Below, in pieces: positions 1 to 58,882 of a DNA stretch of 58,882 nucleotides. Positions within the stretch are counted from its first letter, which is position 1. Each line of letters opens with the position of its first letter. The position numbers and the translations under genes are program-made. The DNA is from a virus: IMG/VR virus record IMGVR_UViG_3300020463_001991, positions 1 through 58,882 of that record; one strand, 5' to 3'. The notes under the pieces were generated by a model. That model was not told the DNA's origin. It ran no database searches and worked only from the letters and a program-made list of their open reading frames with translations.

Positions 1-2594
1 TACTTGGTAATATAGAAACTGCACAAGCACTAAACGCCGATGGAACAGTTGCATACGAAGTAGTATATTCTAATGTCGTAGACACAGGTGTTAACAGTGC
101 AGGTCAATCACCACCACAAACTATCACACTACCATATCCTGTAACAATTGAAGGTGCAACTTTTAATCAAGTTGAAGTTGAATTTCAAGAACCACAAGAT
201 TTCGAAAACAAGTTTAGAAAACTTGAACATGGTGAACTGCATACGCTCGCTGATAGAACCTACTTGTTTCCTTATCCTCGATGGAGGACACCTCACTTTC
301 CATTGGCAACATATGCCGCTGATAATCCAAATTGGCACCAACAAGCAAAAGATCTAAGTTTGCTAACCACAGTGGCAGCGCAGATGGCTGCACGTTGGGA
401 TCAAGCCGATATGCCAAGTAATCCGGCAGGCAACGATGTGAACGGAACTTTTACGTTTGTCCCTCAAAACTTATGTACATGGACAAAGAATGAACATGCA
501 GTGTTTGAAAAGTTTTTTCCAGGTGGAGAATACGACAACGATAAAGTTATATATTCAGAGTATCTTTTTGGAAAATACATGGGTCCATACACAGACAAAA
601 AAGGTGTATTCCATCCTGACGACATACCAAATCCTAATCCAAATGGAATAAAAATTGGAGATCCAAAATATCATGTTGCTCCTTATGCACTTTTTTGTGA
701 GCCCGACGGCGAAGACTATTGTTACATTACAATAAGAGGCACCCTAAATGGCCCAGACGCAGGATTAGACGTACAAGCAAATCTTGTTGAATCACCTTTT
801 GGTTCCAATAAGGAAATATATGGCAGAGTTGCACAAGGCTTTAACAAGGCATTTATTGGACTAGGCACAGGACTTGTGGACCGACCAAACACAGCAAGAG
901 CTTATACAATACCAGGACAAACACTTATTCATGCACTAAACAATACCACACGTACAAAAATACGAATTGGTGGACACAGTTTAGGCGGCGCAGTTGCAAC
1001 ATCAGTAACTGCATTGGCAGCAACCCTGGATAAGTTTACACACATAGAATCATACCCAACTGCCGGACCGCAGATGGGTAACGACGATTATTACAAATGG
1101 TTTCAAACTCTTAAAGAAAAAAACGGTGTAGTAGGAAGTGTTAATGCAAAGTTTACACGTATTATCAACAGAAGAGACAGCGGTCAATGGAATGACAATA
1201 TTCCAAGATTACCAGGCTATCAACCTGTTGGCATTGCTATTAATTTTGATGCAAGATACACCAAGCCAAATGACAATGGCAAGATCAATGTAGATGCAGG
1301 AGCCAATCATCAAATTTGTGGTGCATATGCGTTTGCGATTAGACATCCAAGTCCGACTACTGAATACCCAGATGCACCATTTAACAATCTCAATCAGTGG
1401 CCAGAGGTTACAGACTTTCCAAAGAAAGGACAATACAACCCAGGTTTCAATCTAAGCGAACATTTAATGCGAATGAATGCAAAATTTTACGCAGGCACCG
1501 GAGGTACAGAAGTTGTGGTCACTGGAACACAAACTGCGACAACAGTGTATCCAAACAGTCTTATCAACATGCGAGATCGAGTTGTAGATACTGTAGGGCA
1601 ACAAAATACAATATTGCCATTGTGGATGACATCAAAACAAACTGATGGCCGGGTACTAGGGTTTACCAAAGCATGGGTAATTGCATATGTTAAACCAGGT
1701 GAATCTGATAGAATAAGTTACAACATACGCACTAAATTTGGAGAAATACTTAATAGGGTAGACTTCATAAGTGATAGATATATACTTGACAATCAACTTA
1801 CAAACAACTGGGTAGTAAACGAAGATTCAGTTGATGGCGGTAGTTTTGCACCATCGCCACCTTTAACTACTACCTTCAATGCTAATCAAACCACCAATCC
1901 AACTACCAGTGGAAAGGAAACAACATTCGACGGCAATAGTTTAAGATTTGCAAGGCCAGTCGATGTGTATGGTAAAACAGACAAATATGACAAATATCTT
2001 GTGTTTCCTACAAACAATATTTTAGGTTCAGCAGATAGTACAACTACCATCACGCATGTAAGTAGTGGCAACGTTACTATTGATCAAAGTCTTACAGATT
2101 ATACAGGACCATATTTTGTGTTTGGAACAAGTGATAGTGGATTTACCGATGGTAAAAAAGGCTACTACTACCCACTATACCTTGTAAGAACAGATGCCGA
2201 TGCAGCCGATGCCGGAACAGGTAGCACGACATTAGGTAATGGAACTAGTCATATTCATACATTTGAAGGCTTTGGTGGTATAAAATTTTACATGCCTAAC
2301 AGTGATAAAACACACGGAGTTGCAATTAAACCTGATTTGCCAGAATATACCTACTCAGGAGACTTAGGACCAATGGCAACAGTTGGCGAAGATACTACAC
2401 CTAGTACGCCTAGTTTACCTACACCTAGTGTGCCAACAAGTCCAGGCTACGGTGGTGGTGGATCATCAGGTGGAGGTGGATCATCAGGTGGTGGCGGATC
2501 CTCAGGTGGAGGTGGCGGAGGATATGGAAGTTCAAGCAGTAGCTCTAGTAGTTCAAGCAGTAGTTCTGGAAGTTACAGTTATTCCGGCTACTAG
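1..2594 (+). CDS. Virion-associated protein with class 3 lipase domain (5' end outside window)
   Basis: The reading frame is open from the first complete codon at nt 3, so the N-terminus lies upstream; at least 863 residues are visible. An alpha/beta-hydrolase of the lipase class 3 type is indicated by GGHSLGGA, with the nucleophile Ser codon at nt 978-980, a DNIPRLP segment (Asp at nt 1194, matching the family's DxVPxLP) and a downstream His (nt 1308) that can complete the triad. The C-terminus is Pro/Thr/Ser-rich, then four GGGGSS-like repeats, a poly-Ser run and a Tyr-rich end. It precedes a structural gene, so a tail or baseplate protein acting on a lipid or ester at the cell surface is plausible. 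The lipase call is firm; the virion location is inference. Confidence 0.75.
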   Translation, partial: LGNIETAQALNADGTVAYEVVYSNVVDTGVNSAGQSPPQTITLPYPVTIEGATFNQVEVEFQEPQDFENKFRKLEHGELHTLADRTYLFPYPRWRTPHFPLATYAADNPNWHQQAKDLSLLTTVAAQMAARWDQADMPSNPAGNDVNGTFTFVPQNLCTWTKNEHAVFEKFFPGGEYDNDKVIYSEYLFGKYMGPYTDKKGVFHPDDIPNPNPNGIKIGDPKYHVAPYALFCEPDGEDYCYITIRGTLNGPDAGLDVQANLVESPFGSNKEIYGRVAQGFNKAFIGLGTGLVDRPNTARAYTIPGQTLIHALNNTTRTKIRIGGHSLGGAVATSVTALAATLDKFTHIESYPTAGPQMGNDDYYKWFQTLKEKNGVVGSVNAKFTRIINRRDSGQWNDNIPRLPGYQPVGIAINFDARYTKPNDNGKINVDAGANHQICGAYAFAIRHPSPTTEYPDAPFNNLNQWPEVTDFPKKGQYNPGFNLSEHLMRMNAKFYAGTGGTEVVVTGTQTATTVYPNSLINMRDRVVDTVGQQNTILPLWMTSKQTDGRVLGFTKAWVIAYVKPGESDRISYNIRTKFGEILNRVDFISDRYILDNQLTNNWVVNEDSVDGGSFAPSPPLTTTFNANQTTNPTTSGKETTFDGNSLRFARPVDVYGKTDKYDKYLVFPTNNILGSADSTTTITHVSSGNVTIDQSLTDYTGPYFVFGTSDSGFTDGKKGYYYPLYLVRTDADAADAGTGSTTLGNGTSHIHTFEGFGGIKFYMPNSDKTHGVAIKPDLPEYTYSGDLGPMATVGEDTTPSTPSLPTPSVPTSPGYGGGGSSGGGGSSGGGGSSGGGGGGYGSSSSSSSSSSSSSGSYSYSGY
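2451..2522 (+). repeat. Four tandem 18-bp units encoding GGGGSS
   Basis: Units begin at 2451, 2469, 2487 and 2505. The first three share the pattern GGTGGNGGNGGATCNTCA; the fourth diverges in its second half. They encode the glycine/serine linker near the C-terminus of the lipase-domain protein. The count could vary between relatives through slippage or recombination. Confidence 0.85.
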
Positions 2595-2603
2595 ACGTAA
2601 TAT

Positions 2604-2611
2604 GATAAATA
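2604..2611 (+). promoter_or_regulatory. T4-type late promoter-like box GATAAATA
   Basis: GATAAATA lies 28 bp before the next start codon. It is one mismatch from the T4 late -10 box TATAAATA. The same octamer recurs before three other genes in this window. Confidence 0.5.
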
Positions 2612-2638
2612 TATTGACATTAAGAGAGAGATTATAAT

Positions 2639-3547
2639 ATGGCAAGCAGTATTAATCCAAACAATATAGACACAACCTATCCAGTTGCTGGACAGGATAA
2701 TGACAGTCAAGGATTTCGTGATAACTTCACAAACATAAAAAGCAACTTTGAATTTGCAGAGACTGAGATTGATGACTTGCAGGCAAAAGGTATCTTTAAA
2801 AGTGCATTAACTGGTACTACACTGGACAACGATATGGCTGGTGCAGTTATTAAGAATACTAAAACACAAGCATATAGGGCAACACGGGTAGCCTTAGGAG
2901 CAGTCACCGGTTCAACTGCAATTGATTATAGTGCAGGAAACTTTTACAGTGTGACAACTAGCGGATCAATCACCCTAGCGTTTTCAAATATTCCAAGTGC
3001 AGGTAATCAAGCATTTATTACAGTAACAGTTACAGTAGCAAACATTGCACATACAATGACATTGCCAAGTGCAGTAGGAAACGGCGCAAGTGCAAAATCA
3101 GTTGTGGGAATACAAGGTATTGCATCAAACGTAATTACATTTGCAGAAACAGGCACATACGAATTTCAATTTGCTACAGACGATGGCGGAACAAGTATAT
3201 TCCTCACAGAGCTAACACGCCCAAGAGATACATTAACAAATCCAATTAAACTAAAAGGCTCAGAAGACTTAGCAAACGCAGGGGCAGCCAGTCTTACAAA
3301 AACTACAAGTTTTTTTACAACTGGTGGAGCAGAAACTGCGACTTTAGCCGCTGGTGTAGAAGGACAAGTAAAAGTTTTTGCAATGGTAGGTGATGGTGGA
3401 GACATGGTAATCACTGTAACCAACGCAGGTTGGAAAGCATCAGGTACAGGAACCATTACATTTAACAATATTGGTGAAGCATGTACTTGTATGTACATCA
3501 ATAGCAAATGGTTTGTTATTGGTAACAACGGCGCCGCATTCGGATAA
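2639..3547 (+). CDS. Phage virion structural protein
   Basis: This 302-residue protein starts after a purine-rich GAGAGAGA ribosome site. Its N-terminal segment (INPNNIDTTYPVAGQDNDSQ, then FRDNF and a short helix) is, from memory, a conserved head of tail-fibre or baseplate-associated structural proteins in marine T4-like phages. The rest is Thr/Ser/Gly/Ala-rich with alternating hydrophobic residues, typical of beta-rich fibre or decoration proteins. There is no enzymatic motif. A tail-fibre or virion-decoration role fits its position after another structural gene. Confidence 0.7.
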   Translation: MASSINPNNIDTTYPVAGQDNDSQGFRDNFTNIKSNFEFAETEIDDLQAKGIFKSALTGTTLDNDMAGAVIKNTKTQAYRATRVALGAVTGSTAIDYSAGNFYSVTTSGSITLAFSNIPSAGNQAFITVTVTVANIAHTMTLPSAVGNGASAKSVVGIQGIASNVITFAETGTYEFQFATDDGGTSIFLTELTRPRDTLTNPIKLKGSEDLANAGAASLTKTTSFFTTGGAETATLAAGVEGQVKVFAMVGDGGDMVITVTNAGWKASGTGTITFNNIGEACTCMYINSKWFVIGNNGAAFG

Positions 3548-3562
3548 AGAGCAAAATAATAA

Positions 3563-3591
3563 TTGACATACCAACTCCTTTGCTGTATAAT
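3563..3591 (+). promoter_or_regulatory. Sigma70-type promoter for the mazG-like gene
   Basis: TTGACA at 3563-3568, a 17-bp spacer and TATAAT at 3586-3591 match the vegetative consensus exactly. AAAGGAG at 3600-3606 and ATG at 3614 follow. This looks like an early or middle promoter read by host RNA polymerase. Confidence 0.85.
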
Positions 3592-3613
3592 TACTGAGTA
3601 AAGGAGTTTTTTT

Positions 3614-4015
3614 ATGAAGATAGATCTAAACAAGTATAAAGAATTTGTAGACGCAGTTACCAGCGAACAAAGCAAAGACAATGATGTCTTTGTAGAAAAC
3701 TGGAACGAACTAAACAAAGATGTTGACATGCCACGTTTGCTTACTGCAAGTTGCGGACTTGGTGCTGAAGCAGGCGAGTTTACTGAGATAGTGAAGAAGT
3801 GTATATTTCAAGGCAAGCCAATGAATGAGGACAACATTTATCACATGAAACGCGAACTTGGCGATGTCATGTGGTATTGGATGCAAGGTTGCATGGCACT
3901 AGATGTAGATCCAAACATCATAATACAAATGAACATTGACAAACTTAAGGCTCGTTATCCAGGTGGCGACTTTGATGCACACTATAGCGAAAACAGAGTA
4001 GACGGCGACATCTAA
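3614..4015 (+). CDS. mazG: MazG-like nucleotide pyrophosphohydrolase
   Basis: The 133-residue all-helical protein carries the MazG signature: GLGAEAGEFTE supplies the first acidic cluster and ELGDVMWYW the ExxD half of the metal site. MazG enzymes hydrolyse (d)NTPs, or ppGpp-like nucleotides, to monophosphates and pyrophosphate. It is short, like single-domain phage MazG proteins. It has its own consensus promoter and strong ribosome site and overlaps the next gene by 1 nt. The substrate cannot be told from sequence. Confidence 0.85.
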   Translation: MKIDLNKYKEFVDAVTSEQSKDNDVFVENWNELNKDVDMPRLLTASCGLGAEAGEFTEIVKKCIFQGKPMNEDNIYHMKRELGDVMWYWMQGCMALDVDPNIIIQMNIDKLKARYPGGDFDAHYSENRVDGDI

Positions 4016-4242
4016 TGGAACACCCATTAATCAATGATATAGGCGAACTTGACGAACAACAGTTAATGGATAAGATTACAGAGTTAAACGGCAAGTTGAC
4101 TATTGCAATGAGGATGGGTAACCATAGTTTAATCAACCAAGTGAGGATGGCATTGGAATCCTATCAAAGGAAACTAAGAGAAAAGCATGCCGCTGAACGT
4201 AACAAAGACGACAAGTTTGAGGATAAAATAGACATATCATGA
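4015..4242 (+). CDS. Small helical phage protein
   Basis: This 75-residue protein starts inside the stop codon of the mazG-like gene (TAATG), indicating translational coupling. The sequence is charged and probably two helices with coiled-coil character (Leu/Met/Ile heptad-like spacing over residues 15-60). No catalytic motif is visible. I do not recognise a function. Confidence 0.7.
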   Translation: MEHPLINDIGELDEQQLMDKITELNGKLTIAMRMGNHSLINQVRMALESYQRKLREKHAAERNKDDKFEDKIDIS

Positions 4243-4880
4243 GTAATGTAAGAATAGGTTTTAGTCCAACATTTACTGCTGGCATATATTTTGATACTGG
4301 CGTTATTATGAACACTTACAGTGTTGATTTGCAGATGATTACAAAGTCAATGAATACTATGGATCATAATATAGCACTAGAAAGATGCAAGTATATTATC
4401 TATGAACAATTTTGTGATTCTATCATCATCGGAGATGACGACAAAAAAATTGCTAAAAGATATCAAGACGTTGGTTTTCGCACAATAATTTTGCCAAATG
4501 AAGTGGCTGATCAATTGACAGGTTTAGCCTTATATAGTAAACTACAAGCAGTTACTGAAGATGTAATAGATATATTAGATATAAGTCTTAGAAGCACAAT
4601 GGGCGGCGGAATAAGTTATTTGCATCACGATGAGGAAACTGCTGGTCCATATGAAAAATCAGGATGGTGGAGTGATACTGGTCCAAATTGTAGCACACTG
4701 CCAAGTACAGGTAAGAAAATTGTCACACTTAATAATCCGACTTGGAAAAGTCTAGAGTTAGATTGGGACGATGGTGAAGAACCAGAAACAGTTATTGAAA
4801 TAAAACTTGAGAAGAAACAAGAAAAAATTGAGAATGCAGGCGAAAACGTAGTAGAATTTAAACCCAATGATAAAAAATAA
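4239..4880 (+). CDS. Conserved phage protein of unknown function
   Basis: This 213-residue protein overlaps the preceding gene by 4 nt (ATGA). The N-terminal 130 residues look like a mixed alpha/beta domain. The middle has an aromatic, Gly-rich segment containing HHDEE and SGWWSD. The last 50 residues are acidic and lysine-rich and probably disordered. It overlaps the next start by 14 nt. It sits among replication and nucleotide genes, but I see no motif that assigns a function. Confidence 0.65.
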   Translation: MSNVRIGFSPTFTAGIYFDTGVIMNTYSVDLQMITKSMNTMDHNIALERCKYIIYEQFCDSIIIGDDDKKIAKRYQDVGFRTIILPNEVADQLTGLALYSKLQAVTEDVIDILDISLRSTMGGGISYLHHDEETAGPYEKSGWWSDTGPNCSTLPSTGKKIVTLNNPTWKSLELDWDDGEEPETVIEIKLEKKQEKIENAGENVVEFKPNDKK

Positions 4881-5340
4881 GTTTGGTGAAATAGTATACA
4901 ACATTGAAGACGTAGTTGATTTGATTATGAAACAACAAACAACTGCTGGTATCACTGTGGATGGCACTGTGCAACTTGAAGACACTTCTCCCGAAACGGA
5001 CATATCATTGAGTGTTGATGAGTATGATATGATGAATCAACGCAACTGGCTAATGCCTGAAGAATATAAACGTATGGATATTGCACAGCACGTGATTGAT
5101 CTTTGTAAAACAACATCAGAGATACAACGTGCTGGCGAAGAACTGTTGATGTTTCAAGAACGCAACTTGTTTAACTTGCTAAAGTATTTAAAATATCTAG
5201 TAGATACCATGCGAGATAATAAGATAATATGGGGTGTAGGCAGAGGATCTAGTGTTGCAAGTTATGTATTATACTTGCTTGGCGTACACAGAATTGATAG
5301 TATGTACTATGATTTAGACCCCGGTGAATTTCTCAGATAA
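4867..5340 (+). CDS. Small protein with DnaE-like GRGS palm motif
   Basis: In this 157-residue protein the last 40 residues (GVGRGSSVASYVLYLLG, then HRID and YDLDPGEFLR) resemble the start of the palm of bacterial Pol III alpha (DnaE), where GRGSxxGSLVAYxLGIxxIDPL is followed by FERFL. In DnaE this loop contacts the incoming nucleotide phosphates. The catalytic PDxDxD acidic motif is absent and the gene ends just after the match, so this is not a polymerase. It may be a nucleotide-binding remnant or an interaction module. The N-terminal part is helical and unrecognised. Confidence 0.6.
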   Translation: MIKNKFGEIVYNIEDVVDLIMKQQTTAGITVDGTVQLEDTSPETDISLSVDEYDMMNQRNWLMPEEYKRMDIAQHVIDLCKTTSEIQRAGEELLMFQERNLFNLLKYLKYLVDTMRDNKIIWGVGRGSSVASYVLYLLGVHRIDSMYYDLDPGEFLR

Positions 5341-5343
5341 ATA
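5336..5343 (+). promoter_or_regulatory. T4-type late promoter-like box GATAAATA
   Basis: The octamer overlaps the stop of the preceding gene and lies 29 bp before the next ATG, nearly the same spacing as the copy before the structural gene at 2639. Confidence 0.5.
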
Positions 5344-5371
5344 TTAACTACGCAGTTAATAGGAGTACCAA

Positions 5372-6016
5372 ATGGTAGGCAAAAAAGTTTACAGAAGCTC
5401 GCAAGGAAAATCAATTGACCTTGGAGCATTATTATTGCAAAATGAAACAGTTCGTGCTGTCGGTAACATGGGTGTAAATGCACGTGGTGACAGAATTGAT
5501 ATAAAAAATAAAGTAATAGACACCAAAGCCAGAATATCGCAACGTGCTTATAACAAGCAGATTGGACCTCAAGATGATATCCCGCAGAGTTTTGCCCCAC
5601 CAGTTACAAATGTTGTTCCAACTCAACCTGTTGCGCCTGATCCGTATGAGTTGCAAGAACGAAACAACAAAGAGCACAATGCATTCAAAGCACAACGCAA
5701 AGCCGAAAAAGAAGTCGCTAAGGCAAACAAGACTCGGAAAACAGACTCAAAGAAAACTCCAGTAATAACTGAAAAGATTTTAAATGCAGAGGCAACTATA
5801 CCAGTACAACCAGTTATACCGCCTCCTCCACCTCCACCTCCACCTGCTCCAGTTGTGGAACCGACACCAGAACCAGTAAAAGAGCCAGAGCCCACTGTGC
5901 AAAAGAAAACTGGAGGACTTGCTGACGCAATAGCAAAAGCAAAAAGTATTAAACAAGAAGTATTAAAAACACCAAGACAACAAGCACAAGAAAAATCAGG
6001 AGTAAGAAGAATATAA
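5372..6016 (+). CDS. Proline-rich conserved phage protein
   Basis: This 214-residue protein has a TAGGAG ribosome site before its ATG. The N-terminal 60 residues form a small compact domain (KVYRSSQGKSIDLGALLLQN, then VRAVGNMG and NARGD) that I believe recurs in marine T4-like phages. A charged linker, a run of nine prolines near residues 150-160 and a basic helical tail follow. The late-type box upstream suggests virion assembly or structure, but no function can be assigned. Confidence 0.65.
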   Translation: MVGKKVYRSSQGKSIDLGALLLQNETVRAVGNMGVNARGDRIDIKNKVIDTKARISQRAYNKQIGPQDDIPQSFAPPVTNVVPTQPVAPDPYELQERNNKEHNAFKAQRKAEKEVAKANKTRKTDSKKTPVITEKILNAEATIPVQPVIPPPPPPPPPAPVVEPTPEPVKEPEPTVQKKTGGLADAIAKAKSIKQEVLKTPRQQAQEKSGVRRI

Positions 6017-6399
6017 TGGCTACAGTAAATTATGATGCATATAAAGTAACTAGAGAAACATTTAGAGCACTACGTGATGATGTGATTGTTGAAGAAATGG
6101 CTTTCAAAGAAAGAAAATTACAAAGCGGAATTATTTTATTAGATGATGACGGCAAAGGACATGGCATACGCCCACGTTGGGGCAAAGTGTATGCAATTGG
6201 TCCAGAGCAAACAGAAGTTAGTACAGGGCAATGGATCATGGTGGCACATGGACGTTGGACAAGAGGTGTAAAAATTGCAGACGGCAACGGAGAAACTATA
6301 ATTCGTAAAGTTGATAATGCAGACATTTTACTTGTAAGCGATGACGATCCAGGTGCAGATGATACCCTAGCAGATGCTATCGACATTTACCAAAGATAG
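6016..6399 (+). CDS. GroES/gp31-like co-chaperonin
   Basis: This 127-residue protein starts within the preceding stop (TAATG). The beta-barrel pattern of GroES is visible: ALRDDVIVEE, then a mobile-loop-like stretch with LQSGIILL, a RWGKVYAIGPEQ turn, QWIMVAHGRWTRG and the closing strand ADILLV. T4 gp31 and its relatives replace host GroES on GroEL to fold the capsid protein. The mobile loop keeps the hydrophobic GIILL patch expected to dock GroEL. An acidic tail of about 20 residues extends beyond the family core. Confidence 0.75.
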   Translation: MATVNYDAYKVTRETFRALRDDVIVEEMAFKERKLQSGIILLDDDGKGHGIRPRWGKVYAIGPEQTEVSTGQWIMVAHGRWTRGVKIADGNGETIIRKVDNADILLVSDDDPGADDTLADAIDIYQR

Positions 6400-6428
6400 T
6401 TGACTTTCCTAAAATACTGTTGTATAAT
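6400..6428 (+). promoter_or_regulatory. Sigma70-type promoter for clamp loader gene
   Basis: TTGACT at 6400-6405, a 17-bp spacer and TATAAT at 6423-6428, followed by AGGAG and ATG at 6451. Confidence 0.8.
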
Positions 6429-6450
6429 ACTTGTAACTTAGGAGTATTAG

Positions 6451-7374
6451 ATGAAGCAACTTTGGACTGAAAAGTATAGGCCGAACGACATTGACGGATA
6501 TGTGTTCCGTGATGATGAACAAAAAGCACAAGTAAAAACTTGGATAGATGAAGGTGCTATTCCGCATTTGTTGTTCAGTGGTGCGCCTGGTGTAGGTAAA
6601 ACTACACTTGCAAAAATACTAATCAAACAACTTCAAATAGATGACTTTGATGTGCTAGAAATAAATGCATCAAGAGAGAATTCAATTGACACGATACGTG
6701 ATAAGATCACAGGCTTTGTGCAAACAATGCCATTTGGCGAATTTAAGGTTGTACTGTTAGATGAGGCTGACTATATATCGCCAAACGGACAAGCGGCACT
6801 GCGTGGTGTAATGGAAACATATCATGCAAGTGCAAGATTCATACTAACTTGCAACTATCCAAACAGAGTTATTCCAGCATTGCATTCAAGATGTCAAGGC
6901 TTTCATATTGAGAAAGTGGATAAAACAGAGTTTACTGCAAGAATTGCCACTGTGCTGGTTGCAGAGAATGTTGAACTTGATATTGAAACATTGGACACAT
7001 ATGTACGTAGCACCTATCCAGATCTACGTAAGTGTTTGAACTTATGCCAAATGAATAGCACAGATGGCAAACTTACAAACGTTAAAGGTGATGAAGGAAA
7101 CGCCAGCGACTGGCGTGTAGATGCAGTAAACTTGTTTAAAGCAGGCAAGATAGTAGATGCACGTAAACTTATGTGTGCAACTGTGCGTCCTGAAGAGATG
7201 GAAGATGTGTTTCGTTGGATGTATGATAACTTGGAATTGTTCAGTACAACTCCTGAAGGACAAGACAGTGCCATAATGGCAATACGTACAGGACTTGTTA
7301 ATCATAGTTTTGTAGCAGATCCTGAAATTAATCTAAGTGCAACAATGGTGGAGCTAAGTCAGATCAATGGGTGA
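6451..7374 (+). CDS. gp44: Sliding clamp loader large subunit (gp44-like AAA+ ATPase)
   Basis: The 307-residue AAA+ protein has the RFC/gp44 opening EKYRP, Walker A GAPGVGKT (residues 44-51), Walker B LLDEAD and the SRC motif (HSRCQGF), whose Arg acts across subunits. It matches T4 gp44 in length and order. It would load the gp45-type clamp (42515) for the family B polymerase (38874). The gene has its own consensus promoter. No obvious gp62-like partner follows; the next gene is a 75-residue unknown. Confidence 0.93.
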   Translation: MKQLWTEKYRPNDIDGYVFRDDEQKAQVKTWIDEGAIPHLLFSGAPGVGKTTLAKILIKQLQIDDFDVLEINASRENSIDTIRDKITGFVQTMPFGEFKVVLLDEADYISPNGQAALRGVMETYHASARFILTCNYPNRVIPALHSRCQGFHIEKVDKTEFTARIATVLVAENVELDIETLDTYVRSTYPDLRKCLNLCQMNSTDGKLTNVKGDEGNASDWRVDAVNLFKAGKIVDARKLMCATVRPEEMEDVFRWMYDNLELFSTTPEGQDSAIMAIRTGLVNHSFVADPEINLSATMVELSQING

Positions 7375-7594
7375 AGTATTAGAATTTAAACCAAAAGAAA
7401 CAGTGCATGTACTAAAGTTTACTGCACCAAGACCTTTAAAAATGAGAAAGACTGGCAAGGAACGTATCAGTGTTGAGCTACACAAAGTAGACGAATCGCA
7501 CGGGTTAGGACAAGCATGGGTACCTGCTACAAATAAAAGACTTGCACAAGAAAAACTTAGTAAAATGATAGAAGTAATTGAGTTTTTAGATTAA
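7367..7594 (+). CDS. Small protein in the gp62 position, unrecognised
   Basis: This 75-residue basic protein overlaps the gp44 gene by 8 nt. In T4-type genomes the clamp-loader small subunit gp62 often follows gp44, so position alone hints at a replication role. The protein is much shorter than T4 gp62 and shows no motif I know. A hairpin and a promoter follow its stop. Confidence 0.6.
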   Translation: MGEVLEFKPKETVHVLKFTAPRPLKMRKTGKERISVELHKVDESHGLGQAWVPATNKRLAQEKLSKMIEVIEFLD

Positions 7595-7614
7595 CCTTTT
7601 TGCAGAAAAAGGTT
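7593..7614 (+). terminator. AT-rich hairpin after the gp44 operon
   Basis: AACCTTTTT at 7593-7601 pairs with AAAAAGGTT at 7606-7614 around a GCAG loop, a perfect 9-bp stem. It overlaps the -35 box of the next promoter. The stem is A/T-rich and lacks a downstream U tract, so it may be a weak terminator or an mRNA end stabiliser. Confidence 0.45.
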
Positions 7615-7640
7615 GACTTATTCTATAACTGTGCTATTAT
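7613..7640 (+). promoter_or_regulatory. Sigma70-type promoter before 7671
   Basis: TTGACT at 7613-7618, a 16-bp spacer and TATTAT at 7635-7640. AGGAGAA precedes the ATG at 7671. Confidence 0.7.
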
Positions 7641-7670
7641 ATATGTATAGTTAGAAAATAGGAGAACTAA

Positions 7671-7940
7671 ATGGCTAAAATAGATTTTATAAGTGCAGAC
7701 AACGGTGGTATTAAGTTTTATGGTGGTAGAGATGATGTTGCGATGGAACTTAATTGTGTTGGTTTTGCAAAGACTCCTGAAATGGTAAATTATATAATCA
7801 AAACTAGAGGTTTAGCACATCAAGTTATGCACAGTAGTTCAATGGACTTTGCAGATGAATATGGTTTTGACAACCATGATGATGCATGGATACTATGGCA
7901 GGATGGCGTAGAGCTAGATGATAAATTAGCATCAGCATAA
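7671..7940 (+). CDS. Small hypothetical protein
   Basis: This 89-residue acidic protein (many Asp and Glu, an aromatic C-terminal half containing DDAWILW) has a good AGGAG site and its own promoter, so it is expressed. No family is recognised. The methyltransferase gene begins directly after its stop codon, so the two are probably cotranscribed. Confidence 0.7.
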   Translation: MAKIDFISADNGGIKFYGGRDDVAMELNCVGFAKTPEMVNYIIKTRGLAHQVMHSSSMDFADEYGFDNHDDAWILWQDGVELDDKLASA

Positions 7941-9062
7941 ATGATTAACACACTTTACAAAATTTGGAACATTAAACACGCAGAGGGTGATGAATTCACC
8001 GGCTATGAAAGTGTGTACGACCAGCTGGATAGTTTTGATAAAGCACAATACGATGCTGATCCGCAAGGCACTATTGAAAAGGTATATGACATATATCGCA
8101 GTATTAATCTTGTTCCCATTGTTTACTTTACACATAAAGGCTTAGTTGAAGCAGTTAGTAAATTCAGCAAACTTAACTATAACAATGTTGACAATAGCAA
8201 AATTGGATTGGGCAACAACAGAGGACAAACCATTAACAGATTTTTGTTTCCAAACATGATGACTGCTGAACCAAAAGGCAGAGGATCAAACAGTTTGCAA
8301 GACAGATTTTTGGATGAACGTAAATTAAAACGTGCAATACGTATCTGTTTTGAATTTAGAACTGGTGAAAGATTGTTACGTCCAACACAATTGAGAACTG
8401 CATTAGAACTGGTTACAGGCGAAAACGTTACAAACTTCAAGGCACAAAATGCCAAAGCAATAGCAGAACATCTATGCCCTGTGTTATGGGGCAATGTATA
8501 CGATTACAGTTGCGGATACGGCGGAAGATTATTGGGTATAGGTTCAAGCAACTTCAAATACAATTATATAGGAGTTGAACCCAACACAGAAACAGTGCAA
8601 TACCTAAACTATCTCAACGATATTATAGATGAAGCAACAGGTGTTAGAGGATCTATTGTACAGAGTGTCAGTGAAGAATATCAACCAGAGGATATTGATT
8701 TAGCATTTTCAAGTCCTCCGTATTTTAATTTGGAGAAATATAGCAATGAAAACACACAATGCATGGTCCGTTACAAAACAGAGGACGAGTGGTTTGAAGG
8801 GTATGTTATACCGACTATGGAAAATATTTACAGAGGGCTCAATAGAGAAGGAATCTTCGCCACGAATATCGCCGACTATAAGTCTTACGACCGTAAAGAA
8901 CCCTACGAAGTCACAGAAAGATGGAAAGATGTCGCTAATGGAGTAGGCTTCAAACATGTTGAAACTATTAAAATGATGTTGAATACACGTCCAGGCGTGG
9001 GCAATGATCGTAAACAAGGAAGAGAAAAATGGGAGGGAGTCTATGTCTTCAGAAAAAACTAA
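7941..9062 (+). CDS. DNA methyltransferase, SPPY-type (N4-cytosine-like)
   Basis: The 373-residue protein has a Rossmann methyltransferase core in the C-terminal half: AdoMet loop YDYSCGYGGRLLG, acidic GVEPN after strand 2, and catalytic AFSSPPYFNLE. SPPY is characteristic of N4-cytosine amino-methyltransferases, with N6-adenine less likely. The N-terminal 160 residues are probably a target-recognition or phage-specific domain. No restriction endonuclease gene is adjacent, so self-protection or epigenetic marking of phage DNA is likely. The next gene starts inside its last codons. Confidence 0.8.
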   Translation: MINTLYKIWNIKHAEGDEFTGYESVYDQLDSFDKAQYDADPQGTIEKVYDIYRSINLVPIVYFTHKGLVEAVSKFSKLNYNNVDNSKIGLGNNRGQTINRFLFPNMMTAEPKGRGSNSLQDRFLDERKLKRAIRICFEFRTGERLLRPTQLRTALELVTGENVTNFKAQNAKAIAEHLCPVLWGNVYDYSCGYGGRLLGIGSSNFKYNYIGVEPNTETVQYLNYLNDIIDEATGVRGSIVQSVSEEYQPEDIDLAFSSPPYFNLEKYSNENTQCMVRYKTEDEWFEGYVIPTMENIYRGLNREGIFATNIADYKSYDRKEPYEVTERWKDVANGVGFKHVETIKMMLNTRPGVGNDRKQGREKWEGVYVFRKN

Positions 9063-9588
9063 ACCAACAGATTACATGCGAACGGTAATGGATTATCCTG
9101 AACCCGGTGTAAACTTCTATGACATTAATAGTTTGTTTGCACAACCTGCATGGAACCAAGTTGCCGCTGAATTATCAGTTGCGGTACAAACAGAATACAA
9201 TCGCACAGGTGATCTCAGTCACGTAGTTGGTATCGAAAGCAGAGGATTTGTTGTTGGTGCGGTACTGGCCAGTGTTATAGGTGTTCCTTTTATAATGGTA
9301 CGTAAAAAAGGTTCTAAGTATCCTGGTAGTCTATTAGAAGAAACTTATTCACTTGAATATGGTGAAGATACACTGGTAATACAAGAAGGTATACTTGGAT
9401 ACACAAACCGTGTATTAATTGCAGATGATCTGGTTGCCACTGGCGGAAGTGCATTAGCAACCAAAAGGCTTGTTGAACAAACAGGAGCAACAGTAGTTGG
9501 CTTTGCGAGTGTGTTGAACTTAGCATATCTAAACACTGATGACATGAAATCACAATCGTTGATAACTTCTGAGGAGATAACAAAATGA
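9043..9588 (+). CDS. apt: Adenine phosphoribosyltransferase
   Basis: A 181-residue type I phosphoribosyltransferase converting adenine plus PRPP to AMP. Signatures are GIESRGFVVGAVLA, an RKKGSKYPG flexible-loop segment and the PRPP loop VLIADDLVATGGSAL (about residues 124-138). I chose ATG 9043, preceded by GGGAGGGAG, over an upstream codon at 9004 lacking a comparable site; it overlaps the methyltransferase by 20 nt. With GMP reductase (46702) and another phosphoribosyltransferase (58080) it suggests purine salvage. Confidence 0.9.
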   Translation: MSSEKTKPTDYMRTVMDYPEPGVNFYDINSLFAQPAWNQVAAELSVAVQTEYNRTGDLSHVVGIESRGFVVGAVLASVIGVPFIMVRKKGSKYPGSLLEETYSLEYGEDTLVIQEGILGYTNRVLIADDLVATGGSALATKRLVEQTGATVVGFASVLNLAYLNTDDMKSQSLITSEEITK

Positions 9589-9773
9589 CTGATGTAAAAG
9601 CTCGCATGCGAGAACTGTGTCAGCCTATAGAGCAACAAATACTGATGTGTGATAACAAAGAAGATATCCTAATGATGGCATGTGCTATGTTACAACATGT
9701 GAAAACAATGATGGATTCGCAAATTGGTGTACAAGGAAGAAAACAAATATTGGAGGAAGCTAACAATGACTAA
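9585..9773 (+). CDS. Small helical protein
   Basis: A 62-residue protein overlapping the apt gene by 4 nt (ATGA). It is Met- and Gln-rich, predicted mostly helical, with two Cys (CQPIEQQ and MMACAM contexts). No known motif. It is part of a chain of short overlapping genes downstream of apt. Confidence 0.65.
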   Translation: MTDVKARMRELCQPIEQQILMCDNKEDILMMACAMLQHVKTMMDSQIGVQGRKQILEEANND

Positions 9774-10005
9774 CTTTTTTGATTGGCCGAGAATGTACAA
9801 AGACGAAGAGTATATTGAAAGGGAGGCATACAGTTGTGTTGAAAGTGCAATTTGTAAACACTATGATATTGAAGATATCACAAAACTTACTGAAGCACAA
9901 TGGGTTGAAATACATGCTTGGCAAGAAGAAAACGTAAGTGAATATTCACCAATGAACATGGGTTTTTCAGATGTGTACAATGTTTGGGAAATGGAAAATG
10001 AATAA
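9766..10005 (+). CDS. Small acidic hypothetical protein
   Basis: The 79-residue product starts at ATG 9766 behind a strong TGGAGGAAG site, which I preferred to the upstream GTG at 9724. It overlaps the previous gene by 8 nt. It is acidic and aromatic (FFDWPRMY at the start; QWVEIHAW midway). Function unknown. Confidence 0.65.
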   Translation: MTNFFDWPRMYKDEEYIEREAYSCVESAICKHYDIEDITKLTEAQWVEIHAWQEENVSEYSPMNMGFSDVYNVWEMENE

Positions 10006-10192
10006 GTATCAAATTTGGTATGAACCAAGAATGGATGATCCAATACCCATGTGGGATTTCCAAACGTTAGAACAGGCTAAAGAACAGATGGATCATGTAA
10101 TGCAGGAAAATCCACTAGCATACCCATATCACTATATTTGGGATATTGAAAATAAGGTTAAAGTTGAATATAATTCTAACCAAAATGCATAA
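9998..10192 (+). CDS. Small hypothetical protein
   Basis: The 64-residue protein begins at ATG 9998, overlapping the previous stop by 8 nt, with GGGAAATGGA as a possible ribosome site. It is rich in Tyr, Trp and Pro, as in small beta or mixed domains. No family is recognised. Confidence 0.55.
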   Translation: MNKYQIWYEPRMDDPIPMWDFQTLEQAKEQMDHVMQENPLAYPYHYIWDIENKVKVEYNSNQNA

Positions 10193-10197
10193 AAAGG

Positions 10198-10226
10198 TTG
10201 ACATAACACTATTCCTATGTTATATT
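10198..10226 (+). promoter_or_regulatory. Sigma70-type promoter before 10254
   Basis: TTGACA at 10198-10203, a 17-bp spacer and TATATT at 10221-10226; AAAGGAA precedes the ATG at 10254. Confidence 0.7.
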
Positions 10227-10253
10227 AAAGTATAATAAAAATAAAGGAAATAC

Positions 10254-10466
10254 ATGTTTAATATAGCAACTGAAAGATTAGCAATTGAAGATTACGTAAG
10301 CAAAAACAACATACATGATTTTGTTTATCAAGATACAATTGGCTTTGAAGCATTAGATTACTATTTGACAATGAATGAATCAGTAATGCTTGAATTTGTA
10401 TGTACGTACTTAGATAACCAAAATGGTATAGCAACACCATATCCAAAGTTGCCGATGACAATATAG
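10254..10466 (+). CDS. Small hypothetical protein
   Basis: This 70-residue protein has its own consensus-like promoter. It looks helical with several acidic and aromatic residues (DYVSKNN, FEALDYYL). No motif is visible. The HAD-family gene starts 8 nt after its stop, so the two are likely cotranscribed. Confidence 0.6.
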   Translation: MFNIATERLAIEDYVSKNNIHDFVYQDTIGFEALDYYLTMNESVMLEFVCTYLDNQNGIATPYPKLPMTI

Positions 10467-10474
10467 ATAGAAAG

Positions 10475-11077
10475 ATGAAAATGAGATATAAAAAATACGA
10501 AAAGACAATACTTACAGATTGCGATGGAGTCCTGCTAGATTGGGAGTGGGCATTTAATTGTTGGATGATACAACATGGATTTGAGACCACAGAAGGATAC
10601 CAGTTCAAATATGATATGGCTGAACGTTATGGTATAAGCATACCACAAGTGAAAAAACTTGTAAAACAGTTTAATGAAAGTGCCGCAATAGGCTTTCTTC
10701 CTGTACTGAGAGATGCTATGTACTGGGTCAAAAGGCTACATGAACAACATGGTTACACATTTATTTGTATAACAAGTCTAAGTCTAGATGAAAATGCATA
10801 CAAACTAAGAGAAATGAACTTACAAAAAATGTTTGGTAAAACTGCATTTAGCAAATTGATATGTTTGGACACAGGTGCAGACAAAGACGAAGCACTGAGC
10901 AAGTATGCAGGTTCAAACTGTTACTGGTTAGAGGACAAAGTTGAAAATGCAACTGCTGGTTTGAGATTTGGACTTAGACCGATACTGATGGAACATGGAC
11001 ACAACATGAACGCAGATGTTGAATATCCAATAGTAAAAAATTGGTTGGAAGTTTATAAGCAAATTACCCAAATGTAA
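10475..11077 (+). CDS. HAD-superfamily phosphatase, 5'(3')-nucleotidase-like
   Basis: The 200-residue protein has HAD motif I TDCDGVLLDW (nucleophile Asp plus Asp), a motif II threonine/serine in ICITSLS, and a motif III/IV-like acidic site WLEDKVENA. The length and the small helical cap resemble phage and bacterial 5'-deoxyribonucleotidases. Such enzymes dephosphorylate nucleoside monophosphates and would fit the salvage genes nearby. A different phosphate ester is possible; the HAD fold is firm. Confidence 0.75.
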   Translation: MKMRYKKYEKTILTDCDGVLLDWEWAFNCWMIQHGFETTEGYQFKYDMAERYGISIPQVKKLVKQFNESAAIGFLPVLRDAMYWVKRLHEQHGYTFICITSLSLDENAYKLREMNLQKMFGKTAFSKLICLDTGADKDEALSKYAGSNCYWLEDKVENATAGLRFGLRPILMEHGHNMNADVEYPIVKNWLEVYKQITQM

Positions 11078-11128
11078 TAAAACTGTAACATCTATAGGCT
11101 TAAATAAAGTTTGTAAAAAGGACTTTCA

Positions 11129-11596
11129 ATGAACAAATTAATTAAAAAGGTGTGTAGGATGGACTTAGGCAATCCCATAATGACAGCTCTTGTTGGACTG
11201 GTAGTATTTTATATAGGACTTAAAATGTTCTCAGGTGGTATGAAGTCAATGGGTAACTTGGAACATTTGAACTTCTTTTTAGGTAATCCAATTTATATGT
11301 TTATAGGCGGTATTTTAATGACACTGCTTTGGCAAAGTTCAAGTTTAAGTACAACGGCAATAATTGCACTGGTAGCCTCAGGGGCATTGCCTCTGCCCGC
11401 AGCCATAGCGGCAGTGTTAGGCGCAAACATCGGAACCACCGGCACCATTTGGTTAGCCGGTTTTTTTGTGAGCGATGGTATGCCCAAAGGCGATACACTT
11501 AGGATAGCAATAGCACACACAGGTGCTAACATGTTTATGGCTATAATGTTGTTGCCATGGGTGCACCACATAGCAAGATTTTTGAATAAGTTTTAG
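11129..11596 (+). CDS. Half-size Na+/phosphate cotransporter-like membrane protein
   Basis: This 155-residue, strongly hydrophobic protein has about four membrane segments. It carries one copy of the Na/Pi cotransporter (PF02690-type) repeat: WQSSSLSTTAIIALVASG and LGANIGTTGT, matching the QSSS and GANIGTT motifs. Full transporters have two inverted copies, so this could work only as a homodimer or as a modifier of the host transporter. It has a GGA ribosome site, and a 27-codon gene follows. Phosphate acquisition would fit with phoH in the same window. Confidence 0.8.
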   Translation: MNKLIKKVCRMDLGNPIMTALVGLVVFYIGLKMFSGGMKSMGNLEHLNFFLGNPIYMFIGGILMTLLWQSSSLSTTAIIALVASGALPLPAAIAAVLGANIGTTGTIWLAGFFVSDGMPKGDTLRIAIAHTGANMFMAIMLLPWVHHIARFLNKF

Positions 11597-11606
11597 GAGT
11601 TAAGAT

Positions 11607-11690
11607 ATGCATTGGTTAGAGAAACTATTACAAAGATGGTTCAAGTCACAGCCAACTGTACAATATTTGTCAGGAAAAGGCAAACTATAA
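11607..11690 (+). CDS. 27-residue peptide gene
   Basis: AGGAG at 11595-11599 is placed 7 nt before ATG 11607. The frame runs 27 codons to TAA 11688-11690. The peptide starts MHWLEKLLQRWFK, an amphipathic basic helix with two Trp, which would associate with membranes. It begins 11 nt after the transporter-like gene, suggesting a small partner subunit. A real small gene is likely from the ribosome site; function is inferred. Confidence 0.55.
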   Translation: MHWLEKLLQRWFKSQPTVQYLSGKGKL

Positions 11691-11736
11691 TAAATAACTC
11701 GATAAACAAGTAACGTCCAATTTTTTTTGGGCAAAT

Positions 11737-11754
11737 TTTTTTTAGGCAAAAAAA
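11737..11754 (+). other. A/T-only hairpin between oligo-T tracts
   Basis: Two T8 tracts (11721-11728 and 11736-11743) precede an A7 run (11748-11754). The second T tract can pair with the A run around AGGC. The element sits just before the synthetase-like gene. It could act as a transcription slippage or pausing site; a function is not shown. Confidence 0.3.
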
Positions 11755-11763
11755 GGAAAGCAA

Positions 11764-12573
11764 ATGACGCAACTAATAGACCCAAGCAAATTCACAGAGA
11801 CAGTTGGCCTTTTAAGGTCATTTTTTTTGGAAAAAGGATTTCTTGAAGTACACACACAAAACAGATTAAGCATACTAGCCGCATGCGAAGACCCGTTCAA
11901 TGTAGCAACATACAATTATGCAGGCCAAGTATGGCCACTACCGCAAACCGGCCAGATGTGGTTGGAACATGAATTACTAAGTCAGCCCTCAGCAAAGGGC
12001 TTTTTTTGTGTCTCCACATCCTACAGACAAGAGCCAAATGCAATACCAGGCAGACATGATATAATATTTCCAATGTTTGAATTTGAAATGCCAGGCAACA
12101 TAGATGATCTCAAAGCAATGGAACTTGAACTGGTAGACTACTTAGGCTTTGAAAAGCCACTTGAAAAAACTTATGCAGATTGGCAACACTGGTACGGAGT
12201 AGAAGGCGAACTAGAAGCAGAGCATGAAACACAAATGTTCAAAGACTTTGAAACCACAATGATAACAGACTTTCCAGAGTTCACATCACCTTTTTGGAAC
12301 ATGTCACGTAACACAGATGGTACTAGTAAAAAGATAGATGTAATACTAGGTGGTATGGAAACAATAGGTTCAGCAGAACGTAGTACAGACATTATCCAAA
12401 TGAGAGATACCTTTCACACTATCACAGATGGTGCATATAGTAACCTACTGTATGAATTGTTCAGTAAGGATCGTGTTGAAGCAGAACTAGAAGAATTTTT
12501 AAAGTTTGATTTCTTTCCAAGAGTAGGCGGCGGCATAGGTATGACACGTATGATTGCCGCACTAGACAAGTAG
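11764..12573 (+). CDS. Stand-alone class II aminoacyl-tRNA synthetase-like core (AsnRS/AsnA type)
   Basis: The 269-residue protein shows the class II aaRS catalytic core. A motif 1-like helix (LRSFFLEKGFLEVHT) is followed by substrate segment LPQTGQMWLEHELL, motif 2 CVSTSYRQE with the later MFEFEM strand, and motif 3 RVGGGIGMTRM with its Arg. GGGIG resembles asparagine synthetase A; the rest recalls the Asp/Asn/Lys synthetase group. There is no N-terminal OB-fold anticodon-binding domain, as length and sequence show. A tRNA with a GUU (Asn) anticodon follows after 6 nt, so charging that tRNA or making asparagine are the two main options. AAAGGAAAG precedes the start. Confidence 0.75.
   Translation: MTQLIDPSKFTETVGLLRSFFLEKGFLEVHTQNRLSILAACEDPFNVATYNYAGQVWPLPQTGQMWLEHELLSQPSAKGFFCVSTSYRQEPNAIPGRHDIIFPMFEFEMPGNIDDLKAMELELVDYLGFEKPLEKTYADWQHWYGVEGELEAEHETQMFKDFETTMITDFPEFTSPFWNMSRNTDGTSKKIDVILGGMETIGSAERSTDIIQMRDTFHTITDGAYSNLLYELFSKDRVEAELEEFLKFDFFPRVGGGIGMTRMIAALDK
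11984..12007 (+). terminator. Terminator-like hairpin inside the synthetase-like gene
   Basis: AGCCCT (11984-11989) pairs with AGGGCT (11996-12001) around CAGCAA, and the run of Ts continues to 12007. This has the form of an intrinsic terminator, yet lies within an intact reading frame. It may be coincidence or an attenuation point. Confidence 0.4.
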
Positions 12574-12579
12574 GATTAT

Positions 12580-12682
12580 TCTGGGGTGGTGAAATTGGTA
12601 GACACGTACGGCTGTTAACCGTATGGTTGAGTGTACTGCAATATATTTAACCGTGTAGGTTCGACTCCTACCCCCAGAGCCA
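12580..12682 (+). tRNA. Unusual tRNA with anticodon GUU (Asn) and long variable arm
   Basis: The acceptor stem TCTGGGG/CCCCAGA pairs perfectly (12580-12586 with 12672-12678), followed by G73 and an encoded CCA. D stem GTG/CAC, anticodon stem TACGG/CCGTA (anticodon GTT at 12614-12616) and T stem GTAGG/CCTAC with TTCGACT loop are all intact. The variable region is 31 nt (12624-12654) and can form a GGTTGA/TTTAACC stem. U1-A72, G73 and GUU match bacterial asparagine identity, while the D arm (GTGAAATTGGTAGACAC) and long variable arm look like tRNA-Leu. It follows the synthetase-like gene by 6 nt. Confidence 0.85.
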
Positions 12683-12697
12683 ACATATAAGTACTTC

Positions 12698-13561
12698 ATG
12701 CGTCCTATACTTCCATTTGTTGAAACCATGATAACCTATGCTTGTAATCTTAGTTGTACAGGTTGTACAAACTATAGTGATTACAATATGAAAGGCAGTG
12801 TACGTTGGGCACAAGGCAAGGAATGGCTTCAAGCATGGATAGAACGTATTAACATTTCAGACTTTGGAATAATGGGCGGTGAACCAACACTAAATCCAGA
12901 ATGCGAACAGTGGATCTATGGAGTACGTTCTCTATTGCCCAACAGTCAAATACGATTTACAACCAATGGTGTAAACTTTCATAAACGGCCAGAAGTATTT
13001 GACTGGTGTGTTGACGTTGGAAATACAGTTTTTAAATTTACACTACACGAAGACAAAACTTACGGCATGGATGCTATAAATTATGTTTTTAAAAAATTTA
13101 AGTGGTCACCAATAACCGAGTATGGTATTAATCGTTGGCTAGGTCCTAACAATACACGTTTTCAAATTAATTCTCCTTTACAATTTTTTAAAACTTATAC
13201 CGGAACGTTCGGCAATATAAAACCACACAATAATAAGGCAAAAGACGCATTTGACATGTGTATACAACAAACCTGTCCGTTGCTCTATGAAGGTAAAATT
13301 TATAAATGCAGTAGCATTGCACTGTTAAATAAAGTATTATCAGATTGGAGACAACCAGTTACTGATGATTGGAAGCCATACACTGACTATGAAGGAATAT
13401 CCGTAAACAGTTCAGACAAAACTATAAAACAGTTCATACAAAACTTTGGAAAAGCACATAAAATTTGTACAATGTGTCCAACAAAACAGGACACTGACAG
13501 TATTATCAATCATCGATCAAATGTGATATCCAAGAAGCAATGGATTAAACTTAATGCTTAA
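12698..13561 (+). CDS. Radical SAM protein with C-terminal cysteine cluster
   Basis: The 287-residue protein has the CxxxCxxC iron-sulfur motif at CNLSCTGC (residues 16-23), an AdoMet-binding GGEPTLNP and a later FTTNG strand. C-terminal Cys residues (MCIQQTCPLL, IYKCSS, CTMC) could bind an auxiliary cluster as in SPASM/twitch proteins, which often modify peptides. It starts 15 nt after the tRNA and overlaps the next radical SAM gene by 8 nt. A paralogue lies at 36586. The substrate is unknown. Confidence 0.85.
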   Translation: MRPILPFVETMITYACNLSCTGCTNYSDYNMKGSVRWAQGKEWLQAWIERINISDFGIMGGEPTLNPECEQWIYGVRSLLPNSQIRFTTNGVNFHKRPEVFDWCVDVGNTVFKFTLHEDKTYGMDAINYVFKKFKWSPITEYGINRWLGPNNTRFQINSPLQFFKTYTGTFGNIKPHNNKAKDAFDMCIQQTCPLLYEGKIYKCSSIALLNKVLSDWRQPVTDDWKPYTDYEGISVNSSDKTIKQFIQNFGKAHKICTMCPTKQDTDSIINHRSNVISKKQWIKLNA

Positions 13562-15452
13562 CTTATACCTAGTGCAAACTGTTGACAAGTATGGCCCTAA
13601 TAGTTTTTTGCCATTGGCAATAAGTTATCAATGGATGTATGCACAGGATGATGAACAGGTAAAACACAATTACAATGTTGCCGATGTACTAATTGAGAAA
13701 ACAAATCCAAAAGAATATGTAGACGCAATGCATGTTGAACCACACATAGTTGCCATGAGTAACTATGTGTGGAATTGGGAATATAATAAGGAACTGGCCA
13801 AAGAAATAAAAAAAGTATATCCAAACTGTGATATCGTTGTAGGCGGGCCTAATGTCGATAAACGCAATCCCAATTTCTTTGTAGACTTTCCTATGTTTGA
13901 TATAGCAGTGTTAGGCGAAGGTGAACCAGCTTTTAGACAAATCCTGAAACAAAGGCTAATGAATAGAAATTACAACGGTATACCAAGTGTGTTTCCAAAA
14001 GGCGGAGATATATGCAATTTACCAACACGTTTCCGAGAGCTTGAAACCATACCATCACCGATACTGAATGGATTTTATGATATGATAATCGATAAGGTCG
14101 AATCTAAACACGGTAAACAGATGTGGCAAGTAACCTACGAAACACTACGAGGGTGTCCGTATCAATGTGCATTCTGCGACATAGGTGATTTGTATTGGAA
14201 TAAAATTGCTAAATTTGACATGCCACGCATTGAAGCAGAAATAGATTGGATGGCACGTAGAGAAATTGAATATGTTGGTGTATGCGATAGCAATTGGGGA
14301 ATGTTACAACGCGATTTAGATATCACTGCGTATGTAATTAAAAAGAAGCAACAAACTGGCTATCCAAAGTTTTGGGACGTCACCTGGGCCAAAACAAACA
14401 GCGAAAACATTTATCAAATTGCAAAGATGGATAAAGACGCAGACACCAGACTGTTTAAAGGCGTGACTTTTGCTATGCAAAGTCTAAATCCAGCAACACA
14501 GAAAGCAAGTAAACGTGTAAATTTAAAAAGTAATGAAGCACTTACGTACATGAACAAGTACCAAGAAGAGAACATACCTACATACAGTGAACTAATATGG
14601 CCTATGCCAGATGAAACCTATGACACTTTAAAGGATGGTATTCAACAACTTGTTGACCTTGGACAAAAAAGTTTTTTAATGGTGCATCCATTGGTTCTTA
14701 CATTCAACGCAACAATGGGTCAAAAACATTACATAGAAGAATACGGTTTAAAATGGAAAGAAGTGCCACTGGACACATACTACTTGAGTGTTGATGATTT
14801 AGAAAACTATATTGTAGAAAAAACAATGGGTGTTTATGCTACCAATACTGCTGATGAAGTGCTAACCATGCGTGGTAATTTGTTCTCATACTTGTTTATA
14901 ACCATGTACTATTATGGATGGGCACACTATCTTATGGAATACATGCAAAACAAACACGATATAAAACATGTAGACTTTATCGAAAGTATGCTTAATTATT
15001 TCTATACTAAAAACTGTCTAATAGGAAGAGAAATACGTGCCACTGAAAAACACATGCACGATGTGTTTTACGGAGATAGTTTCTGGGGCAGACAAGTTTT
15101 AGAAAACGATATCTATTGGGAATACAAAGGTGCCACTAGTGTAGTCTTTCATCAAAACAGACAGAAGCTAAAGTATGAGCTTATAGATTTTGTATATGAA
15201 AAATACGAGATTGATGTATCAGATGTTGTTGAATTTAATATACACATGTGTAAAGATCCAAATATAAAATATCCTTATAATATAAAAGTTACAAAAGATA
15301 CAAGCACGCATTGCCTTAATACTGATAGCACACACTTACAAATTGATCATTGGGATAAGGAAGCACTTGATGAACGCAAGTTTTATCATGTTGGCTACCA
15401 CTGGCAAAGAAAAAATCACTACTGGAAATGCACTCCAACTACAGTAGATTAG
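13554..15452 (+). CDS. B12-binding-domain radical SAM protein
   Basis: This 632-residue protein has an N-terminal cobalamin-binding-like Rossmann domain (EPHIVAMSNY, IVVGGPNVDK, VLGEGEPAFRQIL). The radical SAM core follows with RGCPYQCAFCD supplying CxxxCxxC and later conserved strands (GVTFAMQSLNP, YSELIWPMPDET). A C-terminal region of about 200 residues is phage-specific. B12 radical SAM enzymes methylate or rearrange unactivated carbons. The typical DxHxxG motif is not evident, so cobalamin binding is uncertain. It overlaps the preceding radical SAM gene by 8 nt and converges with the oxygenase on the other strand. Confidence 0.85.
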   Translation: MLNLYLVQTVDKYGPNSFLPLAISYQWMYAQDDEQVKHNYNVADVLIEKTNPKEYVDAMHVEPHIVAMSNYVWNWEYNKELAKEIKKVYPNCDIVVGGPNVDKRNPNFFVDFPMFDIAVLGEGEPAFRQILKQRLMNRNYNGIPSVFPKGGDICNLPTRFRELETIPSPILNGFYDMIIDKVESKHGKQMWQVTYETLRGCPYQCAFCDIGDLYWNKIAKFDMPRIEAEIDWMARREIEYVGVCDSNWGMLQRDLDITAYVIKKKQQTGYPKFWDVTWAKTNSENIYQIAKMDKDADTRLFKGVTFAMQSLNPATQKASKRVNLKSNEALTYMNKYQEENIPTYSELIWPMPDETYDTLKDGIQQLVDLGQKSFLMVHPLVLTFNATMGQKHYIEEYGLKWKEVPLDTYYLSVDDLENYIVEKTMGVYATNTADEVLTMRGNLFSYLFITMYYYGWAHYLMEYMQNKHDIKHVDFIESMLNYFYTKNCLIGREIRATEKHMHDVFYGDSFWGRQVLENDIYWEYKGATSVVFHQNRQKLKYELIDFVYEKYEIDVSDVVEFNIHMCKDPNIKYPYNIKVTKDTSTHCLNTDSTHLQIDHWDKEALDERKFYHVGYHWQRKNHYWKCTPTTVD

Positions 15453-16083
15453 TAAACACTGTCATTCCTATTTTGTGATCATGCTCATTGCTGGCACAAT
15501 GCAATTGATTACGATCAAACACAATAATATCACCAGGTGACCACGATACAATAGTGTCAACAGTTAGACCGTGTAGATTTTCGTAAGGTATATGTGTAAG
15601 ATATTGATTGTATATTTCTTTATCAAACGGTTGATCTGTGTAATTTATAATATTAGTATAGTTTGTTATACGTTGATCTTTAGTTGTAATTTGTTTGTGT
15701 GAATCTTTTACATGTTGATATGGGTCTTCACTGCGTACAAACTTTGCGGCATCTCCTTTCCAATAGTTGTTGAAAAATACTGTGCTACCTGCTTCACATA
15801 CTAACGGAATAATAATACCTCTACACACACTCGGATTGTTATAACCACTATCAACGTGTATCTGAAAACTAATTGTGCTTTCATTATAAATAACTTCTTC
15901 TACATATTCATTATGGTTGATCAGTGGTTCTATAACATGTTGTGGCCATTTGTCAACACTCCATCTTGGATGTTTACTACGCACAGTATCTCGAATATCA
16001 GTGCGGTCATCATCTTTAAAATGGTATGCTAATAATTCTGCAACCTGTATCTTGTTAAAAGTTTGTTCTTTGACTGTGACCAT
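15439..16083 (-). CDS. 2-oxoglutarate/Fe(II) oxygenase-like protein
   Basis: This 214-residue protein on the minus strand has a double-stranded beta-helix signature: HVDSG (His76, Asp78) and PGDIIVFDRNQLHCAS (His195) form a 2-His-1-carboxylate iron site, with a basic residue in KIGMTVF to hold 2-oxoglutarate. It resembles prolyl-hydroxylase or phytanoyl-CoA-type oxygenases. It converges with the B12 radical SAM gene, overlapping 14 bp, and is followed on its own strand upstream by phoH. The substrate is unknown. Confidence 0.7.
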   Translation of the reverse strand: MVTVKEQTFNKIQVAELLAYHFKDDDRTDIRDTVRSKHPRWSVDKWPQHVIEPLINHNEYVEEVIYNESTISFQIHVDSGYNNPSVCRGIIIPLVCEAGSTVFFNNYWKGDAAKFVRSEDPYQHVKDSHKQITTKDQRITNYTNIINYTDQPFDKEIYNQYLTHIPYENLHGLTVDTIVSWSPGDIIVFDRNQLHCASNEHDHKIGMTVFTNLL

Positions 16084-16106
16084 AAAATTACTTATATGGT
16101 GTTACA

Positions 16107-16829
16107 TCATGTAGCATAAATCTCCAATACCGTATCTATGATCGGATGTCTTTGTATGTCTCGATTGTTCATATAACAAACACTTAATCCATCACGATGT
16201 GTTTCTAGTCTTTTACATAAGTCAATTAAGCCGTTGTTGTGTACGGTTCTATCTGTTTGTTCCACATCTCCTGTGATTACTATTTTGCTATTCTCACCTA
16301 TGCGTGTCATTAGCATTTTCATCTGACTTGGCGTTGCGTTTTGCATTTCATCTGCTATAATCCAGGCATCCTTGAATGTTCTTCCTCTCATAAAAGCCAA
16401 TGGCGATATTTCAATCACTTGTTCTTGTATCATACGTGCTACTTCCTTTGCACTATAAAATTCACGTAGTACATCAAATAATGGTCGTGTCCATGGCTCC
16501 ATTTTACTATTTAAATCACCAGGTAGAAAGCCATGCTTTTCATCATCCACACCCACTGCCGGACGAGTAAGTACAAGACGTTCACATTCACCATTTCTAA
16601 ATGCTTTTATAGCCGCTAACATTGCAAGATATGTTTTACCCGTGCCCGCAGGACCAGTTGCCACAGTGATACTCGTGTGTGGGTCTAGTAGGCTTAGTAT
16701 TAGTTTTTCTTGATTGCGTGACTTCGGATGAAGTTCAATGTGTTTGCGTTTTAATGCTTGGTTAAAATTTATTGTGTTGTCTTGTTGTAGTTGTCTTTGA
16801 TATTTTGCTTTACGTTTAGCTCGAGACAT
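16107..16829 (-). CDS. phoH: PhoH-like ATPase
   Basis: The 240-residue P-loop protein has Walker A GPAGTGKT (residues 59-66), TRPAVGVDDEKHGFLPGD and Walker B/sensor segments IADEMQNATPSQMK and ITGDVEQTD, all diagnostic of PhoH. PhoH is common in marine phages and in bacteria belongs to phosphate-starvation or RNA-related ATPases. CCTAGGAGATACA gives a good ribosome site on the minus strand. It shares a 163-bp divergent intergenic region with the gene at 16993. Confidence 0.93.
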   Translation of the reverse strand: MSRAKRKAKYQRQLQQDNTINFNQALKRKHIELHPKSRNQEKLILSLLDPHTSITVATGPAGTGKTYLAMLAAIKAFRNGECERLVLTRPAVGVDDEKHGFLPGDLNSKMEPWTRPLFDVLREFYSAKEVARMIQEQVIEISPLAFMRGRTFKDAWIIADEMQNATPSQMKMLMTRIGENSKIVITGDVEQTDRTVHNNGLIDLCKRLETHRDGLSVCYMNNRDIQRHPIIDTVLEIYAT

Positions 16830-16992
16830 TGTATCTCCTAGGTTAAAGGTTATTCGCTACCCACAATAATATTTAAAACAAAAACAAATAAGTTATACGG
16901 TGTGTAAAGTTTTATATTTGCAGACTAAATAGATTAGTGGCCACAATGACAAATTGGGCTAAATACTGTTAACGTAAAACAAAAGGCCACAG
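16830..16992. promoter_or_regulatory. Divergent intergenic region with CTAAATA boxes
   Basis: This 163-bp AT-rich spacer separates minus-strand phoH from the plus-strand gene at 16993. CTAAATA occurs at 16925-16931 and 16959-16965; the second lies 28 bp before the start codon, the same spacing as the GATAAATA boxes elsewhere. No consensus sigma70 promoter is visible. The minus-strand promoter could not be defined. Confidence 0.35.
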
Positions 16993-17568
16993 ATGTCACT
17001 AGACGATTCAGAATTTTTTAAAGACGGCTCCGACTATTGGATGGTTGCAGATAATATTAAGGGCATCTACATGAGTGATGGTAGTATGAGGGTATTATTA
17101 GACTTTGAACGTGTGATGAACGAACTAGATATATTTGCTTTCCGCAATTGGGAACTAGGCGAGCTAGTGGCAGGTCCAGAACAAGGACCATACAAAACTT
17201 CATGTACATTTTTATGGCCTGCAAAGCTAATGCCAGACCCAAGAGGAGCAATGCGGTTACTGCCTTTTGACTGTGAAGTCAAATGGAAAAAGACACAGAT
17301 GAAAGTTCCAATTAAGATCAAATCACCAAGCGATTTCAAAGCAGGTACTAAGGTTGCACGACTAATTGAAAAACCAATTTGGTTGGTTGAAATTATTATG
17401 CCAAAGAGTCTTATGCAAGACATAAGAACTGGTGCAATAGAACTAGAAGATGAAACAGTTGATCTGCAGGATCTCGACGATGCTTATAACGCTGACTTGG
17501 ATCAACAACAGGTTATGGATGTAGACGCACAAGCAGAAATGGATACTAATATCGATGTCCAAGTTTAA
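16993..17568 (+). CDS. Conserved phage protein, acidic C-terminus
   Basis: This 191-residue protein has an alpha/beta N-terminal 140 residues and an Asp/Gln-rich acidic tail. No catalytic motif. A late-like CTAAATA box lies upstream, and the following gene overlaps it by 14 nt. I believe similar proteins occur next to structural genes in marine T4-like phages but cannot name a role. Confidence 0.6.
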   Translation: MSLDDSEFFKDGSDYWMVADNIKGIYMSDGSMRVLLDFERVMNELDIFAFRNWELGELVAGPEQGPYKTSCTFLWPAKLMPDPRGAMRLLPFDCEVKWKKTQMKVPIKIKSPSDFKAGTKVARLIEKPIWLVEIIMPKSLMQDIRTGAIELEDETVDLQDLDDAYNADLDQQQVMDVDAQAEMDTNIDVQV

Positions 17569-18103
17569 TTTAACAGAAGGTCTTGGTTACAAAGACCTAG
17601 CAGGTATGATGAAAAGTACAATGTATATTGATGACTTTTCAAGTAAAATGGGCGATGACGATGAGATAGTTGTTGCAAGTTTTTATGTGCGTGACAGACA
17701 AGCGGCCGTGGACTTGATTAACTGGTTTGAAAAAGGCTACGATTTTGTATTAGATGCTGATATGAGCCCAGGTGAAGTAAAGCCAAACAGATACCTAGTA
17801 TACATTGAACTAAAACGCAGAAACTACACTGCAGATAATCTTGCAAATCTGTTAGATGATTTTAACACACTTACAGAGTATGAAGGTGATGGATGGACCA
17901 TGGGCTATAGAGGTAAAGAAATGCCTTTCACTGTTGAACAGTTTAATATGGTTGTACCAACCTCTCCTAAGACCTATAGAGAACGTGAGCAGTTTGAACT
18001 TAACGAAGCGAGAACTCTTGCTGGTATACCTCCTAAGGCTATATATAACAAAGGCAAAAAAGCCAAAGATATACAGAACTTACTAGCAAACGCAGGACGT
18101 TAA
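17555..18103 (+). CDS. Conserved phage protein of unknown function
   Basis: The 182-residue protein overlaps its neighbours by 14 nt and 1 nt. Residues 35-115 alternate beta strands and helices (EIVVASFYVRDRQAAVDLINWF), resembling a small ferredoxin-like domain. A basic C-terminal tail (YNKGKKAKDIQNLL) may bind protein or nucleic acid. No known motif. Its position between two unknowns suggests virion assembly. Confidence 0.6.
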   Translation: MSKFNLTEGLGYKDLAGMMKSTMYIDDFSSKMGDDDEIVVASFYVRDRQAAVDLINWFEKGYDFVLDADMSPGEVKPNRYLVYIELKRRNYTADNLANLLDDFNTLTEYEGDGWTMGYRGKEMPFTVEQFNMVVPTSPKTYREREQFELNEARTLAGIPPKAIYNKGKKAKDIQNLLANAGR

Positions 18104-18816
18104 TGCCCTACAAAAAAGTTATTGCAGTTGGTGACAGCTTCACTCGCGGTGATGAGCTGGCCAGTTGTCCAAAGCAATTACACGAATATTTGTTTCCGTT
18201 TCAATACAGCAACTCCACATGGTCTGCATTAATTGCAAAATTACGAGACTATGACTATGAGTGTTATGCACTGGGAGGTATAGGTAATCAATGGATAAGT
18301 TGGAAAATTGCAGATAAACTTGAACAAGATACGTTAGTCATAGTAAATTGGACATGGTTTGAAAGATTTGATTATATCGACACTGTCATTGATGTTTGGA
18401 AAACAACACATTCACGGCACGAGGACAAGTTAAATCATTATTTTTATCGTAATCTAGATAGTGATATTTGGAACTTGCATAGAAACTTGCAACAAATGCA
18501 CAGTGCTATTTCTTTACTTAAACAACATAATATAGATTTCATTATGACTTGTTTAGATAATAACTACTGTGCTGATTTTAGCACTATTAGACCACCAGGC
18601 TCTGAAGTATCCGCACATTGGAACAATTGTATAACAAATTTACAAGCACAAGTCGTACCTCACATTGTTGATTTTGAAGGTATAAGTTTTTTAGAATGGA
18701 GCAGGCATAATAATTTTGAATTTGGACCTAACGGACATCCACTGGAAAAAGCACATATAGAGGCCGCAAACTATATAAATATGGCTATAACAGAAGGAAA
18801 GATAAATGGACATTGA
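18103..18816 (+). CDS. SGNH/GDSL-like hydrolase
   Basis: The 237-residue protein opens with VIAVGDSFTRG, the block I GDS motif with nucleophile Ser12. LGGIGNQ supplies the Gly/Asn oxyanion residues, and a C-terminal NGHPLEKAH places a His where the family's DxxH motif sits. SGNH enzymes are esterases or acetyl-hydrolases, often acting on surface glycans. It overlaps the lysozyme gene by 11 nt. A second related protein lies at 49237. A role in surface polysaccharide deacetylation is inference. Confidence 0.7.
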   Translation: MPYKKVIAVGDSFTRGDELASCPKQLHEYLFPFQYSNSTWSALIAKLRDYDYECYALGGIGNQWISWKIADKLEQDTLVIVNWTWFERFDYIDTVIDVWKTTHSRHEDKLNHYFYRNLDSDIWNLHRNLQQMHSAISLLKQHNIDFIMTCLDNNYCADFSTIRPPGSEVSAHWNNCITNLQAQVVPHIVDFEGISFLEWSRHNNFEFGPNGHPLEKAHIEAANYINMAITEGKINGH

Positions 18817-19258
18817 CAAACTTAGAGAAGAGATTGCATATGACGAAGGCTCAGTTAATAAAATATACCTCGACCATCTCGGGTTGCCTACTTTTGGCAT
18901 TGGTCATCTGGTTATTGATACTGATCCAGAATATGGACAACCGGTTGGAACACCTGTCTCAGAAGATCGATGCAATTCCGCATTCGACGAAGACGTTAAA
19001 ACAGTGCTTAACGACTGCACAATACTATATGACAACTTCGATGATTTGCCAGAAGAAGCTCAAAGAATAATTGCAAACATGATGTTCAACATGGGACGTC
19101 CAAGACTAAGCAAGTTTAAGGGAATGAAACGTGGTGTAGATGCACGTGATTGGAATGCAGCCGCAGATGAAATGGTTGATTCAAATTGGTATAGACAAGT
19201 AACAAAACGTGCAGATAGATTGGTTGCACGTATGAGAGCAATTGAAATAGACGACTAA
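18806..19258 (+). CDS. T4-type endolysin (phage lysozyme)
   Basis: The 150-residue protein matches the T4 lysozyme layout. YDEG provides the catalytic Glu near the N-terminus, followed by KIYLDHLGLPTFGIGH containing the conserved Asp and Thr; LSKFKGM and WYRQVTKRADRL follow in the C-terminal lobe. It cleaves the MurNAc-GlcNAc bond of peptidoglycan. There is no signal peptide, so release through a holin is expected. The next two genes look like spanin components, making a lysis cassette. Confidence 0.85.
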   Translation: MDIDKLREEIAYDEGSVNKIYLDHLGLPTFGIGHLVIDTDPEYGQPVGTPVSEDRCNSAFDEDVKTVLNDCTILYDNFDDLPEEAQRIIANMMFNMGRPRLSKFKGMKRGVDARDWNAAADEMVDSNWYRQVTKRADRLVARMRAIEIDD

Positions 19259-19629
19259 TGAGATTTTATGCAGTACTGATAATACTAGCAGTCATTGGCG
19301 GCTGCGGATATGGAGTGTATCTCTATTACAAAGATACACAACAACGTATTGCGACACTTAGAGAAAATGCAGTTAAACTAGAAACCAGTAACAAAAGCCT
19401 TACTGCTCAAATAGAGGCTATGAAACAAAATGCAGAAAAACAAGCAAAGTTATCAAAAGAACTAAAGTACAACTTGGAAAAAGCACGTGAAGCAAACACA
19501 GTGATCAAAGATTTATTAGCCAAAACGGACTTAGTAAAAAATAGTTTAGCAGATCCACTGGCATCAGAGAAACGAATAAATGAAAAAATTGATACCTTTT
19601 TTGGTTCTATTGAGTCTGCTACTAAGTAG
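19258..19629 (+). CDS. Inner-membrane spanin-like protein
   Basis: This 123-residue protein has an N-terminal membrane segment (about residues 4-23) and a periplasmic coiled coil rich in Glu, Lys, Ala and Leu over residues 30-90, the layout of Rz-type i-spanins. It starts at the endolysin stop and its 3' end overlaps a lipoprotein gene in another frame by 50 nt, as in Rz/Rz1 pairs. The assignment rests on topology and context, not on sequence similarity. Confidence 0.65.
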   Translation: MRFYAVLIILAVIGGCGYGVYLYYKDTQQRIATLRENAVKLETSNKSLTAQIEAMKQNAEKQAKLSKELKYNLEKAREANTVIKDLLAKTDLVKNSLADPLASEKRINEKIDTFFGSIESATK

Positions 19630-19951
19630 TTGCTCGTTAATACCAGAAAAAGAAATTATAACAAAAGTTGAAATATACAAGCCCACAATTGACATTGTAG
19701 AAAGGCCTGCACAACTTACTTTGAAAGACGCAAACATTGTTGTAATAACAGAGAAGAATCTCAAAGAAGTAATTACACGTGTTAAAGCCGCCCAAGGTAC
19801 ATTTGTGGTGTATGCTCTTGACCCAAAGAGTTTTGAAGCACTTGCAATCAATATGGAAGAAATCAAGTTGTATATTGAATCCCAAAATAAAATTATTCTG
19901 TACTATGAAAAATCTGTTGCAGAAGAACTTGACAAAAACACAAAAAAATAG
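19580..19951 (+). CDS. Outer-membrane spanin-like lipoprotein
   Basis: The 123-residue protein starts with a signal peptide ending in the lipobox LLSSC, so Cys18 would be lipidated. It overlaps the i-spanin-like gene by 50 nt in a different frame. Its length exceeds classical Rz1, and the C-terminal half has two helices. Together with its neighbour it could fuse inner and outer membranes at lysis. A generic phage lipoprotein is the alternative. Confidence 0.65.
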   Translation: MKKLIPFLVLLSLLLSSCSLIPEKEIITKVEIYKPTIDIVERPAQLTLKDANIVVITEKNLKEVITRVKAAQGTFVVYALDPKSFEALAINMEEIKLYIESQNKIILYYEKSVAEELDKNTKK

Positions 19952-19957
19952 TATACT
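19929..19957 (+). promoter_or_regulatory. Sigma70-type promoter immediately before dnaJ-like gene
   Basis: TTGACA at 19929-19934, a 17-bp spacer and TATACT at 19952-19957. The start codon at 19963 is only 5 nt beyond the -10 box, so a transcript from here would be leaderless or nearly so. The -35 box lies inside the lipoprotein gene. Confidence 0.5.
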
Positions 19958-19962
19958 AAAGT

Positions 19963-20733
19963 ATGAATCCTTACTCTACATTAGGTGTTGCAAAGAATGC
20001 AACCGCTGATACTATTAAACGAGCTTATAAAGAAAAAGCCAAAGAGCATCATCCTGACCGTGGTGGTGATACTAACAAGTTTGCAGAGATTAGCAATGCA
20101 TATGATATACTAAAAGATCCCGATAAACGTGCTTACTTTGATCATACCGGAAGTACACAACCACAAAATCATGGCTTCAGTCAACAACAAGGTTTTAATT
20201 TTAACGATATCTTTTCGCAAATGTTTAGGCAACAGCAACAACGTCAAGCAGAAGCACGTATTAATATGAGCATAAGTCTACGAGACAGTCTAGCAGGTGG
20301 CAAACGTATAATTGGTGTTAACACCCCACAAGGAACTAGTAGTGTAGAAATAGACATTCCACGTGGTATTGTGCATGGAGAAAGTATACGATATGCAAAA
20401 GCAGCTCCTGGCGGTATAGACTTAATTGTAAATTTTAGAATAAAGGGCGATACAAAATGGCAACGTAATGGCCTAGATATGCATACTGAGGAATCAGTTG
20501 ATTTTTGGACACTGATACTAGGAGGAGATATAAAAGTCACAGATGTACTGGGCAAAAGATATGATGTGCGTATACCACCACGTACTGCTCCAGGCATTAC
20601 TATACGTCTGGGTAGTGCGGGTGTTTTTAGAGATAGGCACAATCCAGGAGATATTTTTGTTAAAATTAATGCAAAAATGCCACACGATATACCTGAGGAA
20701 GTAATTGCCACCATCAAGAAATACCAGCAATAA
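19963..20733 (+). CDS. DnaJ/CbpA-like co-chaperone
   Basis: The 256-residue protein has an N-terminal J domain (NPYSTLGVAKNA, EHHPDRGG with HPD at residues 30-32), a Gln/Phe-rich linker, and a C-terminal substrate-binding domain (IDIPRGIVHGESIRY, PPRTAPGITIRL). It lacks the zinc-finger CxxCxGxG repeats, as in CbpA. It would stimulate host DnaK, perhaps together with the downstream Clp ATPase. No ribosome-binding site is visible, consistent with a leaderless start. Confidence 0.85.
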   Translation: MNPYSTLGVAKNATADTIKRAYKEKAKEHHPDRGGDTNKFAEISNAYDILKDPDKRAYFDHTGSTQPQNHGFSQQQGFNFNDIFSQMFRQQQQRQAEARINMSISLRDSLAGGKRIIGVNTPQGTSSVEIDIPRGIVHGESIRYAKAAPGGIDLIVNFRIKGDTKWQRNGLDMHTEESVDFWTLILGGDIKVTDVLGKRYDVRIPPRTAPGITIRLGSAGVFRDRHNPGDIFVKINAKMPHDIPEEVIATIKKYQQ

Positions 20734-20736
20734 ATA
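20729..20736 (+). promoter_or_regulatory. Late promoter-like box AATAAATA
   Basis: AATAAATA spans the end of the dnaJ-like gene and lies 18 bp before the Clp ATPase start. It is one mismatch from TATAAATA. The short distance makes it less convincing than the copies with 28-29 bp spacing. Confidence 0.35.
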
Positions 20737-20753
20737 AATGTATAAGGAGACAC

Positions 20754-23063
20754 ATGCCAAATAATCCTGAAATCGAAAGCATATTAGAACAAGCATCAAA
20801 GTTAGCAGTGAGTAAAAACCACGAATACATTACACTTGAACATGTGATGTTAGCACTTGTTAAGCATAAACGTTTTTGGCGTTGTTTAGAGCAATTTGGC
20901 ACTTCGCCAGAAGCAATACAACAAGACCTTACACTGTATCTCGATAGCCAGGCAGTGCTTGTTTCTGCAAAAGGAAAAGTTAGAGATCCACGTAAAACAA
21001 ATGCACTAGAAAGAGTTTTTAATAGAGCTTTAACGCAGGTTATGTTTGGCGGAAGAAGATCAATGAGTACCATTGACATATGGCTTGCAATAATGGCCGA
21101 AACAAATAGTTATGCAAGTTATTTTATGTTAAAGCATGGCGTAACCAAACAAGAATTTGTTACACATTGGCAACAAACTTATGAAATAAAAAGTACACAA
21201 GGCATGCCAATTGAACATGCAAATGAAATCCTAGACGAACATTGTATTAACATAAGCCAACTAGCAAAAGATGACCAACTGGAGCCTGTAATAGGCAGAG
21301 AGACTGAACTTGAAGAAATTGTGACTGTATTAGCAAAACGTTTTAAAAGCAATGTACTGATGGTTGGCGATCCAGGTGTAGGTAAAACTGCTATTGCAGA
21401 AGGACTGGCCACACGTATCAAAGAAAATACTGTACCAAAATTTATAAAAAACTTTGAAGTATGGGGACTAGAAATAGGCAGTTTACTTGCAGGTTCAAAG
21501 TATAGAGGAGAGTTTGAAGAGAAACTCAAAGATGTAATTACTGCGTTAGAATCAAAAAAGAATTGTATTCTGTTTATTGATGAAGCACATACCATGAAGG
21601 GTGCAGGTGCAACTGGCGGAAGCAGTTTAGACTTTGCTAACATGATAAAACCAGCAATTACAAAAGGACACTTGAAAGTAATAGCCAGCACAACATGGGA
21701 GGAGTTCTACGAGAGCTTTGAAAAAGACCGTGCATTAATGCGTAGATTTTACAGAGTCAGTATTGATGAACCCAACAAAAGTACAACAATAAAAATATTA
21801 CACGGACTTAAGCCGCGTTTGGAGAAGTTTCATGGTGTTCAAATTGCAGAAAATGCTATTGTAAAAGCAGTTGATATGGCTACTCGATATATGAGTGATA
21901 AGAAAAATCCAGATAAAAGCATTGATCTAATTGATGCGGCATGTGCAGTAGAACGTATCAAAGATAAAGCAGGATTGGTTGTTGACGCAGAACTTGTAGA
22001 TATCCAAGTGGCCCGTATTGCTAACATACCTGAAACAAAAGTAACTAGCGATGTTAGCGAAAAAGTTAAAGAACTTGATAGCAACATTAAACAAAAATTA
22101 TTTGGACAAGATGCAGTAGTTGATCAAGTACTAGAAAGACTTTATGTAAACTACGCAGGAATAAGCACACCAAATCGTCCAATGGGTGCATTTTTGTTTT
22201 TAGGACCTACTGGAACAGGAAAAACTGAGTTTGCAAAATTGTTAGGAGCAAATCTTGATATGCATCTATTAAGATACGACATGAGCGAATACCAAGACAA
22301 GCATACTGTCAGTAGCCTACTTGGAGCTCCTCCTGGATTTGTTGGCTATGATGATAGTAATCTCGGCGGTGGTAAACTTATATCAGATTTATCAAAAAAT
22401 CCATATAGTGTATTGTTGTTTGACGAAGTAGAAAAAGCACACCCTGATCTAAGCAACATATTTTTACAAATGATGGATGAAGGCACTGTCACAGGTTCAA
22501 ATGGTAAAACTGTTGATGTAAAAAATTGCGTAATTATTTTAACATCAAATCTTGGAGCCAGAGACAACGAAAACAATAGCATAGGTTTTGGACAAGAACT
22601 TACAAAAACTGGATCTGAAGACAAAGCAGTAAAAGACTTCTTCAAACCAGAACTACGTAACAGGCTTGATCTAACTGTAAAATTTAAAACACTTGAGCCA
22701 ATAGCAATCAAAAAAATTGTTGCTAAATTTATAAATGAATTACGTATAAGTTTACAAAATAAGAATATAAACATTATTATTACTGAACCATTGGTTGATC
22801 ATTTAGTCGAAGTAGGATATGATCCAAAGATGGGAGCAAGGCCATTGGGACGTAAGATTGATGAACTTATTAAAGTGCCATTGAGTAAGAAGATACTGTT
22901 TGAAAAATTAGAGAACTGTCATTTAACATGTGACTTGTTTATCAAAGGTAAGAAACGTAGAGTAAGTTTTAAGTCGCAACCAAAAACCACAGTAAGTGGT
23001 GGTGAAGTTGATGCAAATGGTATTGTTATAGTAAACGAGACAACACTAGAAAGCGATAAATAA
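20754..23063 (+). CDS. clpA: ClpA-like AAA+ unfoldase with ClpP-binding loop
   Basis: The 769-residue protein has a Clp N domain (residues 1-145), AAA1 with GDPGVGKT (205-212) and LFIDEAHTMKG, and AAA2 with GPTGTGKT (about 484-491) and LLFDEVEKAHPD. There is no ClpB-type middle domain, and length is close to E. coli ClpA. IGF at residues 610-612 occupies the position of the [LIV]G[FL] loop that docks ClpP. A phage ClpP gene lies at 56612, so a phage ClpAP protease is plausible. AAGGAGA precedes the start. Confidence 0.9.
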   Translation: MPNNPEIESILEQASKLAVSKNHEYITLEHVMLALVKHKRFWRCLEQFGTSPEAIQQDLTLYLDSQAVLVSAKGKVRDPRKTNALERVFNRALTQVMFGGRRSMSTIDIWLAIMAETNSYASYFMLKHGVTKQEFVTHWQQTYEIKSTQGMPIEHANEILDEHCINISQLAKDDQLEPVIGRETELEEIVTVLAKRFKSNVLMVGDPGVGKTAIAEGLATRIKENTVPKFIKNFEVWGLEIGSLLAGSKYRGEFEEKLKDVITALESKKNCILFIDEAHTMKGAGATGGSSLDFANMIKPAITKGHLKVIASTTWEEFYESFEKDRALMRRFYRVSIDEPNKSTTIKILHGLKPRLEKFHGVQIAENAIVKAVDMATRYMSDKKNPDKSIDLIDAACAVERIKDKAGLVVDAELVDIQVARIANIPETKVTSDVSEKVKELDSNIKQKLFGQDAVVDQVLERLYVNYAGISTPNRPMGAFLFLGPTGTGKTEFAKLLGANLDMHLLRYDMSEYQDKHTVSSLLGAPPGFVGYDDSNLGGGKLISDLSKNPYSVLLFDEVEKAHPDLSNIFLQMMDEGTVTGSNGKTVDVKNCVIILTSNLGARDNENNSIGFGQELTKTGSEDKAVKDFFKPELRNRLDLTVKFKTLEPIAIKKIVAKFINELRISLQNKNINIIITEPLVDHLVEVGYDPKMGARPLGRKIDELIKVPLSKKILFEKLENCHLTCDLFIKGKKRRVSFKSQPKTTVSGGEVDANGIVIVNETTLESDK

Positions 23064-23067
23064 CAGC

Positions 23068-23247
23068 ATGGCAAAGATAAACACAACATCAATTACAATA
23101 ACACTTAGCGAACTGGTACGTGACGATGCTCCTGCGAGAGAGATACTTAGTGCTGATACAATTTCACAGTTAGAAGCAGTAATTACGCAACTAGCAACTG
23201 AAGGCGGAAGTGCAAACGTTCTTGTTGAATTAACAAAAGCAGAGTAA
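23068..23247 (+). CDS. 59-residue protein
   Basis: A short complete frame with ATG 23068 and stop TAA 23245-23247, lying between the Clp gene and a structural gene. The protein (MAKINTTSITITLSELVRDD at the start) is Thr/Ala-rich and ends LVELTKAE. The ribosome site is weak. Filling the gap between two genes exactly, and ending 1 nt before the next ATG, supports it as real. Function unknown. Confidence 0.55.
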   Translation: MAKINTTSITITLSELVRDDAPAREILSADTISQLEAVITQLATEGGSANVLVELTKAE

Positions 23248-23248
23248 C

Positions 23249-23650
23249 ATGAAGTCAAGCAGTCTTGTACTAATAGCGGAAACCGCATTTGCGGCTGGTA
23301 CTACAACTGTTACTGGCACCAGACAAAAAGGTGTGGGCTATTACAACGGCCAAGGCAACGGACAAAACATCAGATTTATTGCAGACGACTTTCCTGGAAT
23401 AGTAACTGTACAAGCAAGTTTAGATACAGATCCAAAAACAGCTAATAGTTATCCAGAAGAATATCCTACTGGACTTATTGAAGCTGACTGGTTTGATGTT
23501 TATACATTTCCTGGAGACAGTGCAGTAGACGGATCAACTGCTATTACAACAGACTATAGTATATACTTGCCTGGTAAGTACACATGGGTAAGAGCTATTG
23601 TATCACAGTTTACAAGTGGCAAAATTGGCCCGATAACAATGAGCTACTAG
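23249..23650 (+). CDS. Probable virion structural protein
   Basis: The 133-residue protein is rich in Gly, Thr, Ser and aromatic residues with beta-strand patterning (RQKGVGYYNGQGNGQNIRFI, then VTVQASLDTD), like small head-decoration or fibre proteins. No Cys, no catalytic motif. It begins 1 nt after the preceding small gene and is followed by the nucleotidyltransferase-like gene. The structural call is inferred from composition and context. Confidence 0.5.
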   Translation: MKSSSLVLIAETAFAAGTTTVTGTRQKGVGYYNGQGNGQNIRFIADDFPGIVTVQASLDTDPKTANSYPEEYPTGLIEADWFDVYTFPGDSAVDGSTAITTDYSIYLPGKYTWVRAIVSQFTSGKIGPITMSY

Positions 23651-23659
23651 GAAAGACAA

Positions 23660-25006
23660 ATGGCACTAAAAAAGTTAGTAATTATACCCGGAGGCTTTCA
23701 TCCGTTTCATGCAGGACACAAAGCATTGTATGATGCAGCCGTTGCACAGTTTCCTAAGGCAGATGTATTCATTGCCGCAACAGATGACAAAAGCAATAGA
23801 CCATTTCCTTTCAAATTAAAGAAAACACTTGCAGGCATAGCAGGCATACCAGCACACAGATTTGTACAAGTAAAATCACCGTTTCAACCAAAAGAAATAA
23901 CTGGTTTATACAATCCAGATGAAACACAACTGATTTTTGTACGTTCAGATAAAGACTCTGGTGTAACTCCGTTACCGGGTGGCTTTAAAAAAGATGGAAG
24001 TGCTAGTTACTTGCAACCATTGAAAAGACAAAAGCCAGAGCCAATGACACAACATGGCTTTATGACTTATCTACCAACTGTACAGTTTGGTCCGGGAATG
24101 ACCAGTGCTACAGAGATACGTGGCAAGTGGCCTGGAATGTCACCAGAAGAAAAAGAAGATCTTATTGTTAATCTATATCCAATGAATTCAAAGCCAATGA
24201 TAAGCAAGGCTGTTGAAATATTTAACAATGTACTGGCAGAAGAAAAACACACTATATCAATGCCAATGGGGTCAATTAAAAAAGCAATAGAAGAAGCAGA
24301 TAAAAAGTGCGGTCCAGGAGAATACTATTGCAGAATGAGTAAAAAATGTAAGCCGATTCCGAAAGGTTACCATGTAATGCCAGATGGCGAACTAATGAAA
24401 GATGCAGAGCACAAAGTTAAAGAAACACGTATTATTAACAAAGGCGACGAAGTTTCAATCTTACCAGCAGGCGGCATGGGTTCACACAGCGAAGCAAGTT
24501 TAAAAAGTAACCTTGGAGACAAACTGCGTACACTTGCTGATATGCTTGAAGACGAGAACTATGACAATCTCGAGTATGTGATTTACAAATCAGGTGCAAT
24601 GGAGTCACTGGTTGGTGCACTTAGACAGTATCAAAGTTTTAAAAACAAACGTGGTAAACGTCCAATTAAAAAAGATGTTGAGATCGATATATCCAACGAA
24701 GACTACTTGCCAGAAGATGAAACACTACAAGAGTACGTATATCAATCACGTCCATTGAGAGTACTTGACAATATTGCCAGTCGTAATGATGTGCAAAAAT
24801 TTCCTATCAAGTTTGATGATGGCACTGAAGTAGAAGTTACTCCAAAAATGGCAAAAAAGTTTATGAACATATATTTGCGTAAAGATATTGATACACAAAA
24901 ACTAATTGATAAGAAAATTAGCCGCAAAGAAGTATTTGTAAAAACATTCAATGCCTTAATAAAAGGTATTCCTACTACCGGTTTAACTACCGGCGACATA
25001 CGATAA
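23660..25006 (+). CDS. Nucleotidyltransferase-like domain fused to phage-specific region
   Basis: The 448-residue protein opens with IIPGGFHPFHAGHK (residues 8-21), the HxGH nucleotide-binding motif of the cytidylyltransferase/NMNAT superfamily, and TSATEIRG (148-155) matches the family's ISSTxIR motif. The middle has a Cys module (CGPGEYYCRMSKKCKPIP) and the C-terminus is helical and basic. Adenylyl- or cytidylyl-transfer is expected; the acceptor is unknown. It lies in a run of virion candidates, so packaging in the head is possible. Confidence 0.75.
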   Translation: MALKKLVIIPGGFHPFHAGHKALYDAAVAQFPKADVFIAATDDKSNRPFPFKLKKTLAGIAGIPAHRFVQVKSPFQPKEITGLYNPDETQLIFVRSDKDSGVTPLPGGFKKDGSASYLQPLKRQKPEPMTQHGFMTYLPTVQFGPGMTSATEIRGKWPGMSPEEKEDLIVNLYPMNSKPMISKAVEIFNNVLAEEKHTISMPMGSIKKAIEEADKKCGPGEYYCRMSKKCKPIPKGYHVMPDGELMKDAEHKVKETRIINKGDEVSILPAGGMGSHSEASLKSNLGDKLRTLADMLEDENYDNLEYVIYKSGAMESLVGALRQYQSFKNKRGKRPIKKDVEIDISNEDYLPEDETLQEYVYQSRPLRVLDNIASRNDVQKFPIKFDDGTEVEVTPKMAKKFMNIYLRKDIDTQKLIDKKISRKEVFVKTFNALIKGIPTTGLTTGDIR

Positions 25007-25064
25007 ATTCACACCACTACAGATTAATCATTAAATACGTATATAATTGACACGTGAGGAACCT

Positions 25065-26009
25065 ATGGTTGATCCAATAAAAACTACTGGCGAAATAGTC
25101 AACAAAAATGATGTGCAAGACGACCCAGCAGAAGATCCAAACAAGATTCAAGTAAACATTGATGAACTGAAAAAAACCAAAGTGCATATTTGTATGCCTT
25201 GTTACGGTGGTATGTTACATGAATCTACCTTTATGAGTTATATACGATGGTCAAACACTGCACGACAACTTGGCATTGACTACACAGTAGAAACACTCAC
25301 AAATGAAAGTTTAATATCACGTGCAAGAAATACAATGGTTGCTAAGTTTTTAAACAACAAAGAGTCCACACACCTTATGTTTATAGATAGTGATATAGGT
25401 TGGGAGCCGTGGCACTTATTGTTATTGTTGCACCACGACAAAGATGTAATTGGCGGTATGTACCCCCTTAAGGGCTTGCCAGTAAAATGGTGCATAAATG
25501 CAGTAGAAAATGGCGAAGAAGAAGACGCAGGTAGACTAATCGAAGTTTCAAAAACCGGCACAGGTTTCATGCTGATCAAACGTGATGTGTTTGCTAAACT
25601 AGTTGATCATCCAGCCACTGTGCCATTTACAAATGACATTGGGTTACCCGAAGAACTAAACAAAGACATGCGTACATTCTTTGACACAGATGTCCGCGAA
25701 GGCCGTTACTATTCAGAAGACTGGACATTTTGTGAAAACTGGAGAGACCTAGGTGGTAAAGTATGGGTTGACAAACGTATATTATTAAAGCACACAGGAA
25801 CATACACATATGATGCGGTCGGTCAAGATGCAACCTATAGAGCACTACATGAAGAATTAAAAGATACTGCACCTGTACAAGTTGATCCAGAACAAGGCAA
25901 AATAGAACAAGGCACTATTCCACAACAACAAGCAGATCTTCCACCAGAACGCAGAAGTGCAAAGGTACTTGCTAAGACGGCAGGCAAACGCAAGAAGAAA
26001 GCAAGTTAG
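25065..26009 (+). CDS. GT-A glycosyltransferase-like protein
   Basis: The 314-residue product starts at ATG 25065 behind GAGGA, preferred to a TTG at 25047. The GT-A pattern is visible: KVHICMPCYGG, an RARNTMVAKFL helix, and HLMFIDSDIGWEP with the DxD metal motif. Later EDWTFCENWRDLGGKVWVD supplies the ED(x) acceptor-side acidic segment. A basic C-terminal tail (GKRKKKAS) follows. It could glycosylate virion proteins or modified DNA; the target is unknown. Confidence 0.75.
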   Translation: MVDPIKTTGEIVNKNDVQDDPAEDPNKIQVNIDELKKTKVHICMPCYGGMLHESTFMSYIRWSNTARQLGIDYTVETLTNESLISRARNTMVAKFLNNKESTHLMFIDSDIGWEPWHLLLLLHHDKDVIGGMYPLKGLPVKWCINAVENGEEEDAGRLIEVSKTGTGFMLIKRDVFAKLVDHPATVPFTNDIGLPEELNKDMRTFFDTDVREGRYYSEDWTFCENWRDLGGKVWVDKRILLKHTGTYTYDAVGQDATYRALHEELKDTAPVQVDPEQGKIEQGTIPQQQADLPPERRSAKVLAKTAGKRKKKAS

Positions 26010-26014
26010 CATCT

Positions 26015-26022
26015 GATAAATA
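26015..26022 (+). promoter_or_regulatory. T4-type late promoter-like box GATAAATA
   Basis: The octamer follows the glycosyltransferase stop and lies only 7 bp before the next ATG, implying a very short or absent leader if used. Confidence 0.4.
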
Positions 26023-26029
26023 CGATGTT

Positions 26030-29000
26030 ATGAAAGCAACCTGGTTTGAAAATAAAGAATTAATAACACTATACACTGACGATAGATACTTTGGTGCAGA
26101 TGTACCTGACAGTTATCAAAAACGTCCTAGCAAACCTGTGCCTGTTGACAGTCTGTTTGGCTATGAGCCTGCAAGTAAGATGGACGACATACATCACAAA
26201 GATAGTATGCTGAAAATTGCACTGCAAATGAAAGCAGGCACTTGGGATGGCCCACCTATTGTTGTACGCAAAGATCCTAAAGGGTATCAAGTATTAGATG
26301 GACATCACAGAATGCATGCGGCTCGTAAAGCAGGCATAGACACACTTGATGCAGTGATAGTAGATAGAGAAGACATCGAATACTCAGATGAAGTCAAAGA
26401 ACAACAAGCAAACGAAAGTTATAGTGCCAACGAGGTTGATGCCCTTTATGCAGAATGGGATCATGAATACCCTGTAGAATATGCAGAATTTTTAGGTAAA
26501 ACATTTGGTTCGCCAGACGAACTAACTAAAGAACAAGCAGTTTGGCATAACAAAGACGGATTCAAAAGAATTGTTGTAAGAGATGAATACATATTGCATG
26601 GCTCACCAGCACCACACTATGACTTTGTGTACTGTTACATTGACTTAGAAGTGCCAGAAGAACTTAGTGATGAACTTGCAGAATGTTCGGGTAGTATATT
26701 AATCGACCATCTAAAAAATACAGTTGGTGCTAGATGCGGAAGTTTAACTGCAAACGCAACAACATTAAATTTTGTTTTAGATGTCGTCGCAGGCAGAGTA
26801 GAGCCAACAAAAGAAGAATATGAAAAACGTATTTTAGACATGAAAGATATGTTTGCCCAAGATGAAATGTACGAATTGGATTGGTGGGAAGATAATGCCG
26901 GAGATGCAGATCCAGATAATCCTTTTTATGCTGAAGATTTAAAGGAAGCCTCAGGTTACATACCAACTGCCGCACAAGCAAACGATCCAAGATTTAAAAC
27001 TGCACTCACTGTTGATGTACGTCCAGGTGAAGACCAACGCAACATAGAAAAACTTGGTTTGAATCTTAACATGGATCTAGTAAACAAAACCAAGCCAGGC
27101 AAAAAACGTAAGAAAAAAACATTAGCCGAAAGCCTGATGGAAAAGTATCAAGTTTTCAAGGAAGAAGACCTAGTTGAAGTTGATATGTCAAGCAGTGCTT
27201 TACGCAGTTGGGCAAAAAGTGAAATGGCACAAGGCGTAAATGCTGGCTTTGAATTAGAACTTATATTTGCAAATACCGAACGTGACGAAGACGAATACTC
27301 TGACGAAGCAAACATGGACTATGACGAACCAATTGGCAACCTAGATGACATTATCACATTCTACGATGGTGATAATTATGCTTGGGAAAGTATGCAACCA
27401 GTAGACGACGATCGATTTCGGGAAGTAGTGCTTGATGACCTTATGGAATATCAAAGCGAACAATTTTTTGATTGGTGGAACGACAATGGTGAGGAAATGG
27501 TCCGCGATGAGATGGAAAGAGAATTTGATAGAAAACCAACCGACGAAGAGTTTGAAGAAGAGTTTGAAAACGAAGGAGAGCTATTTACACGTGTACGTGA
27601 GGACGAAGAAGACAAGCACCGAGACGATATAACTTGGGCTCAATTTTGGGAAGCACACCAGGTAGAAGCAATGAGCGATCTCCTACTTAAATACGATCTA
27701 GTTTGGCCTTATCAAACGGGTAGCATGGGCGGTAGTCTACCTGTTGACAGTTGGGCAGAACAAATTGCAGAAATAACTGGCAAGGGTGTAAATGTAAGTG
27801 CTACATATCACGGCAGTGATAAAGTAGCGGGCAAGTATACTATTGAACCAGACAGTAGTTTAACTGCCGACGAAGGGCCAGACAGTGGTTACGAATTGGT
27901 ATCACCAGTAATGCCTCTTGATGAAGCACTGGATCAACTAGGAAAACTATTTGATTACATCGAAGAACAAGATGGAGATATCTACACAAACGATAGCACC
28001 GGACTACACATGAACATAAGTGTACCGCAAGGCAACGACATAGACTATACAAAACTTGTGCTATTCTCAGGTGACAAGTACATACTTGACAAATACAACA
28101 GGCTCAGCAACAACTATGCAGACAGTGCATTAGGACAGTTGGAAGCTCGTGCTGGTCAGATGGATGCTAATCGTGCGGCCGAAGCTATGCAAAAAATGAA
28201 AGACAACTTAGAAGACACCGCTGAAGAATATGTACGTGCTGGTACTGGACAAGCAAAGTACACAAGCATACACATCAAAGATGGATATATTGAATTCCGT
28301 GGTCCAGGTGGTAGATATACTGATAAAAGTTTTGGCGAAACTATGAATACAATGTTGAGGTTTGCACGAGCAATGACCATAGCAGCCGATCCACAAGCGT
28401 ACAGGCAAGAGTACCAAAAGAAATTGTATAAGACTCTGAGTAAAGGCGGACAACAAGAACGTACTATAGATACCCTGTTTGCTGACTTTCAATCAGGTGA
28501 CATCAACAAAGAAGTATTTAAAAAACGTTGGGCCAATCTTGTTGTCAAACAGCAACAGGATCAAGCAATACTAAACAAACTTGATGACCGTCCAGACGAT
28601 AAACGTTTGGCAAAAGCAAAACAGTTACAGAAGGATCTTGGTGGGCCACAGAAGCCATGGAAGTACTCTATACAGTACAAAAGAGAAAATGGCACGGTGG
28701 ACACAACGTACGGTAAAGTAAAAGCATCCACTGCTCAACTAGCAACACAGGCTGCAGTGCAAAATGCACTTGACAGGTTTGATAATCCACAGTTTAAAAC
28801 TTCTACACCAGATTTCAACACATTAAAAGTAGAGATTGATCTTCCTGATGCACAAAACTTTAGATACAGAGTGCCTTATACAAAAGGAGATGGTGGCATA
28901 TACCACTATGAGGGCGACATTAGAGCAGAGGATGCTGATAAGGCAAGAGACCAAGTGATTAACGCCGCAAAAGGATATTTTGTAATGAATCCGCAATTTA

Positions 29001-29056
29001 CACCTAATTATATTGATACAGACATTTTTAGTTTGGATGCCGCATGGATGAGATAA
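26030..29056 (+). CDS. Large ParB-fold / amidoligase-like multidomain protein
   Basis: The 1008-residue protein has an N-terminal ParB/Srx-type segment (VVRKDPKGYQVLDGHHRMHAA, near residues 80-100). Further on it has motifs of the COOH-NH2 amidoligase family: GFELEL (406-411), GYELVSPVMPLDEAL, DSTGLHMNISVP (His660) and GYIEFRGP (Glu755, Arg757). Between them is a strongly acidic insert. Amidoligases form amide or peptide bonds using ATP. The C-terminal 250 residues are unrecognised. The gene sits among virion candidates. ParB-like is moderately sure; amidoligase is motif-based. Confidence 0.65.
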   Translation: MKATWFENKELITLYTDDRYFGADVPDSYQKRPSKPVPVDSLFGYEPASKMDDIHHKDSMLKIALQMKAGTWDGPPIVVRKDPKGYQVLDGHHRMHAARKAGIDTLDAVIVDREDIEYSDEVKEQQANESYSANEVDALYAEWDHEYPVEYAEFLGKTFGSPDELTKEQAVWHNKDGFKRIVVRDEYILHGSPAPHYDFVYCYIDLEVPEELSDELAECSGSILIDHLKNTVGARCGSLTANATTLNFVLDVVAGRVEPTKEEYEKRILDMKDMFAQDEMYELDWWEDNAGDADPDNPFYAEDLKEASGYIPTAAQANDPRFKTALTVDVRPGEDQRNIEKLGLNLNMDLVNKTKPGKKRKKKTLAESLMEKYQVFKEEDLVEVDMSSSALRSWAKSEMAQGVNAGFELELIFANTERDEDEYSDEANMDYDEPIGNLDDIITFYDGDNYAWESMQPVDDDRFREVVLDDLMEYQSEQFFDWWNDNGEEMVRDEMEREFDRKPTDEEFEEEFENEGELFTRVREDEEDKHRDDITWAQFWEAHQVEAMSDLLLKYDLVWPYQTGSMGGSLPVDSWAEQIAEITGKGVNVSATYHGSDKVAGKYTIEPDSSLTADEGPDSGYELVSPVMPLDEALDQLGKLFDYIEEQDGDIYTNDSTGLHMNISVPQGNDIDYTKLVLFSGDKYILDKYNRLSNNYADSALGQLEARAGQMDANRAAEAMQKMKDNLEDTAEEYVRAGTGQAKYTSIHIKDGYIEFRGPGGRYTDKSFGETMNTMLRFARAMTIAADPQAYRQEYQKKLYKTLSKGGQQERTIDTLFADFQSGDINKEVFKKRWANLVVKQQQDQAILNKLDDRPDDKRLAKAKQLQKDLGGPQKPWKYSIQYKRENGTVDTTYGKVKASTAQLATQAAVQNALDRFDNPQFKTSTPDFNTLKVEIDLPDAQNFRYRVPYTKGDGGIYHYEGDIRAEDADKARDQVINAAKGYFVMNPQFTPNYIDTDIFSLDAAWMR

Positions 29057-29352
29057 TGAAAAAAGAAGTCTTAGATAACGCCGTACAAATGCGTATTGAT
29101 GTACATCATAAACATATTGGACGCAATGGAGAACCAAGGTATCGTTTGTATATAAACGACGAACTGTTCAGCGAACGTTGTTATCGATTTGAATCTGATA
29201 TGTATCTAACTGAACAATTGTTTGTGACCAAAAAAGAAGGAACTTATAGAATAAGGATCGAAAGCATAAGTGATTTTACTTACAAATTAAGAAATTTAAG
29301 ATGTAAATATGGTACAGCACAAATAATCAACGATGAAGTATTTAAACTATGA
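29056..29352 (+). CDS. Small beta-rich hypothetical protein
   Basis: The 98-residue protein is placed at ATG 29056, overlapping the large gene's stop by 1 nt, rather than at ATG 29044. Alternating hydrophobic residues (RYRLYINDELFSERCYRF, TYRIRIESISDF) indicate a small beta-sandwich or OB-like domain, common in phage structural accessory proteins. It overlaps the next gene by 4 nt. Function unknown. Confidence 0.6.
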   Translation: MKKEVLDNAVQMRIDVHHKHIGRNGEPRYRLYINDELFSERCYRFESDMYLTEQLFVTKKEGTYRIRIESISDFTYKLRNLRCKYGTAQIINDEVFKL

Positions 29353-30011
29353 GAGCTAGTGAATTTATAATCGAAGGCAAACGCATTCCGCGTAAGAAAG
29401 GCCAACCAGCTGGTAGCAAAAAACACAGTGATTTGTATACTGATGAAAATCCTAAAGGTACAATACATGGACTTAAATTTGCCACAGTAGCAGATGCGAA
29501 GGCTAGTGTCAGCAAGATACGCAACTCTGGTAAGAAACACGCACATAAAATACAAGCCGCAGTTGCTATGGAACAAAGAGCAAAAGCCGCAGGTAAAGCA
29601 TCAGCGGCCGCAGTGTATAGAACTTTTATAAATGCTATGAAAAAGAAGACCAAAGAAAAAAATGAATCTGTAGAAGAAACCAAGGAAGCACCAAGCGGAC
29701 ATTATTTCACAAAAAGTGGTAACTTAGTAAAAGGCAAACTTACAAAAGACGCAAAAGAACGTGGGGCAAGAGAAACAGATCCTAAAGACAAATCACGAAG
29801 TAAAGTACCAAAAGTATCGCAATACAATGAAAACTTTGCAGACGGCAAGAAAAAAGGCAAAAGCAGACCAGGACGTGTGAAACGTTCAGGTGCAAGTTGT
29901 AACGGATCAGTTACTGATCTACGTGCCCGTGCCAAAAAAGCATCAGGTGAAAAAGCAAAAATGTACCATTGGTGTGCTAACATGAAGTCAGGTAAGAAGA
30001 AGAAAAAATGA
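29349..30011 (+). CDS. Basic protein with capsid-targeting-like N-terminus
   Basis: The 220-residue, strongly basic protein starts MRASEFIIEG. This resembles the roughly 10-residue capsid-targeting sequences of T4 internal proteins, cut by the gp21 protease after hydrophobic-x-Glu before Ala/Gly/Ser; here IIE is followed by G. The C-terminus has two Cys (GASCNGS, YHWCANMK) and a poly-Lys end. Abundant Lys/Ala suggests DNA binding. An internal head protein is my best guess; no enzyme motif is visible. Confidence 0.6.
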   Translation: MRASEFIIEGKRIPRKKGQPAGSKKHSDLYTDENPKGTIHGLKFATVADAKASVSKIRNSGKKHAHKIQAAVAMEQRAKAAGKASAAAVYRTFINAMKKKTKEKNESVEETKEAPSGHYFTKSGNLVKGKLTKDAKERGARETDPKDKSRSKVPKVSQYNENFADGKKKGKSRPGRVKRSGASCNGSVTDLRARAKKASGEKAKMYHWCANMKSGKKKKK

Positions 30012-30196
30012 AAGCAGAAGAGATACTCAAAGAAGGATTGATGTACAAAGGTTATCCTTGTACCAAAGACTGCTCAGGACACATGGCCGGTTATGCTTGG
30101 GCACAACAACGCAATATAGTTAATCCACAAGAACTTCCTACAGATACAAACAACAGTTTCTATGAAGGCATGTTAAGTTTCACAGAAGGCAAGTAG
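30008..30196 (+). CDS. Small Cys-motif protein with capsid-targeting-like N-terminus
   Basis: The 62-residue protein starts MKAEEILKEG, where LKE then G fits a T4 prohead-protease site. The body has YPCTKDCSGHMAGYAWA, a Cys/His motif I recall in short marine phage proteins. It overlaps the previous gene by 4 nt and abuts the next. Metal or structural roles are possible; no function is known. Confidence 0.6.
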   Translation: MKAEEILKEGLMYKGYPCTKDCSGHMAGYAWAQQRNIVNPQELPTDTNNSFYEGMLSFTEGK

Positions 30197-30403
30197 ATGA
30201 AAATTAGAGATATAGTTCAAGAAGATGCAGATGCAACAACATCTAGCTCTGGTGACATAGCAACTGTTAATGCTCCTTTATTTAGAAAACCTATCAAAAG
30301 AAATCAAAAAAATAAGAAATATGCTAATAGCCCTAGTTATGATAAATATAACATAACAGGGGAACAAAATGTTAGCAGACGATCTAAAAACATTATTGGC
30401 TAG
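30197..30403 (+). CDS. Small basic protein with similar N-terminus
   Basis: The 68-residue protein starts MKIRDIVQED, again a short helix ending in Glu, followed by a Ser/Thr stretch and a Lys/Asn/Arg-rich tail. It begins 1 nt after the preceding stop and its last 35 nt overlap the dps gene. Unstructured and probably nucleic-acid binding. The possible cleavage site is poorer than in its two upstream neighbours because Asp follows the Glu. Confidence 0.55.
   Translation: MKIRDIVQEDADATTSSSGDIATVNAPLFRKPIKRNQKNKKYANSPSYDKYNITGEQNVSRRSKNIIG
30341..30348 (+). promoter_or_regulatory. T4-type late promoter-like box GATAAATA
   Basis: Located inside the 3' end of the small basic gene and 20 bp before the dps start. 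The sequence context TATGATAAATATA is nearly identical to the copy at 2604. Confidence 0.45.
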
Positions 30404-30812
30404 TGAATATGCTTTTGCAATCAAAGCACAGTATTTTCATTGGAACGTGGAGGGAAGTCACTTTAGATCGTATCATAAGTTTTTTGAAGAATTATACTTA
30501 GAAATCAGCGAAAATGCAATCGACCAAATTGCAGAATATATTAGAACACTAGACACTTACACACCAGGATCATTCGAGAGATTTGCAGAGCTAAGTGTTA
30601 TTCAAGGCCAACTTAAAGTACCAAGAGCAATGATAATGATGCAGGAATTGCTTGAAGATAATTTTAAGCTAGAAGCCATACTGAAACAATCATTTGAATC
30701 TGCACAAGCAGAGAATAACAGAGGAATAGAAAATTTTATTGCTGAGCGACTGGATGCTCATGCTAAACACAGATGGATGCTGAAAAGTTTTTTAAAAGAG
30801 AGTAGAGAGTAA
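30369..30812 (+). CDS. dps: Dps-like ferritin family protein
   Basis: The 147-residue four-helix protein has the Dps ferroxidase pattern: QYFHWNVEG (His24), YHKFF (His36), then IDQIAEYIR (Asp52, Glu56). Dps dodecamers store iron and protect DNA from peroxide damage. ACAGGGGA gives a good ribosome site, and a late-type box lies upstream. There is no long basic N-terminus for direct DNA binding. Its place within a cluster of possible internal head proteins raises the option that it is packaged or protects phage DNA late in infection. Confidence 0.88.
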   Translation: MLADDLKTLLASEYAFAIKAQYFHWNVEGSHFRSYHKFFEELYLEISENAIDQIAEYIRTLDTYTPGSFERFAELSVIQGQLKVPRAMIMMQELLEDNFKLEAILKQSFESAQAENNRGIENFIAERLDAHAKHRWMLKSFLKESRE

Positions 30813-30814
30813 AG

Positions 30815-31837
30815 ATGGATAACAGTTTTGCGGCATTAGTAGGCAAGTTAAATGAGATAGATAACGGTCGTCCAATACAGGATAAGCAATTCAAGCCAAA
30901 CACCAATGTTTCAGAAGGCTTGAAACAAAATGACATGACCAGCATATTAGAAAATATGTATAGGGATCAACCATTTGAAAGTGCAAAATCTTTAGACAGT
31001 GGCACTACTAAACAGTTTCAAAAAGACTATAAGCCAAAGCAACTACCAGCTGACTATAAGATGCCTAGTGTTGGCCCTGTGCTCGGCAGTACAAAACAGT
31101 TAAAAAATCCAACAAAAGGCTACATGGTAGGTGATAGTATTGACCCAGATATGTTGGCAAAAATAGCTGATGACGCAGAAGAAATTGAAATGGATTCAGA
31201 TGGTGTTGACATTGATATCAAAGACTATGATAAAAATGAGTACGACCAAGAAGGTGCAAATGCAAAAGATCATTTAGCTCGTGCCGCCGATGCCGCCCTT
31301 GAATTACAAGGTATCTTAGATGATGATGAGAACTTACCAGAATGGGTACAAGGAAAAATTATAAAAGCATTAGATTATCTGGATATCTCAAGAGATTACA
31401 TGAAGCAGGAACTAGGTGAAGTGTACAAGCCACATAAGGGTAGTGAAGAATCATGGGACGGCGTAAATCCAAGCACTGCACAAACACTTGCAACAAACAA
31501 ACAAGGATATGAAGGCCCAGTTGCTCCAGAAGGAGAGAAAGATCCTACACAGTTAACTAAGATTACTAAAGAAGATAGTATTGGCAAGAAAAAATCTATT
31601 ATGGATTATCTTGCTGACGTAGAACACCAACGTAACGAAGAGATGTTAGCAGAGCCAATCAAAACGTTTAAGACTGGCGACGGTAAAGAAATGAAAATAT
31701 ATGGCACAGAAGATGATGGTTATAGAGTAAAAGTTAACGGCAAAGAATCAAAAAAATCTTTTGGTAAACTATCAGATGCAGTTCTTGCATGTGAAACATT
31801 TATACAAAGATCAAACGACTATGTGAGTGAGAGCTGA
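30815..31837 (+). CDS. Acidic phage protein, possible virion component
   Basis: The 340-residue protein starts 2 nt after dps. It is hydrophilic and mostly disordered in the N-terminal half. Residues 120-150 form an acidic patch. A helical middle (LARAADAALELQGIL) follows, and the C-terminus has a small beta unit (EMKIYGTEDDGYRVKVNGKE) like a single-strand annealing or KOW-type hairpin. It overlaps the next gene by 1 nt. No function recognised. Confidence 0.6.
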   Translation: MDNSFAALVGKLNEIDNGRPIQDKQFKPNTNVSEGLKQNDMTSILENMYRDQPFESAKSLDSGTTKQFQKDYKPKQLPADYKMPSVGPVLGSTKQLKNPTKGYMVGDSIDPDMLAKIADDAEEIEMDSDGVDIDIKDYDKNEYDQEGANAKDHLARAADAALELQGILDDDENLPEWVQGKIIKALDYLDISRDYMKQELGEVYKPHKGSEESWDGVNPSTAQTLATNKQGYEGPVAPEGEKDPTQLTKITKEDSIGKKKSIMDYLADVEHQRNEEMLAEPIKTFKTGDGKEMKIYGTEDDGYRVKVNGKESKKSFGKLSDAVLACETFIQRSNDYVSES

Positions 31838-33219
31838 TGCGATTACTACATCTACTAGAGGACGACACAATGAAAATCAAAGAAGTGCAAATGCAAGAAG
31901 CTACTCCAAACTATGAGGTTAATCCTGCACAGGCAAGGCTTAGTGCCATTGCAGTGAAACTTATGGACAAAGCCGACACTGTTACAGATACAAATTTGCA
32001 AATAGCCTTGACAAGAGTAGCACAACACTTACCAGAGTATGGAATAGAGTTTGGTCCTAAGAGTATTCAGGACTTGTTAGATATTGTAAACTCAGAAGGC
32101 AAACATGCAGAACCTGATATGCCAATGGATAATAAAAACCCAATCAAAGTTACCAAAGAAACCCTTATGAAGATGATGGCTTACGGCCAGAAGATGGTTG
32201 ATAAAGAAGGCACAGTGAAGCCAGACCTAGAAGAAAACGGTTTACAACGCTACACTGGTATTGAAAAATATGGTAAAGAAGGTTTTGAAGCACTACAACA
32301 AGCAGGTAGAGATGGTGCAAACGAAAAAGAAAAAGGTGCTATCAAAGACAAGTATTTAAAAAATGATATTCATGAAGACGTTGAAGATTATGAAAAAGTT
32401 ACTGCAAGGCAGATGCATAAGCGGTTACGCACATTGATAAAAGATATTGCTATATTAAACGCAAAAATTAACGAACTAAGCGATATGGACAATGGTGATT
32501 TAACCGATCAAATATCAACAATGTTCAAACATGTGCAAGGCTTATACGGAGTCGTAGGAAGAGCACAGAAAATTGTTCCTGTGTATGAAGGCTATGGTAG
32601 TATGGTATCCCCAGAAACCAAAGCTAGAATAGATGCAAAAGTGCCTGCTCCTAAACAAGATCCAAAAACTGCAAAATTGCAAAAAAAGATTGATGGCATA
32701 AAAAAAATGAAAAAAGGATCTGTAGGCAAAACTGCAGGTGAAATGAACGAAGCTATTCCAACCAGTGAATTTGATTATGACTTAATGAAATTCTACAAAA
32801 AAGTTATGAAACTTGAAGACGAAAACCAACACGGTAAAGTTGCAGAAATGCTTGTGCAATTATACGGAACTGGTCCAGAATCAATGGTTATACGTGGCAT
32901 CAATGGCATGCACAGTAATCAAGGCAGTATTATGCCTGAGCAACAGAGACTCCGTGATATGATTTCAAACAAGTACTACAAAAAACTCGAACAAGAAGTT
33001 GAGGAGTTGAAAAAAACCTCACCAGCATACACTATGAGAAATGAAGGTGCAATATCTGACTTGTTTAAAACTACCACTGCTGAAAAGCGGGCAAAAGAGC
33101 AAACTGGCAGTGCCTACGATGCCGCAATGGTTGACAAGCATACTAAAAAGTATGAAAAGCAAGGACTTGAACCAGAAGATGCACGTAAGTATGCATATCG
33201 TAAAGTATTTGGGAAATAA
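31837..33219 (+). CDS. Helical phage protein, possible internal virion component
   Basis: The 460-residue protein starts within the preceding stop (TGATG). The opening MRLLHLLEDD and a second Met with MKIKEVQMQEA resemble capsid-targeting peptides ending in Glu; MQE followed by A would be a plausible cleavage site. The rest is charged and helical with repeated Lys-rich linkers and ends YAYRKVFGK. No enzymatic motif. It may be a scaffold or internal protein. Confidence 0.55.
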   Translation: MRLLHLLEDDTMKIKEVQMQEATPNYEVNPAQARLSAIAVKLMDKADTVTDTNLQIALTRVAQHLPEYGIEFGPKSIQDLLDIVNSEGKHAEPDMPMDNKNPIKVTKETLMKMMAYGQKMVDKEGTVKPDLEENGLQRYTGIEKYGKEGFEALQQAGRDGANEKEKGAIKDKYLKNDIHEDVEDYEKVTARQMHKRLRTLIKDIAILNAKINELSDMDNGDLTDQISTMFKHVQGLYGVVGRAQKIVPVYEGYGSMVSPETKARIDAKVPAPKQDPKTAKLQKKIDGIKKMKKGSVGKTAGEMNEAIPTSEFDYDLMKFYKKVMKLEDENQHGKVAEMLVQLYGTGPESMVIRGINGMHSNQGSIMPEQQRLRDMISNKYYKKLEQEVEELKKTSPAYTMRNEGAISDLFKTTTAEKRAKEQTGSAYDAAMVDKHTKKYEKQGLEPEDARKYAYRKVFGK

Positions 33220-33220
33220 C

Positions 33221-34057
33221 ATGTCTATAGAAGAACGCAAACTAACAGGCGGCGAAAAGCGTAGCAAAGAAGCCAACTTTAAAAAACTTAAAAAGAACAA
33301 GAAAGACTTTATTGATCGTTACGGCAAAGAAGAAGGCGAAGGTGTAATGCATGCCATAGCCACCAACCGTGCCAAAAATGAAGATGCTGAGTACAAGCCA
33401 CACATGATGTACAAAGGCACAGAAAAAGAATACAGAGCTTTTAAGCCCTCTAAAAAAGATCATCACGATAGATTAATGGGTACTGGTTACGATCATGATG
33501 ATCCAGAAACAAATAAGATTGAAGAGAAGGCAAAGTATAAAAGCGATCCTAAACTAAAAAATTTACGCATAAGCGATATTCCAAGCGAGTATGAAAAACG
33601 CAAGTTTGCGGCACAAACTTCTAAGAAACATGAAAAGAATGAAGATGTAGGAACTGACCTACCAACAACCAATCAACGCACACAACGTATGCTTAATTTG
33701 ATACGTGCAAACAATCCAACTGCAAAAAATGACTTTGAAGCAATACTGCTATCACTGGCAAAGGCAAAGAAAAATTTAAGCAATGAGGAAGATCAAGCAG
33801 ATATAAATGCACTCCGACAAGATGTAGATGGCTTAAAGTTACTTGTGAATCAAATGAAAGGCAAGGTAGACGGCCTAAACGAAAGTGCAACACTGATCAC
33901 TGAAGATGAATTTGACATGCTCGCAGAGAAAAAAGATGCTTGTTATCACAAAGTCAAGTCAAGATACAAAGTATGGCCAAGTGCATATGCATCAGGTGCG
34001 TTAGTACAGTGTCGTAAAAAAGGTGCAAAGAACTGGGGCAATAGCAAAAAAAAGTAA
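33221..34057 (+). CDS. Basic phage protein with C-terminal Cys/Lys module
   Basis: The 278-residue protein starts at ATG 33221, one nt after the preceding stop; the in-frame region upstream is not needed. It is Lys/Glu-rich with a coiled-coil middle. The C-terminal module (KDACYHKVKSRYKVW, then SGALVQCRKKGAKNWG and a KKK end) has two Cys and aromatic residues. Similar short modules end other proteins in this cluster. Nucleic-acid or capsid binding is possible. Confidence 0.6.
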   Translation: MSIEERKLTGGEKRSKEANFKKLKKNKKDFIDRYGKEEGEGVMHAIATNRAKNEDAEYKPHMMYKGTEKEYRAFKPSKKDHHDRLMGTGYDHDDPETNKIEEKAKYKSDPKLKNLRISDIPSEYEKRKFAAQTSKKHEKNEDVGTDLPTTNQRTQRMLNLIRANNPTAKNDFEAILLSLAKAKKNLSNEEDQADINALRQDVDGLKLLVNQMKGKVDGLNESATLITEDEFDMLAEKKDACYHKVKSRYKVWPSAYASGALVQCRKKGAKNWGNSKKK

Positions 34058-34058
34058 C

Positions 34059-34796
34059 ATGATTATAGAAGATATTATACAAAACGAAGATGAAGACTCA
34101 GTTGAAGTTACAGTCGGAGATTACACAACTAAACATTTTTACATGTGTGGCAGCGCCATTGAGACTGCGGAAAAGTATGGCGACATGCCTGGCATGGAAG
34201 ATCTAGTACGGTTACAAGATATGTTTTACAAACTAGAAGCGTTTGTGATGGAAATAGGCGAACCAACTGATGAAATACAAGACTTTGCACTTAAATTACA
34301 TGATGAAATAATTGACCAAGCTGAAAAGGTTGGTATTGAAAACGAAATATACGATTATCAAACAATGCATCTTAATAGCATTATGAAGGGCGATCCTGAA
34401 CCGGGTTTTGGACAGGTTGAGATAGTAGAAGGACAACGTTGTTGGAAAGGTTACGAGAAAAAAGGAACAAAAATTCTTTTTGGCAAACGTGTTAACAACT
34501 GCGTTAAAAAAGAAGATGTACAACTTGGTGCAGATGGCCAACTTATATTTGCAGAAAACTTAGATGAAAATCTAAAAAAATGGTTCAAAGATAAATGGGT
34601 CCGATTTGGCCCTGATGGTAAAATACGTGGCGACTGTGCTAGGGGCAGTAAGTCAGAAGGCAAGCCAAAGTGTTTACCAAAATCAAAAGCACAATCTCTC
34701 GGCAAGAAAGGTCGCAAGACTGCTGCCAATCGCAAACGCAAACAAGACCCAGACAAAAATAGACGTGGCAAGGCTAAAAACGTCAAAACAAAATGA
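34059..34796 (+). CDS. Phage protein with CTS-like start and basic C-terminal module
   Basis: The 245-residue protein starts at ATG 34059 with MIIEDIIQNED, another short amphipathic helix ending in acidic residues. The middle is helical and acidic. The C-terminal 90 residues are very basic, with WVRFGPDGKIRGDCARGSKS and KPKCLPKSKAQSLGKKGRKT, a Cys-containing Gly/Lys module followed by an Arg/Lys tail. It overlaps the next gene by 4 nt. I infer DNA binding in the head; function is not established. Confidence 0.6.
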   Translation: MIIEDIIQNEDEDSVEVTVGDYTTKHFYMCGSAIETAEKYGDMPGMEDLVRLQDMFYKLEAFVMEIGEPTDEIQDFALKLHDEIIDQAEKVGIENEIYDYQTMHLNSIMKGDPEPGFGQVEIVEGQRCWKGYEKKGTKILFGKRVNNCVKKEDVQLGADGQLIFAENLDENLKKWFKDKWVRFGPDGKIRGDCARGSKSEGKPKCLPKSKAQSLGKKGRKTAANRKRKQDPDKNRRGKAKNVKTK

Positions 34797-35032
34797 CTTG
34801 GTTCCTAGTTGCACTGGTTACCTATGCAGGTGCTCCAACTCCAGATTTAAAGATACATGGCGGATTACAATTTCAAAGTTTTCAAGAATGCAATCGACAT
34901 CGTTCTGCATATGAAGAAGCACTGACTACGGAATTAAAACGTGTTTTTCCTAAAGTTGACACAAGCACCATCAGATGCTTTGATAATATGAGCATTAAAA
35001 CAATGCGTGAACAGTTGTACGGCGTTAAATAA
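34793..35032 (+). CDS. Small protein with N-terminal hydrophobic segment
   Basis: The 79-residue protein starts MTWFLVALVTYAGAPT, a short signal-like or membrane segment. The rest is polar with two Cys (FQECNRH, TIRCFDN) that could form a disulfide in the periplasm. It overlaps the preceding gene by 4 nt. Function unknown; a periplasmic or membrane role is inferred only from the leader. Confidence 0.55.
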   Translation: MTWFLVALVTYAGAPTPDLKIHGGLQFQSFQECNRHRSAYEEALTTELKRVFPKVDTSTIRCFDNMSIKTMREQLYGVK

Positions 35033-35036
35033 GCGT

Positions 35037-35204
35037 ATGACAAACTATGATTCTCAAGATGCTACCCGTTATACAAATGAATACTTGGCTCAAGAATATC
35101 GCAATCAAGCGGACAATGCAAAATACAAGTTAGAAAAACTTCAGAAAGAAAATGAAGCACTAAAACTTAAAATTGCAGAACTTGAACAACGTTCTACAGA
35201 TTAA
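35037..35204 (+). CDS. Small coiled-coil protein
   Basis: A 55-residue product from ATG 35037, preferred to an upstream GTG that overlaps the preceding gene. Residues 22-52 form a clear heptad-repeat coiled coil (YKLEKLQKENEALKLKIAEL). The ribosome site is weak. It ends 1 nt before a possible TTG start of the following glycosyltransferase. Confidence 0.5.
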   Translation: MTNYDSQDATRYTNEYLAQEYRNQADNAKYKLEKLQKENEALKLKIAELEQRSTD

Positions 35205-35205
35205 C

Positions 35206-35901
35206 TTGCATCCTTATATAACAATACTACTGCCTACACGGAAACGTACTGCAATGGTAAAGAAAAGTGTGACCACAGTACTCGAAATGGCCACAGATCC
35301 TTCTCTAATTAATATAGCAGTTGCATACGACGATGACGATAACGAAAGCAAACAATATTTTTCTAGTAACGCTTGGAAACTGCTTGTTGAAAACACAGGG
35401 GCAACACAGGAAGCACATAGTATTGAACGCATAGGCTGGCAAGGCTTGCACGAATACTACAATTATCTTGCACAAAATATTATTAGCGATTGGTACTTCA
35501 TCTGGAACGATGATGCATTTATGCGTACACAAGGGTGGGATCAAGAAATTCTTGCACACAAAGACTATAAAGGTTTACTCAGTATGGAATCAAATGGCAA
35601 GCGTCCTGATAGCACACTATTTCCTTGTGTAAATCGATTATGGGTTGAAACATTTGATATGATTGGCATTAATCCAGTTGACCAATGGATACAAGATATT
35701 ACATATCCAATGGGTGCATACAAAAGATTACAGAGTACAATTTTTCACGATCATTTTAAAACCACTGGTAACAACAACGACGAAGTATATCAAGAAACTA
35801 GTAAAACAAAAAAGTTTACCAAACGTGCATACAAAACTCCTGAAGTATCAGCAATGAAAGAGGAATGGGTGGCACGTTGGAAGGCACTTTATGATAACTA
35901 A
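35206..35901 (+). CDS. GT-A family glycosyltransferase-like protein
   Basis: About 231 residues if translation starts at TTG 35206, just after the preceding stop; a TTG at 35173 and ATG 35254 are alternatives. The GT2-like opening HPYITILLPTRKR is followed by IAVAYDDDD and the metal motif WYFIWNDDAF. A close paralogue lies at 57229 with the same WNDDA and GNNND segments. It overlaps the next glycosyltransferase by 11 nt. The acceptor, whether glycan, protein or modified DNA, is unknown. Confidence 0.7.
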   Translation: MHPYITILLPTRKRTAMVKKSVTTVLEMATDPSLINIAVAYDDDDNESKQYFSSNAWKLLVENTGATQEAHSIERIGWQGLHEYYNYLAQNIISDWYFIWNDDAFMRTQGWDQEILAHKDYKGLLSMESNGKRPDSTLFPCVNRLWVETFDMIGINPVDQWIQDITYPMGAYKRLQSTIFHDHFKTTGNNNDEVYQETSKTKKFTKRAYKTPEVSAMKEEWVARWKALYDN

Positions 35902-36589
35902 AATAATTGTACTGCAAAGTAGTAAGATATCAAAGTCAATGGGTGCATTGTGTATTGCACGTGCAAAAGAGTTTGGGCTTGATGCCCAGGTTAGCAACGG
36001 TGTACATGGTGAAGATGCACATAAGATACTTGCAGACTTAAAATTACGTCAATACAAAGCAAAAATGAAAGGTGGTAGACTAGGAGTACTAGGTTGTTTT
36101 CTAAGCCATTACTTTCTGTGGAATGAGTGTGTTAAATCAAATGAGCCTTATATGATACTAGAACATGATGCATATATGCTACGTCCTTTGCCAAATAAAG
36201 TTCTTAAACTTTTTCCAGATATCTTAAAGCTAGACAGTTTAGATCCTTACTTAAAAACATACAATGAAGACCTAGAACGTCAGCCAAAACTAGATACCAT
36301 ATGGAGTTTGCATGACAGGAAAGAACATGGCAAACACATACACGAAAGAGGATTATATTCAATTGGCGGTTACGGATACATAATCAAACCACATGCAGCC
36401 GAAGAACTTATTTCAGAGTGTAAGACTAATGGCTTCCGACCTGCAGACCATCAGATACACACAACAGTAAATATAGATATACATCATATTGCACCAAGTG
36501 TTGTAAGGATACACAAAGATTACCACACACATGATGCAATGAAAACACTGTCTCTTACACGCAATTTAGAAAAGAACAGCCGAAGATGA
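35891..36589 (+). CDS. Family 25-like glycosyltransferase
   Basis: The 232-residue protein has the GT25 pattern LGVLGCFLSHYFLWNECV followed by YMILEHDAYM (in place of the usual ILEDDA) and later GGYGYIIKPHAAEEL. GT25 enzymes transfer galactose or glucose onto LOS/LPS or proteins. It overlaps its neighbours by 11 and 4 nt, so the pair of glycosyltransferases and the radical SAM gene are probably one transcript. The acceptor is unknown. Confidence 0.75.
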   Translation: MITKIIVLQSSKISKSMGALCIARAKEFGLDAQVSNGVHGEDAHKILADLKLRQYKAKMKGGRLGVLGCFLSHYFLWNECVKSNEPYMILEHDAYMLRPLPNKVLKLFPDILKLDSLDPYLKTYNEDLERQPKLDTIWSLHDRKEHGKHIHERGLYSIGGYGYIIKPHAAEELISECKTNGFRPADHQIHTTVNIDIHHIAPSVVRIHKDYHTHDAMKTLSLTRNLEKNSRR

Positions 36590-37554
36590 GATATCCTGCA
36601 CACTTTCCAGATGATCACCCCAATGATCCTCGCACATATATACCCAACATAGAATTTTATATTACAAATGTATGTAACATTTCATGTCCGCAGTGTAATA
36701 GATTCAACAACTTTAACTTCAAAGGTCACCAAATATGGAAAGACTTTGAAGCAACATACGAAGCATGGGCAACAAAAATACGCCTCCAAAAAATTTGTAT
36801 ACTTGGTGGTGAGCCGTTGATGAATCCAAGTATTGTTGGTTGGATATATGGAATAAATCGACTATGGAACAAAAAAGTGCAGATACTAACAAACGGTACA
36901 AGATTAAATCATGTGCCTGGACTTTATAAAGCATTACAAAATTTTAGAAATGAAAACGGGAATTGGATTGGTGTAAGTGTACACAATGCCAATGACATGG
37001 ATAGACACTTTGAAGAGGGTTACAAGTTCTTACAAGGAAATATAACAAAGTTAAACGGCAAACGCAACACTGATACGCACGGGACTTGGGGTGCAGATTA
37101 TGCCCTTGTTGACCAAAACAACGTAAGAGTGCATTATTGGATTGAAAATCAGTTTACAAAGGCCGCAGTGCAACGTAATCCACTTACTGAAAGATTTGAA
37201 TTACAAAACAGTGACCCACAAGAAGCACATGATCAATGCTCTTTTGTACATCACATGTGCCATCATTTTATTAGAGGCAAACTTTACAAGTGTGGTCCAG
37301 TGGGAATAATGCCTGAGTTTGATAATCAGCAAAAATTTGACATCACTGATGAAGATAGAAAACTACTACACAGTTATGAACCTTTAGCCGTTGAAGAATT
37401 TACACAGAGAGGCAAACAGTTCATAGATAACATAGACGAAGTGATTGATCAGTGTAAATTTTGTCCAAGCCACCGCAAACCATTAGAGACTATAGAAAGT
37501 TTAAACAAAAAAAGATTCAGTACAAGCAGTTTCAAAGATGTACAAAAAGCATAG
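36586..37554 (+). CDS. Radical SAM protein, paralogue of the one at 12698
   Basis: The 322-residue protein has CxxxCxxC at CNISCPQC, ILGGEPLMNP for AdoMet binding and an ILTNGTRL strand. C-terminal Cys (CSFVHHMC, YKCGP, CKFC) may hold an auxiliary cluster. Its organisation parallels the protein at 12698. It is the last gene of a glycosyltransferase run, suggesting a shared modification pathway such as a sugar or peptide modification. A structured RNA candidate follows its stop. Confidence 0.85.
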   Translation: MRYPAHFPDDHPNDPRTYIPNIEFYITNVCNISCPQCNRFNNFNFKGHQIWKDFEATYEAWATKIRLQKICILGGEPLMNPSIVGWIYGINRLWNKKVQILTNGTRLNHVPGLYKALQNFRNENGNWIGVSVHNANDMDRHFEEGYKFLQGNITKLNGKRNTDTHGTWGADYALVDQNNVRVHYWIENQFTKAAVQRNPLTERFELQNSDPQEAHDQCSFVHHMCHHFIRGKLYKCGPVGIMPEFDNQQKFDITDEDRKLLHSYEPLAVEEFTQRGKQFIDNIDEVIDQCKFCPSHRKPLETIESLNKKRFSTSSFKDVQKA

Positions 37555-37620
37555 CCTTAGGACCGATCCAAAGGCTAGGGAGGGTACTGCCCTAGAACCG
37601 AGTTCGCTACCCTGGTTTTA
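37553..37620 (+). ncRNA. Structured intergenic RNA candidate (hairpin plus H-type pseudoknot)
   Basis: AGCCTT (37553-37558) pairs with AAGGCT (37571-37576), with an inner GGA/TCC stem. Next, CTAGGG (37575-37580) can pair with CCCTAG (37590-37595), and AGGGTA in its loop (37581-37586) with TACCCT (37608-37613), which is the topology of an H-type pseudoknot. GAAC/GTTC (37595-37605) forms a small hairpin between. The 5' hairpin starts at the radical SAM stop. It is not a tRNA and I match it to no known family. Confidence 0.45.
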
Positions 37621-37647
37621 AAAGTGCCATAATTACCAAAATAGGTG

Positions 37648-37676
37648 TTGACATCAGTTAACAGTTAGTATATAAT
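37648..37676 (+). promoter_or_regulatory. Sigma70-type promoter before 37701
   Basis: TTGACA at 37648-37653, a 17-bp spacer and TATAAT at 37671-37676, then AAGGAG and ATG at 37701. The boxes match the consensus exactly, just downstream of the structured RNA candidate. Confidence 0.85.
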
Positions 37677-37700
37677 GTAAACATTATAAGGAGTATTTAC

Positions 37701-37958
37701 ATGACAACCCAATTCGACTCAGAACAAAAAGCAAAACTTACACAAATTATCAACGAAGGTATGGGTGTGATGAGCGAAGTAGAAGCACTTAACGAAGGCC
37801 TAAGCGATACTGTTAAAGCAATCGCCGAAGAACTACAAATCAAACCATCAGTGCTTAAGAAAGCAATACGTATTGCACACAAAGCAAGTTACACTGCTGA
37901 AAAAGAAGATCAAGAACTACTTGAAGAAATATTAACAACTGCTGGACGGACTCTTTAA
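37701..37958 (+). CDS. Small helical phage protein
   Basis: The 85-residue helical, charged protein has a perfect promoter and an AAGGAG site, suggesting strong early expression. It consists of three predicted helices with many Glu and Lys (EVEALNEGLSDTVKAIAEEL, KPSVLKKAIRIAHKA). It resembles small T4-type proteins of unknown function near DNA polymerase; T4 double-stranded-DNA-binding DsbA-like proteins have a similar size and makeup, but I cannot confirm that. Confidence 0.6.
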   Translation: MTTQFDSEQKAKLTQIINEGMGVMSEVEALNEGLSDTVKAIAEELQIKPSVLKKAIRIAHKASYTAEKEDQELLEEILTTAGRTL

Positions 37959-37963
37959 GCTAT

Positions 37964-38887
37964 ATGGATAAAGTATACGATGACGATATTTGGACAAAAA
38001 GCAGTGCAGGAAAGGAAGAGACAAAAACATATAAAATTTTAGAAAGTTATTGTAATAAGCACGACCAATTTGTTTTTTCATTAGTAGATTTACTTCCAGA
38101 TAACAAATTAAAAAACAATATTATTGTAACTGATAACTTTATCAAAAAGAAACATATTGCTTTATACCCTGAGTTTTACGGCAACTACTTTTATAAACCA
38201 AAGTACACTGAGAGATTACCTACTAAGTTATTTTGTTGCTTTATTAACCGGGCAGATAGTTTTAGGCAAAGCTGGTTGTACCAGTTTGAACGTTGTAAAA
38301 TCCTAGATAAAGGTGCCGTAAGTTATCGTTTAGAATACAGGAAAGATGATATCGCAAAAGAAATATCAACTACGCCTTCTCTGTTATTTGAACACTTATA
38401 TCAAGGCAATGAAATATTTGCTAAAGAGCATAACATTTTAAAATATCGAGTTCCATTTACAACATTTGAAACTACACTAGAACAGGCTATAATTGACAGC
38501 AAAATAAGTTTAGTTTTAGAAACCTATTTTGATAAAACACACGGTGTTGCATTCAGCGAAAAAATATTTAGAAATTTACTGTTGCCAAGACCATTTTTGC
38601 TGTTTAACAACCCTGGAGCAATACAACATCTAAGAAGTTGCGGGTTTGATGTTTTTGACGATATTGTCGATCACTCTTACGACAATATCATAGAAGGTGT
38701 TCCTAAACAAATACATATATTAGAACAAACTAAAAAATTTGCATTAATAGAATATTCTACCAAATTGGTTGATAGATTACAAGAAGGATGCAATAATAAC
38801 ATAAACAAACTGTTAGAACTTAAAAACTTGTGGCCAACAAAATTACAGTCTGTTGTTGAAAAATTGGAAAACAATGAGTTACGTTGA
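37964..38887 (+). CDS. Putative glycosyltransferase-like phage protein
   Basis: The 307-residue protein contains RLPTKLFCCFINRADSFRQS and, later, KISLVLETYFDK, FSEKIFRNLLLPRPFLLF and LRSCGFDVFDD, a pattern typical of fucosyltransferase-like or other GT-B-type sugar transferases in viruses. Ser/Glu at SEKIF would contact the nucleotide-sugar. The N-terminal 90 residues are unclear. It overlaps the DNA polymerase start by 14 nt. Moderately confident in the glycosyltransferase class only. Confidence 0.55.
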   Translation: MDKVYDDDIWTKSSAGKEETKTYKILESYCNKHDQFVFSLVDLLPDNKLKNNIIVTDNFIKKKHIALYPEFYGNYFYKPKYTERLPTKLFCCFINRADSFRQSWLYQFERCKILDKGAVSYRLEYRKDDIAKEISTTPSLLFEHLYQGNEIFAKEHNILKYRVPFTTFETTLEQAIIDSKISLVLETYFDKTHGVAFSEKIFRNLLLPRPFLLFNNPGAIQHLRSCGFDVFDDIVDHSYDNIIEGVPKQIHILEQTKKFALIEYSTKLVDRLQEGCNNNINKLLELKNLWPTKLQSVVEKLENNELR

Positions 38888-41534
38888 CGCACTATTTGAC
38901 AGAGAAAAAGATAGAATACACGTTGTAGAACGTGTAGATGGCAGGAGAGAATATAGAGAGTTTCCTGCCAGTTACTGTTTCTATTATGCTGACCCAAGAG
39001 GCAAATATAAAAGTATCTATGGCCGTCCTGTTAGTAGGTTTGCAACACGTAACAACAAAGAGTTCCGTAAAGAATTGCGTATTCAAAACGGAAAGGAACT
39101 GTTTGAATCAGATGTTAATCCTGTGTTTAGATGCTTTGAAGAAAACTACAAAGGCATAGATGCACCTAAGTTACAAACTGCATTTTTTGATATTGAGGTT
39201 GACTTTGATCCTGTAAAGGGCTATAGTTCACCAGCAGATCCTTTTAATCCTGTGACTGCTATCAGTATATATCTACAGTGGATGGAGCAGTTGGTAACAT
39301 TAGTGATAGCTCCTAAAGCAATGAGCTGGGAAACTGCACAAGAAATATGCAACGAGTTTCCTAACACCATGCTATTTGAACGTGAAGAAGAGCTATTAGG
39401 AACGTTCTTGGACTTGATTGAAGATGCAGATATTATCAGTGGTTGGAACAGTGAAGGTTATGATATACCTTATCTTGTAAACAGAACTGCAAGAATACTG
39501 AGCAAGGATGACACTAGACGTTTTTGTTTATGGAGTCAACTGCCTAAGAAACGTACATTTGAACGTTTTGGATCAGAGAATGTGACATTTGATACTATAG
39601 GTAGAGTGCATATGGACTATATGCAACTGTATAGAAAGTACACATATGAAGAGAGACACAGTTACAGTTTAGATGCTATTGGTGAATATGAACTTGATGA
39701 GAAGAAAACTGCATATGAAGGTACACTAGATCAACTGTACAATCAAAACTTCAAAACATTTATTGAGTATTCGCGACAGGATACTGCACTGCTTGACAAG
39801 ATGGATAAGAAACTGCGTTTTATTGCATTGGCAAGTGAACTAGCACATGCAAATACTGTGTTGCTACAAACAACAATGGGTGCGGTTGCAGTTATAGAAC
39901 AAGCAATTATAAATGAAGCACATGAACAAGGCATGGTTGTGCCTAATAGAGCACAACGTCTTACAGATGATGATACTGCGGCGGCAGGTGCTTATGTTGC
40001 ATATCCAAAAAAAGGTATACACGAGTATGTTGGTGCTATTGACATCAACAGTTTGTATCCATCAGCCATTAGAGCATTGAATATGGCACAGGAAACCATT
40101 GTTGGACAACTGCGTCCTATAATGACAGAAAACTATATCAAAAACAAAATAAACAACAAAGCAAGTTTTGCAATGGCTTGGGAGGGCTTGTTTGGTTCAC
40201 TAGAATACACTGCGGTTATGAAACAAGAACGTGGCACAGAGATTACAGTGGACTGGGAGAATGGCGAAGAAAGTGTACACAGTGCCGCAGAGCTATGGAA
40301 ACTGATATTTGATAGCAACCAGCCGTGGATACTAAGTGCCAATGGTACTATATTCACTTATGAAAAAGAAGGCGTTGTACCTGGCTTACTTGCACGTTGG
40401 TATAGAGAACGTCAAGAGATACAGAAAAAACTGAGAGCCGCAACTGATCCCGACGAACGAGAGTTTTTGGACAAGCGACAACTTGTTAAGAAGATTAACT
40501 TAAACAGTTTGTATGGTGCTATTCTCAATCCAGGTTGTAGATTCTTTGATAAACGTATTGGACAGAGCACGACACTTACAGGTAGAGCAGTAGCACATCA
40601 TATGGATGCTTTTGTAAATGAAACCATAACTGGCAAGTATGATCATGTTGGTGATGCAGTAATTTATGGCGACACAGATAGTGTATACTTTAGTGCATAT
40701 CCGATACTGAAGAAAGATATAGATGCTGGTACTATGGAATGGAACAAAGAAATTTGTATACAACTTTATGATGCTATCAGTGACCAACTAAACGACAGTT
40801 GGCCAAGATTTATGGAACAAGCATTCCATGTGCCAAGAGACAACGGACTCATTATTAAAGGCGGTAGAGAACTTATTGCTGATAGAGGATTGTTTATTAC
40901 AAAGAAACGTTATGCAGTAAACATATTTGACTTGGAAGGCAAGCGACTAGACATAGAAGGCAAGCAAGGCAAAATCAAAGCAATGGGCTTGGACTTGAAA
41001 CGTAGTGATACGCCAAAGGTTATACAAGACTTTTTGATGACCTTACTAGTAGAAGTGCTTGCTGGTGCTGGCAGAGAAAAAATTATAGAGATGATTAAAG
41101 CATTCAAGTTTGATTTCAAAGAACGTCCTGCTTGGGAAAAAGGTTCACCTAAACGTGTTAACAACCTAACTATGTATAGCAAGAAGGAAGAACGTGAAGG
41201 CCGTGCAAACATGCCTGGACATGTACGTGCCGGTATGAATTGGAATACTATGAAGAAGATGAATTCAGACAACTACAGTCAGCAGATTATTGATGGTATG
41301 AAAACTATTGTGTGTAAACTAAAGCCAAATCCACTGAACTGGACCTCAATTGGTTATCCGACAGATGAGATGCACTTGCCACAATGGTTTAAAGAACTGC
41401 CGTTTGATGATGCACTTATGGAAGCCACTGTTGTTGATCAAAAGATTGACAACCTGTTACATGTACTTGAGTGGGATTTGGCAAGCGAAACAAATACTGC
41501 AAACACTTTTAATTCCTTATTTGAGTTTGAATAA
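38874..41534 (+). CDS. gp43: DNA polymerase, family B (T4 gp43-like)
   Basis: The 886-residue replicative polymerase starts at ATG 38874, giving MSYVDALFDREKD; an in-frame codon at 38853 is upstream. Exonuclease motif FFDIEVD carries Asp106 and Glu108. Polymerase motif A has DINSLYPS (Asp390), motif B KKINLNSLYGA and motif C YGDTDS (Asp600, Asp602). Length and order match T4 gp43. It would use the clamp at 42515 and the loader at 6451. The next gene starts inside its stop codon. Confidence 0.96.
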   Translation: MSYVDALFDREKDRIHVVERVDGRREYREFPASYCFYYADPRGKYKSIYGRPVSRFATRNNKEFRKELRIQNGKELFESDVNPVFRCFEENYKGIDAPKLQTAFFDIEVDFDPVKGYSSPADPFNPVTAISIYLQWMEQLVTLVIAPKAMSWETAQEICNEFPNTMLFEREEELLGTFLDLIEDADIISGWNSEGYDIPYLVNRTARILSKDDTRRFCLWSQLPKKRTFERFGSENVTFDTIGRVHMDYMQLYRKYTYEERHSYSLDAIGEYELDEKKTAYEGTLDQLYNQNFKTFIEYSRQDTALLDKMDKKLRFIALASELAHANTVLLQTTMGAVAVIEQAIINEAHEQGMVVPNRAQRLTDDDTAAAGAYVAYPKKGIHEYVGAIDINSLYPSAIRALNMAQETIVGQLRPIMTENYIKNKINNKASFAMAWEGLFGSLEYTAVMKQERGTEITVDWENGEESVHSAAELWKLIFDSNQPWILSANGTIFTYEKEGVVPGLLARWYRERQEIQKKLRAATDPDEREFLDKRQLVKKINLNSLYGAILNPGCRFFDKRIGQSTTLTGRAVAHHMDAFVNETITGKYDHVGDAVIYGDTDSVYFSAYPILKKDIDAGTMEWNKEICIQLYDAISDQLNDSWPRFMEQAFHVPRDNGLIIKGGRELIADRGLFITKKRYAVNIFDLEGKRLDIEGKQGKIKAMGLDLKRSDTPKVIQDFLMTLLVEVLAGAGREKIIEMIKAFKFDFKERPAWEKGSPKRVNNLTMYSKKEEREGRANMPGHVRAGMNWNTMKKMNSDNYSQQIIDGMKTIVCKLKPNPLNWTSIGYPTDEMHLPQWFKELPFDDALMEATVVDQKIDNLLHVLEWDLASETNTANTFNSLFEFE

Positions 41535-42499
41535 TGACTGAAAAATTAAGAGATATAGTTAGATACAGAGCTATGGTTGATAGTATAGATATGGATACCA
41601 TTCGCAAAGATATCAATGAAACACTAAGCAAGGTTTGTAACGATCTTGCAATAAACAACTTTGATGCTGAAAATTTAAAAGATCGCATGCTTAATAGTCA
41701 TTTATCAGTGTTGAATAATTTAGAGGACATGTCACTTGATCTAAATACATTTAAGGAAGAGATCAACAAACAGGTGAAAAAGATCGAAGAACCATACTAT
41801 GAAAAAAGCAAAGAAATTTATAAAAATCATGAACTGTTGTCGCCAATGGATAAACTTAGCCGACTTAAAAACAAAGATTTGTTATTCCATGAAGATACAA
41901 CTAAGGAATTGATAAATGCAATAACTATCAAGATAAGCAATCAATATGCTTGTTGTCAACTTGCACCTGGTTATGGCGATATTACAAAACATTTAGTACA
42001 TGGGACACCTTTGTACATTGTAGAGCAAGACAGAGAAGGATCAGCGGTTAATACAGATTTTTTCAATCAGATAATGACAAATCGTATTGCTTGGTATACA
42101 ATGAACGATAATGACAAAGAGATATTATCGGCACTTCCGCAAAGTCAGATTGGATGCTTTGTTGTAATTGATTATTTTAATTTTAAGTCTGAGGATATTA
42201 TTGAAAAATACTTAAAGTCAATTTACAAATGTTTACGTCCGGGAGGTGCAGTAATTTTTACCTTTAATAACTGCGATTATCCAAATGCTATTGACAAAGT
42301 TGATGAAATGTACTATTGTTATACAACAGGCACACAAATGAAAAAAATATGTTCTTCTATAGGGTTTGAGATACTGAGACTTACTGCAATGGGTTATGAT
42401 GAGCTAGAAAACGGTATAAGTTGGTTAGAAATAAAAAAACCAGGAGAGCTCAATACAATACGATCGGCACAAGGACTTGCCAGCATAGAAAAATTATAA
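41534..42499 (+). CDS. Methyltransferase-like protein with helical N-terminus
   Basis: The 321-residue protein has an N-terminal coiled-coil-like helical region (residues 1-110) and a C-terminal Rossmann-type core with LAPGYGDITKHLV in the AdoMet-loop position, YIVEQD as the strand-2 acidic segment, VVIDYFNF and LRPGGAVIFTFNN. It starts in the polymerase stop codon and precedes the clamp gene, so cotranscription with replication genes is likely. Whether it methylates DNA, RNA or protein is unknown. Confidence 0.6.
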   Translation: MTEKLRDIVRYRAMVDSIDMDTIRKDINETLSKVCNDLAINNFDAENLKDRMLNSHLSVLNNLEDMSLDLNTFKEEINKQVKKIEEPYYEKSKEIYKNHELLSPMDKLSRLKNKDLLFHEDTTKELINAITIKISNQYACCQLAPGYGDITKHLVHGTPLYIVEQDREGSAVNTDFFNQIMTNRIAWYTMNDNDKEILSALPQSQIGCFVVIDYFNFKSEDIIEKYLKSIYKCLRPGGAVIFTFNNCDYPNAIDKVDEMYYCYTTGTQMKKICSSIGFEILRLTAMGYDELENGISWLEIKKPGELNTIRSAQGLASIEKL

Positions 42500-42514
42500 A
42501 CTGGAGAAGAAAAC

Positions 42515-43246
42515 ATGAGAGACTATCTACTAGACTTAGTTGAACACAGCTATGACTTAGGTTGCATTGACCTAATTAAAATTACAGGCACAGACACTGC
42601 TACATCAGTTGATGGTCTTGCAGAGGACAAGAGTGTTGTGTTACAGGCAAAGTTTGGAACGCCTGTTGCAGACTACATTGGCACATTTGGTATGCCTAAC
42701 TTAGCAAAACTAAAAATTCTGCTTAACATTGGTGAGTACAAAGAAAACGCAGACATTAGTGTGAAAAGGCAAGAACGCAATGGCGAGAATGCTCCTGTTG
42801 GACTACACTTTAAAAACGCCGCTGGTGACTTTAAGAACGACTATAGGTTTATGGTAAGTGAAATTGTAAATGAAAAGCTCAAAGGTGTTAAGATGAAAGA
42901 TGTGCCTTGGGACATTGAATTTGAGCCAACAACTGCAAGTATCATGCGATTGAAAATGCAGGCACAGGCAAATGCAGAAGAGACAACATTTCAAACTAAA
43001 ACTGAAGATGGACATTTAAAGTTTTTGTTTGGTGATCATAGCACACATGCAGGAGACTTTGTATTCCAACATGACGTTGGTGGTAAGTTAACTAAAGCAT
43101 GGAGTTGGCCAGTGCAACAGTTCATAGCAATTATGAATTTAACTGGCGATAAAACTGTGAGAATAAGCGATAGTGGTGCAACTAAGATAACTGTTGATTC
43201 AGGTATTGCAGTGTATGACTATATCCTTCCAGCACAAAGTAAGTAA
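42515..43246 (+). CDS. gp45: Sliding clamp (gp45-like)
   Basis: The 243-residue protein is beta-rich and slightly longer than T4 gp45. ADYIGTFGMPNLAKLKILLN followed by ENADISV parallels the gp45 domain 1 core (DLNGFLGILSLVNDDAEI). The C-terminal half repeats the fold. Position near gp43 supports the call; sequence identity to T4 is low, so I rate it below the polymerase and loader. It would form a homotrimer on DNA. Confidence 0.72.
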   Translation: MRDYLLDLVEHSYDLGCIDLIKITGTDTATSVDGLAEDKSVVLQAKFGTPVADYIGTFGMPNLAKLKILLNIGEYKENADISVKRQERNGENAPVGLHFKNAAGDFKNDYRFMVSEIVNEKLKGVKMKDVPWDIEFEPTTASIMRLKMQAQANAEETTFQTKTEDGHLKFLFGDHSTHAGDFVFQHDVGGKLTKAWSWPVQQFIAIMNLTGDKTVRISDSGATKITVDSGIAVYDYILPAQSK

Positions 43247-44704
43247 ATGCAACAAGACAACCTAACTGATAAACAAAGCGACTATGCAATATTTTTGCCT
43301 GCAATAAGCAGTTTCTATGCTACCTATATTGGTGCAGAACGTTATCCAGATAAAGTAAAAAGCATTATTGGTGATAGGTTGCCTAAGGGTATTCCAAACA
43401 TGGAAGCAATGAATTGGCTTAATGCACAACAAGCATTGTTTCCGTATAAATGGAGTTTATACAGTGCTGGCCATGCCAACATGGACCTAAGTGTACATGT
43501 ACCCAAAGAAGATATGATACGTAACAGATCAGAAGATACTATTATGGTTGCTGACTCTGGTGGATTCCAGATTGCAAAAGGTGTATGGCCAGGAGCATGG
43601 GCAGACACTACAGATAAAGCGGCACAGAAAAAACGTGAAGCAGTTATTAAATGGCAAAGTGGCATAGCAAACTATGGTATGACACTTGATATTCCAACAT
43701 GGACTTACTTAGATCCAAAGGCTAGTGAAGCATGTGGAATAAAAAGTTACAAAGACGCAGTTGATGCAACATTATTCAACAATGAATTTTTTATGGAAGC
43801 CAGAGATAAAGATCTAAAGATACTAAATGTGCTACAAGGAAGTAATCATACTGAAGCTGATCAATGGTACGATACTATGAAAAAGTTTTGTTCAGACAAG
43901 TATGAACGCCCATTTGATGGATGGGGTATGGGTGGACAAAACATGTGTGACCTACATCTAATACTACGTCGTTTGGTAACACTTATACATGAAGGTTTAT
44001 TAGAAAAAGGTCAACATGATTGGATGCACTTTTTAGGCACTAGCAAACTAGAATGGGCATTACTGCTTACAGATATACAACGTAGTGTTAGGCGCCATGC
44101 AAATTCAAACTTTACAGTTAGTTTTGACTGTGCTTCGCCGTTCTTAGCAACTGCAAACGGACAAGTTTATACAAGACTACGTTCTGATGATAGAGGCAAG
44201 TGGAGTTACTTGATGGAAGCCACTGCTGACAATAAAAAGTATGCATACAATACAGACCGGTTTAGTGATGTAGTTGTACGTGATGGCATACACAAACAGT
44301 TTGATGATTCACCTATAAGTGCAGGTTGTACTATTGGAGATATTTGCAAGTATGGTCCAGGTGACCTAAATAAGATTGGCAAAGAAGGCAAAACCAGTTG
44401 GGATAGTTTCAGTTATGCATTGCTTATGGGTCACAATGTTTGGCAACACATATACGCAGTACAAGAATCAAACAGACTGTATGATCAAGGAACAATGCCT
44501 GACATGCTTGTAAATGATACATTTACAAAAATTACTATTCGAGATGTTATTGACGAGGTATTTGCACAAAAGGATTTAACAAAAAGCATGAACTTACTTG
44601 ACAAGCACAGCAAGTTATTAGACAGTGTAATTGGTGGATCAAGAGGTACAACTGGTAAAAAAATTGTCAACAGTAAAACACAATTTAATGCATTATTTGA
44701 TTGA
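43247..44704 (+). CDS. dpdA: DpdA-like 7-deazaguanine DNA transglycosylase (TGT family)
   Basis: The 485-residue protein has the tRNA-guanine transglycosylase barrel motifs: VADSGGFQI (Asp103, general acid/base), GWGMGGQN, and SFDCASP (Asp294, expected nucleophile). The TGT zinc site (CxCxxC plus His) is not seen, as is usual for the DNA-acting DpdA branch. DpdA exchanges guanine in DNA for a 7-deazaguanine such as preQ0. FolE (51538) and QueD (56157) in this window make the precursor. It starts immediately after the clamp stop. QueE and QueC are not present here. Confidence 0.82.
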   Translation: MQQDNLTDKQSDYAIFLPAISSFYATYIGAERYPDKVKSIIGDRLPKGIPNMEAMNWLNAQQALFPYKWSLYSAGHANMDLSVHVPKEDMIRNRSEDTIMVADSGGFQIAKGVWPGAWADTTDKAAQKKREAVIKWQSGIANYGMTLDIPTWTYLDPKASEACGIKSYKDAVDATLFNNEFFMEARDKDLKILNVLQGSNHTEADQWYDTMKKFCSDKYERPFDGWGMGGQNMCDLHLILRRLVTLIHEGLLEKGQHDWMHFLGTSKLEWALLLTDIQRSVRRHANSNFTVSFDCASPFLATANGQVYTRLRSDDRGKWSYLMEATADNKKYAYNTDRFSDVVVRDGIHKQFDDSPISAGCTIGDICKYGPGDLNKIGKEGKTSWDSFSYALLMGHNVWQHIYAVQESNRLYDQGTMPDMLVNDTFTKITIRDVIDEVFAQKDLTKSMNLLDKHSKLLDSVIGGSRGTTGKKIVNSKTQFNALFD

Positions 44705-44729
44705 CATTAGAACAATACTATTGTATAAT
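44701..44729 (+). promoter_or_regulatory. Sigma70-type promoter before 44755
   Basis: TTGACA at 44701-44706, which starts within the dpdA stop codon region, a 17-bp spacer and TATAAT at 44724-44729. AATGAGGAA precedes the ATG. Confidence 0.85.
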
Positions 44730-44754
44730 ACTAACTTAACAATGAGGAACTATT

Positions 44755-45489
44755 ATGAACGTGAAGATTGACGAAACACAACAGGCTGGTAAGGACATGG
44801 TACAAGCACAAGTACACGCAGAAATACAAGAACGTTTATTACCAGGCATGCAATATGGAGCATGGTTACAATGGTTCCATCGTAATTGTAACCCACGTAA
44901 CTATTTGGAGATCGGTGTAAACACAGGTAGAAGTTTGCAGTATGTAATGTCAAAAGTACCATGTGTTGGTATTGATCCGAATCCTCTAATTGAATATGAA
45001 CTGTCTGACGAGACAAAAGTTTTTAAGATGGACAGTGATAGCTTTTTTGCAAATGAAAATGTTGAACAACTGCTTGGAGATAAAATTGAACTAGCATTTA
45101 TCGATGGCTTACATCATTATGATCAAGTGCTAAAAGACTTTATCAATATTGAAAAACATTCAGATAAAGACACAATAGTATTGTTACATGATATCTATCC
45201 AGTTGTTCCAGAAACTGCCACACGTGAATGGAATACATTTTACTGGGCAGGTGATACGTGGAAATTTATGCACGTGCTAAAAACATATCGTCCAGATTTA
45301 TGTACAAGAACTATTCCAACATTTCCAACAGGATTAGGCTTTGTAAACAATTTGGATGCAAATAACACTGTGCTTGAAGATCAATTTGATACTATACTAG
45401 CAGAATTTGATAACAAAATATATGATTTAAATAATCCAGTTAACCTAGTCAAAAATAATGTAGAGGACATTATCAAATGCCTCACCTAG
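44755..45489 (+). CDS. Class I SAM-dependent methyltransferase
   Basis: The 244-residue protein has a Methyltransf_24-like core: NYLEIGVNTGRSL (AdoMet loop), CVGIDPNP, ELAFIDGLHHYDQVLKDF and IVLLHDIYP. The HHYD and LLHD residues typify small-molecule or sugar O-methyltransferases of this group. It has its own consensus promoter. Glycan methylation is likely given the sugar genes that follow; the target is unproven. Confidence 0.75.
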   Translation: MNVKIDETQQAGKDMVQAQVHAEIQERLLPGMQYGAWLQWFHRNCNPRNYLEIGVNTGRSLQYVMSKVPCVGIDPNPLIEYELSDETKVFKMDSDSFFANENVEQLLGDKIELAFIDGLHHYDQVLKDFINIEKHSDKDTIVLLHDIYPVVPETATREWNTFYWAGDTWKFMHVLKTYRPDLCTRTIPTFPTGLGFVNNLDANNTVLEDQFDTILAEFDNKIYDLNNPVNLVKNNVEDIIKCLT

Positions 45490-45992
45490 ATTATAACAAC
45501 ATTGAATTGTTTACTGGTAAAGAAGTAGAGCATACTCCAGCATACGGTATGCAGACACTGTTTGTAAATGGCAAACCTAGTGTTGATAAAATACTAGAAA
45601 ATGCCGTTGAACATGTGTATATGGGTGCAAATCATCTTGAGATCGATTATGATGACAAAGACGAACTAGAATACTTTAACAGTACAATTAGTAGTTTGTT
45701 GGCTAAAGGCTTTTATGTTACACTTGATTATGATGCACATCAGCATCGTAAAATGCTTACTGCATTAGATAATATTATTTGGCGTAGTAGTACGTTTATA
45801 CCAATGCTAAGTGTACATATTCCGCAGGTCCAAGATCATAGCAATCTTACAATTAAAATTGCAGATTCAAACTTCAAAGGGAGCAATGGCGGTGTATGGT
45901 GTATGAACATGAACGATGTTCCGCCGATGAAGTTTACGGATTGGAACAAGTACACAGACGATGAAGCAATTGAATACAAGGAGCCATTCTAA
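45477..45992 (+). CDS. Conserved phage protein of unknown function
   Basis: The 171-residue protein overlaps the methyltransferase gene by 13 nt and the next gene by 1 nt. It seems alpha/beta with repeated strands (HLEIDYDD, GFYVTLDYDAHQH, LTIKIAD) and a C-terminal WCMNMNDVPPM segment. His/Asp-rich stretches could bind metal. No family is recognised, but its place between a transglycosylase and a T-fold-like protein suggests a link to nucleotide chemistry. Confidence 0.6.
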   Translation: MPHLDYNNIELFTGKEVEHTPAYGMQTLFVNGKPSVDKILENAVEHVYMGANHLEIDYDDKDELEYFNSTISSLLAKGFYVTLDYDAHQHRKMLTALDNIIWRSSTFIPMLSVHIPQVQDHSNLTIKIADSNFKGSNGGVWCMNMNDVPPMKFTDWNKYTDDEAIEYKEPF

Positions 45993-46408
45993 TGATACAA
46001 GCAGAACGTGAAGCAATTGAAACAAACAAGTCAAATGCAAGTAGAAAGATATGGGTAACATTTCAAAAAGAAGGCTTACATAAGTATCCAGCCGCACTTG
46101 ATGATCCAATGTTAGCCACTGGTGATGAATTTGATGTAAGTTTTTTAGGTTATATTCATAGGCACATATTTAAATTTAGAGTAGCAATTGAAGTGTTTCA
46201 CGATGATAGAGACATAGAGTTTATACAATTTAAACGTTGGTTGGAAAAACTATATACAGAAAAAACACTAGCATTAGATTTTAAAAGTTGTGAAATGATC
46301 AGTGATGATTTGTACACACATATAGCCGCTAAATATCCAGGTAGAACTGTTACCATTGAAGTAAGTGAAGATGGTGAAAATGGTTGTGAGGTTAACTACA
46401 ACAGGTAA
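45992..46408 (+). CDS. Possible T-fold (QueD-like) protein
   Basis: The 138-residue protein starts in the preceding stop codon (TAATG). FLGYIHRHIFKFRVAIEVFHD resembles the QueD/PTPS strand with HGH, here HRH. The C-terminal YPGRTVTIEVSEDGENG resembles the closing strand of pterin synthases with its substrate-binding Glu. A proper QueD is encoded at 56157, so this may be a second T-fold enzyme or a diverged paralogue. The match is suggestive only. Confidence 0.45.
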   Translation: MIQAEREAIETNKSNASRKIWVTFQKEGLHKYPAALDDPMLATGDEFDVSFLGYIHRHIFKFRVAIEVFHDDRDIEFIQFKRWLEKLYTEKTLALDFKSCEMISDDLYTHIAAKYPGRTVTIEVSEDGENGCEVNYNR

Positions 46409-46413
46409 CAATA

Positions 46414-46701
46414 ATGGTTTGGGAGACATTTGTATTATGCTTGGTAATCTTATTATGTATAGTGGCGGCAATGAGTATAGGCCTCCTGAGAGGCCTACGT
46501 GTAAAAGGCAGTTGCGGTGGTGCTACAGGCGTTTGCTCTGTATGTGGTAAAGACAATGCAAAAAAGCCAAGTAGGCTAGAACAAATGAAGAAAGATCCTA
46601 ACAGAAGGATCGACAGTGACGACATGACTGAAGTTGAGAAAATGGATGCAGGTTTCACACATGGAACTTATAATATTAACGGAAGAGATGTGGACTTCTA
46701 A
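46414..46701 (+). CDS. NqrM-like small membrane protein
   Basis: The 95-residue protein has one N-terminal membrane helix (about residues 5-25) followed by LRVKGSCGGATGVCSVCG. NqrM (DUF539) proteins share this layout: one helix, then K/R-x-GSCGG and further cysteines. NqrM helps assemble the Na+-translocating NADH:quinone reductase, probably delivering iron to its Cys cage. The C-terminal part after residue 48 is phage-specific. It precedes the GMP reductase gene without a gap. A perfect 8-bp DNA inverted repeat lies inside it. Confidence 0.6.
   Translation: MVWETFVLCLVILLCIVAAMSIGLLRGLRVKGSCGGATGVCSVCGKDNAKKPSRLEQMKKDPNRRIDSDDMTEVEKMDAGFTHGTYNINGRDVDF
46478..46497 (+). repeat. Perfect 8-bp inverted repeat inside the NqrM-like gene
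   Basis: TAGGCCTC (46478-46485) and GAGGCCTA (46490-46497) flank CTGA. The stem is GC-rich within AT-rich DNA and encodes Leu-Leu-Arg-Gly. There is no following U tract, so it is not a standard terminator. Confidence 0.6.
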
Positions 46702-47739
46702 ATGAGAATTGAACAAGATATAAAATTAGATTACAAAGACGTACTATTTAAACCAAAACGAAGTACACTCGAAAGTCGACGTGAAGTACGTTTAGAAAGA
46801 ACTTTTAACTTTCACAACAGTGGACAACAGTGGGTTGGTGTGCCTATTATGGCTAGTAATATGGATGGCGTTGGTACGTTCTCTATGGCTAAAGTTTTAC
46901 AAGAACACAAAATGTTAACAGTTATCCGTAAACACTACAGTTTAGAACAGTGGCAAAAGGCCAAAGGCGTAAAGATGCAATACGTAAGTGTTTGCACAGG
47001 TACTGCGGCCATATGGAACGATGATGCAGTTGATTATCAAACAATGCGAGCCGTACTTGCAATGTATCCAGACATTCCGTTTATCACTGTTGATGTTGCA
47101 AATGCATACCATGAAAACTTTGGACACTTTATTGCAAGACTAAGAGATGAATATCCTGATAAAACAATTATCGCAGGCAATGTTATAACTGGTGAGATGA
47201 CTGAAGAACTAATCATACGTGGAGCTGACATTGTCAAATGTGGTATAGGTCCTGGGTCAGTATGTACTACAAGATTAATGACTGGTGTAGGTGTTCCGCA
47301 ACTTAGTGGTATAATTGAATGTGCTGATGCCGCCAATGGTATTGGTGGACATATTGTTGCTGATGGTGGTTGTGTGTACCCAGGTGATGTTGCAAAAGCA
47401 TTCGGTGCAGGAGCACACATGGTAATGCTAGGCGGAATGTTAGCAGGCTCAGATGAATCAGAAGGCAAAGTAGTAGATGGCAAAGTACAATTTTATGGTA
47501 TGAGTTCGGATACTGCAATGGAAAAACACGGCAATAGAAAAGACGGCTATAGAGGTGCAGAAGGCAAAGTAGTAGAATTGCCATACAAAGGTGCAATTGA
47601 AAAAACTGTTACTGAAATCTTAGGCGGTGTAAGAAGTGCATGTACATATATTGGTGCTAAACGCATCAAAGACATGCCAAAGTGTACAACATTTGTACGT
47701 TGTTTACAAAATGTAAATGACGTGTTTGGCAGACAATAA
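46702..47739 (+). CDS. guaC: GMP reductase
   Basis: The 345-residue protein aligns along its whole length with bacterial GuaC, which it matches in size: MRIEQDIKLDYKDVL at the start, ASNMDGVGTF, IVKCGIGPGSVCTTR with catalytic Cys188, VADGGCVYPGDVAKA and MLGGMLAG. It converts GMP to IMP with NADPH. The CBS domains of IMP dehydrogenase are absent. It follows the NqrM-like gene directly. In a phage it could shift guanine to adenine nucleotides, or balance the GTP drawn off by FolE. Confidence 0.95.
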   Translation: MRIEQDIKLDYKDVLFKPKRSTLESRREVRLERTFNFHNSGQQWVGVPIMASNMDGVGTFSMAKVLQEHKMLTVIRKHYSLEQWQKAKGVKMQYVSVCTGTAAIWNDDAVDYQTMRAVLAMYPDIPFITVDVANAYHENFGHFIARLRDEYPDKTIIAGNVITGEMTEELIIRGADIVKCGIGPGSVCTTRLMTGVGVPQLSGIIECADAANGIGGHIVADGGCVYPGDVAKAFGAGAHMVMLGGMLAGSDESEGKVVDGKVQFYGMSSDTAMEKHGNRKDGYRGAEGKVVELPYKGAIEKTVTEILGGVRSACTYIGAKRIKDMPKCTTFVRCLQNVNDVFGRQ

Positions 47740-47960
47740 TGGCAGAAGAAAAATTTACACATAAAGTTGACCCAAGAATAATTCATGCAGATCAACGTAA
47801 ACAAGATACAAGAAGAGATGCTTGGGATAGAGATTATATGGGTGCCCATTATGTAAAACCAGAGCCAGAAACTACAAAGAAGATTTCGAATGCGGCGCCT
47901 GTTTTTGTTTTTGCATTTTTTTATATTTGTATATTAGTAATGATTAGTAGTACAAAATAG
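47739..47960 (+). CDS. Small tail-anchored membrane protein
   Basis: The 73-residue protein starts in the guaC stop codon. The first 50 residues are polar and charged, and the last 22 form a membrane helix (AAPVFVFAFFYICILVMISS). This inside-out tail-anchored topology occurs in small phage membrane proteins including some holins and antiholins, but no sequence similarity supports that. A promoter follows its stop. Confidence 0.55.
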   Translation: MAEEKFTHKVDPRIIHADQRKQDTRRDAWDRDYMGAHYVKPEPETTKKISNAAPVFVFAFFYICILVMISSTK

Positions 47961-47962
47961 GT

Positions 47963-47991
47963 TGACAAATTCAAATTATTATACTACAATA
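47963..47991 (+). promoter_or_regulatory. Sigma70-type promoter before 48014
   Basis: TTGACA at 47963-47968, a 17-bp spacer and TACAAT at 47986-47991. TATAGGAG precedes the ATG at 48014. Confidence 0.75.
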
Positions 47992-48013
47992 AAGCATATT
48001 ATAGGAGTAATAC

Positions 48014-49234
48014 ATGCGTAAACTTTTCTACATGGGTCTTGAATCTTATGAAGCCCGATATACATTACAACTTACTGAATGGAACCGTCGAGTATTTGAT
48101 CGTAGAGGACTTGATGTTGTATATGTTCCAGGAACAACAATAGATGATACTAAAAGTATTAGTGTAGGACAGGTGCTTGATGCACATGGACGAAGTTACT
48201 TTGGTATGAGCCAGATTATGAATCTAGTACAGATGATGCGTAATGGTGAGTGTACTGGAGAAGATGTTATTTACTTTGAAGATATGTTTCAACCTGGTAT
48301 TGAGAGTCTGCCATACATTATGGATCAGATTACAACAGACCAAAGACCCCAAGTGTATGTACGCTGTCTTGCCCAAGCAATTGATCCAGATGATTTTGTA
48401 CATGTATGGGGCATGTCAAAGTGGATGGGCCTATATGAGAAGATGGTATGTGAGTTTGCCACAGTTTTGGCTACCAATGAAGAGATGGTAGCACACATGA
48501 AAATTGCTGGTTGGGAGTCACCTATATACAATATCTCAGGCTTAGCCTTTGGCAAGCAGGAAGTTCAGGAAAGGTTGGGCGAACGGATAAAGCCTTTCCA
48601 TGAACGTGCAAACAGAGTTGTGTTCAGTGCAAGATTTGATCAAGAGAAGCAACCAGACTTCTTTATGGATCTAGTTGAACGATACAGTAACCATTTTCCA
48701 AAACAACAAACATTTGCCATACTACAAGGCGGACCGCTACGTAGTAACAATGAAAAGTATATCACACGTGCAAGAGAACTTGAAGCACGTGGCATACTAG
48801 AAATACATGAAAACTTGCAAAAGCATGAATACTATAAGATACTAAATGATAGTAGAGTATTGTTTAACTGTGCATTACAAGATTGGGTAAGCAATACTGT
48901 AAGCGAAGCAGATGCACTTGGTTGTAATGTGCTATATCCAGCATACAGAAGTTTTCCAGAAACATTTGCAAACGATTCTAATAGATTGTATATTCCGTGG
49001 AGCATTGATGATGTTGAAATAAAACTAGGCAACTTGTTAAAAGAAGCACATCACAACATGGGTTTGATTAGTGATTGGACCGATGGTACAATTGACAGAG
49101 TAATTGATATCATGCAAGGCAACGGTGAACAGTGGTTACGTACAGGTAACAGATATAGAGATCATGTTGCTGGCGCAAAATATCAAGTGAAAAAAATTGA
49201 AGAAGATGATACACAACAGGATATGTTTGCTTAA
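48014..49234 (+). CDS. GT-B glycosyltransferase-like protein
   Basis: The 406-residue protein looks like a two-domain GT-B enzyme. The C-terminal domain has VVFSARFDQEKQPDFFMDL, AILQGGP, and NCALQDWVSNTVSEADALGCNVLYP, which parallels the nucleotide-sugar binding E-x7-E region of GT4 enzymes. It has its own promoter. Near a DpdA-like enzyme and sugar epimerase it could glycosylate modified DNA bases, as T4 glucosyltransferases do, or act on surface glycans. Confidence 0.7.
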   Translation: MRKLFYMGLESYEARYTLQLTEWNRRVFDRRGLDVVYVPGTTIDDTKSISVGQVLDAHGRSYFGMSQIMNLVQMMRNGECTGEDVIYFEDMFQPGIESLPYIMDQITTDQRPQVYVRCLAQAIDPDDFVHVWGMSKWMGLYEKMVCEFATVLATNEEMVAHMKIAGWESPIYNISGLAFGKQEVQERLGERIKPFHERANRVVFSARFDQEKQPDFFMDLVERYSNHFPKQQTFAILQGGPLRSNNEKYITRARELEARGILEIHENLQKHEYYKILNDSRVLFNCALQDWVSNTVSEADALGCNVLYPAYRSFPETFANDSNRLYIPWSIDDVEIKLGNLLKEAHHNMGLISDWTDGTIDRVIDIMQGNGEQWLRTGNRYRDHVAGAKYQVKKIEEDDTQQDMFA

Positions 49235-49236
49235 CA

Positions 49237-49947
49237 ATGTTTACCTACACAGGACCAAGTTGGGCGGCTAGTAGTTATCCAGTAGACGATGAGGATGCAA
49301 CCAACCTAGCAAAGTTATGGAATATGCCTCATGTTGATCAAAGTGTTCCTGGTGTACATGCAATATACAACTTAAATAGGCTTTATGAACAAAAGGTTCC
49401 AAAAGGTCCTGTTGTATGGATTTATAATGAACCACTTAATGTGTTAAAACGTGCCACTAAAATGGAAGATAAGGAATTTCTTATTAGGAACGATTGGAAA
49501 GAAATATGGCAAGAGTGCAACCAATTTTGTCTAAATAGTATTGCACGCCTAGGCAGACCAGTGTTGTTGTTTGGTGCACATAGTGATATTGTAGACTGTG
49601 ATCATGCAAATATTGTAGTAGGGCATAAAAGTTGGCAACGTTTTCTTGCTGAAAAGGCAGGAATGATTACACGTAAAGGAAAAATCAACGTAACAATGGA
49701 TGATGGAGGTAGTTATAGTTTTAGACAATGTTGGGGAGCAGAAGTCATACACAGAACTATGCACGAAAATCCAGATATTGAACCTAATAAAAGTTTGACC
49801 GATTCTATATGGAATATGTTTTTCTTTTGGAAACAGTTAGAAAAACAAGATTTGTTTAGTGACGTACATCCTAACTTGCGTGGAAATAAATTATTTGCTG
49901 AATACACTAAACCAATAGTGCTAAAATTTTTAGAGGATATAAAATGA
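49237..49947 (+). CDS. SGNH-hydrolase-like protein
   Basis: The 236-residue protein starts FTYTGPSWAASSYP, with GPSW at the position of the GDS nucleophile block, and ends with FSDVHPNLRGNKLFAEYTKP, a DxxH catalytic dyad followed by the usual Asn/Gly. It is 2 nt from the glycosyltransferase and overlaps the epimerase by 4 nt. Together with the one at 18103 this is the second candidate esterase; acyl-transfer to or from sugars is likely. Confidence 0.65.
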   Translation: MFTYTGPSWAASSYPVDDEDATNLAKLWNMPHVDQSVPGVHAIYNLNRLYEQKVPKGPVVWIYNEPLNVLKRATKMEDKEFLIRNDWKEIWQECNQFCLNSIARLGRPVLLFGAHSDIVDCDHANIVVGHKSWQRFLAEKAGMITRKGKINVTMDDGGSYSFRQCWGAEVIHRTMHENPDIEPNKSLTDSIWNMFFFWKQLEKQDLFSDVHPNLRGNKLFAEYTKPIVLKFLEDIK

Positions 49948-50897
49948 AACACGTTGCAATCACAGGTGGTGGCGGCTATATAGGTGGACAGACTGCTATA
50001 TATTTTAAGGAACAAGGTTGGAAAGTTACAGTTGTAGATAGAAATAATCTGCCCGAAAGACTTGAATCATTTGTTGATACACACTTACACGATAATTTTG
50101 ATGATGTAGAAGCATTAAAACAATATGCTACTGCTGATGCAATTATACACTGTGCCGGCTCAAGTTTAGTTGGTCCAAGCATAAAAAATCCTAGTGATTA
50201 TTACGAAAATAATTTTATTGCTACAAAACGCATGCTTGACTATTTGTGTCAATTTGGTTATCATCCAAAATTTGTATTCAGTAGCAGTGCCGCAGTATAT
50301 GGTAATCCTATTGCAATACCAATAGCAGAAGAAGATCCTAAGTTGCCAATATCACCATATGGAATAAGCAAACACATGGTTGAACAGTTGTTGTCAACAT
50401 ACAGTGAAGCATATGGACTTAACTATGTTGGTTTACGTTATTTCAATGCAGCCGGTGCTGATCCTCAAGGTAGGCATGGACAGGAAAAAGCCGCTACACA
50501 TATTATTGCCCGTGTAATGGAAGCAATTAAAGAACAAAAGCAGTTTACACTAAATGGCACTGACTTGGCAACTGAAGATGGTACCTGTATACGAGACTAT
50601 ATACACGTTGCAGATATTGCCAAAGCACATTTTTATGCACAACAGGATCATGTAGTTCCCGACTTTTATAATCTAAGTACAGGAATGGGTGCAAGTAATT
50701 TAGAAATACTGCGTAAGTGTTGCACAGTTAGCAACAGTAAACCTAGTGTAGTTGTAGAAGGTCCAGGCAGAGCAGGCGATCCGGATACACTGGTTGCTAA
50801 CAATGAAAAATTTTACAAAGCATGTCAATGGAAAAATGAATATCATATAGATGATATAATCGAACATGCATGGAAATGGTACAACCGTGGGGTTTGA
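49944..50897 (+). CDS. UDP-sugar 4-epimerase (GalE-like)
   Basis: The 317-residue short-chain dehydrogenase/reductase has ITGGGGYIGG (NAD-binding GxxGxxG), SSSAAVYGNP and the YGISK active-site Tyr/Lys, then LRYFNAAGADPQGRHG and CIRDYIHVADIAKAH, all typical of UDP-glucose/galactose 4-epimerases. It overlaps the upstream SGNH gene by 4 nt. It would supply UDP-galactose-type donors for the local glycosyltransferases. Confidence 0.88.
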   Translation: MKHVAITGGGGYIGGQTAIYFKEQGWKVTVVDRNNLPERLESFVDTHLHDNFDDVEALKQYATADAIIHCAGSSLVGPSIKNPSDYYENNFIATKRMLDYLCQFGYHPKFVFSSSAAVYGNPIAIPIAEEDPKLPISPYGISKHMVEQLLSTYSEAYGLNYVGLRYFNAAGADPQGRHGQEKAATHIIARVMEAIKEQKQFTLNGTDLATEDGTCIRDYIHVADIAKAHFYAQQDHVVPDFYNLSTGMGASNLEILRKCCTVSNSKPSVVVEGPGRAGDPDTLVANNEKFYKACQWKNEYHIDDIIEHAWKWYNRGV

Positions 50898-51480
50898 AAA
50901 GTTCACTGAGTTTGAAACTGCACTTGCACAGTACACTGGTGCTCCGCATGTAGTACTTACGGATTGTTGTACACACGCAGTTGAACTTTGTTTGCGACTT
51001 AAAGGCACTGGAATAGTAACACTACCATATCGAAGCTATATTAGCATTCCAATGACCATGCATAAACTTAATATACAATACCAATATGATATTGAAGTTG
51101 AATGGGAATACGAATATAGAATTGGACTTACTAATATTTGGGATAGTGCCAGAGGTTTAGGCAAAGATATGTTTAGAGCAAGCCAAATTCAATGTTTAAG
51201 TTTTGGACATTCAAAACGTTTAGAAATCGGACATGGTGGTGCCATTCTAACAAGCAACAAAGATGATGCAGAAAAATTACGCCATATGGCCTATGATGGT
51301 AGAGATTTAAGTATTACACCATGGCAAGAACAAAAGGTATTTAATGTTGGTTACCATTACAAACCCAGCATTGAAGATTGCGAGAAGGGACTATATATGC
51401 TCGCTAATAATAAACTTAAAACCAGAGAGTCTCAACAGGTAAAGTATCCTGACTTAACGGAGATACAAATAGTCAAATAA
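50866..51480 (+). CDS. Short DegT/EryC1-type aminotransferase-like protein
   Basis: The 204-residue protein matches the N-terminal domain of sugar aminotransferases: EFETALAQYTGAPHVVLTDC, then an NIWDSARGLG segment where Asp contacts PLP, and LSFGHSKRLEIGHGGAIL, where the Lys is in the PLP-linking position. Family members are about 370 residues, so the C-terminal small domain is missing or reduced. The start may instead be GTG 50887, reducing the overlap with galE. Activity is uncertain. Confidence 0.65.
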   Translation: MHGNGTTVGFEKFTEFETALAQYTGAPHVVLTDCCTHAVELCLRLKGTGIVTLPYRSYISIPMTMHKLNIQYQYDIEVEWEYEYRIGLTNIWDSARGLGKDMFRASQIQCLSFGHSKRLEIGHGGAILTSNKDDAEKLRHMAYDGRDLSITPWQEQKVFNVGYHYKPSIEDCEKGLYMLANNKLKTRESQQVKYPDLTEIQIVK

Positions 51481-51481
51481 C

Positions 51482-51510
51482 TTGACAACGACCTAAATAA
51501 CCCATATAAT
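51482..51510 (+). promoter_or_regulatory. Sigma70-type promoter for folE
   Basis: TTGACA at 51482-51487, a 17-bp spacer and TATAAT at 51505-51510, then CTGGGAGAA and ATG 51538. A CTAAATA late-like box at 51493-51499 lies within the spacer. Confidence 0.85.
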
Positions 51511-51537
51511 ATATATTGTCTAACTGGGAGAACATAC

Positions 51538-52227
51538 ATGACAACTTCAGAAATAATAGCAAACAGACTAAAAAAAGCAAACAAACGATACTGGGCTGGA
51601 GATAATATCAGCGGCTATCTGCATGATGGTGAGAAAGAAGCATTGATAGAAGAACTTACACCAAAGTTTGAAGCAGTGCTTGACGGCTTGGTTATTGATA
51701 GACATAACGATCCTAACAGTATGGATACTGGGAGACGTTTGGCAAAGATGTATATCAACGAACTAATGAGTGGTAGATATAATCCTATGCCAAACGCAAC
51801 TGCATTTCCTAACACAGATGACGATGCATACAAAGGTTTACTGGTAGTGCGTAGTGAGATAAAAAGCATGTGTTCACATCACCATCAGCCAGTAAGTGGC
51901 GTTGCATATATTGGCATACTTGCCGCTGAACAACTGATTGGACTGAGCAAGTACACAAGAATTGCACAGTGGTGTGCAAGAAGAGGCACACTACAAGAAG
52001 AACTAAACAACGATATTGCTAAAGAGATTATGAAAGCAACTGGCAGTGCTGATGTAGGTGTATACATTCAAGCAACACATGGTTGTTGTGAAAACAGAGG
52101 TATTGGAGCTCATAGCAGTTTAACACAAACCACTGTGCTTAAAGGTGCATTCTATAATGAGATAATAACCAAGACAGAATTTATGGATAATATTAAAATG
52201 CAACAACAATTTGCATGCGGAAATTAG
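51538..52227 (+). CDS. folE: GTP cyclohydrolase I
   Basis: The 229-residue protein has the zinc ligands expected for FolE: MCSHHHQPVSG gives Cys112 and His115, and THGCCENRGI gives Cys183. The YIGILAAEQLIGLSKYTRI segment matches the family core. It converts GTP to dihydroneopterin triphosphate, the first step to queuosine/7-deazaguanine and folate. It has its own strong promoter. With QueD and the DpdA-like enzyme it indicates 7-deazaguanine chemistry. Confidence 0.93.
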   Translation: MTTSEIIANRLKKANKRYWAGDNISGYLHDGEKEALIEELTPKFEAVLDGLVIDRHNDPNSMDTGRRLAKMYINELMSGRYNPMPNATAFPNTDDDAYKGLLVVRSEIKSMCSHHHQPVSGVAYIGILAAEQLIGLSKYTRIAQWCARRGTLQEELNNDIAKEIMKATGSADVGVYIQATHGCCENRGIGAHSSLTQTTVLKGAFYNEIITKTEFMDNIKMQQQFACGN

Positions 52228-52325
52228 GTCTGTACTAAATACCGTTCTAGAGCTGAACCTGCTCTTTAACCCCCGGGTGAAGCATTTTAGTTAAAGAACA
52301 CCCATCAATTAGAAAGATAAAATTA
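52228..52325 (+). promoter_or_regulatory. Structured leader with pseudoknot and alternative hairpin
   Basis: In this 98-nt leader TCTTTAAC (52263-52270) pairs with GTTAAAGA (52290-52297), and GGGTG in its loop (52275-52279) can pair with CACCC (52299-52303), giving an H-type pseudoknot. AGAGC (52249-52253) can instead pair with GCTCT (52261-52265), which excludes the first stem. A late-like CTAAATA is at 52235-52241. Such mutually exclusive pairing before a transporter gene is what a riboswitch or thermosensor looks like. I could not match it to a known class. Confidence 0.5.
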
Positions 52326-53393
52326 ATGAAACTACTTAAATTATTGATAGTTGCACTATCAGTTATGTTTTTTAGTGTTGCACATGCTGGAGACAAAATT
52401 AAAGTAGGTTTTATCTATGTTGGCCCTACAGGCGATCATGGATGGACCTACAGACATGACATTGGACGTCAAGATGTTGAAAAGCATTTTGGTGACAAGG
52501 TAGAAACTAAATTTATAGAAAGTGTAAAGTATGGTCCTGATGCTGAAAGAGCAATCAGAGCTATGGCAAAAGACGGAGCAGATATAATATTTGCTACAAG
52601 TTTTGGTTACATGGAGCCTATGCTTAAAGTTGCAAAAGAATTTCCAAACGTAAAGTTTGAACATGCAACTGGATACAAGCAAAGTAAAAACATGTCAAGT
52701 TACGGTTTACGTTTATATCAAGCAAGACACGTACAAGGTGTTATTGCAGGTATGATGACTAAGACTAACAAAATTTGCTATGTTGGTGCATTTCCAATTC
52801 CTGAAGTTATTCGTGAAATTAACACATACTATCTAGGTGCCAAATCAGTTAATCCTGATGTTGACATTGATATTGTATGGGTAAACACATGGTATGATCC
52901 AGGTAAAGAAGCAGAAGCGGCTAAGGTTATGATTGCAGAAGGTTGTGACATGGTTGCACAGCATACTGATTCACCAGCACCACTGCAAACTGCAGAAAAA
53001 GCAGGTGTACTTGGTTTTGGACAAGCAAGTGATCAATATAGATTTGCTCCTAAAGCTCAGTTAACTGCGACTATTGACAACTGGTCACCATATTATATTG
53101 CTAAAGTACAAGCAGTAATTGATGGTACATGGCAAAGTGGAGATTATTTTGGACACATGAAAGATGATGTTGTGCAAATGGCACCATTTACTAACATGCC
53201 AGCAGACGTAGCGGCATTTGCTGGTAAGATCAAAGATGGTATTACCAATGGCAAGTACTTTGCTTTTACTGGTCCTATAAAAGACAACACAGGCAAACTA
53301 CAACTGAAAGATGGTGAGATTGCTGACGATGGACACCTAAATAGCATGATGTACTATGTCGAAGGCATTGATGCAAAAGTACCAGGAAACTAA
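52326..53393 (+). CDS. BMP/PnrA-family periplasmic substrate-binding protein
   Basis: The 355-residue protein has a signal peptide cut after AHA (residue 21). The mature part starts KIKVGFIYVGPTGDHGWTY, the opening of BMP (PnrA/Med) lipoprotein-family binding proteins, which bind purine nucleosides or purine bases for ABC uptake. Later ADIIFATSFGYM, AFPIPEVIREINTY and GVLGFGQASDQ line the cleft. No lipobox is present, consistent with a soluble periplasmic form. No permease is encoded here, so it would feed a host ABC transporter. Confidence 0.88.
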   Translation: MKLLKLLIVALSVMFFSVAHAGDKIKVGFIYVGPTGDHGWTYRHDIGRQDVEKHFGDKVETKFIESVKYGPDAERAIRAMAKDGADIIFATSFGYMEPMLKVAKEFPNVKFEHATGYKQSKNMSSYGLRLYQARHVQGVIAGMMTKTNKICYVGAFPIPEVIREINTYYLGAKSVNPDVDIDIVWVNTWYDPGKEAEAAKVMIAEGCDMVAQHTDSPAPLQTAEKAGVLGFGQASDQYRFAPKAQLTATIDNWSPYYIAKVQAVIDGTWQSGDYFGHMKDDVVQMAPFTNMPADVAAFAGKIKDGITNGKYFAFTGPIKDNTGKLQLKDGEIADDGHLNSMMYYVEGIDAKVPGN

Positions 53394-53396
53394 AAT

Positions 53397-54254
53397 ATGA
53401 TTCCAGTAATTGATTATAATAGTAAAAACGTACTGGAAGAAATACGCGAAGCCTACACAACAGTGGGCTTTGCAGTGTTTCAGCATGCACTAGCTGATCC
53501 AGATCAAGACACCATGAAACAATGGTGGGATCTCATGCGTGGTTTCTTTGACAAAGATCAAGAAACAAAGAACAAATACAAATATCAAGCAGAAAACAAT
53601 TTGGGTTACAGTATTGTAGGCGCAGAAAATGTAGATCCAACTGCTCCTAAAGATATGAAAGAAAGTTTCAATTACAACAATACAAGAATGCCTGATGATC
53701 TATGGCCAACAGATATTGAAAATTTTAAAGAACTTGCACTACAATCAATCGATATTGCTGACAAACTAACACTTGATATACTTGGTAAATTTGATTTGAT
53801 ATTAGACAGCGATAATACACTTGTAGACGCACACAGGCGCCCTTATAATACAACACGTGTTATTCATTATCCAGCAATGAAACCAACCCAAGATAGAATG
53901 CTACGTATTGGGGAACATTCAGACTACGGCACAATCACACTCTTATGGCAACTGGATAGTGTGCCAGGTTTAGAAGTTGAAGATCTCGAAGGCAACTGGC
54001 ATCCTGTACCTTATGTATGGAACGGCGTAGTTGTAAATATCGGAGATCTTTTACAACGTTGGACAAACGATTATTTTAAAAGTACACGACACAGAGTAGA
54101 GAACAGTTATTGTCACGTACCAAGATACAGTATGCCGCACTTTGTAGATCCTGAACCCGGCACTATTGTAGAAAATTTACTTAAAGAGCCCAATCACTAT
54201 GATCCAATCGAATCAAAAGAATACTTGATGTGGCGATTAGCACAGAGTTATTAA
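53397..54254 (+). CDS. 2OG-Fe(II) oxygenase, isopenicillin N synthase-like
   Basis: The 285-residue protein has the non-haem dioxygenase N-terminal domain (MIPVIDYNSKNV, YTTVGFAVFQH). The catalytic jelly roll has HSD (His174, Asp176) and His232 in STRHRVEN binding iron, and RYS near residue 246 binding 2-oxoglutarate. This matches the plant/bacterial IPNS-type family. It starts 3 nt after the binding-protein gene and overlaps the reductase gene by 1 nt. The substrate is unknown; a nucleobase or amino acid is possible. Confidence 0.85.
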   Translation: MIPVIDYNSKNVLEEIREAYTTVGFAVFQHALADPDQDTMKQWWDLMRGFFDKDQETKNKYKYQAENNLGYSIVGAENVDPTAPKDMKESFNYNNTRMPDDLWPTDIENFKELALQSIDIADKLTLDILGKFDLILDSDNTLVDAHRRPYNTTRVIHYPAMKPTQDRMLRIGEHSDYGTITLLWQLDSVPGLEVEDLEGNWHPVPYVWNGVVVNIGDLLQRWTNDYFKSTRHRVENSYCHVPRYSMPHFVDPEPGTIVENLLKEPNHYDPIESKEYLMWRLAQSY

Positions 54255-54958
54255 TGAATCTTAAAATTACACAAGTTGAACACTATACTGATAGTTTGTT
54301 TCGTATACGTACAGAACGTCCGCAGTCATTTAGATTCACTGCTGGTGAGTTTGTAATGATAAGTTTACCCGATACTCCTAAAAGAGCATACAGTATGACC
54401 AGTGGTCCTTATGATGATTATATAGAATTTTATTCAATCAAAGTGCCAAATGGGCCACTTACCAGTAAACTACAACATGTAAAAGTCGGCGATCTACTGG
54501 ATGTTGGAACTAAACCGACTGGTACTCTGACACTGGCTAATCTCGAACTTGGTAACAACTTATGGTTATTGGCAACAGGAACAGGTATAGCACCGTTTAT
54601 AAGTTTGTTAAGAGATCCAGAAACATTTGAAAGTTTTAGCCAGATCTCTGTGTATTGGAGTGTGCGAACTGCACAAGAACTTCTTGCATATGATAACTTT
54701 TTAAAAGAATTGGACATAAAATATGTGCCAACAGTTACACAAGATCCTACATGGACTGGAAGAAAAACACGTATTACACATACTATCCGGCATGGTGAAA
54801 TTGCAAGTAATTTAGAACCTAGTGAACACAAAATAATGATTTGTGGAAATCTCGAGTTTAATCAGGAAGTTGCAAGTATGTTTGATGGTTGGGGATTTAA
54901 CGAAGGCAATAGCAAATTAGCAGGTACTTTCGTACAAGAAAGAGCATTTGTTGGTTGA
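54254..54958 (+). CDS. Ferredoxin/flavodoxin-NADP+ reductase
   Basis: The 234-residue flavoprotein starts at ATG 54254 in the preceding stop codon. RAYSMTSG binds FAD (RxYSxxS), ATGTGIAPF binds the NADPH pyrophosphate, and MICGNLEFNQEV is the C-terminal NADP segment seen in Fpr. It has no terminal aromatic residue stacked on FAD like plant FNR and resembles the bacterial Fpr subclass. A flavodoxin-like gene starts at 58720, and radical SAM enzymes elsewhere in the window need such electron donors. Confidence 0.88.
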   Translation: MNLKITQVEHYTDSLFRIRTERPQSFRFTAGEFVMISLPDTPKRAYSMTSGPYDDYIEFYSIKVPNGPLTSKLQHVKVGDLLDVGTKPTGTLTLANLELGNNLWLLATGTGIAPFISLLRDPETFESFSQISVYWSVRTAQELLAYDNFLKELDIKYVPTVTQDPTWTGRKTRITHTIRHGEIASNLEPSEHKIMICGNLEFNQEVASMFDGWGFNEGNSKLAGTFVQERAFVG

Positions 54959-54982
54959 CATTTGTACATAAAATGCTATAAT
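54955..54982 (+). promoter_or_regulatory. Sigma70-type promoter for the HIT gene
   Basis: TTGACA at 54955-54960, overlapping the reductase stop, a 16-bp spacer and TATAAT at 54977-54982, then ACGAGG and ATG 55008. Confidence 0.82.
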
Positions 54983-55007
54983 AATAGTATTAACAACGAG
55001 GCAAGCG

Positions 55008-55391
55008 ATGCATAGTTTAGATACGTTAGAAGTGGCAAAGCAAGAGGGCAGAGCTCCTTGGACCGATGTGCAGTTAGAAACAAAAGATTTTGTTGTATAC
55101 AACGATGGCTTTCCGGTTACGCCAGGGCACACATTAGTTGTACCTCGTGAATCACACATGCAGAACTTGCTTCGTTGTTTCAATTACGCAATGCAGATGG
55201 GCAATGCAAACGTTGAAGGTGAAGGCAATGAGATAACTGGATTCAATGTTGGCATTAATGTAGGTACCAGTGCAGGTCAAACTGTGATGTATCCTCATGT
55301 GCATTTAATTTTTAGACGCAATGGCGATACAGAAGACCCCACAGGTGGAGTTCGCAACGTTATACCAGGGAGTGGAAACTATGGCAACTGA
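55008..55391 (+). CDS. HIT-family nucleotide hydrolase/transferase
   Basis: The 127-residue protein has the HIT layout: TPGHTLVVPRESHMQNL, then NVGTSAGQTVMYPHVHLIFRR. In the family motif HxHxH, the first His is replaced here by Tyr95, while His97 (expected nucleophile) and His99 remain. HIT enzymes hydrolyse AMP-conjugates such as AMP-lysine, Ap4A or GMP esters. It has its own promoter. The next gene starts 11 nt before its stop. Substrate unknown. Confidence 0.8.
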   Translation: MHSLDTLEVAKQEGRAPWTDVQLETKDFVVYNDGFPVTPGHTLVVPRESHMQNLLRCFNYAMQMGNANVEGEGNEITGFNVGINVGTSAGQTVMYPHVHLIFRRNGDTEDPTGGVRNVIPGSGNYGN

Positions 55392-56148
55392 TGAAGAATT
55401 AATTGAAGCAATAAAACGTCCAGATAGATACTATCATATAACCATTGGCGGATATGGTGGCGAAACAACATATGCACGTATATCTCAAGCGGCATATATG
55501 TACTGGGCTGATAAAGATGAAAGTGAATTAGAAAGTTACATGGGTAGTCCAGAAGGTTATGTTGAAGACGACGATCCAGATTTACCCGACGAAGCAAACT
55601 TTTTATACAATGCCGAAGAAGAATACTATCATGATTGGTACGAAGCTCCAGACGAACTAGAACATGGCTGGGGTGTAGACATTGACAACAGTTGGATCTC
55701 AATCGAAGAACGTGACAGTGAAGAATATCAAAGCAAACACATTGCCGATATAGTTGACACAGTTGATACTCCAGTGTATATTAAAGACAACAATATAGAA
55801 AAAGACGAAGGTGAACTTGATCTTGATGCACTATTATATCCAAATGGACACTATGAAGAAGATGATGAAGATGGTGAAGAGGGCGAACCAAAGCCACTAG
55901 AAGATGGTACTGTTCCTGAGCCATATGTGTTTTATGGATGTAGTGCAGAGAAAGGCACATTCTTTGATGGCGTTGTACATATAGATGACGGAAGTAAGTT
56001 TGATGCAACAAAACTAAAATTTTTTGTTGAAGCACAACCAAATGGTGATACTATTATTTCAGAAGTTACATATAATGGTGAAGCTATTGATAACAACGGT
56101 GGAGACACCACAGGCAAAGGCTATTATGCAAGTGTCTGGGACTGGTAG
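55381..56148 (+). CDS. Acidic hypothetical protein
   Basis: The 255-residue protein is placed at ATG 55381, preceded by GGGAGTGGAA, instead of an in-frame ATG at 55321. It is strongly acidic (EDDDPDLPDEANF, EEDDEDGEEGE), with a Tyr-rich first half and a small beta domain near the C-terminus (FDATKLKFFVEAQ, TIISEVTYNGEAI). DNA mimicry or chaperoning of basic partners is possible, but no motif supports a specific role. Confidence 0.65.
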   Translation: MATDEELIEAIKRPDRYYHITIGGYGGETTYARISQAAYMYWADKDESELESYMGSPEGYVEDDDPDLPDEANFLYNAEEEYYHDWYEAPDELEHGWGVDIDNSWISIEERDSEEYQSKHIADIVDTVDTPVYIKDNNIEKDEGELDLDALLYPNGHYEEDDEDGEEGEPKPLEDGTVPEPYVFYGCSAEKGTFFDGVVHIDDGSKFDATKLKFFVEAQPNGDTIISEVTYNGEAIDNNGGDTTGKGYYASVWDW

Positions 56149-56156
56149 GAGAAAGT

Positions 56157-56612
56157 ATGGCGTTCTTTAGTACAAAGACATATGGACATAACATTGGACT
56201 TAGTGCAGTGTTTAGACAACCTCATGCGGATCATTCGCATTGCAAATATCTACATGGTTACAGTTTAGGATTTAAATTTGTATTTGCAGCAAGTGAACTA
56301 GATAACAAAAACTGGGCAGTAGACTTTGGTGGACTAAAGCCACTAAAGAAATGGTTAGAAGATACATTTGATCATAAACTTGTGCTTGATGAGAATGATG
56401 ATAAACTCCATCACTTTCATGTATTAGAAGATGCAGGGCTATGCCAAATAACAATACTAGATGGTGTTGGTGCAGAAATGTTTGCCAAACATGCATATGA
56501 TTTTGCAGACAAATTAATTAGAGAACAAACAGATAATAGATGTTGGGTGCATTCAGTTGAGTGTATGGAACATGGTGCAAACAGTGCAATTTACAAAAGG
56601 ATTACAACTTAA
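56157..56612 (+). CDS. queD: 6-carboxytetrahydropterin synthase-like (QueD/PTPS family)
   Basis: The 151-residue T-fold protein has the PTPS pattern [17 protein letters not shown]. Cys29 is the catalytic cysteine position and His33 a zinc ligand, while the usual HGH is HGY here (Tyr35). [20 protein letters not shown] is the family's DF/DH block. QueD makes carboxytetrahydropterin from FolE product, on the route to preQ0. GGAGAAAGT precedes its ATG. It overlaps clpP by 1 nt. FolE and the DpdA-like enzyme are in the same window. Confidence 0.85.
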
Positions 56613-57232
56613 TGGCTTTAATACCAATGGTGGTGGAAACCACTAGCAAAGGTGAACGTGCATACGATATCTATAGTAGACTACTTAAAGATAGAATAGT
56701 AATGCTTAATGGCGTAGTAGAAGATCAAATGGCTAACAGTGTAATTGCACAACTATTGTTTTTAGAGTCGGAAGAACCTGACAAAGATATATTACTTTAT
56801 ATCAATTCGCCAGGTGGTCAAGTAAGTGCTGGCTTAGGTATCTACGATACGATGCAATTTATCAAGTGTGATGTCAGCACAGTCGTAATTGGACAAGCAT
56901 GTTCAATGGGTAGTTTCTTAGCACAGGCGGGTGCTAAAGGCAAACGTATAGTACTTCCAGAATCACGTACAATGATACACAGAGTAAGTTCAGGCACGAG
57001 AGGCACATCAGGTACAGTACATGTACAAGAGCTACAATTTGAAGATGCACTACGTAGCATGGAAGAGTCAAAAAAGGTTAATCGCAGGCTCACAGAACTT
57101 TATGTTCGTCATAACACTGCCGGCAAGACATACGAACAAATGGCAGAGACTATGAAGTTTGATACGTTCTTAACTGCACAAGAAGCAGTTGAATGGGGTT
57201 TAGCCGATAAAGTTGTAGAGAATAGAGAATGA
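56612..57232 (+). CDS. clpP: ClpP protease
   Basis: The 206-residue product starts at ATG 56612 in the queD stop. The triad is intact: [17 protein letters not shown] (Ser98), MIHRVSSG (His123) and an Asp in [17 protein letters not shown] (Asp184, aligned with E. coli ClpP Asp171). [13 protein letters not shown] supplies the oxyanion loop. Tetradecameric ClpP needs an AAA+ partner; the ClpA-like protein at 20754 carries an IGF docking loop. The next gene overlaps by 4 nt. Confidence 0.92.
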
Positions 57233-58083
57233 CATTCCAACTAGAAGCCACTAAAAATATATCTGTTTGTATGGCCACAAGAGGTAGACCAGAGCTTGCC
57301 TTTGACAGTATTAAAAGCATGATAGATCTAGCACATGACGTTGATGAAATTGAATTTTGTGTTGCAATTGACAATGACGATACTGCAAGTCATGAATATT
57401 TTACTAAAACTGTTACTCCCTGGTTTGAAAAAGAAGAACTTGATTTGTTAGTAATGAGCTTTGATAGATTAGGCTATGCAAAACTAAACGAGTACATCAG
57501 TCATCTTGCCTCAAATTGTAGCGGTGCATGGATTATTACATGGAACGATGATGCACGTATGGAAAGTCAAGATTGGGATAAAGAAATTGCAAGTTATACA
57601 GGGCAGTTTAAACTACTAGCATTCAAAGACAATCATAACAAACATCCATACAGTATTTTTCCTATATTGCCAAGAGAATGGATGGTTCTCTTTGGTATTA
57701 TTAGTCCTCAACAGGCAATAGATGCATGGGTATCGCAAGTTTGCTATTTAACTGATTGTTTTCAACGTCTGGAATCTACTGTTTTGCATGATAGACATGA
57801 CTTAACTGGAAATAACAACGATACTACATACCAAGAACGTGAGTTTTTAGAAGGGGATCCTAACAGAGCAGGAGATGCCTTTCATCCTGAGATGCAGAAA
57901 CTGAAAGAACAATTTGCGGCCAAAGTTGGTTGGTATTTAAAACGTATAGGACAGGATACAGGTTATTGGGACAAAGTGTTACGTAAAGAAGTTGAACCAT
58001 ATTCTTTAATGTATGCCAATGATCCAAATAAAAATCTAAGTACATATACATGGGTTAAAACAGCAGAAGGTTATAAGCAATGA
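57229..58083 (+). CDS. GT-A glycosyltransferase-like protein, paralogue of 35206
   Basis: The 284-residue protein starts [19 protein letters not shown], a GT2-like nucleotide-binding strand and helix, with CVAIDNDDT and the metal motif [10 protein letters not shown]. The segments GNNND and the terminal helical region match the protein at 35206. It overlaps clpP by 4 nt and the phosphoribosyltransferase by 4 nt. Acceptor unknown. Confidence 0.72.
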
Positions 58084-58676
58084 AGAAAATATTTGTTACA
58101 TGGCACGACGTTCAAAGGCAAACACAAGAAATACTACGCCAGATGCAAAAGGAATCGTGGAAGCCAGACTACATTGTTGGCATTACACGTGGCGGCTTAA
58201 ATCCAAGTAACTTGTTAAGTCAATATTTAGATATTACAATGTACACACTTGATGTAAGATTACGTGATGGCAAGCATGTGCCTTGCGAAAGTAACAAAAA
58301 ACTTGCAGAGATTGCATTTGGAATGAACGATGGTAAATCAACTGGTGCACGTTGGGACGTTGGACAACGTAAGAAAATATTAATTGTAGATGATATTAAC
58401 GATTCGGGTGCAACGATAAATTGGATCAAGCAAGATTGGGAACGTACCATTAAAAAAGCAGTTGGAGACACAACTGATATTGGTTATGTATGGGAAACTA
58501 TTTGGAACAAAACTACGAAGTTTGCAGTTTTATTTGATAACACTGCAAGTGAAGCAGAGATTGGTGTTGACTATAGTGCAGAAGAAATTAACAAAGTAGA
58601 CGACCCAAGTTGGATTGTTTTTCCGTGGGAAGAATGGTGGAGCAGATGGGATCCTAACATAGAAATAATGAGGTAG
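58080..58676 (+). CDS. Phosphoribosyltransferase (type I, purine-like)
   Basis: The 198-residue protein has the PRPP loop ILIVDDINDSGATI and the PDYIVGITRGGLNPS N-terminal strand/loop, both typical of type I phosphoribosyltransferases. It resembles xanthine/hypoxanthine enzymes more than adenine ones, but the hood region that selects the base (DWERTIKKAVG onward) is atypical. The Trp-rich C-terminus (FPWEEWWSRWD) is unusual. It would complement the apt gene at 9043. Confidence 0.8.
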   Translation: MKKIFVTWHDVQRQTQEILRQMQKESWKPDYIVGITRGGLNPSNLLSQYLDITMYTLDVRLRDGKHVPCESNKKLAEIAFGMNDGKSTGARWDVGQRKKILIVDDINDSGATINWIKQDWERTIKKAVGDTTDIGYVWETIWNKTTKFAVLFDNTASEAEIGVDYSAEEINKVDDPSWIVFPWEEWWSRWDPNIEIMR

Positions 58677-58701
58677 ACTTGTTGCTGATTTGTGCTATAA
58701 T
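58674..58701 (+). promoter_or_regulatory. Sigma70-type promoter before the flavodoxin-like gene
   Basis: TAGACT at 58674-58679, a 16-bp spacer and TATAAT at 58696-58701. The -35 box deviates from the consensus in one base at each half, so this is weaker than the others. Confidence 0.5.
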
Positions 58702-58719
58702 AAAAATAAAGATTAAACT

Positions 58720-58882
58720 ATGATAGAAGAACAATTACCCTTTAAGTTCAAGTTTGCTGAAGCTGGTATAGTTTCTCCAGTAAATACTAGTATGAAAAAA
58801 CAAGGCAAAAAGATGAGAATAGGTCTTATGTTTGGATCAACAACTTCAAATAGTGAACGTACTGCGGAAACTATTTGGAATA
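58720..58882 (+). CDS. Flavodoxin-like protein (3' end outside window)
   Basis: The frame from ATG 58720 is open to the window end, giving 54 residues. After a roughly 30-residue extension come RIGLMFGSTTSNSERTAETIW, which matches the first strand and phosphate loop of flavodoxins (GSxTGNTE then a helix). ATG 58792 and 58813 are alternative starts that remove the extension. Flavodoxins carry electrons from NADPH-dependent reductases to radical SAM and other enzymes; the reductase gene at 54254 would be its natural partner. The call rests on a short segment. Confidence 0.7.
   Translation, partial: MIEEQLPFKFKFAEAGIVSPVNTSMKKQGKKMRIGLMFGSTTSNSERTAETIWN

Follow-up and report, generated by a model that had tools for sequence, protein, structure and literature searches.

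What does a viral synthetase-like enzyme without an anticodon-binding domain do beside a tRNA that joins asparagine features to a leucine-like body? This question is raised by a marine virus, IMG/VR record IMGVR_UViG_3300020463_001991, analysed here as one stretch of 58,882 nucleotides (the window), in which a gene for a 269-residue protein (11764–12573, plus strand) precedes such a tRNA on the same strand (12580–12679). An earlier note on this DNA had proposed either a private synthetase–tRNA system that reads or bypasses host rules, or an AsnA-type ligase that uses the tRNA as a cofactor or handle. Our analysis of the protein, the tRNA and their relatives points to a putative dihydroorotate-forming enzyme.

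The enzyme is a synthetase catalytic core nearest to AsnRS

The only Pfam domain of the protein is tRNA-synt_2 (D, K and N), with an E-value of 1.2e-15, and its AlphaFold2 model (pLDDT 94.5) contains the class II core and nothing more. An anticodon-binding domain, which in AsnRS is an N-terminal OB-fold, is absent from the 269 residues according to both Pfam and the model, bearing out the earlier description of a stand-alone class II synthetase-like protein without this domain. The closest folds in the PDB are those of AsnRS, AspRS and LysRS, headed by AsnRS 1x54 (with Asn-AMP) at a TM-score of 0.79. The protein is a catalytic-core-only relative of the class IIb synthetases with a fold nearest to AsnRS, and its own relatives in phages and cells are 46–97% identical to it. 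A profile comparison with AsnRS, AsnA and LysRS, which the earlier note had suggested, reached no curated cut-off: the enzyme falls below those of AsnRS, AspRS, LysRS and AsnA, scoring 26.9 bits against the AsnRS model TIGR00457 (cut-off 342.6) and 20.5 bits against the NCBIfam asparagine synthetase A model PRK06462 (cut-off 389, E 2e-4).

The amide ligands of AsnRS are one Glu and one Arg (PMC7387524). Profile alignment of the enzyme family to AsnRS 2xgt shows the class II motifs and an Asn-type side-chain pocket, and the residues invariant across 78 sequences, R88, E90 (motif 2), E106, R206 and R262 (motif 3), could be mapped onto that structure. As judged from the alignment, E106 and R206 sit at the Glu and Arg columns that hold the Asn amide, which we take to be E228/R368 of P. 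horikoshii AsnRS. L67 presumably occupies the column of the Asp-binding Lys in AspRS.

An asparagine synthetase of the AsnA/AS-AR type, making Asn from Asp, NH3 and ATP, would share the core-only class IIb architecture seen in archaeal asparagine synthetase A, to which the enzyme shows recognisable similarity (E 1.3e-4 for its profile against structure 3p8t, alongside the PRK06462 match); the tRNA would then serve Asn decoding or be a passenger. We regard this as distinctly unlikely, since the enzyme gains 20.5 of the 389 bits needed, AsnRS and not AS-AR is the top match of the family by sequence and by fold, and the pyrimidine operons and the absence of CarAB, PyrB and PyrC described below would go unexplained. 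Membership in AsnA itself is not borne out, although the earlier idea of an AsnA-like ligase with the tRNA as its cofactor or handle comes near to the reading that we favour.

The tRNA has asparagine identity in a class II body

The tRNA begins 6 nt after the stop codon of the enzyme gene, and its positions 1–73 occupy 12580–12679. The 5′ strand of the acceptor stem (12580–12586) starts with U1, whose partner A72 lies at 12678, and the discriminator G73 is followed by an encoded CCA (12679–12682). The anticodon is GTT (12614–12616), with A at position 37 (12617). The variable region spans 31 nt (12624–12654) and forms an 11-bp hairpin with a CUGCAA loop (fold −10.6 kcal/mol, z −4.1). These features, together with a Leu-like D arm, are as the earlier note had read them. 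Support from tRNA scanners, which it had called for, came from the Rfam tRNA model RF00005, matching 12580–12679 with 53.7 bits (gathering threshold 29, E 9e-9), but not from ARAGORN, which made no call at 12580. Likeness to tRNA-Leu is limited to the D arm and the long variable arm, as the window tRNA has G73 and GUU in place of A73 and a Leu anticodon.

Covariation supports the fold across the family. All helices are 100% paired in 44 aligned relatives, with 234 double-change cells compared to 59.7 in shuffled alignments and no more than 32 in slid controls. G73 and the U1–A72 pair are present in 111/111 distinct copies, in which acceptor pairs 2–6 vary freely and covary. The variable region ranges from 12 to 38 nt, and the cyanophage copies have no encoded CCA. 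In many of the long variable arms, including that of the window, a loop of CUGCAA type, in which GCAA is conserved, is combined with a UAUUUA 3′ strand, possibly a protein-binding motif.

Like class I tRNAs in general, tRNA-Asn normally has a variable loop of 4–5 nt. The family thus departs from tRNA-Asn in its body while retaining GUU, G73 and U1–A72, of which GUU and G73 make up the bacterial Asn identity set (PMC9976931) and U1–A72 is read by GatCAB in tRNA-Asn (PMC4206432). It departs from tRNA-Asn also at position 37, a purine in decoding tRNAs, where the 111 distinct copies have T (94), A (12) or C (5). A pyrimidine is therefore found there in 99 of 111 copies and in none of 110 further tRNAs from these loci, which always have a purine (Fisher p 8e-50, with kinship ignored). 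The invariant Asn identity combined with pyrimidine 37 makes most phage copies look, by their sequence, like Asn carriers built for charging rather than decoders. The window copy has A37 within the loop CUGUUAA, a normal Asn decoder loop, and for this copy alone decoding is possible.

Enzyme and tRNA form a conserved unit in phages

A scan of IMG/VR returned at least ~600 stretches with relatives of the enzyme. Among 169 marine viral loci encoding it, 154 have an adjacent class II tRNA downstream (within 450 nt, median 8 nt), and three more end too close to the enzyme gene for the presence of a tRNA to be judged. The anticodon is GUU in all 154 adjacent tRNAs, with no filter applied. Enzyme and tRNA are a real, conserved unit in phages, so that the same pair is found in related phages, as the earlier note had asked. 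Among the matches listed, the tRNA is the one neighbour shared by most of the 80 closest viral loci, which ruled out a pylRS-like operon with two downstream radical SAM genes. The window does encode two such genes after the tRNA (12698–13561 and 13554–15452), but their position next to the pair is not conserved. The second is similar to B12-dependent C-methyltransferases of the KedN5 type (E 1.7e-65), although it gains 221 of 700 bits.

In a tree of 98 proteins, the tRNA-bearing rows fall within one marine-phage clade (support 99/85), in which tRNA-less rows are scattered together with one cellular row (L095). This pattern fits a single gain of the tRNA followed by several losses. In four phage records (G051–G054) the tRNA was not found anywhere in the record, a DNA search of phage records with the tRNA alone as query gave no match, and the huge-phage protein L085 used as a scan query retrieved no relative. 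Divergent members (46–49% identity) are encoded in huge phages of 735 and 484 kb (LR756501.1, 88649–89473, and LR756508.1, 193461–194243), without a class II tRNA beside the gene. In another phage-like locus, L093, the class II tRNA (4316–4403) overlaps the final 18 nt of the enzyme coding sequence, which stops at 4333.

Cyanophages P-SSM2, P-SSM5 and P-SSM7 encode the same enzyme, annotated as 'tRNA ligase'. In P-SSM2 (AY939844.2) the true tRNA-Asn lies at 162083–162168; the annotated one, at 164094–164179, is ~2 kb off and not a tRNA, and this misplacement concealed that the true one lies next to the 'tRNA ligase' gene.

Phage tRNAs with altered loops that escape nucleases exist, and the odd anticodon loop could make this tRNA a variant that evades a host tRNA-cleaving defence, or a decoy, with cassette travel alone accounting for its position next to the enzyme. 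Clade-wide linkage to one enzyme and the class II body would remain unexplained, making such a role highly improbable.

Some cellular relatives lie among pyrimidine genes

A scan of GTDB genomes found 105 relatives, the best 80 of which belong mostly to Patescibacteria, DPANN archaea, Dependentiae, Midichloriaceae and Gammaproteobacteria, with the addition of Pasteurella atlantica. A pattern search for the odd tRNA in 50 cellular genomes matched three, all marine MAGs, where the matches are most likely phage contigs. Since the tRNA has been lost in several phages and is missing from the cellular genomes searched, the chemistry cannot depend on it, and the tRNA-less relatives in both groups show that the core function of the enzyme does not need this particular tRNA. 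The earlier note had held that relatives without the tRNA would count against its proposal; these exist among cells and a few phages, although most viral loci keep the tRNA.

Across ~80 loci compared, the core has pyrE or pyrF as a neighbour in 18 and pyrD in 13. Operons with pyrD, pyrE or pyrF thus occur in a minority of cellular loci, in many combinations: core-pyrF-pyrE-pyrD′-PRPP synthetase-transketolase in the Midichloriaceae-type loci L115, L116 and L126, core-pyrE-pyrF in L152, L158 and L160, core-pyrEF-pyrD in L141 and L143, core-pyrD-pyrE in L157, and pyrD / core-pyrF-PRTase in P. atlantica. The Midichloriaceae-type arrangement gathers genes for UMP synthesis into a compact operon that includes a PRPP synthetase and a transketolase of its own; its DHODH is divergent and short (~250 residues) and has relatives in the phage-like loci L088 and L093.

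In those two phage-like loci the DHODH-like gene adjoins the core (the Pfam match in L093 is weak). The core has phosphoribosyltransferase (PRTase) genes close by in phage-like L023, L070 and L071, and pyrE-like genes in the cyanophage-type loci L207, L190, L185 and L243. An orotate PRTase is annotated in another part of the P-SSM7 genome, and P-SSM2 has purH a few kb upstream. This context agrees with a role in nucleotide supply, although in most phages the few kb around the core contain no further pyrimidine gene. The window itself encodes two PRTases (9004–9588 and 58080–58676). One is an adenine PRTase, which scores 159 bits and passes one cut-off, and the other bears a weak resemblance to xanthine/hypoxanthine PRTases; together they represent purine salvage in this phage.

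Genomes with the core mostly lack the first pyrimidine enzymes

We surveyed 47 core-bearing genomes for pyrimidine enzymes with curated cut-offs. OMP decarboxylase was over its cut-off in 33 and DHODH in 22, compared to ATCase in four, the CPSase large subunit in two and multi-type dihydroorotase in three, with the dimer type in about one or two more. ATCase, CPSase, DHODH and OMP decarboxylase were all over cut-off in 14/14 control genomes. The core occurs together with PyrF in 24 genomes in which none of CPSase, ATCase and dihydroorotase was found. In the bacterial order that includes L158, core and ATCase are mutually exclusive: none of five genomes encoding the core has ATCase, compared to 25 of the 31 in which the core is missing (Fisher p 0.0012).

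The core thus stands where CarAB, PyrB and PyrC are missing, with exceptions. Core and ATCase occur together in four genomes, and PyrF is under its cut-off in 14 of the 47, mostly small CPR, several of which also lack DHODH over cut-off. Such genomes may reflect a different function in those lineages, or may be incomplete. In P. atlantica, whose record is titled a complete chromosome, the sole ATCase-like match was rejected as an ornithine carbamoyltransferase beside a carbamate kinase.

PyrD, PyrE and PyrF depend on dihydroorotate. The pyrimidine neighbourhoods, together with the missing CarAB, PyrB and PyrC, point to nucleotide synthesis as the field of the family, and its assignment to the pyrimidine pathway is well supported by comparative genomics.

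These results bear on whether the core might simply charge the phage tRNA with Asn for translation, independently of the host and reading the variable arm instead of the anticodon. The AsnRS-like pocket and fold, the tight linkage in 154 loci with an invariant GUU, and the decoder loop of the window tRNA speak for this. We nevertheless consider it unlikely, because pyrimidine 37 marks 99/111 copies and none of the 110 controls, the pyrimidine-gene linkage and ATCase exclusion of the cellular homologues would be left unexplained, and in P. atlantica a tRNA-less homologue coexists with a full AsnRS. Replacement of AsnRS by the core was ruled out, as a full AsnRS is also encoded in 14 of the 47 core genomes, others having neither over the cut-off. 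Of the private synthetase–tRNA system proposed earlier, the conserved pair has stood, and the code-changing role has not, given pyrimidine 37, the cellular homologues without the tRNA and its losses in phages.

A proposed route from asparagine to dihydroorotate

On balance, we favour a pathway in which the AsnRS-like core family supplies dihydroorotate in place of CarAB, PyrB and PyrC, and in which phages use it with a dedicated Asn-accepting tRNA to obtain pyrimidines. For the substrate, the chemistry and the role of the tRNA, we infer the following scheme. The net reaction would be L-Asn + CO2/HCO3− + ATP → L-dihydroorotate + AMP + PPi, and its mass balance would close exactly, Asn plus CO2 minus H2O being dihydroorotate. 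Aminoacyl adenylates and CO2 give N-carboxyanhydrides. The core would begin with an ordinary Asn adenylation to Asn-AMP, the α-amino group of which could capture CO2 to yield the N-carboxyanhydride; attack of the side-chain amide on the C2 carbonyl of the anhydride would then close the six-membered ring and free the α-carboxylate. In marine phages, the enzyme would make pyrimidines during infection.

The same pathway might be served by other chemistry, with the core activating another carboxylate (for example carbamoyl-aspartate, in an ATP-driven ring closure), an unrecognised carbamoyl donor, and the tRNA as a translation-side extra. The operons and absent enzymes speak for this equally. It would leave the origin of carbamoyl-aspartate to be explained, as most core genomes are without CPSase and ATCase, and the pocket is Asn-like, not Asp-like, so that we hold it to be improbable.

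In the favoured scheme starting from Asn, the dedicated phage tRNA would most likely be an Asn carrier or a direct Asn-tRNA substrate and not a decoder. Its long variable arm may be the private handle by which the enzyme recognises it; from Asn-tRNA the enzyme could form Asn-AMP by reversal of the usual transfer step, and the tRNA would thereby tap the Asn that hosts hold as Asn-tRNA. Taken to its full extent, this would amount to aminoacyl-tRNA-dependent pyrimidine synthesis, in which the host, through AsnRS or through ND-AspRS and GatCAB, charges a non-decoding phage tRNA, the enzyme converts Asn-tRNA via Asn-AMP and CO2 to dihydroorotate, and the private tRNA acts as the cofactor of a carbamoyl-phosphate-free pathway. 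We advance this version tentatively, as a possibility less likely than not. Alternatively, free Asn is possibly all the substrate that the enzyme needs, the tRNA having a different role.

Comparison with known systems

The enzyme family appears to be unnamed, and the proposed route appears to be missing from textbooks. In the literature searched, which covered few subscription papers or preprints, so that an earlier description may exist, neither the pair nor the pathway was found, apart from the 'tRNA ligase' label of T4-GC 194. If true, the proposal would provide a second, carbamoyl-phosphate-free start to pyrimidine synthesis, with a converted tRNA synthetase as its enzyme and a spread over Patescibacteria, DPANN archaea, endosymbionts and abundant ocean phages, and it would explain genomes that have PyrD, PyrE and PyrF but not CarAB, PyrB and PyrC. 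The 'tRNA ligase' genes of P-SSM2 and P-SSM7 would need renaming, and the list of phage metabolic genes would gain one that serves DNA synthesis. In the private tRNA there would be a rare case of a tRNA working outside translation, and tRNA-linked nucleotide synthesis would become directly testable.

PylRS with tRNA-Pyl, and other private pairs, likewise place a core-like synthetase gene beside an unusual tRNA; here, in contrast, GUU is a sense anticodon, position 37 is usually a pyrimidine, and cellular relatives lack a private tRNA. Cases of tRNA-dependent biosynthesis, such as Asn-tRNA formation by GatCAB or glutamyl-tRNA reductase, and non-decoding tRNAs offer a parallel for an aminoacyl-tRNA as a possible metabolite carrier, in keeping with the U1–A72, G73 and GUU identity. 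To our knowledge, none of these has pyrimidines as its outcome or combines Asn identity with a class II body.

With AsnRS, a class IIb enzyme, the core shares the catalytic fold (1x54, TM 0.79), motifs 2 and 3 and the amide-binding Glu and Arg positions, but it lacks the anticodon-binding domain, is 18–19% identical to AsnRS, is linked to pyrimidine genes and coexists with true AsnRS. AsnA, archaeal AS-AR, HisZ, EpmA and other synthetase paralogues are also cores without an anticodon domain that were recruited to metabolism; compared to these, the core family has a different predicted product and only weak similarity. Its predicted product, dihydroorotate, and its operon partners PyrD, PyrE and PyrF are those of CarAB-PyrB-PyrC, from which it differs in having an unrelated fold and in a predicted economy of one enzyme for three, with no carbamoyl phosphate.
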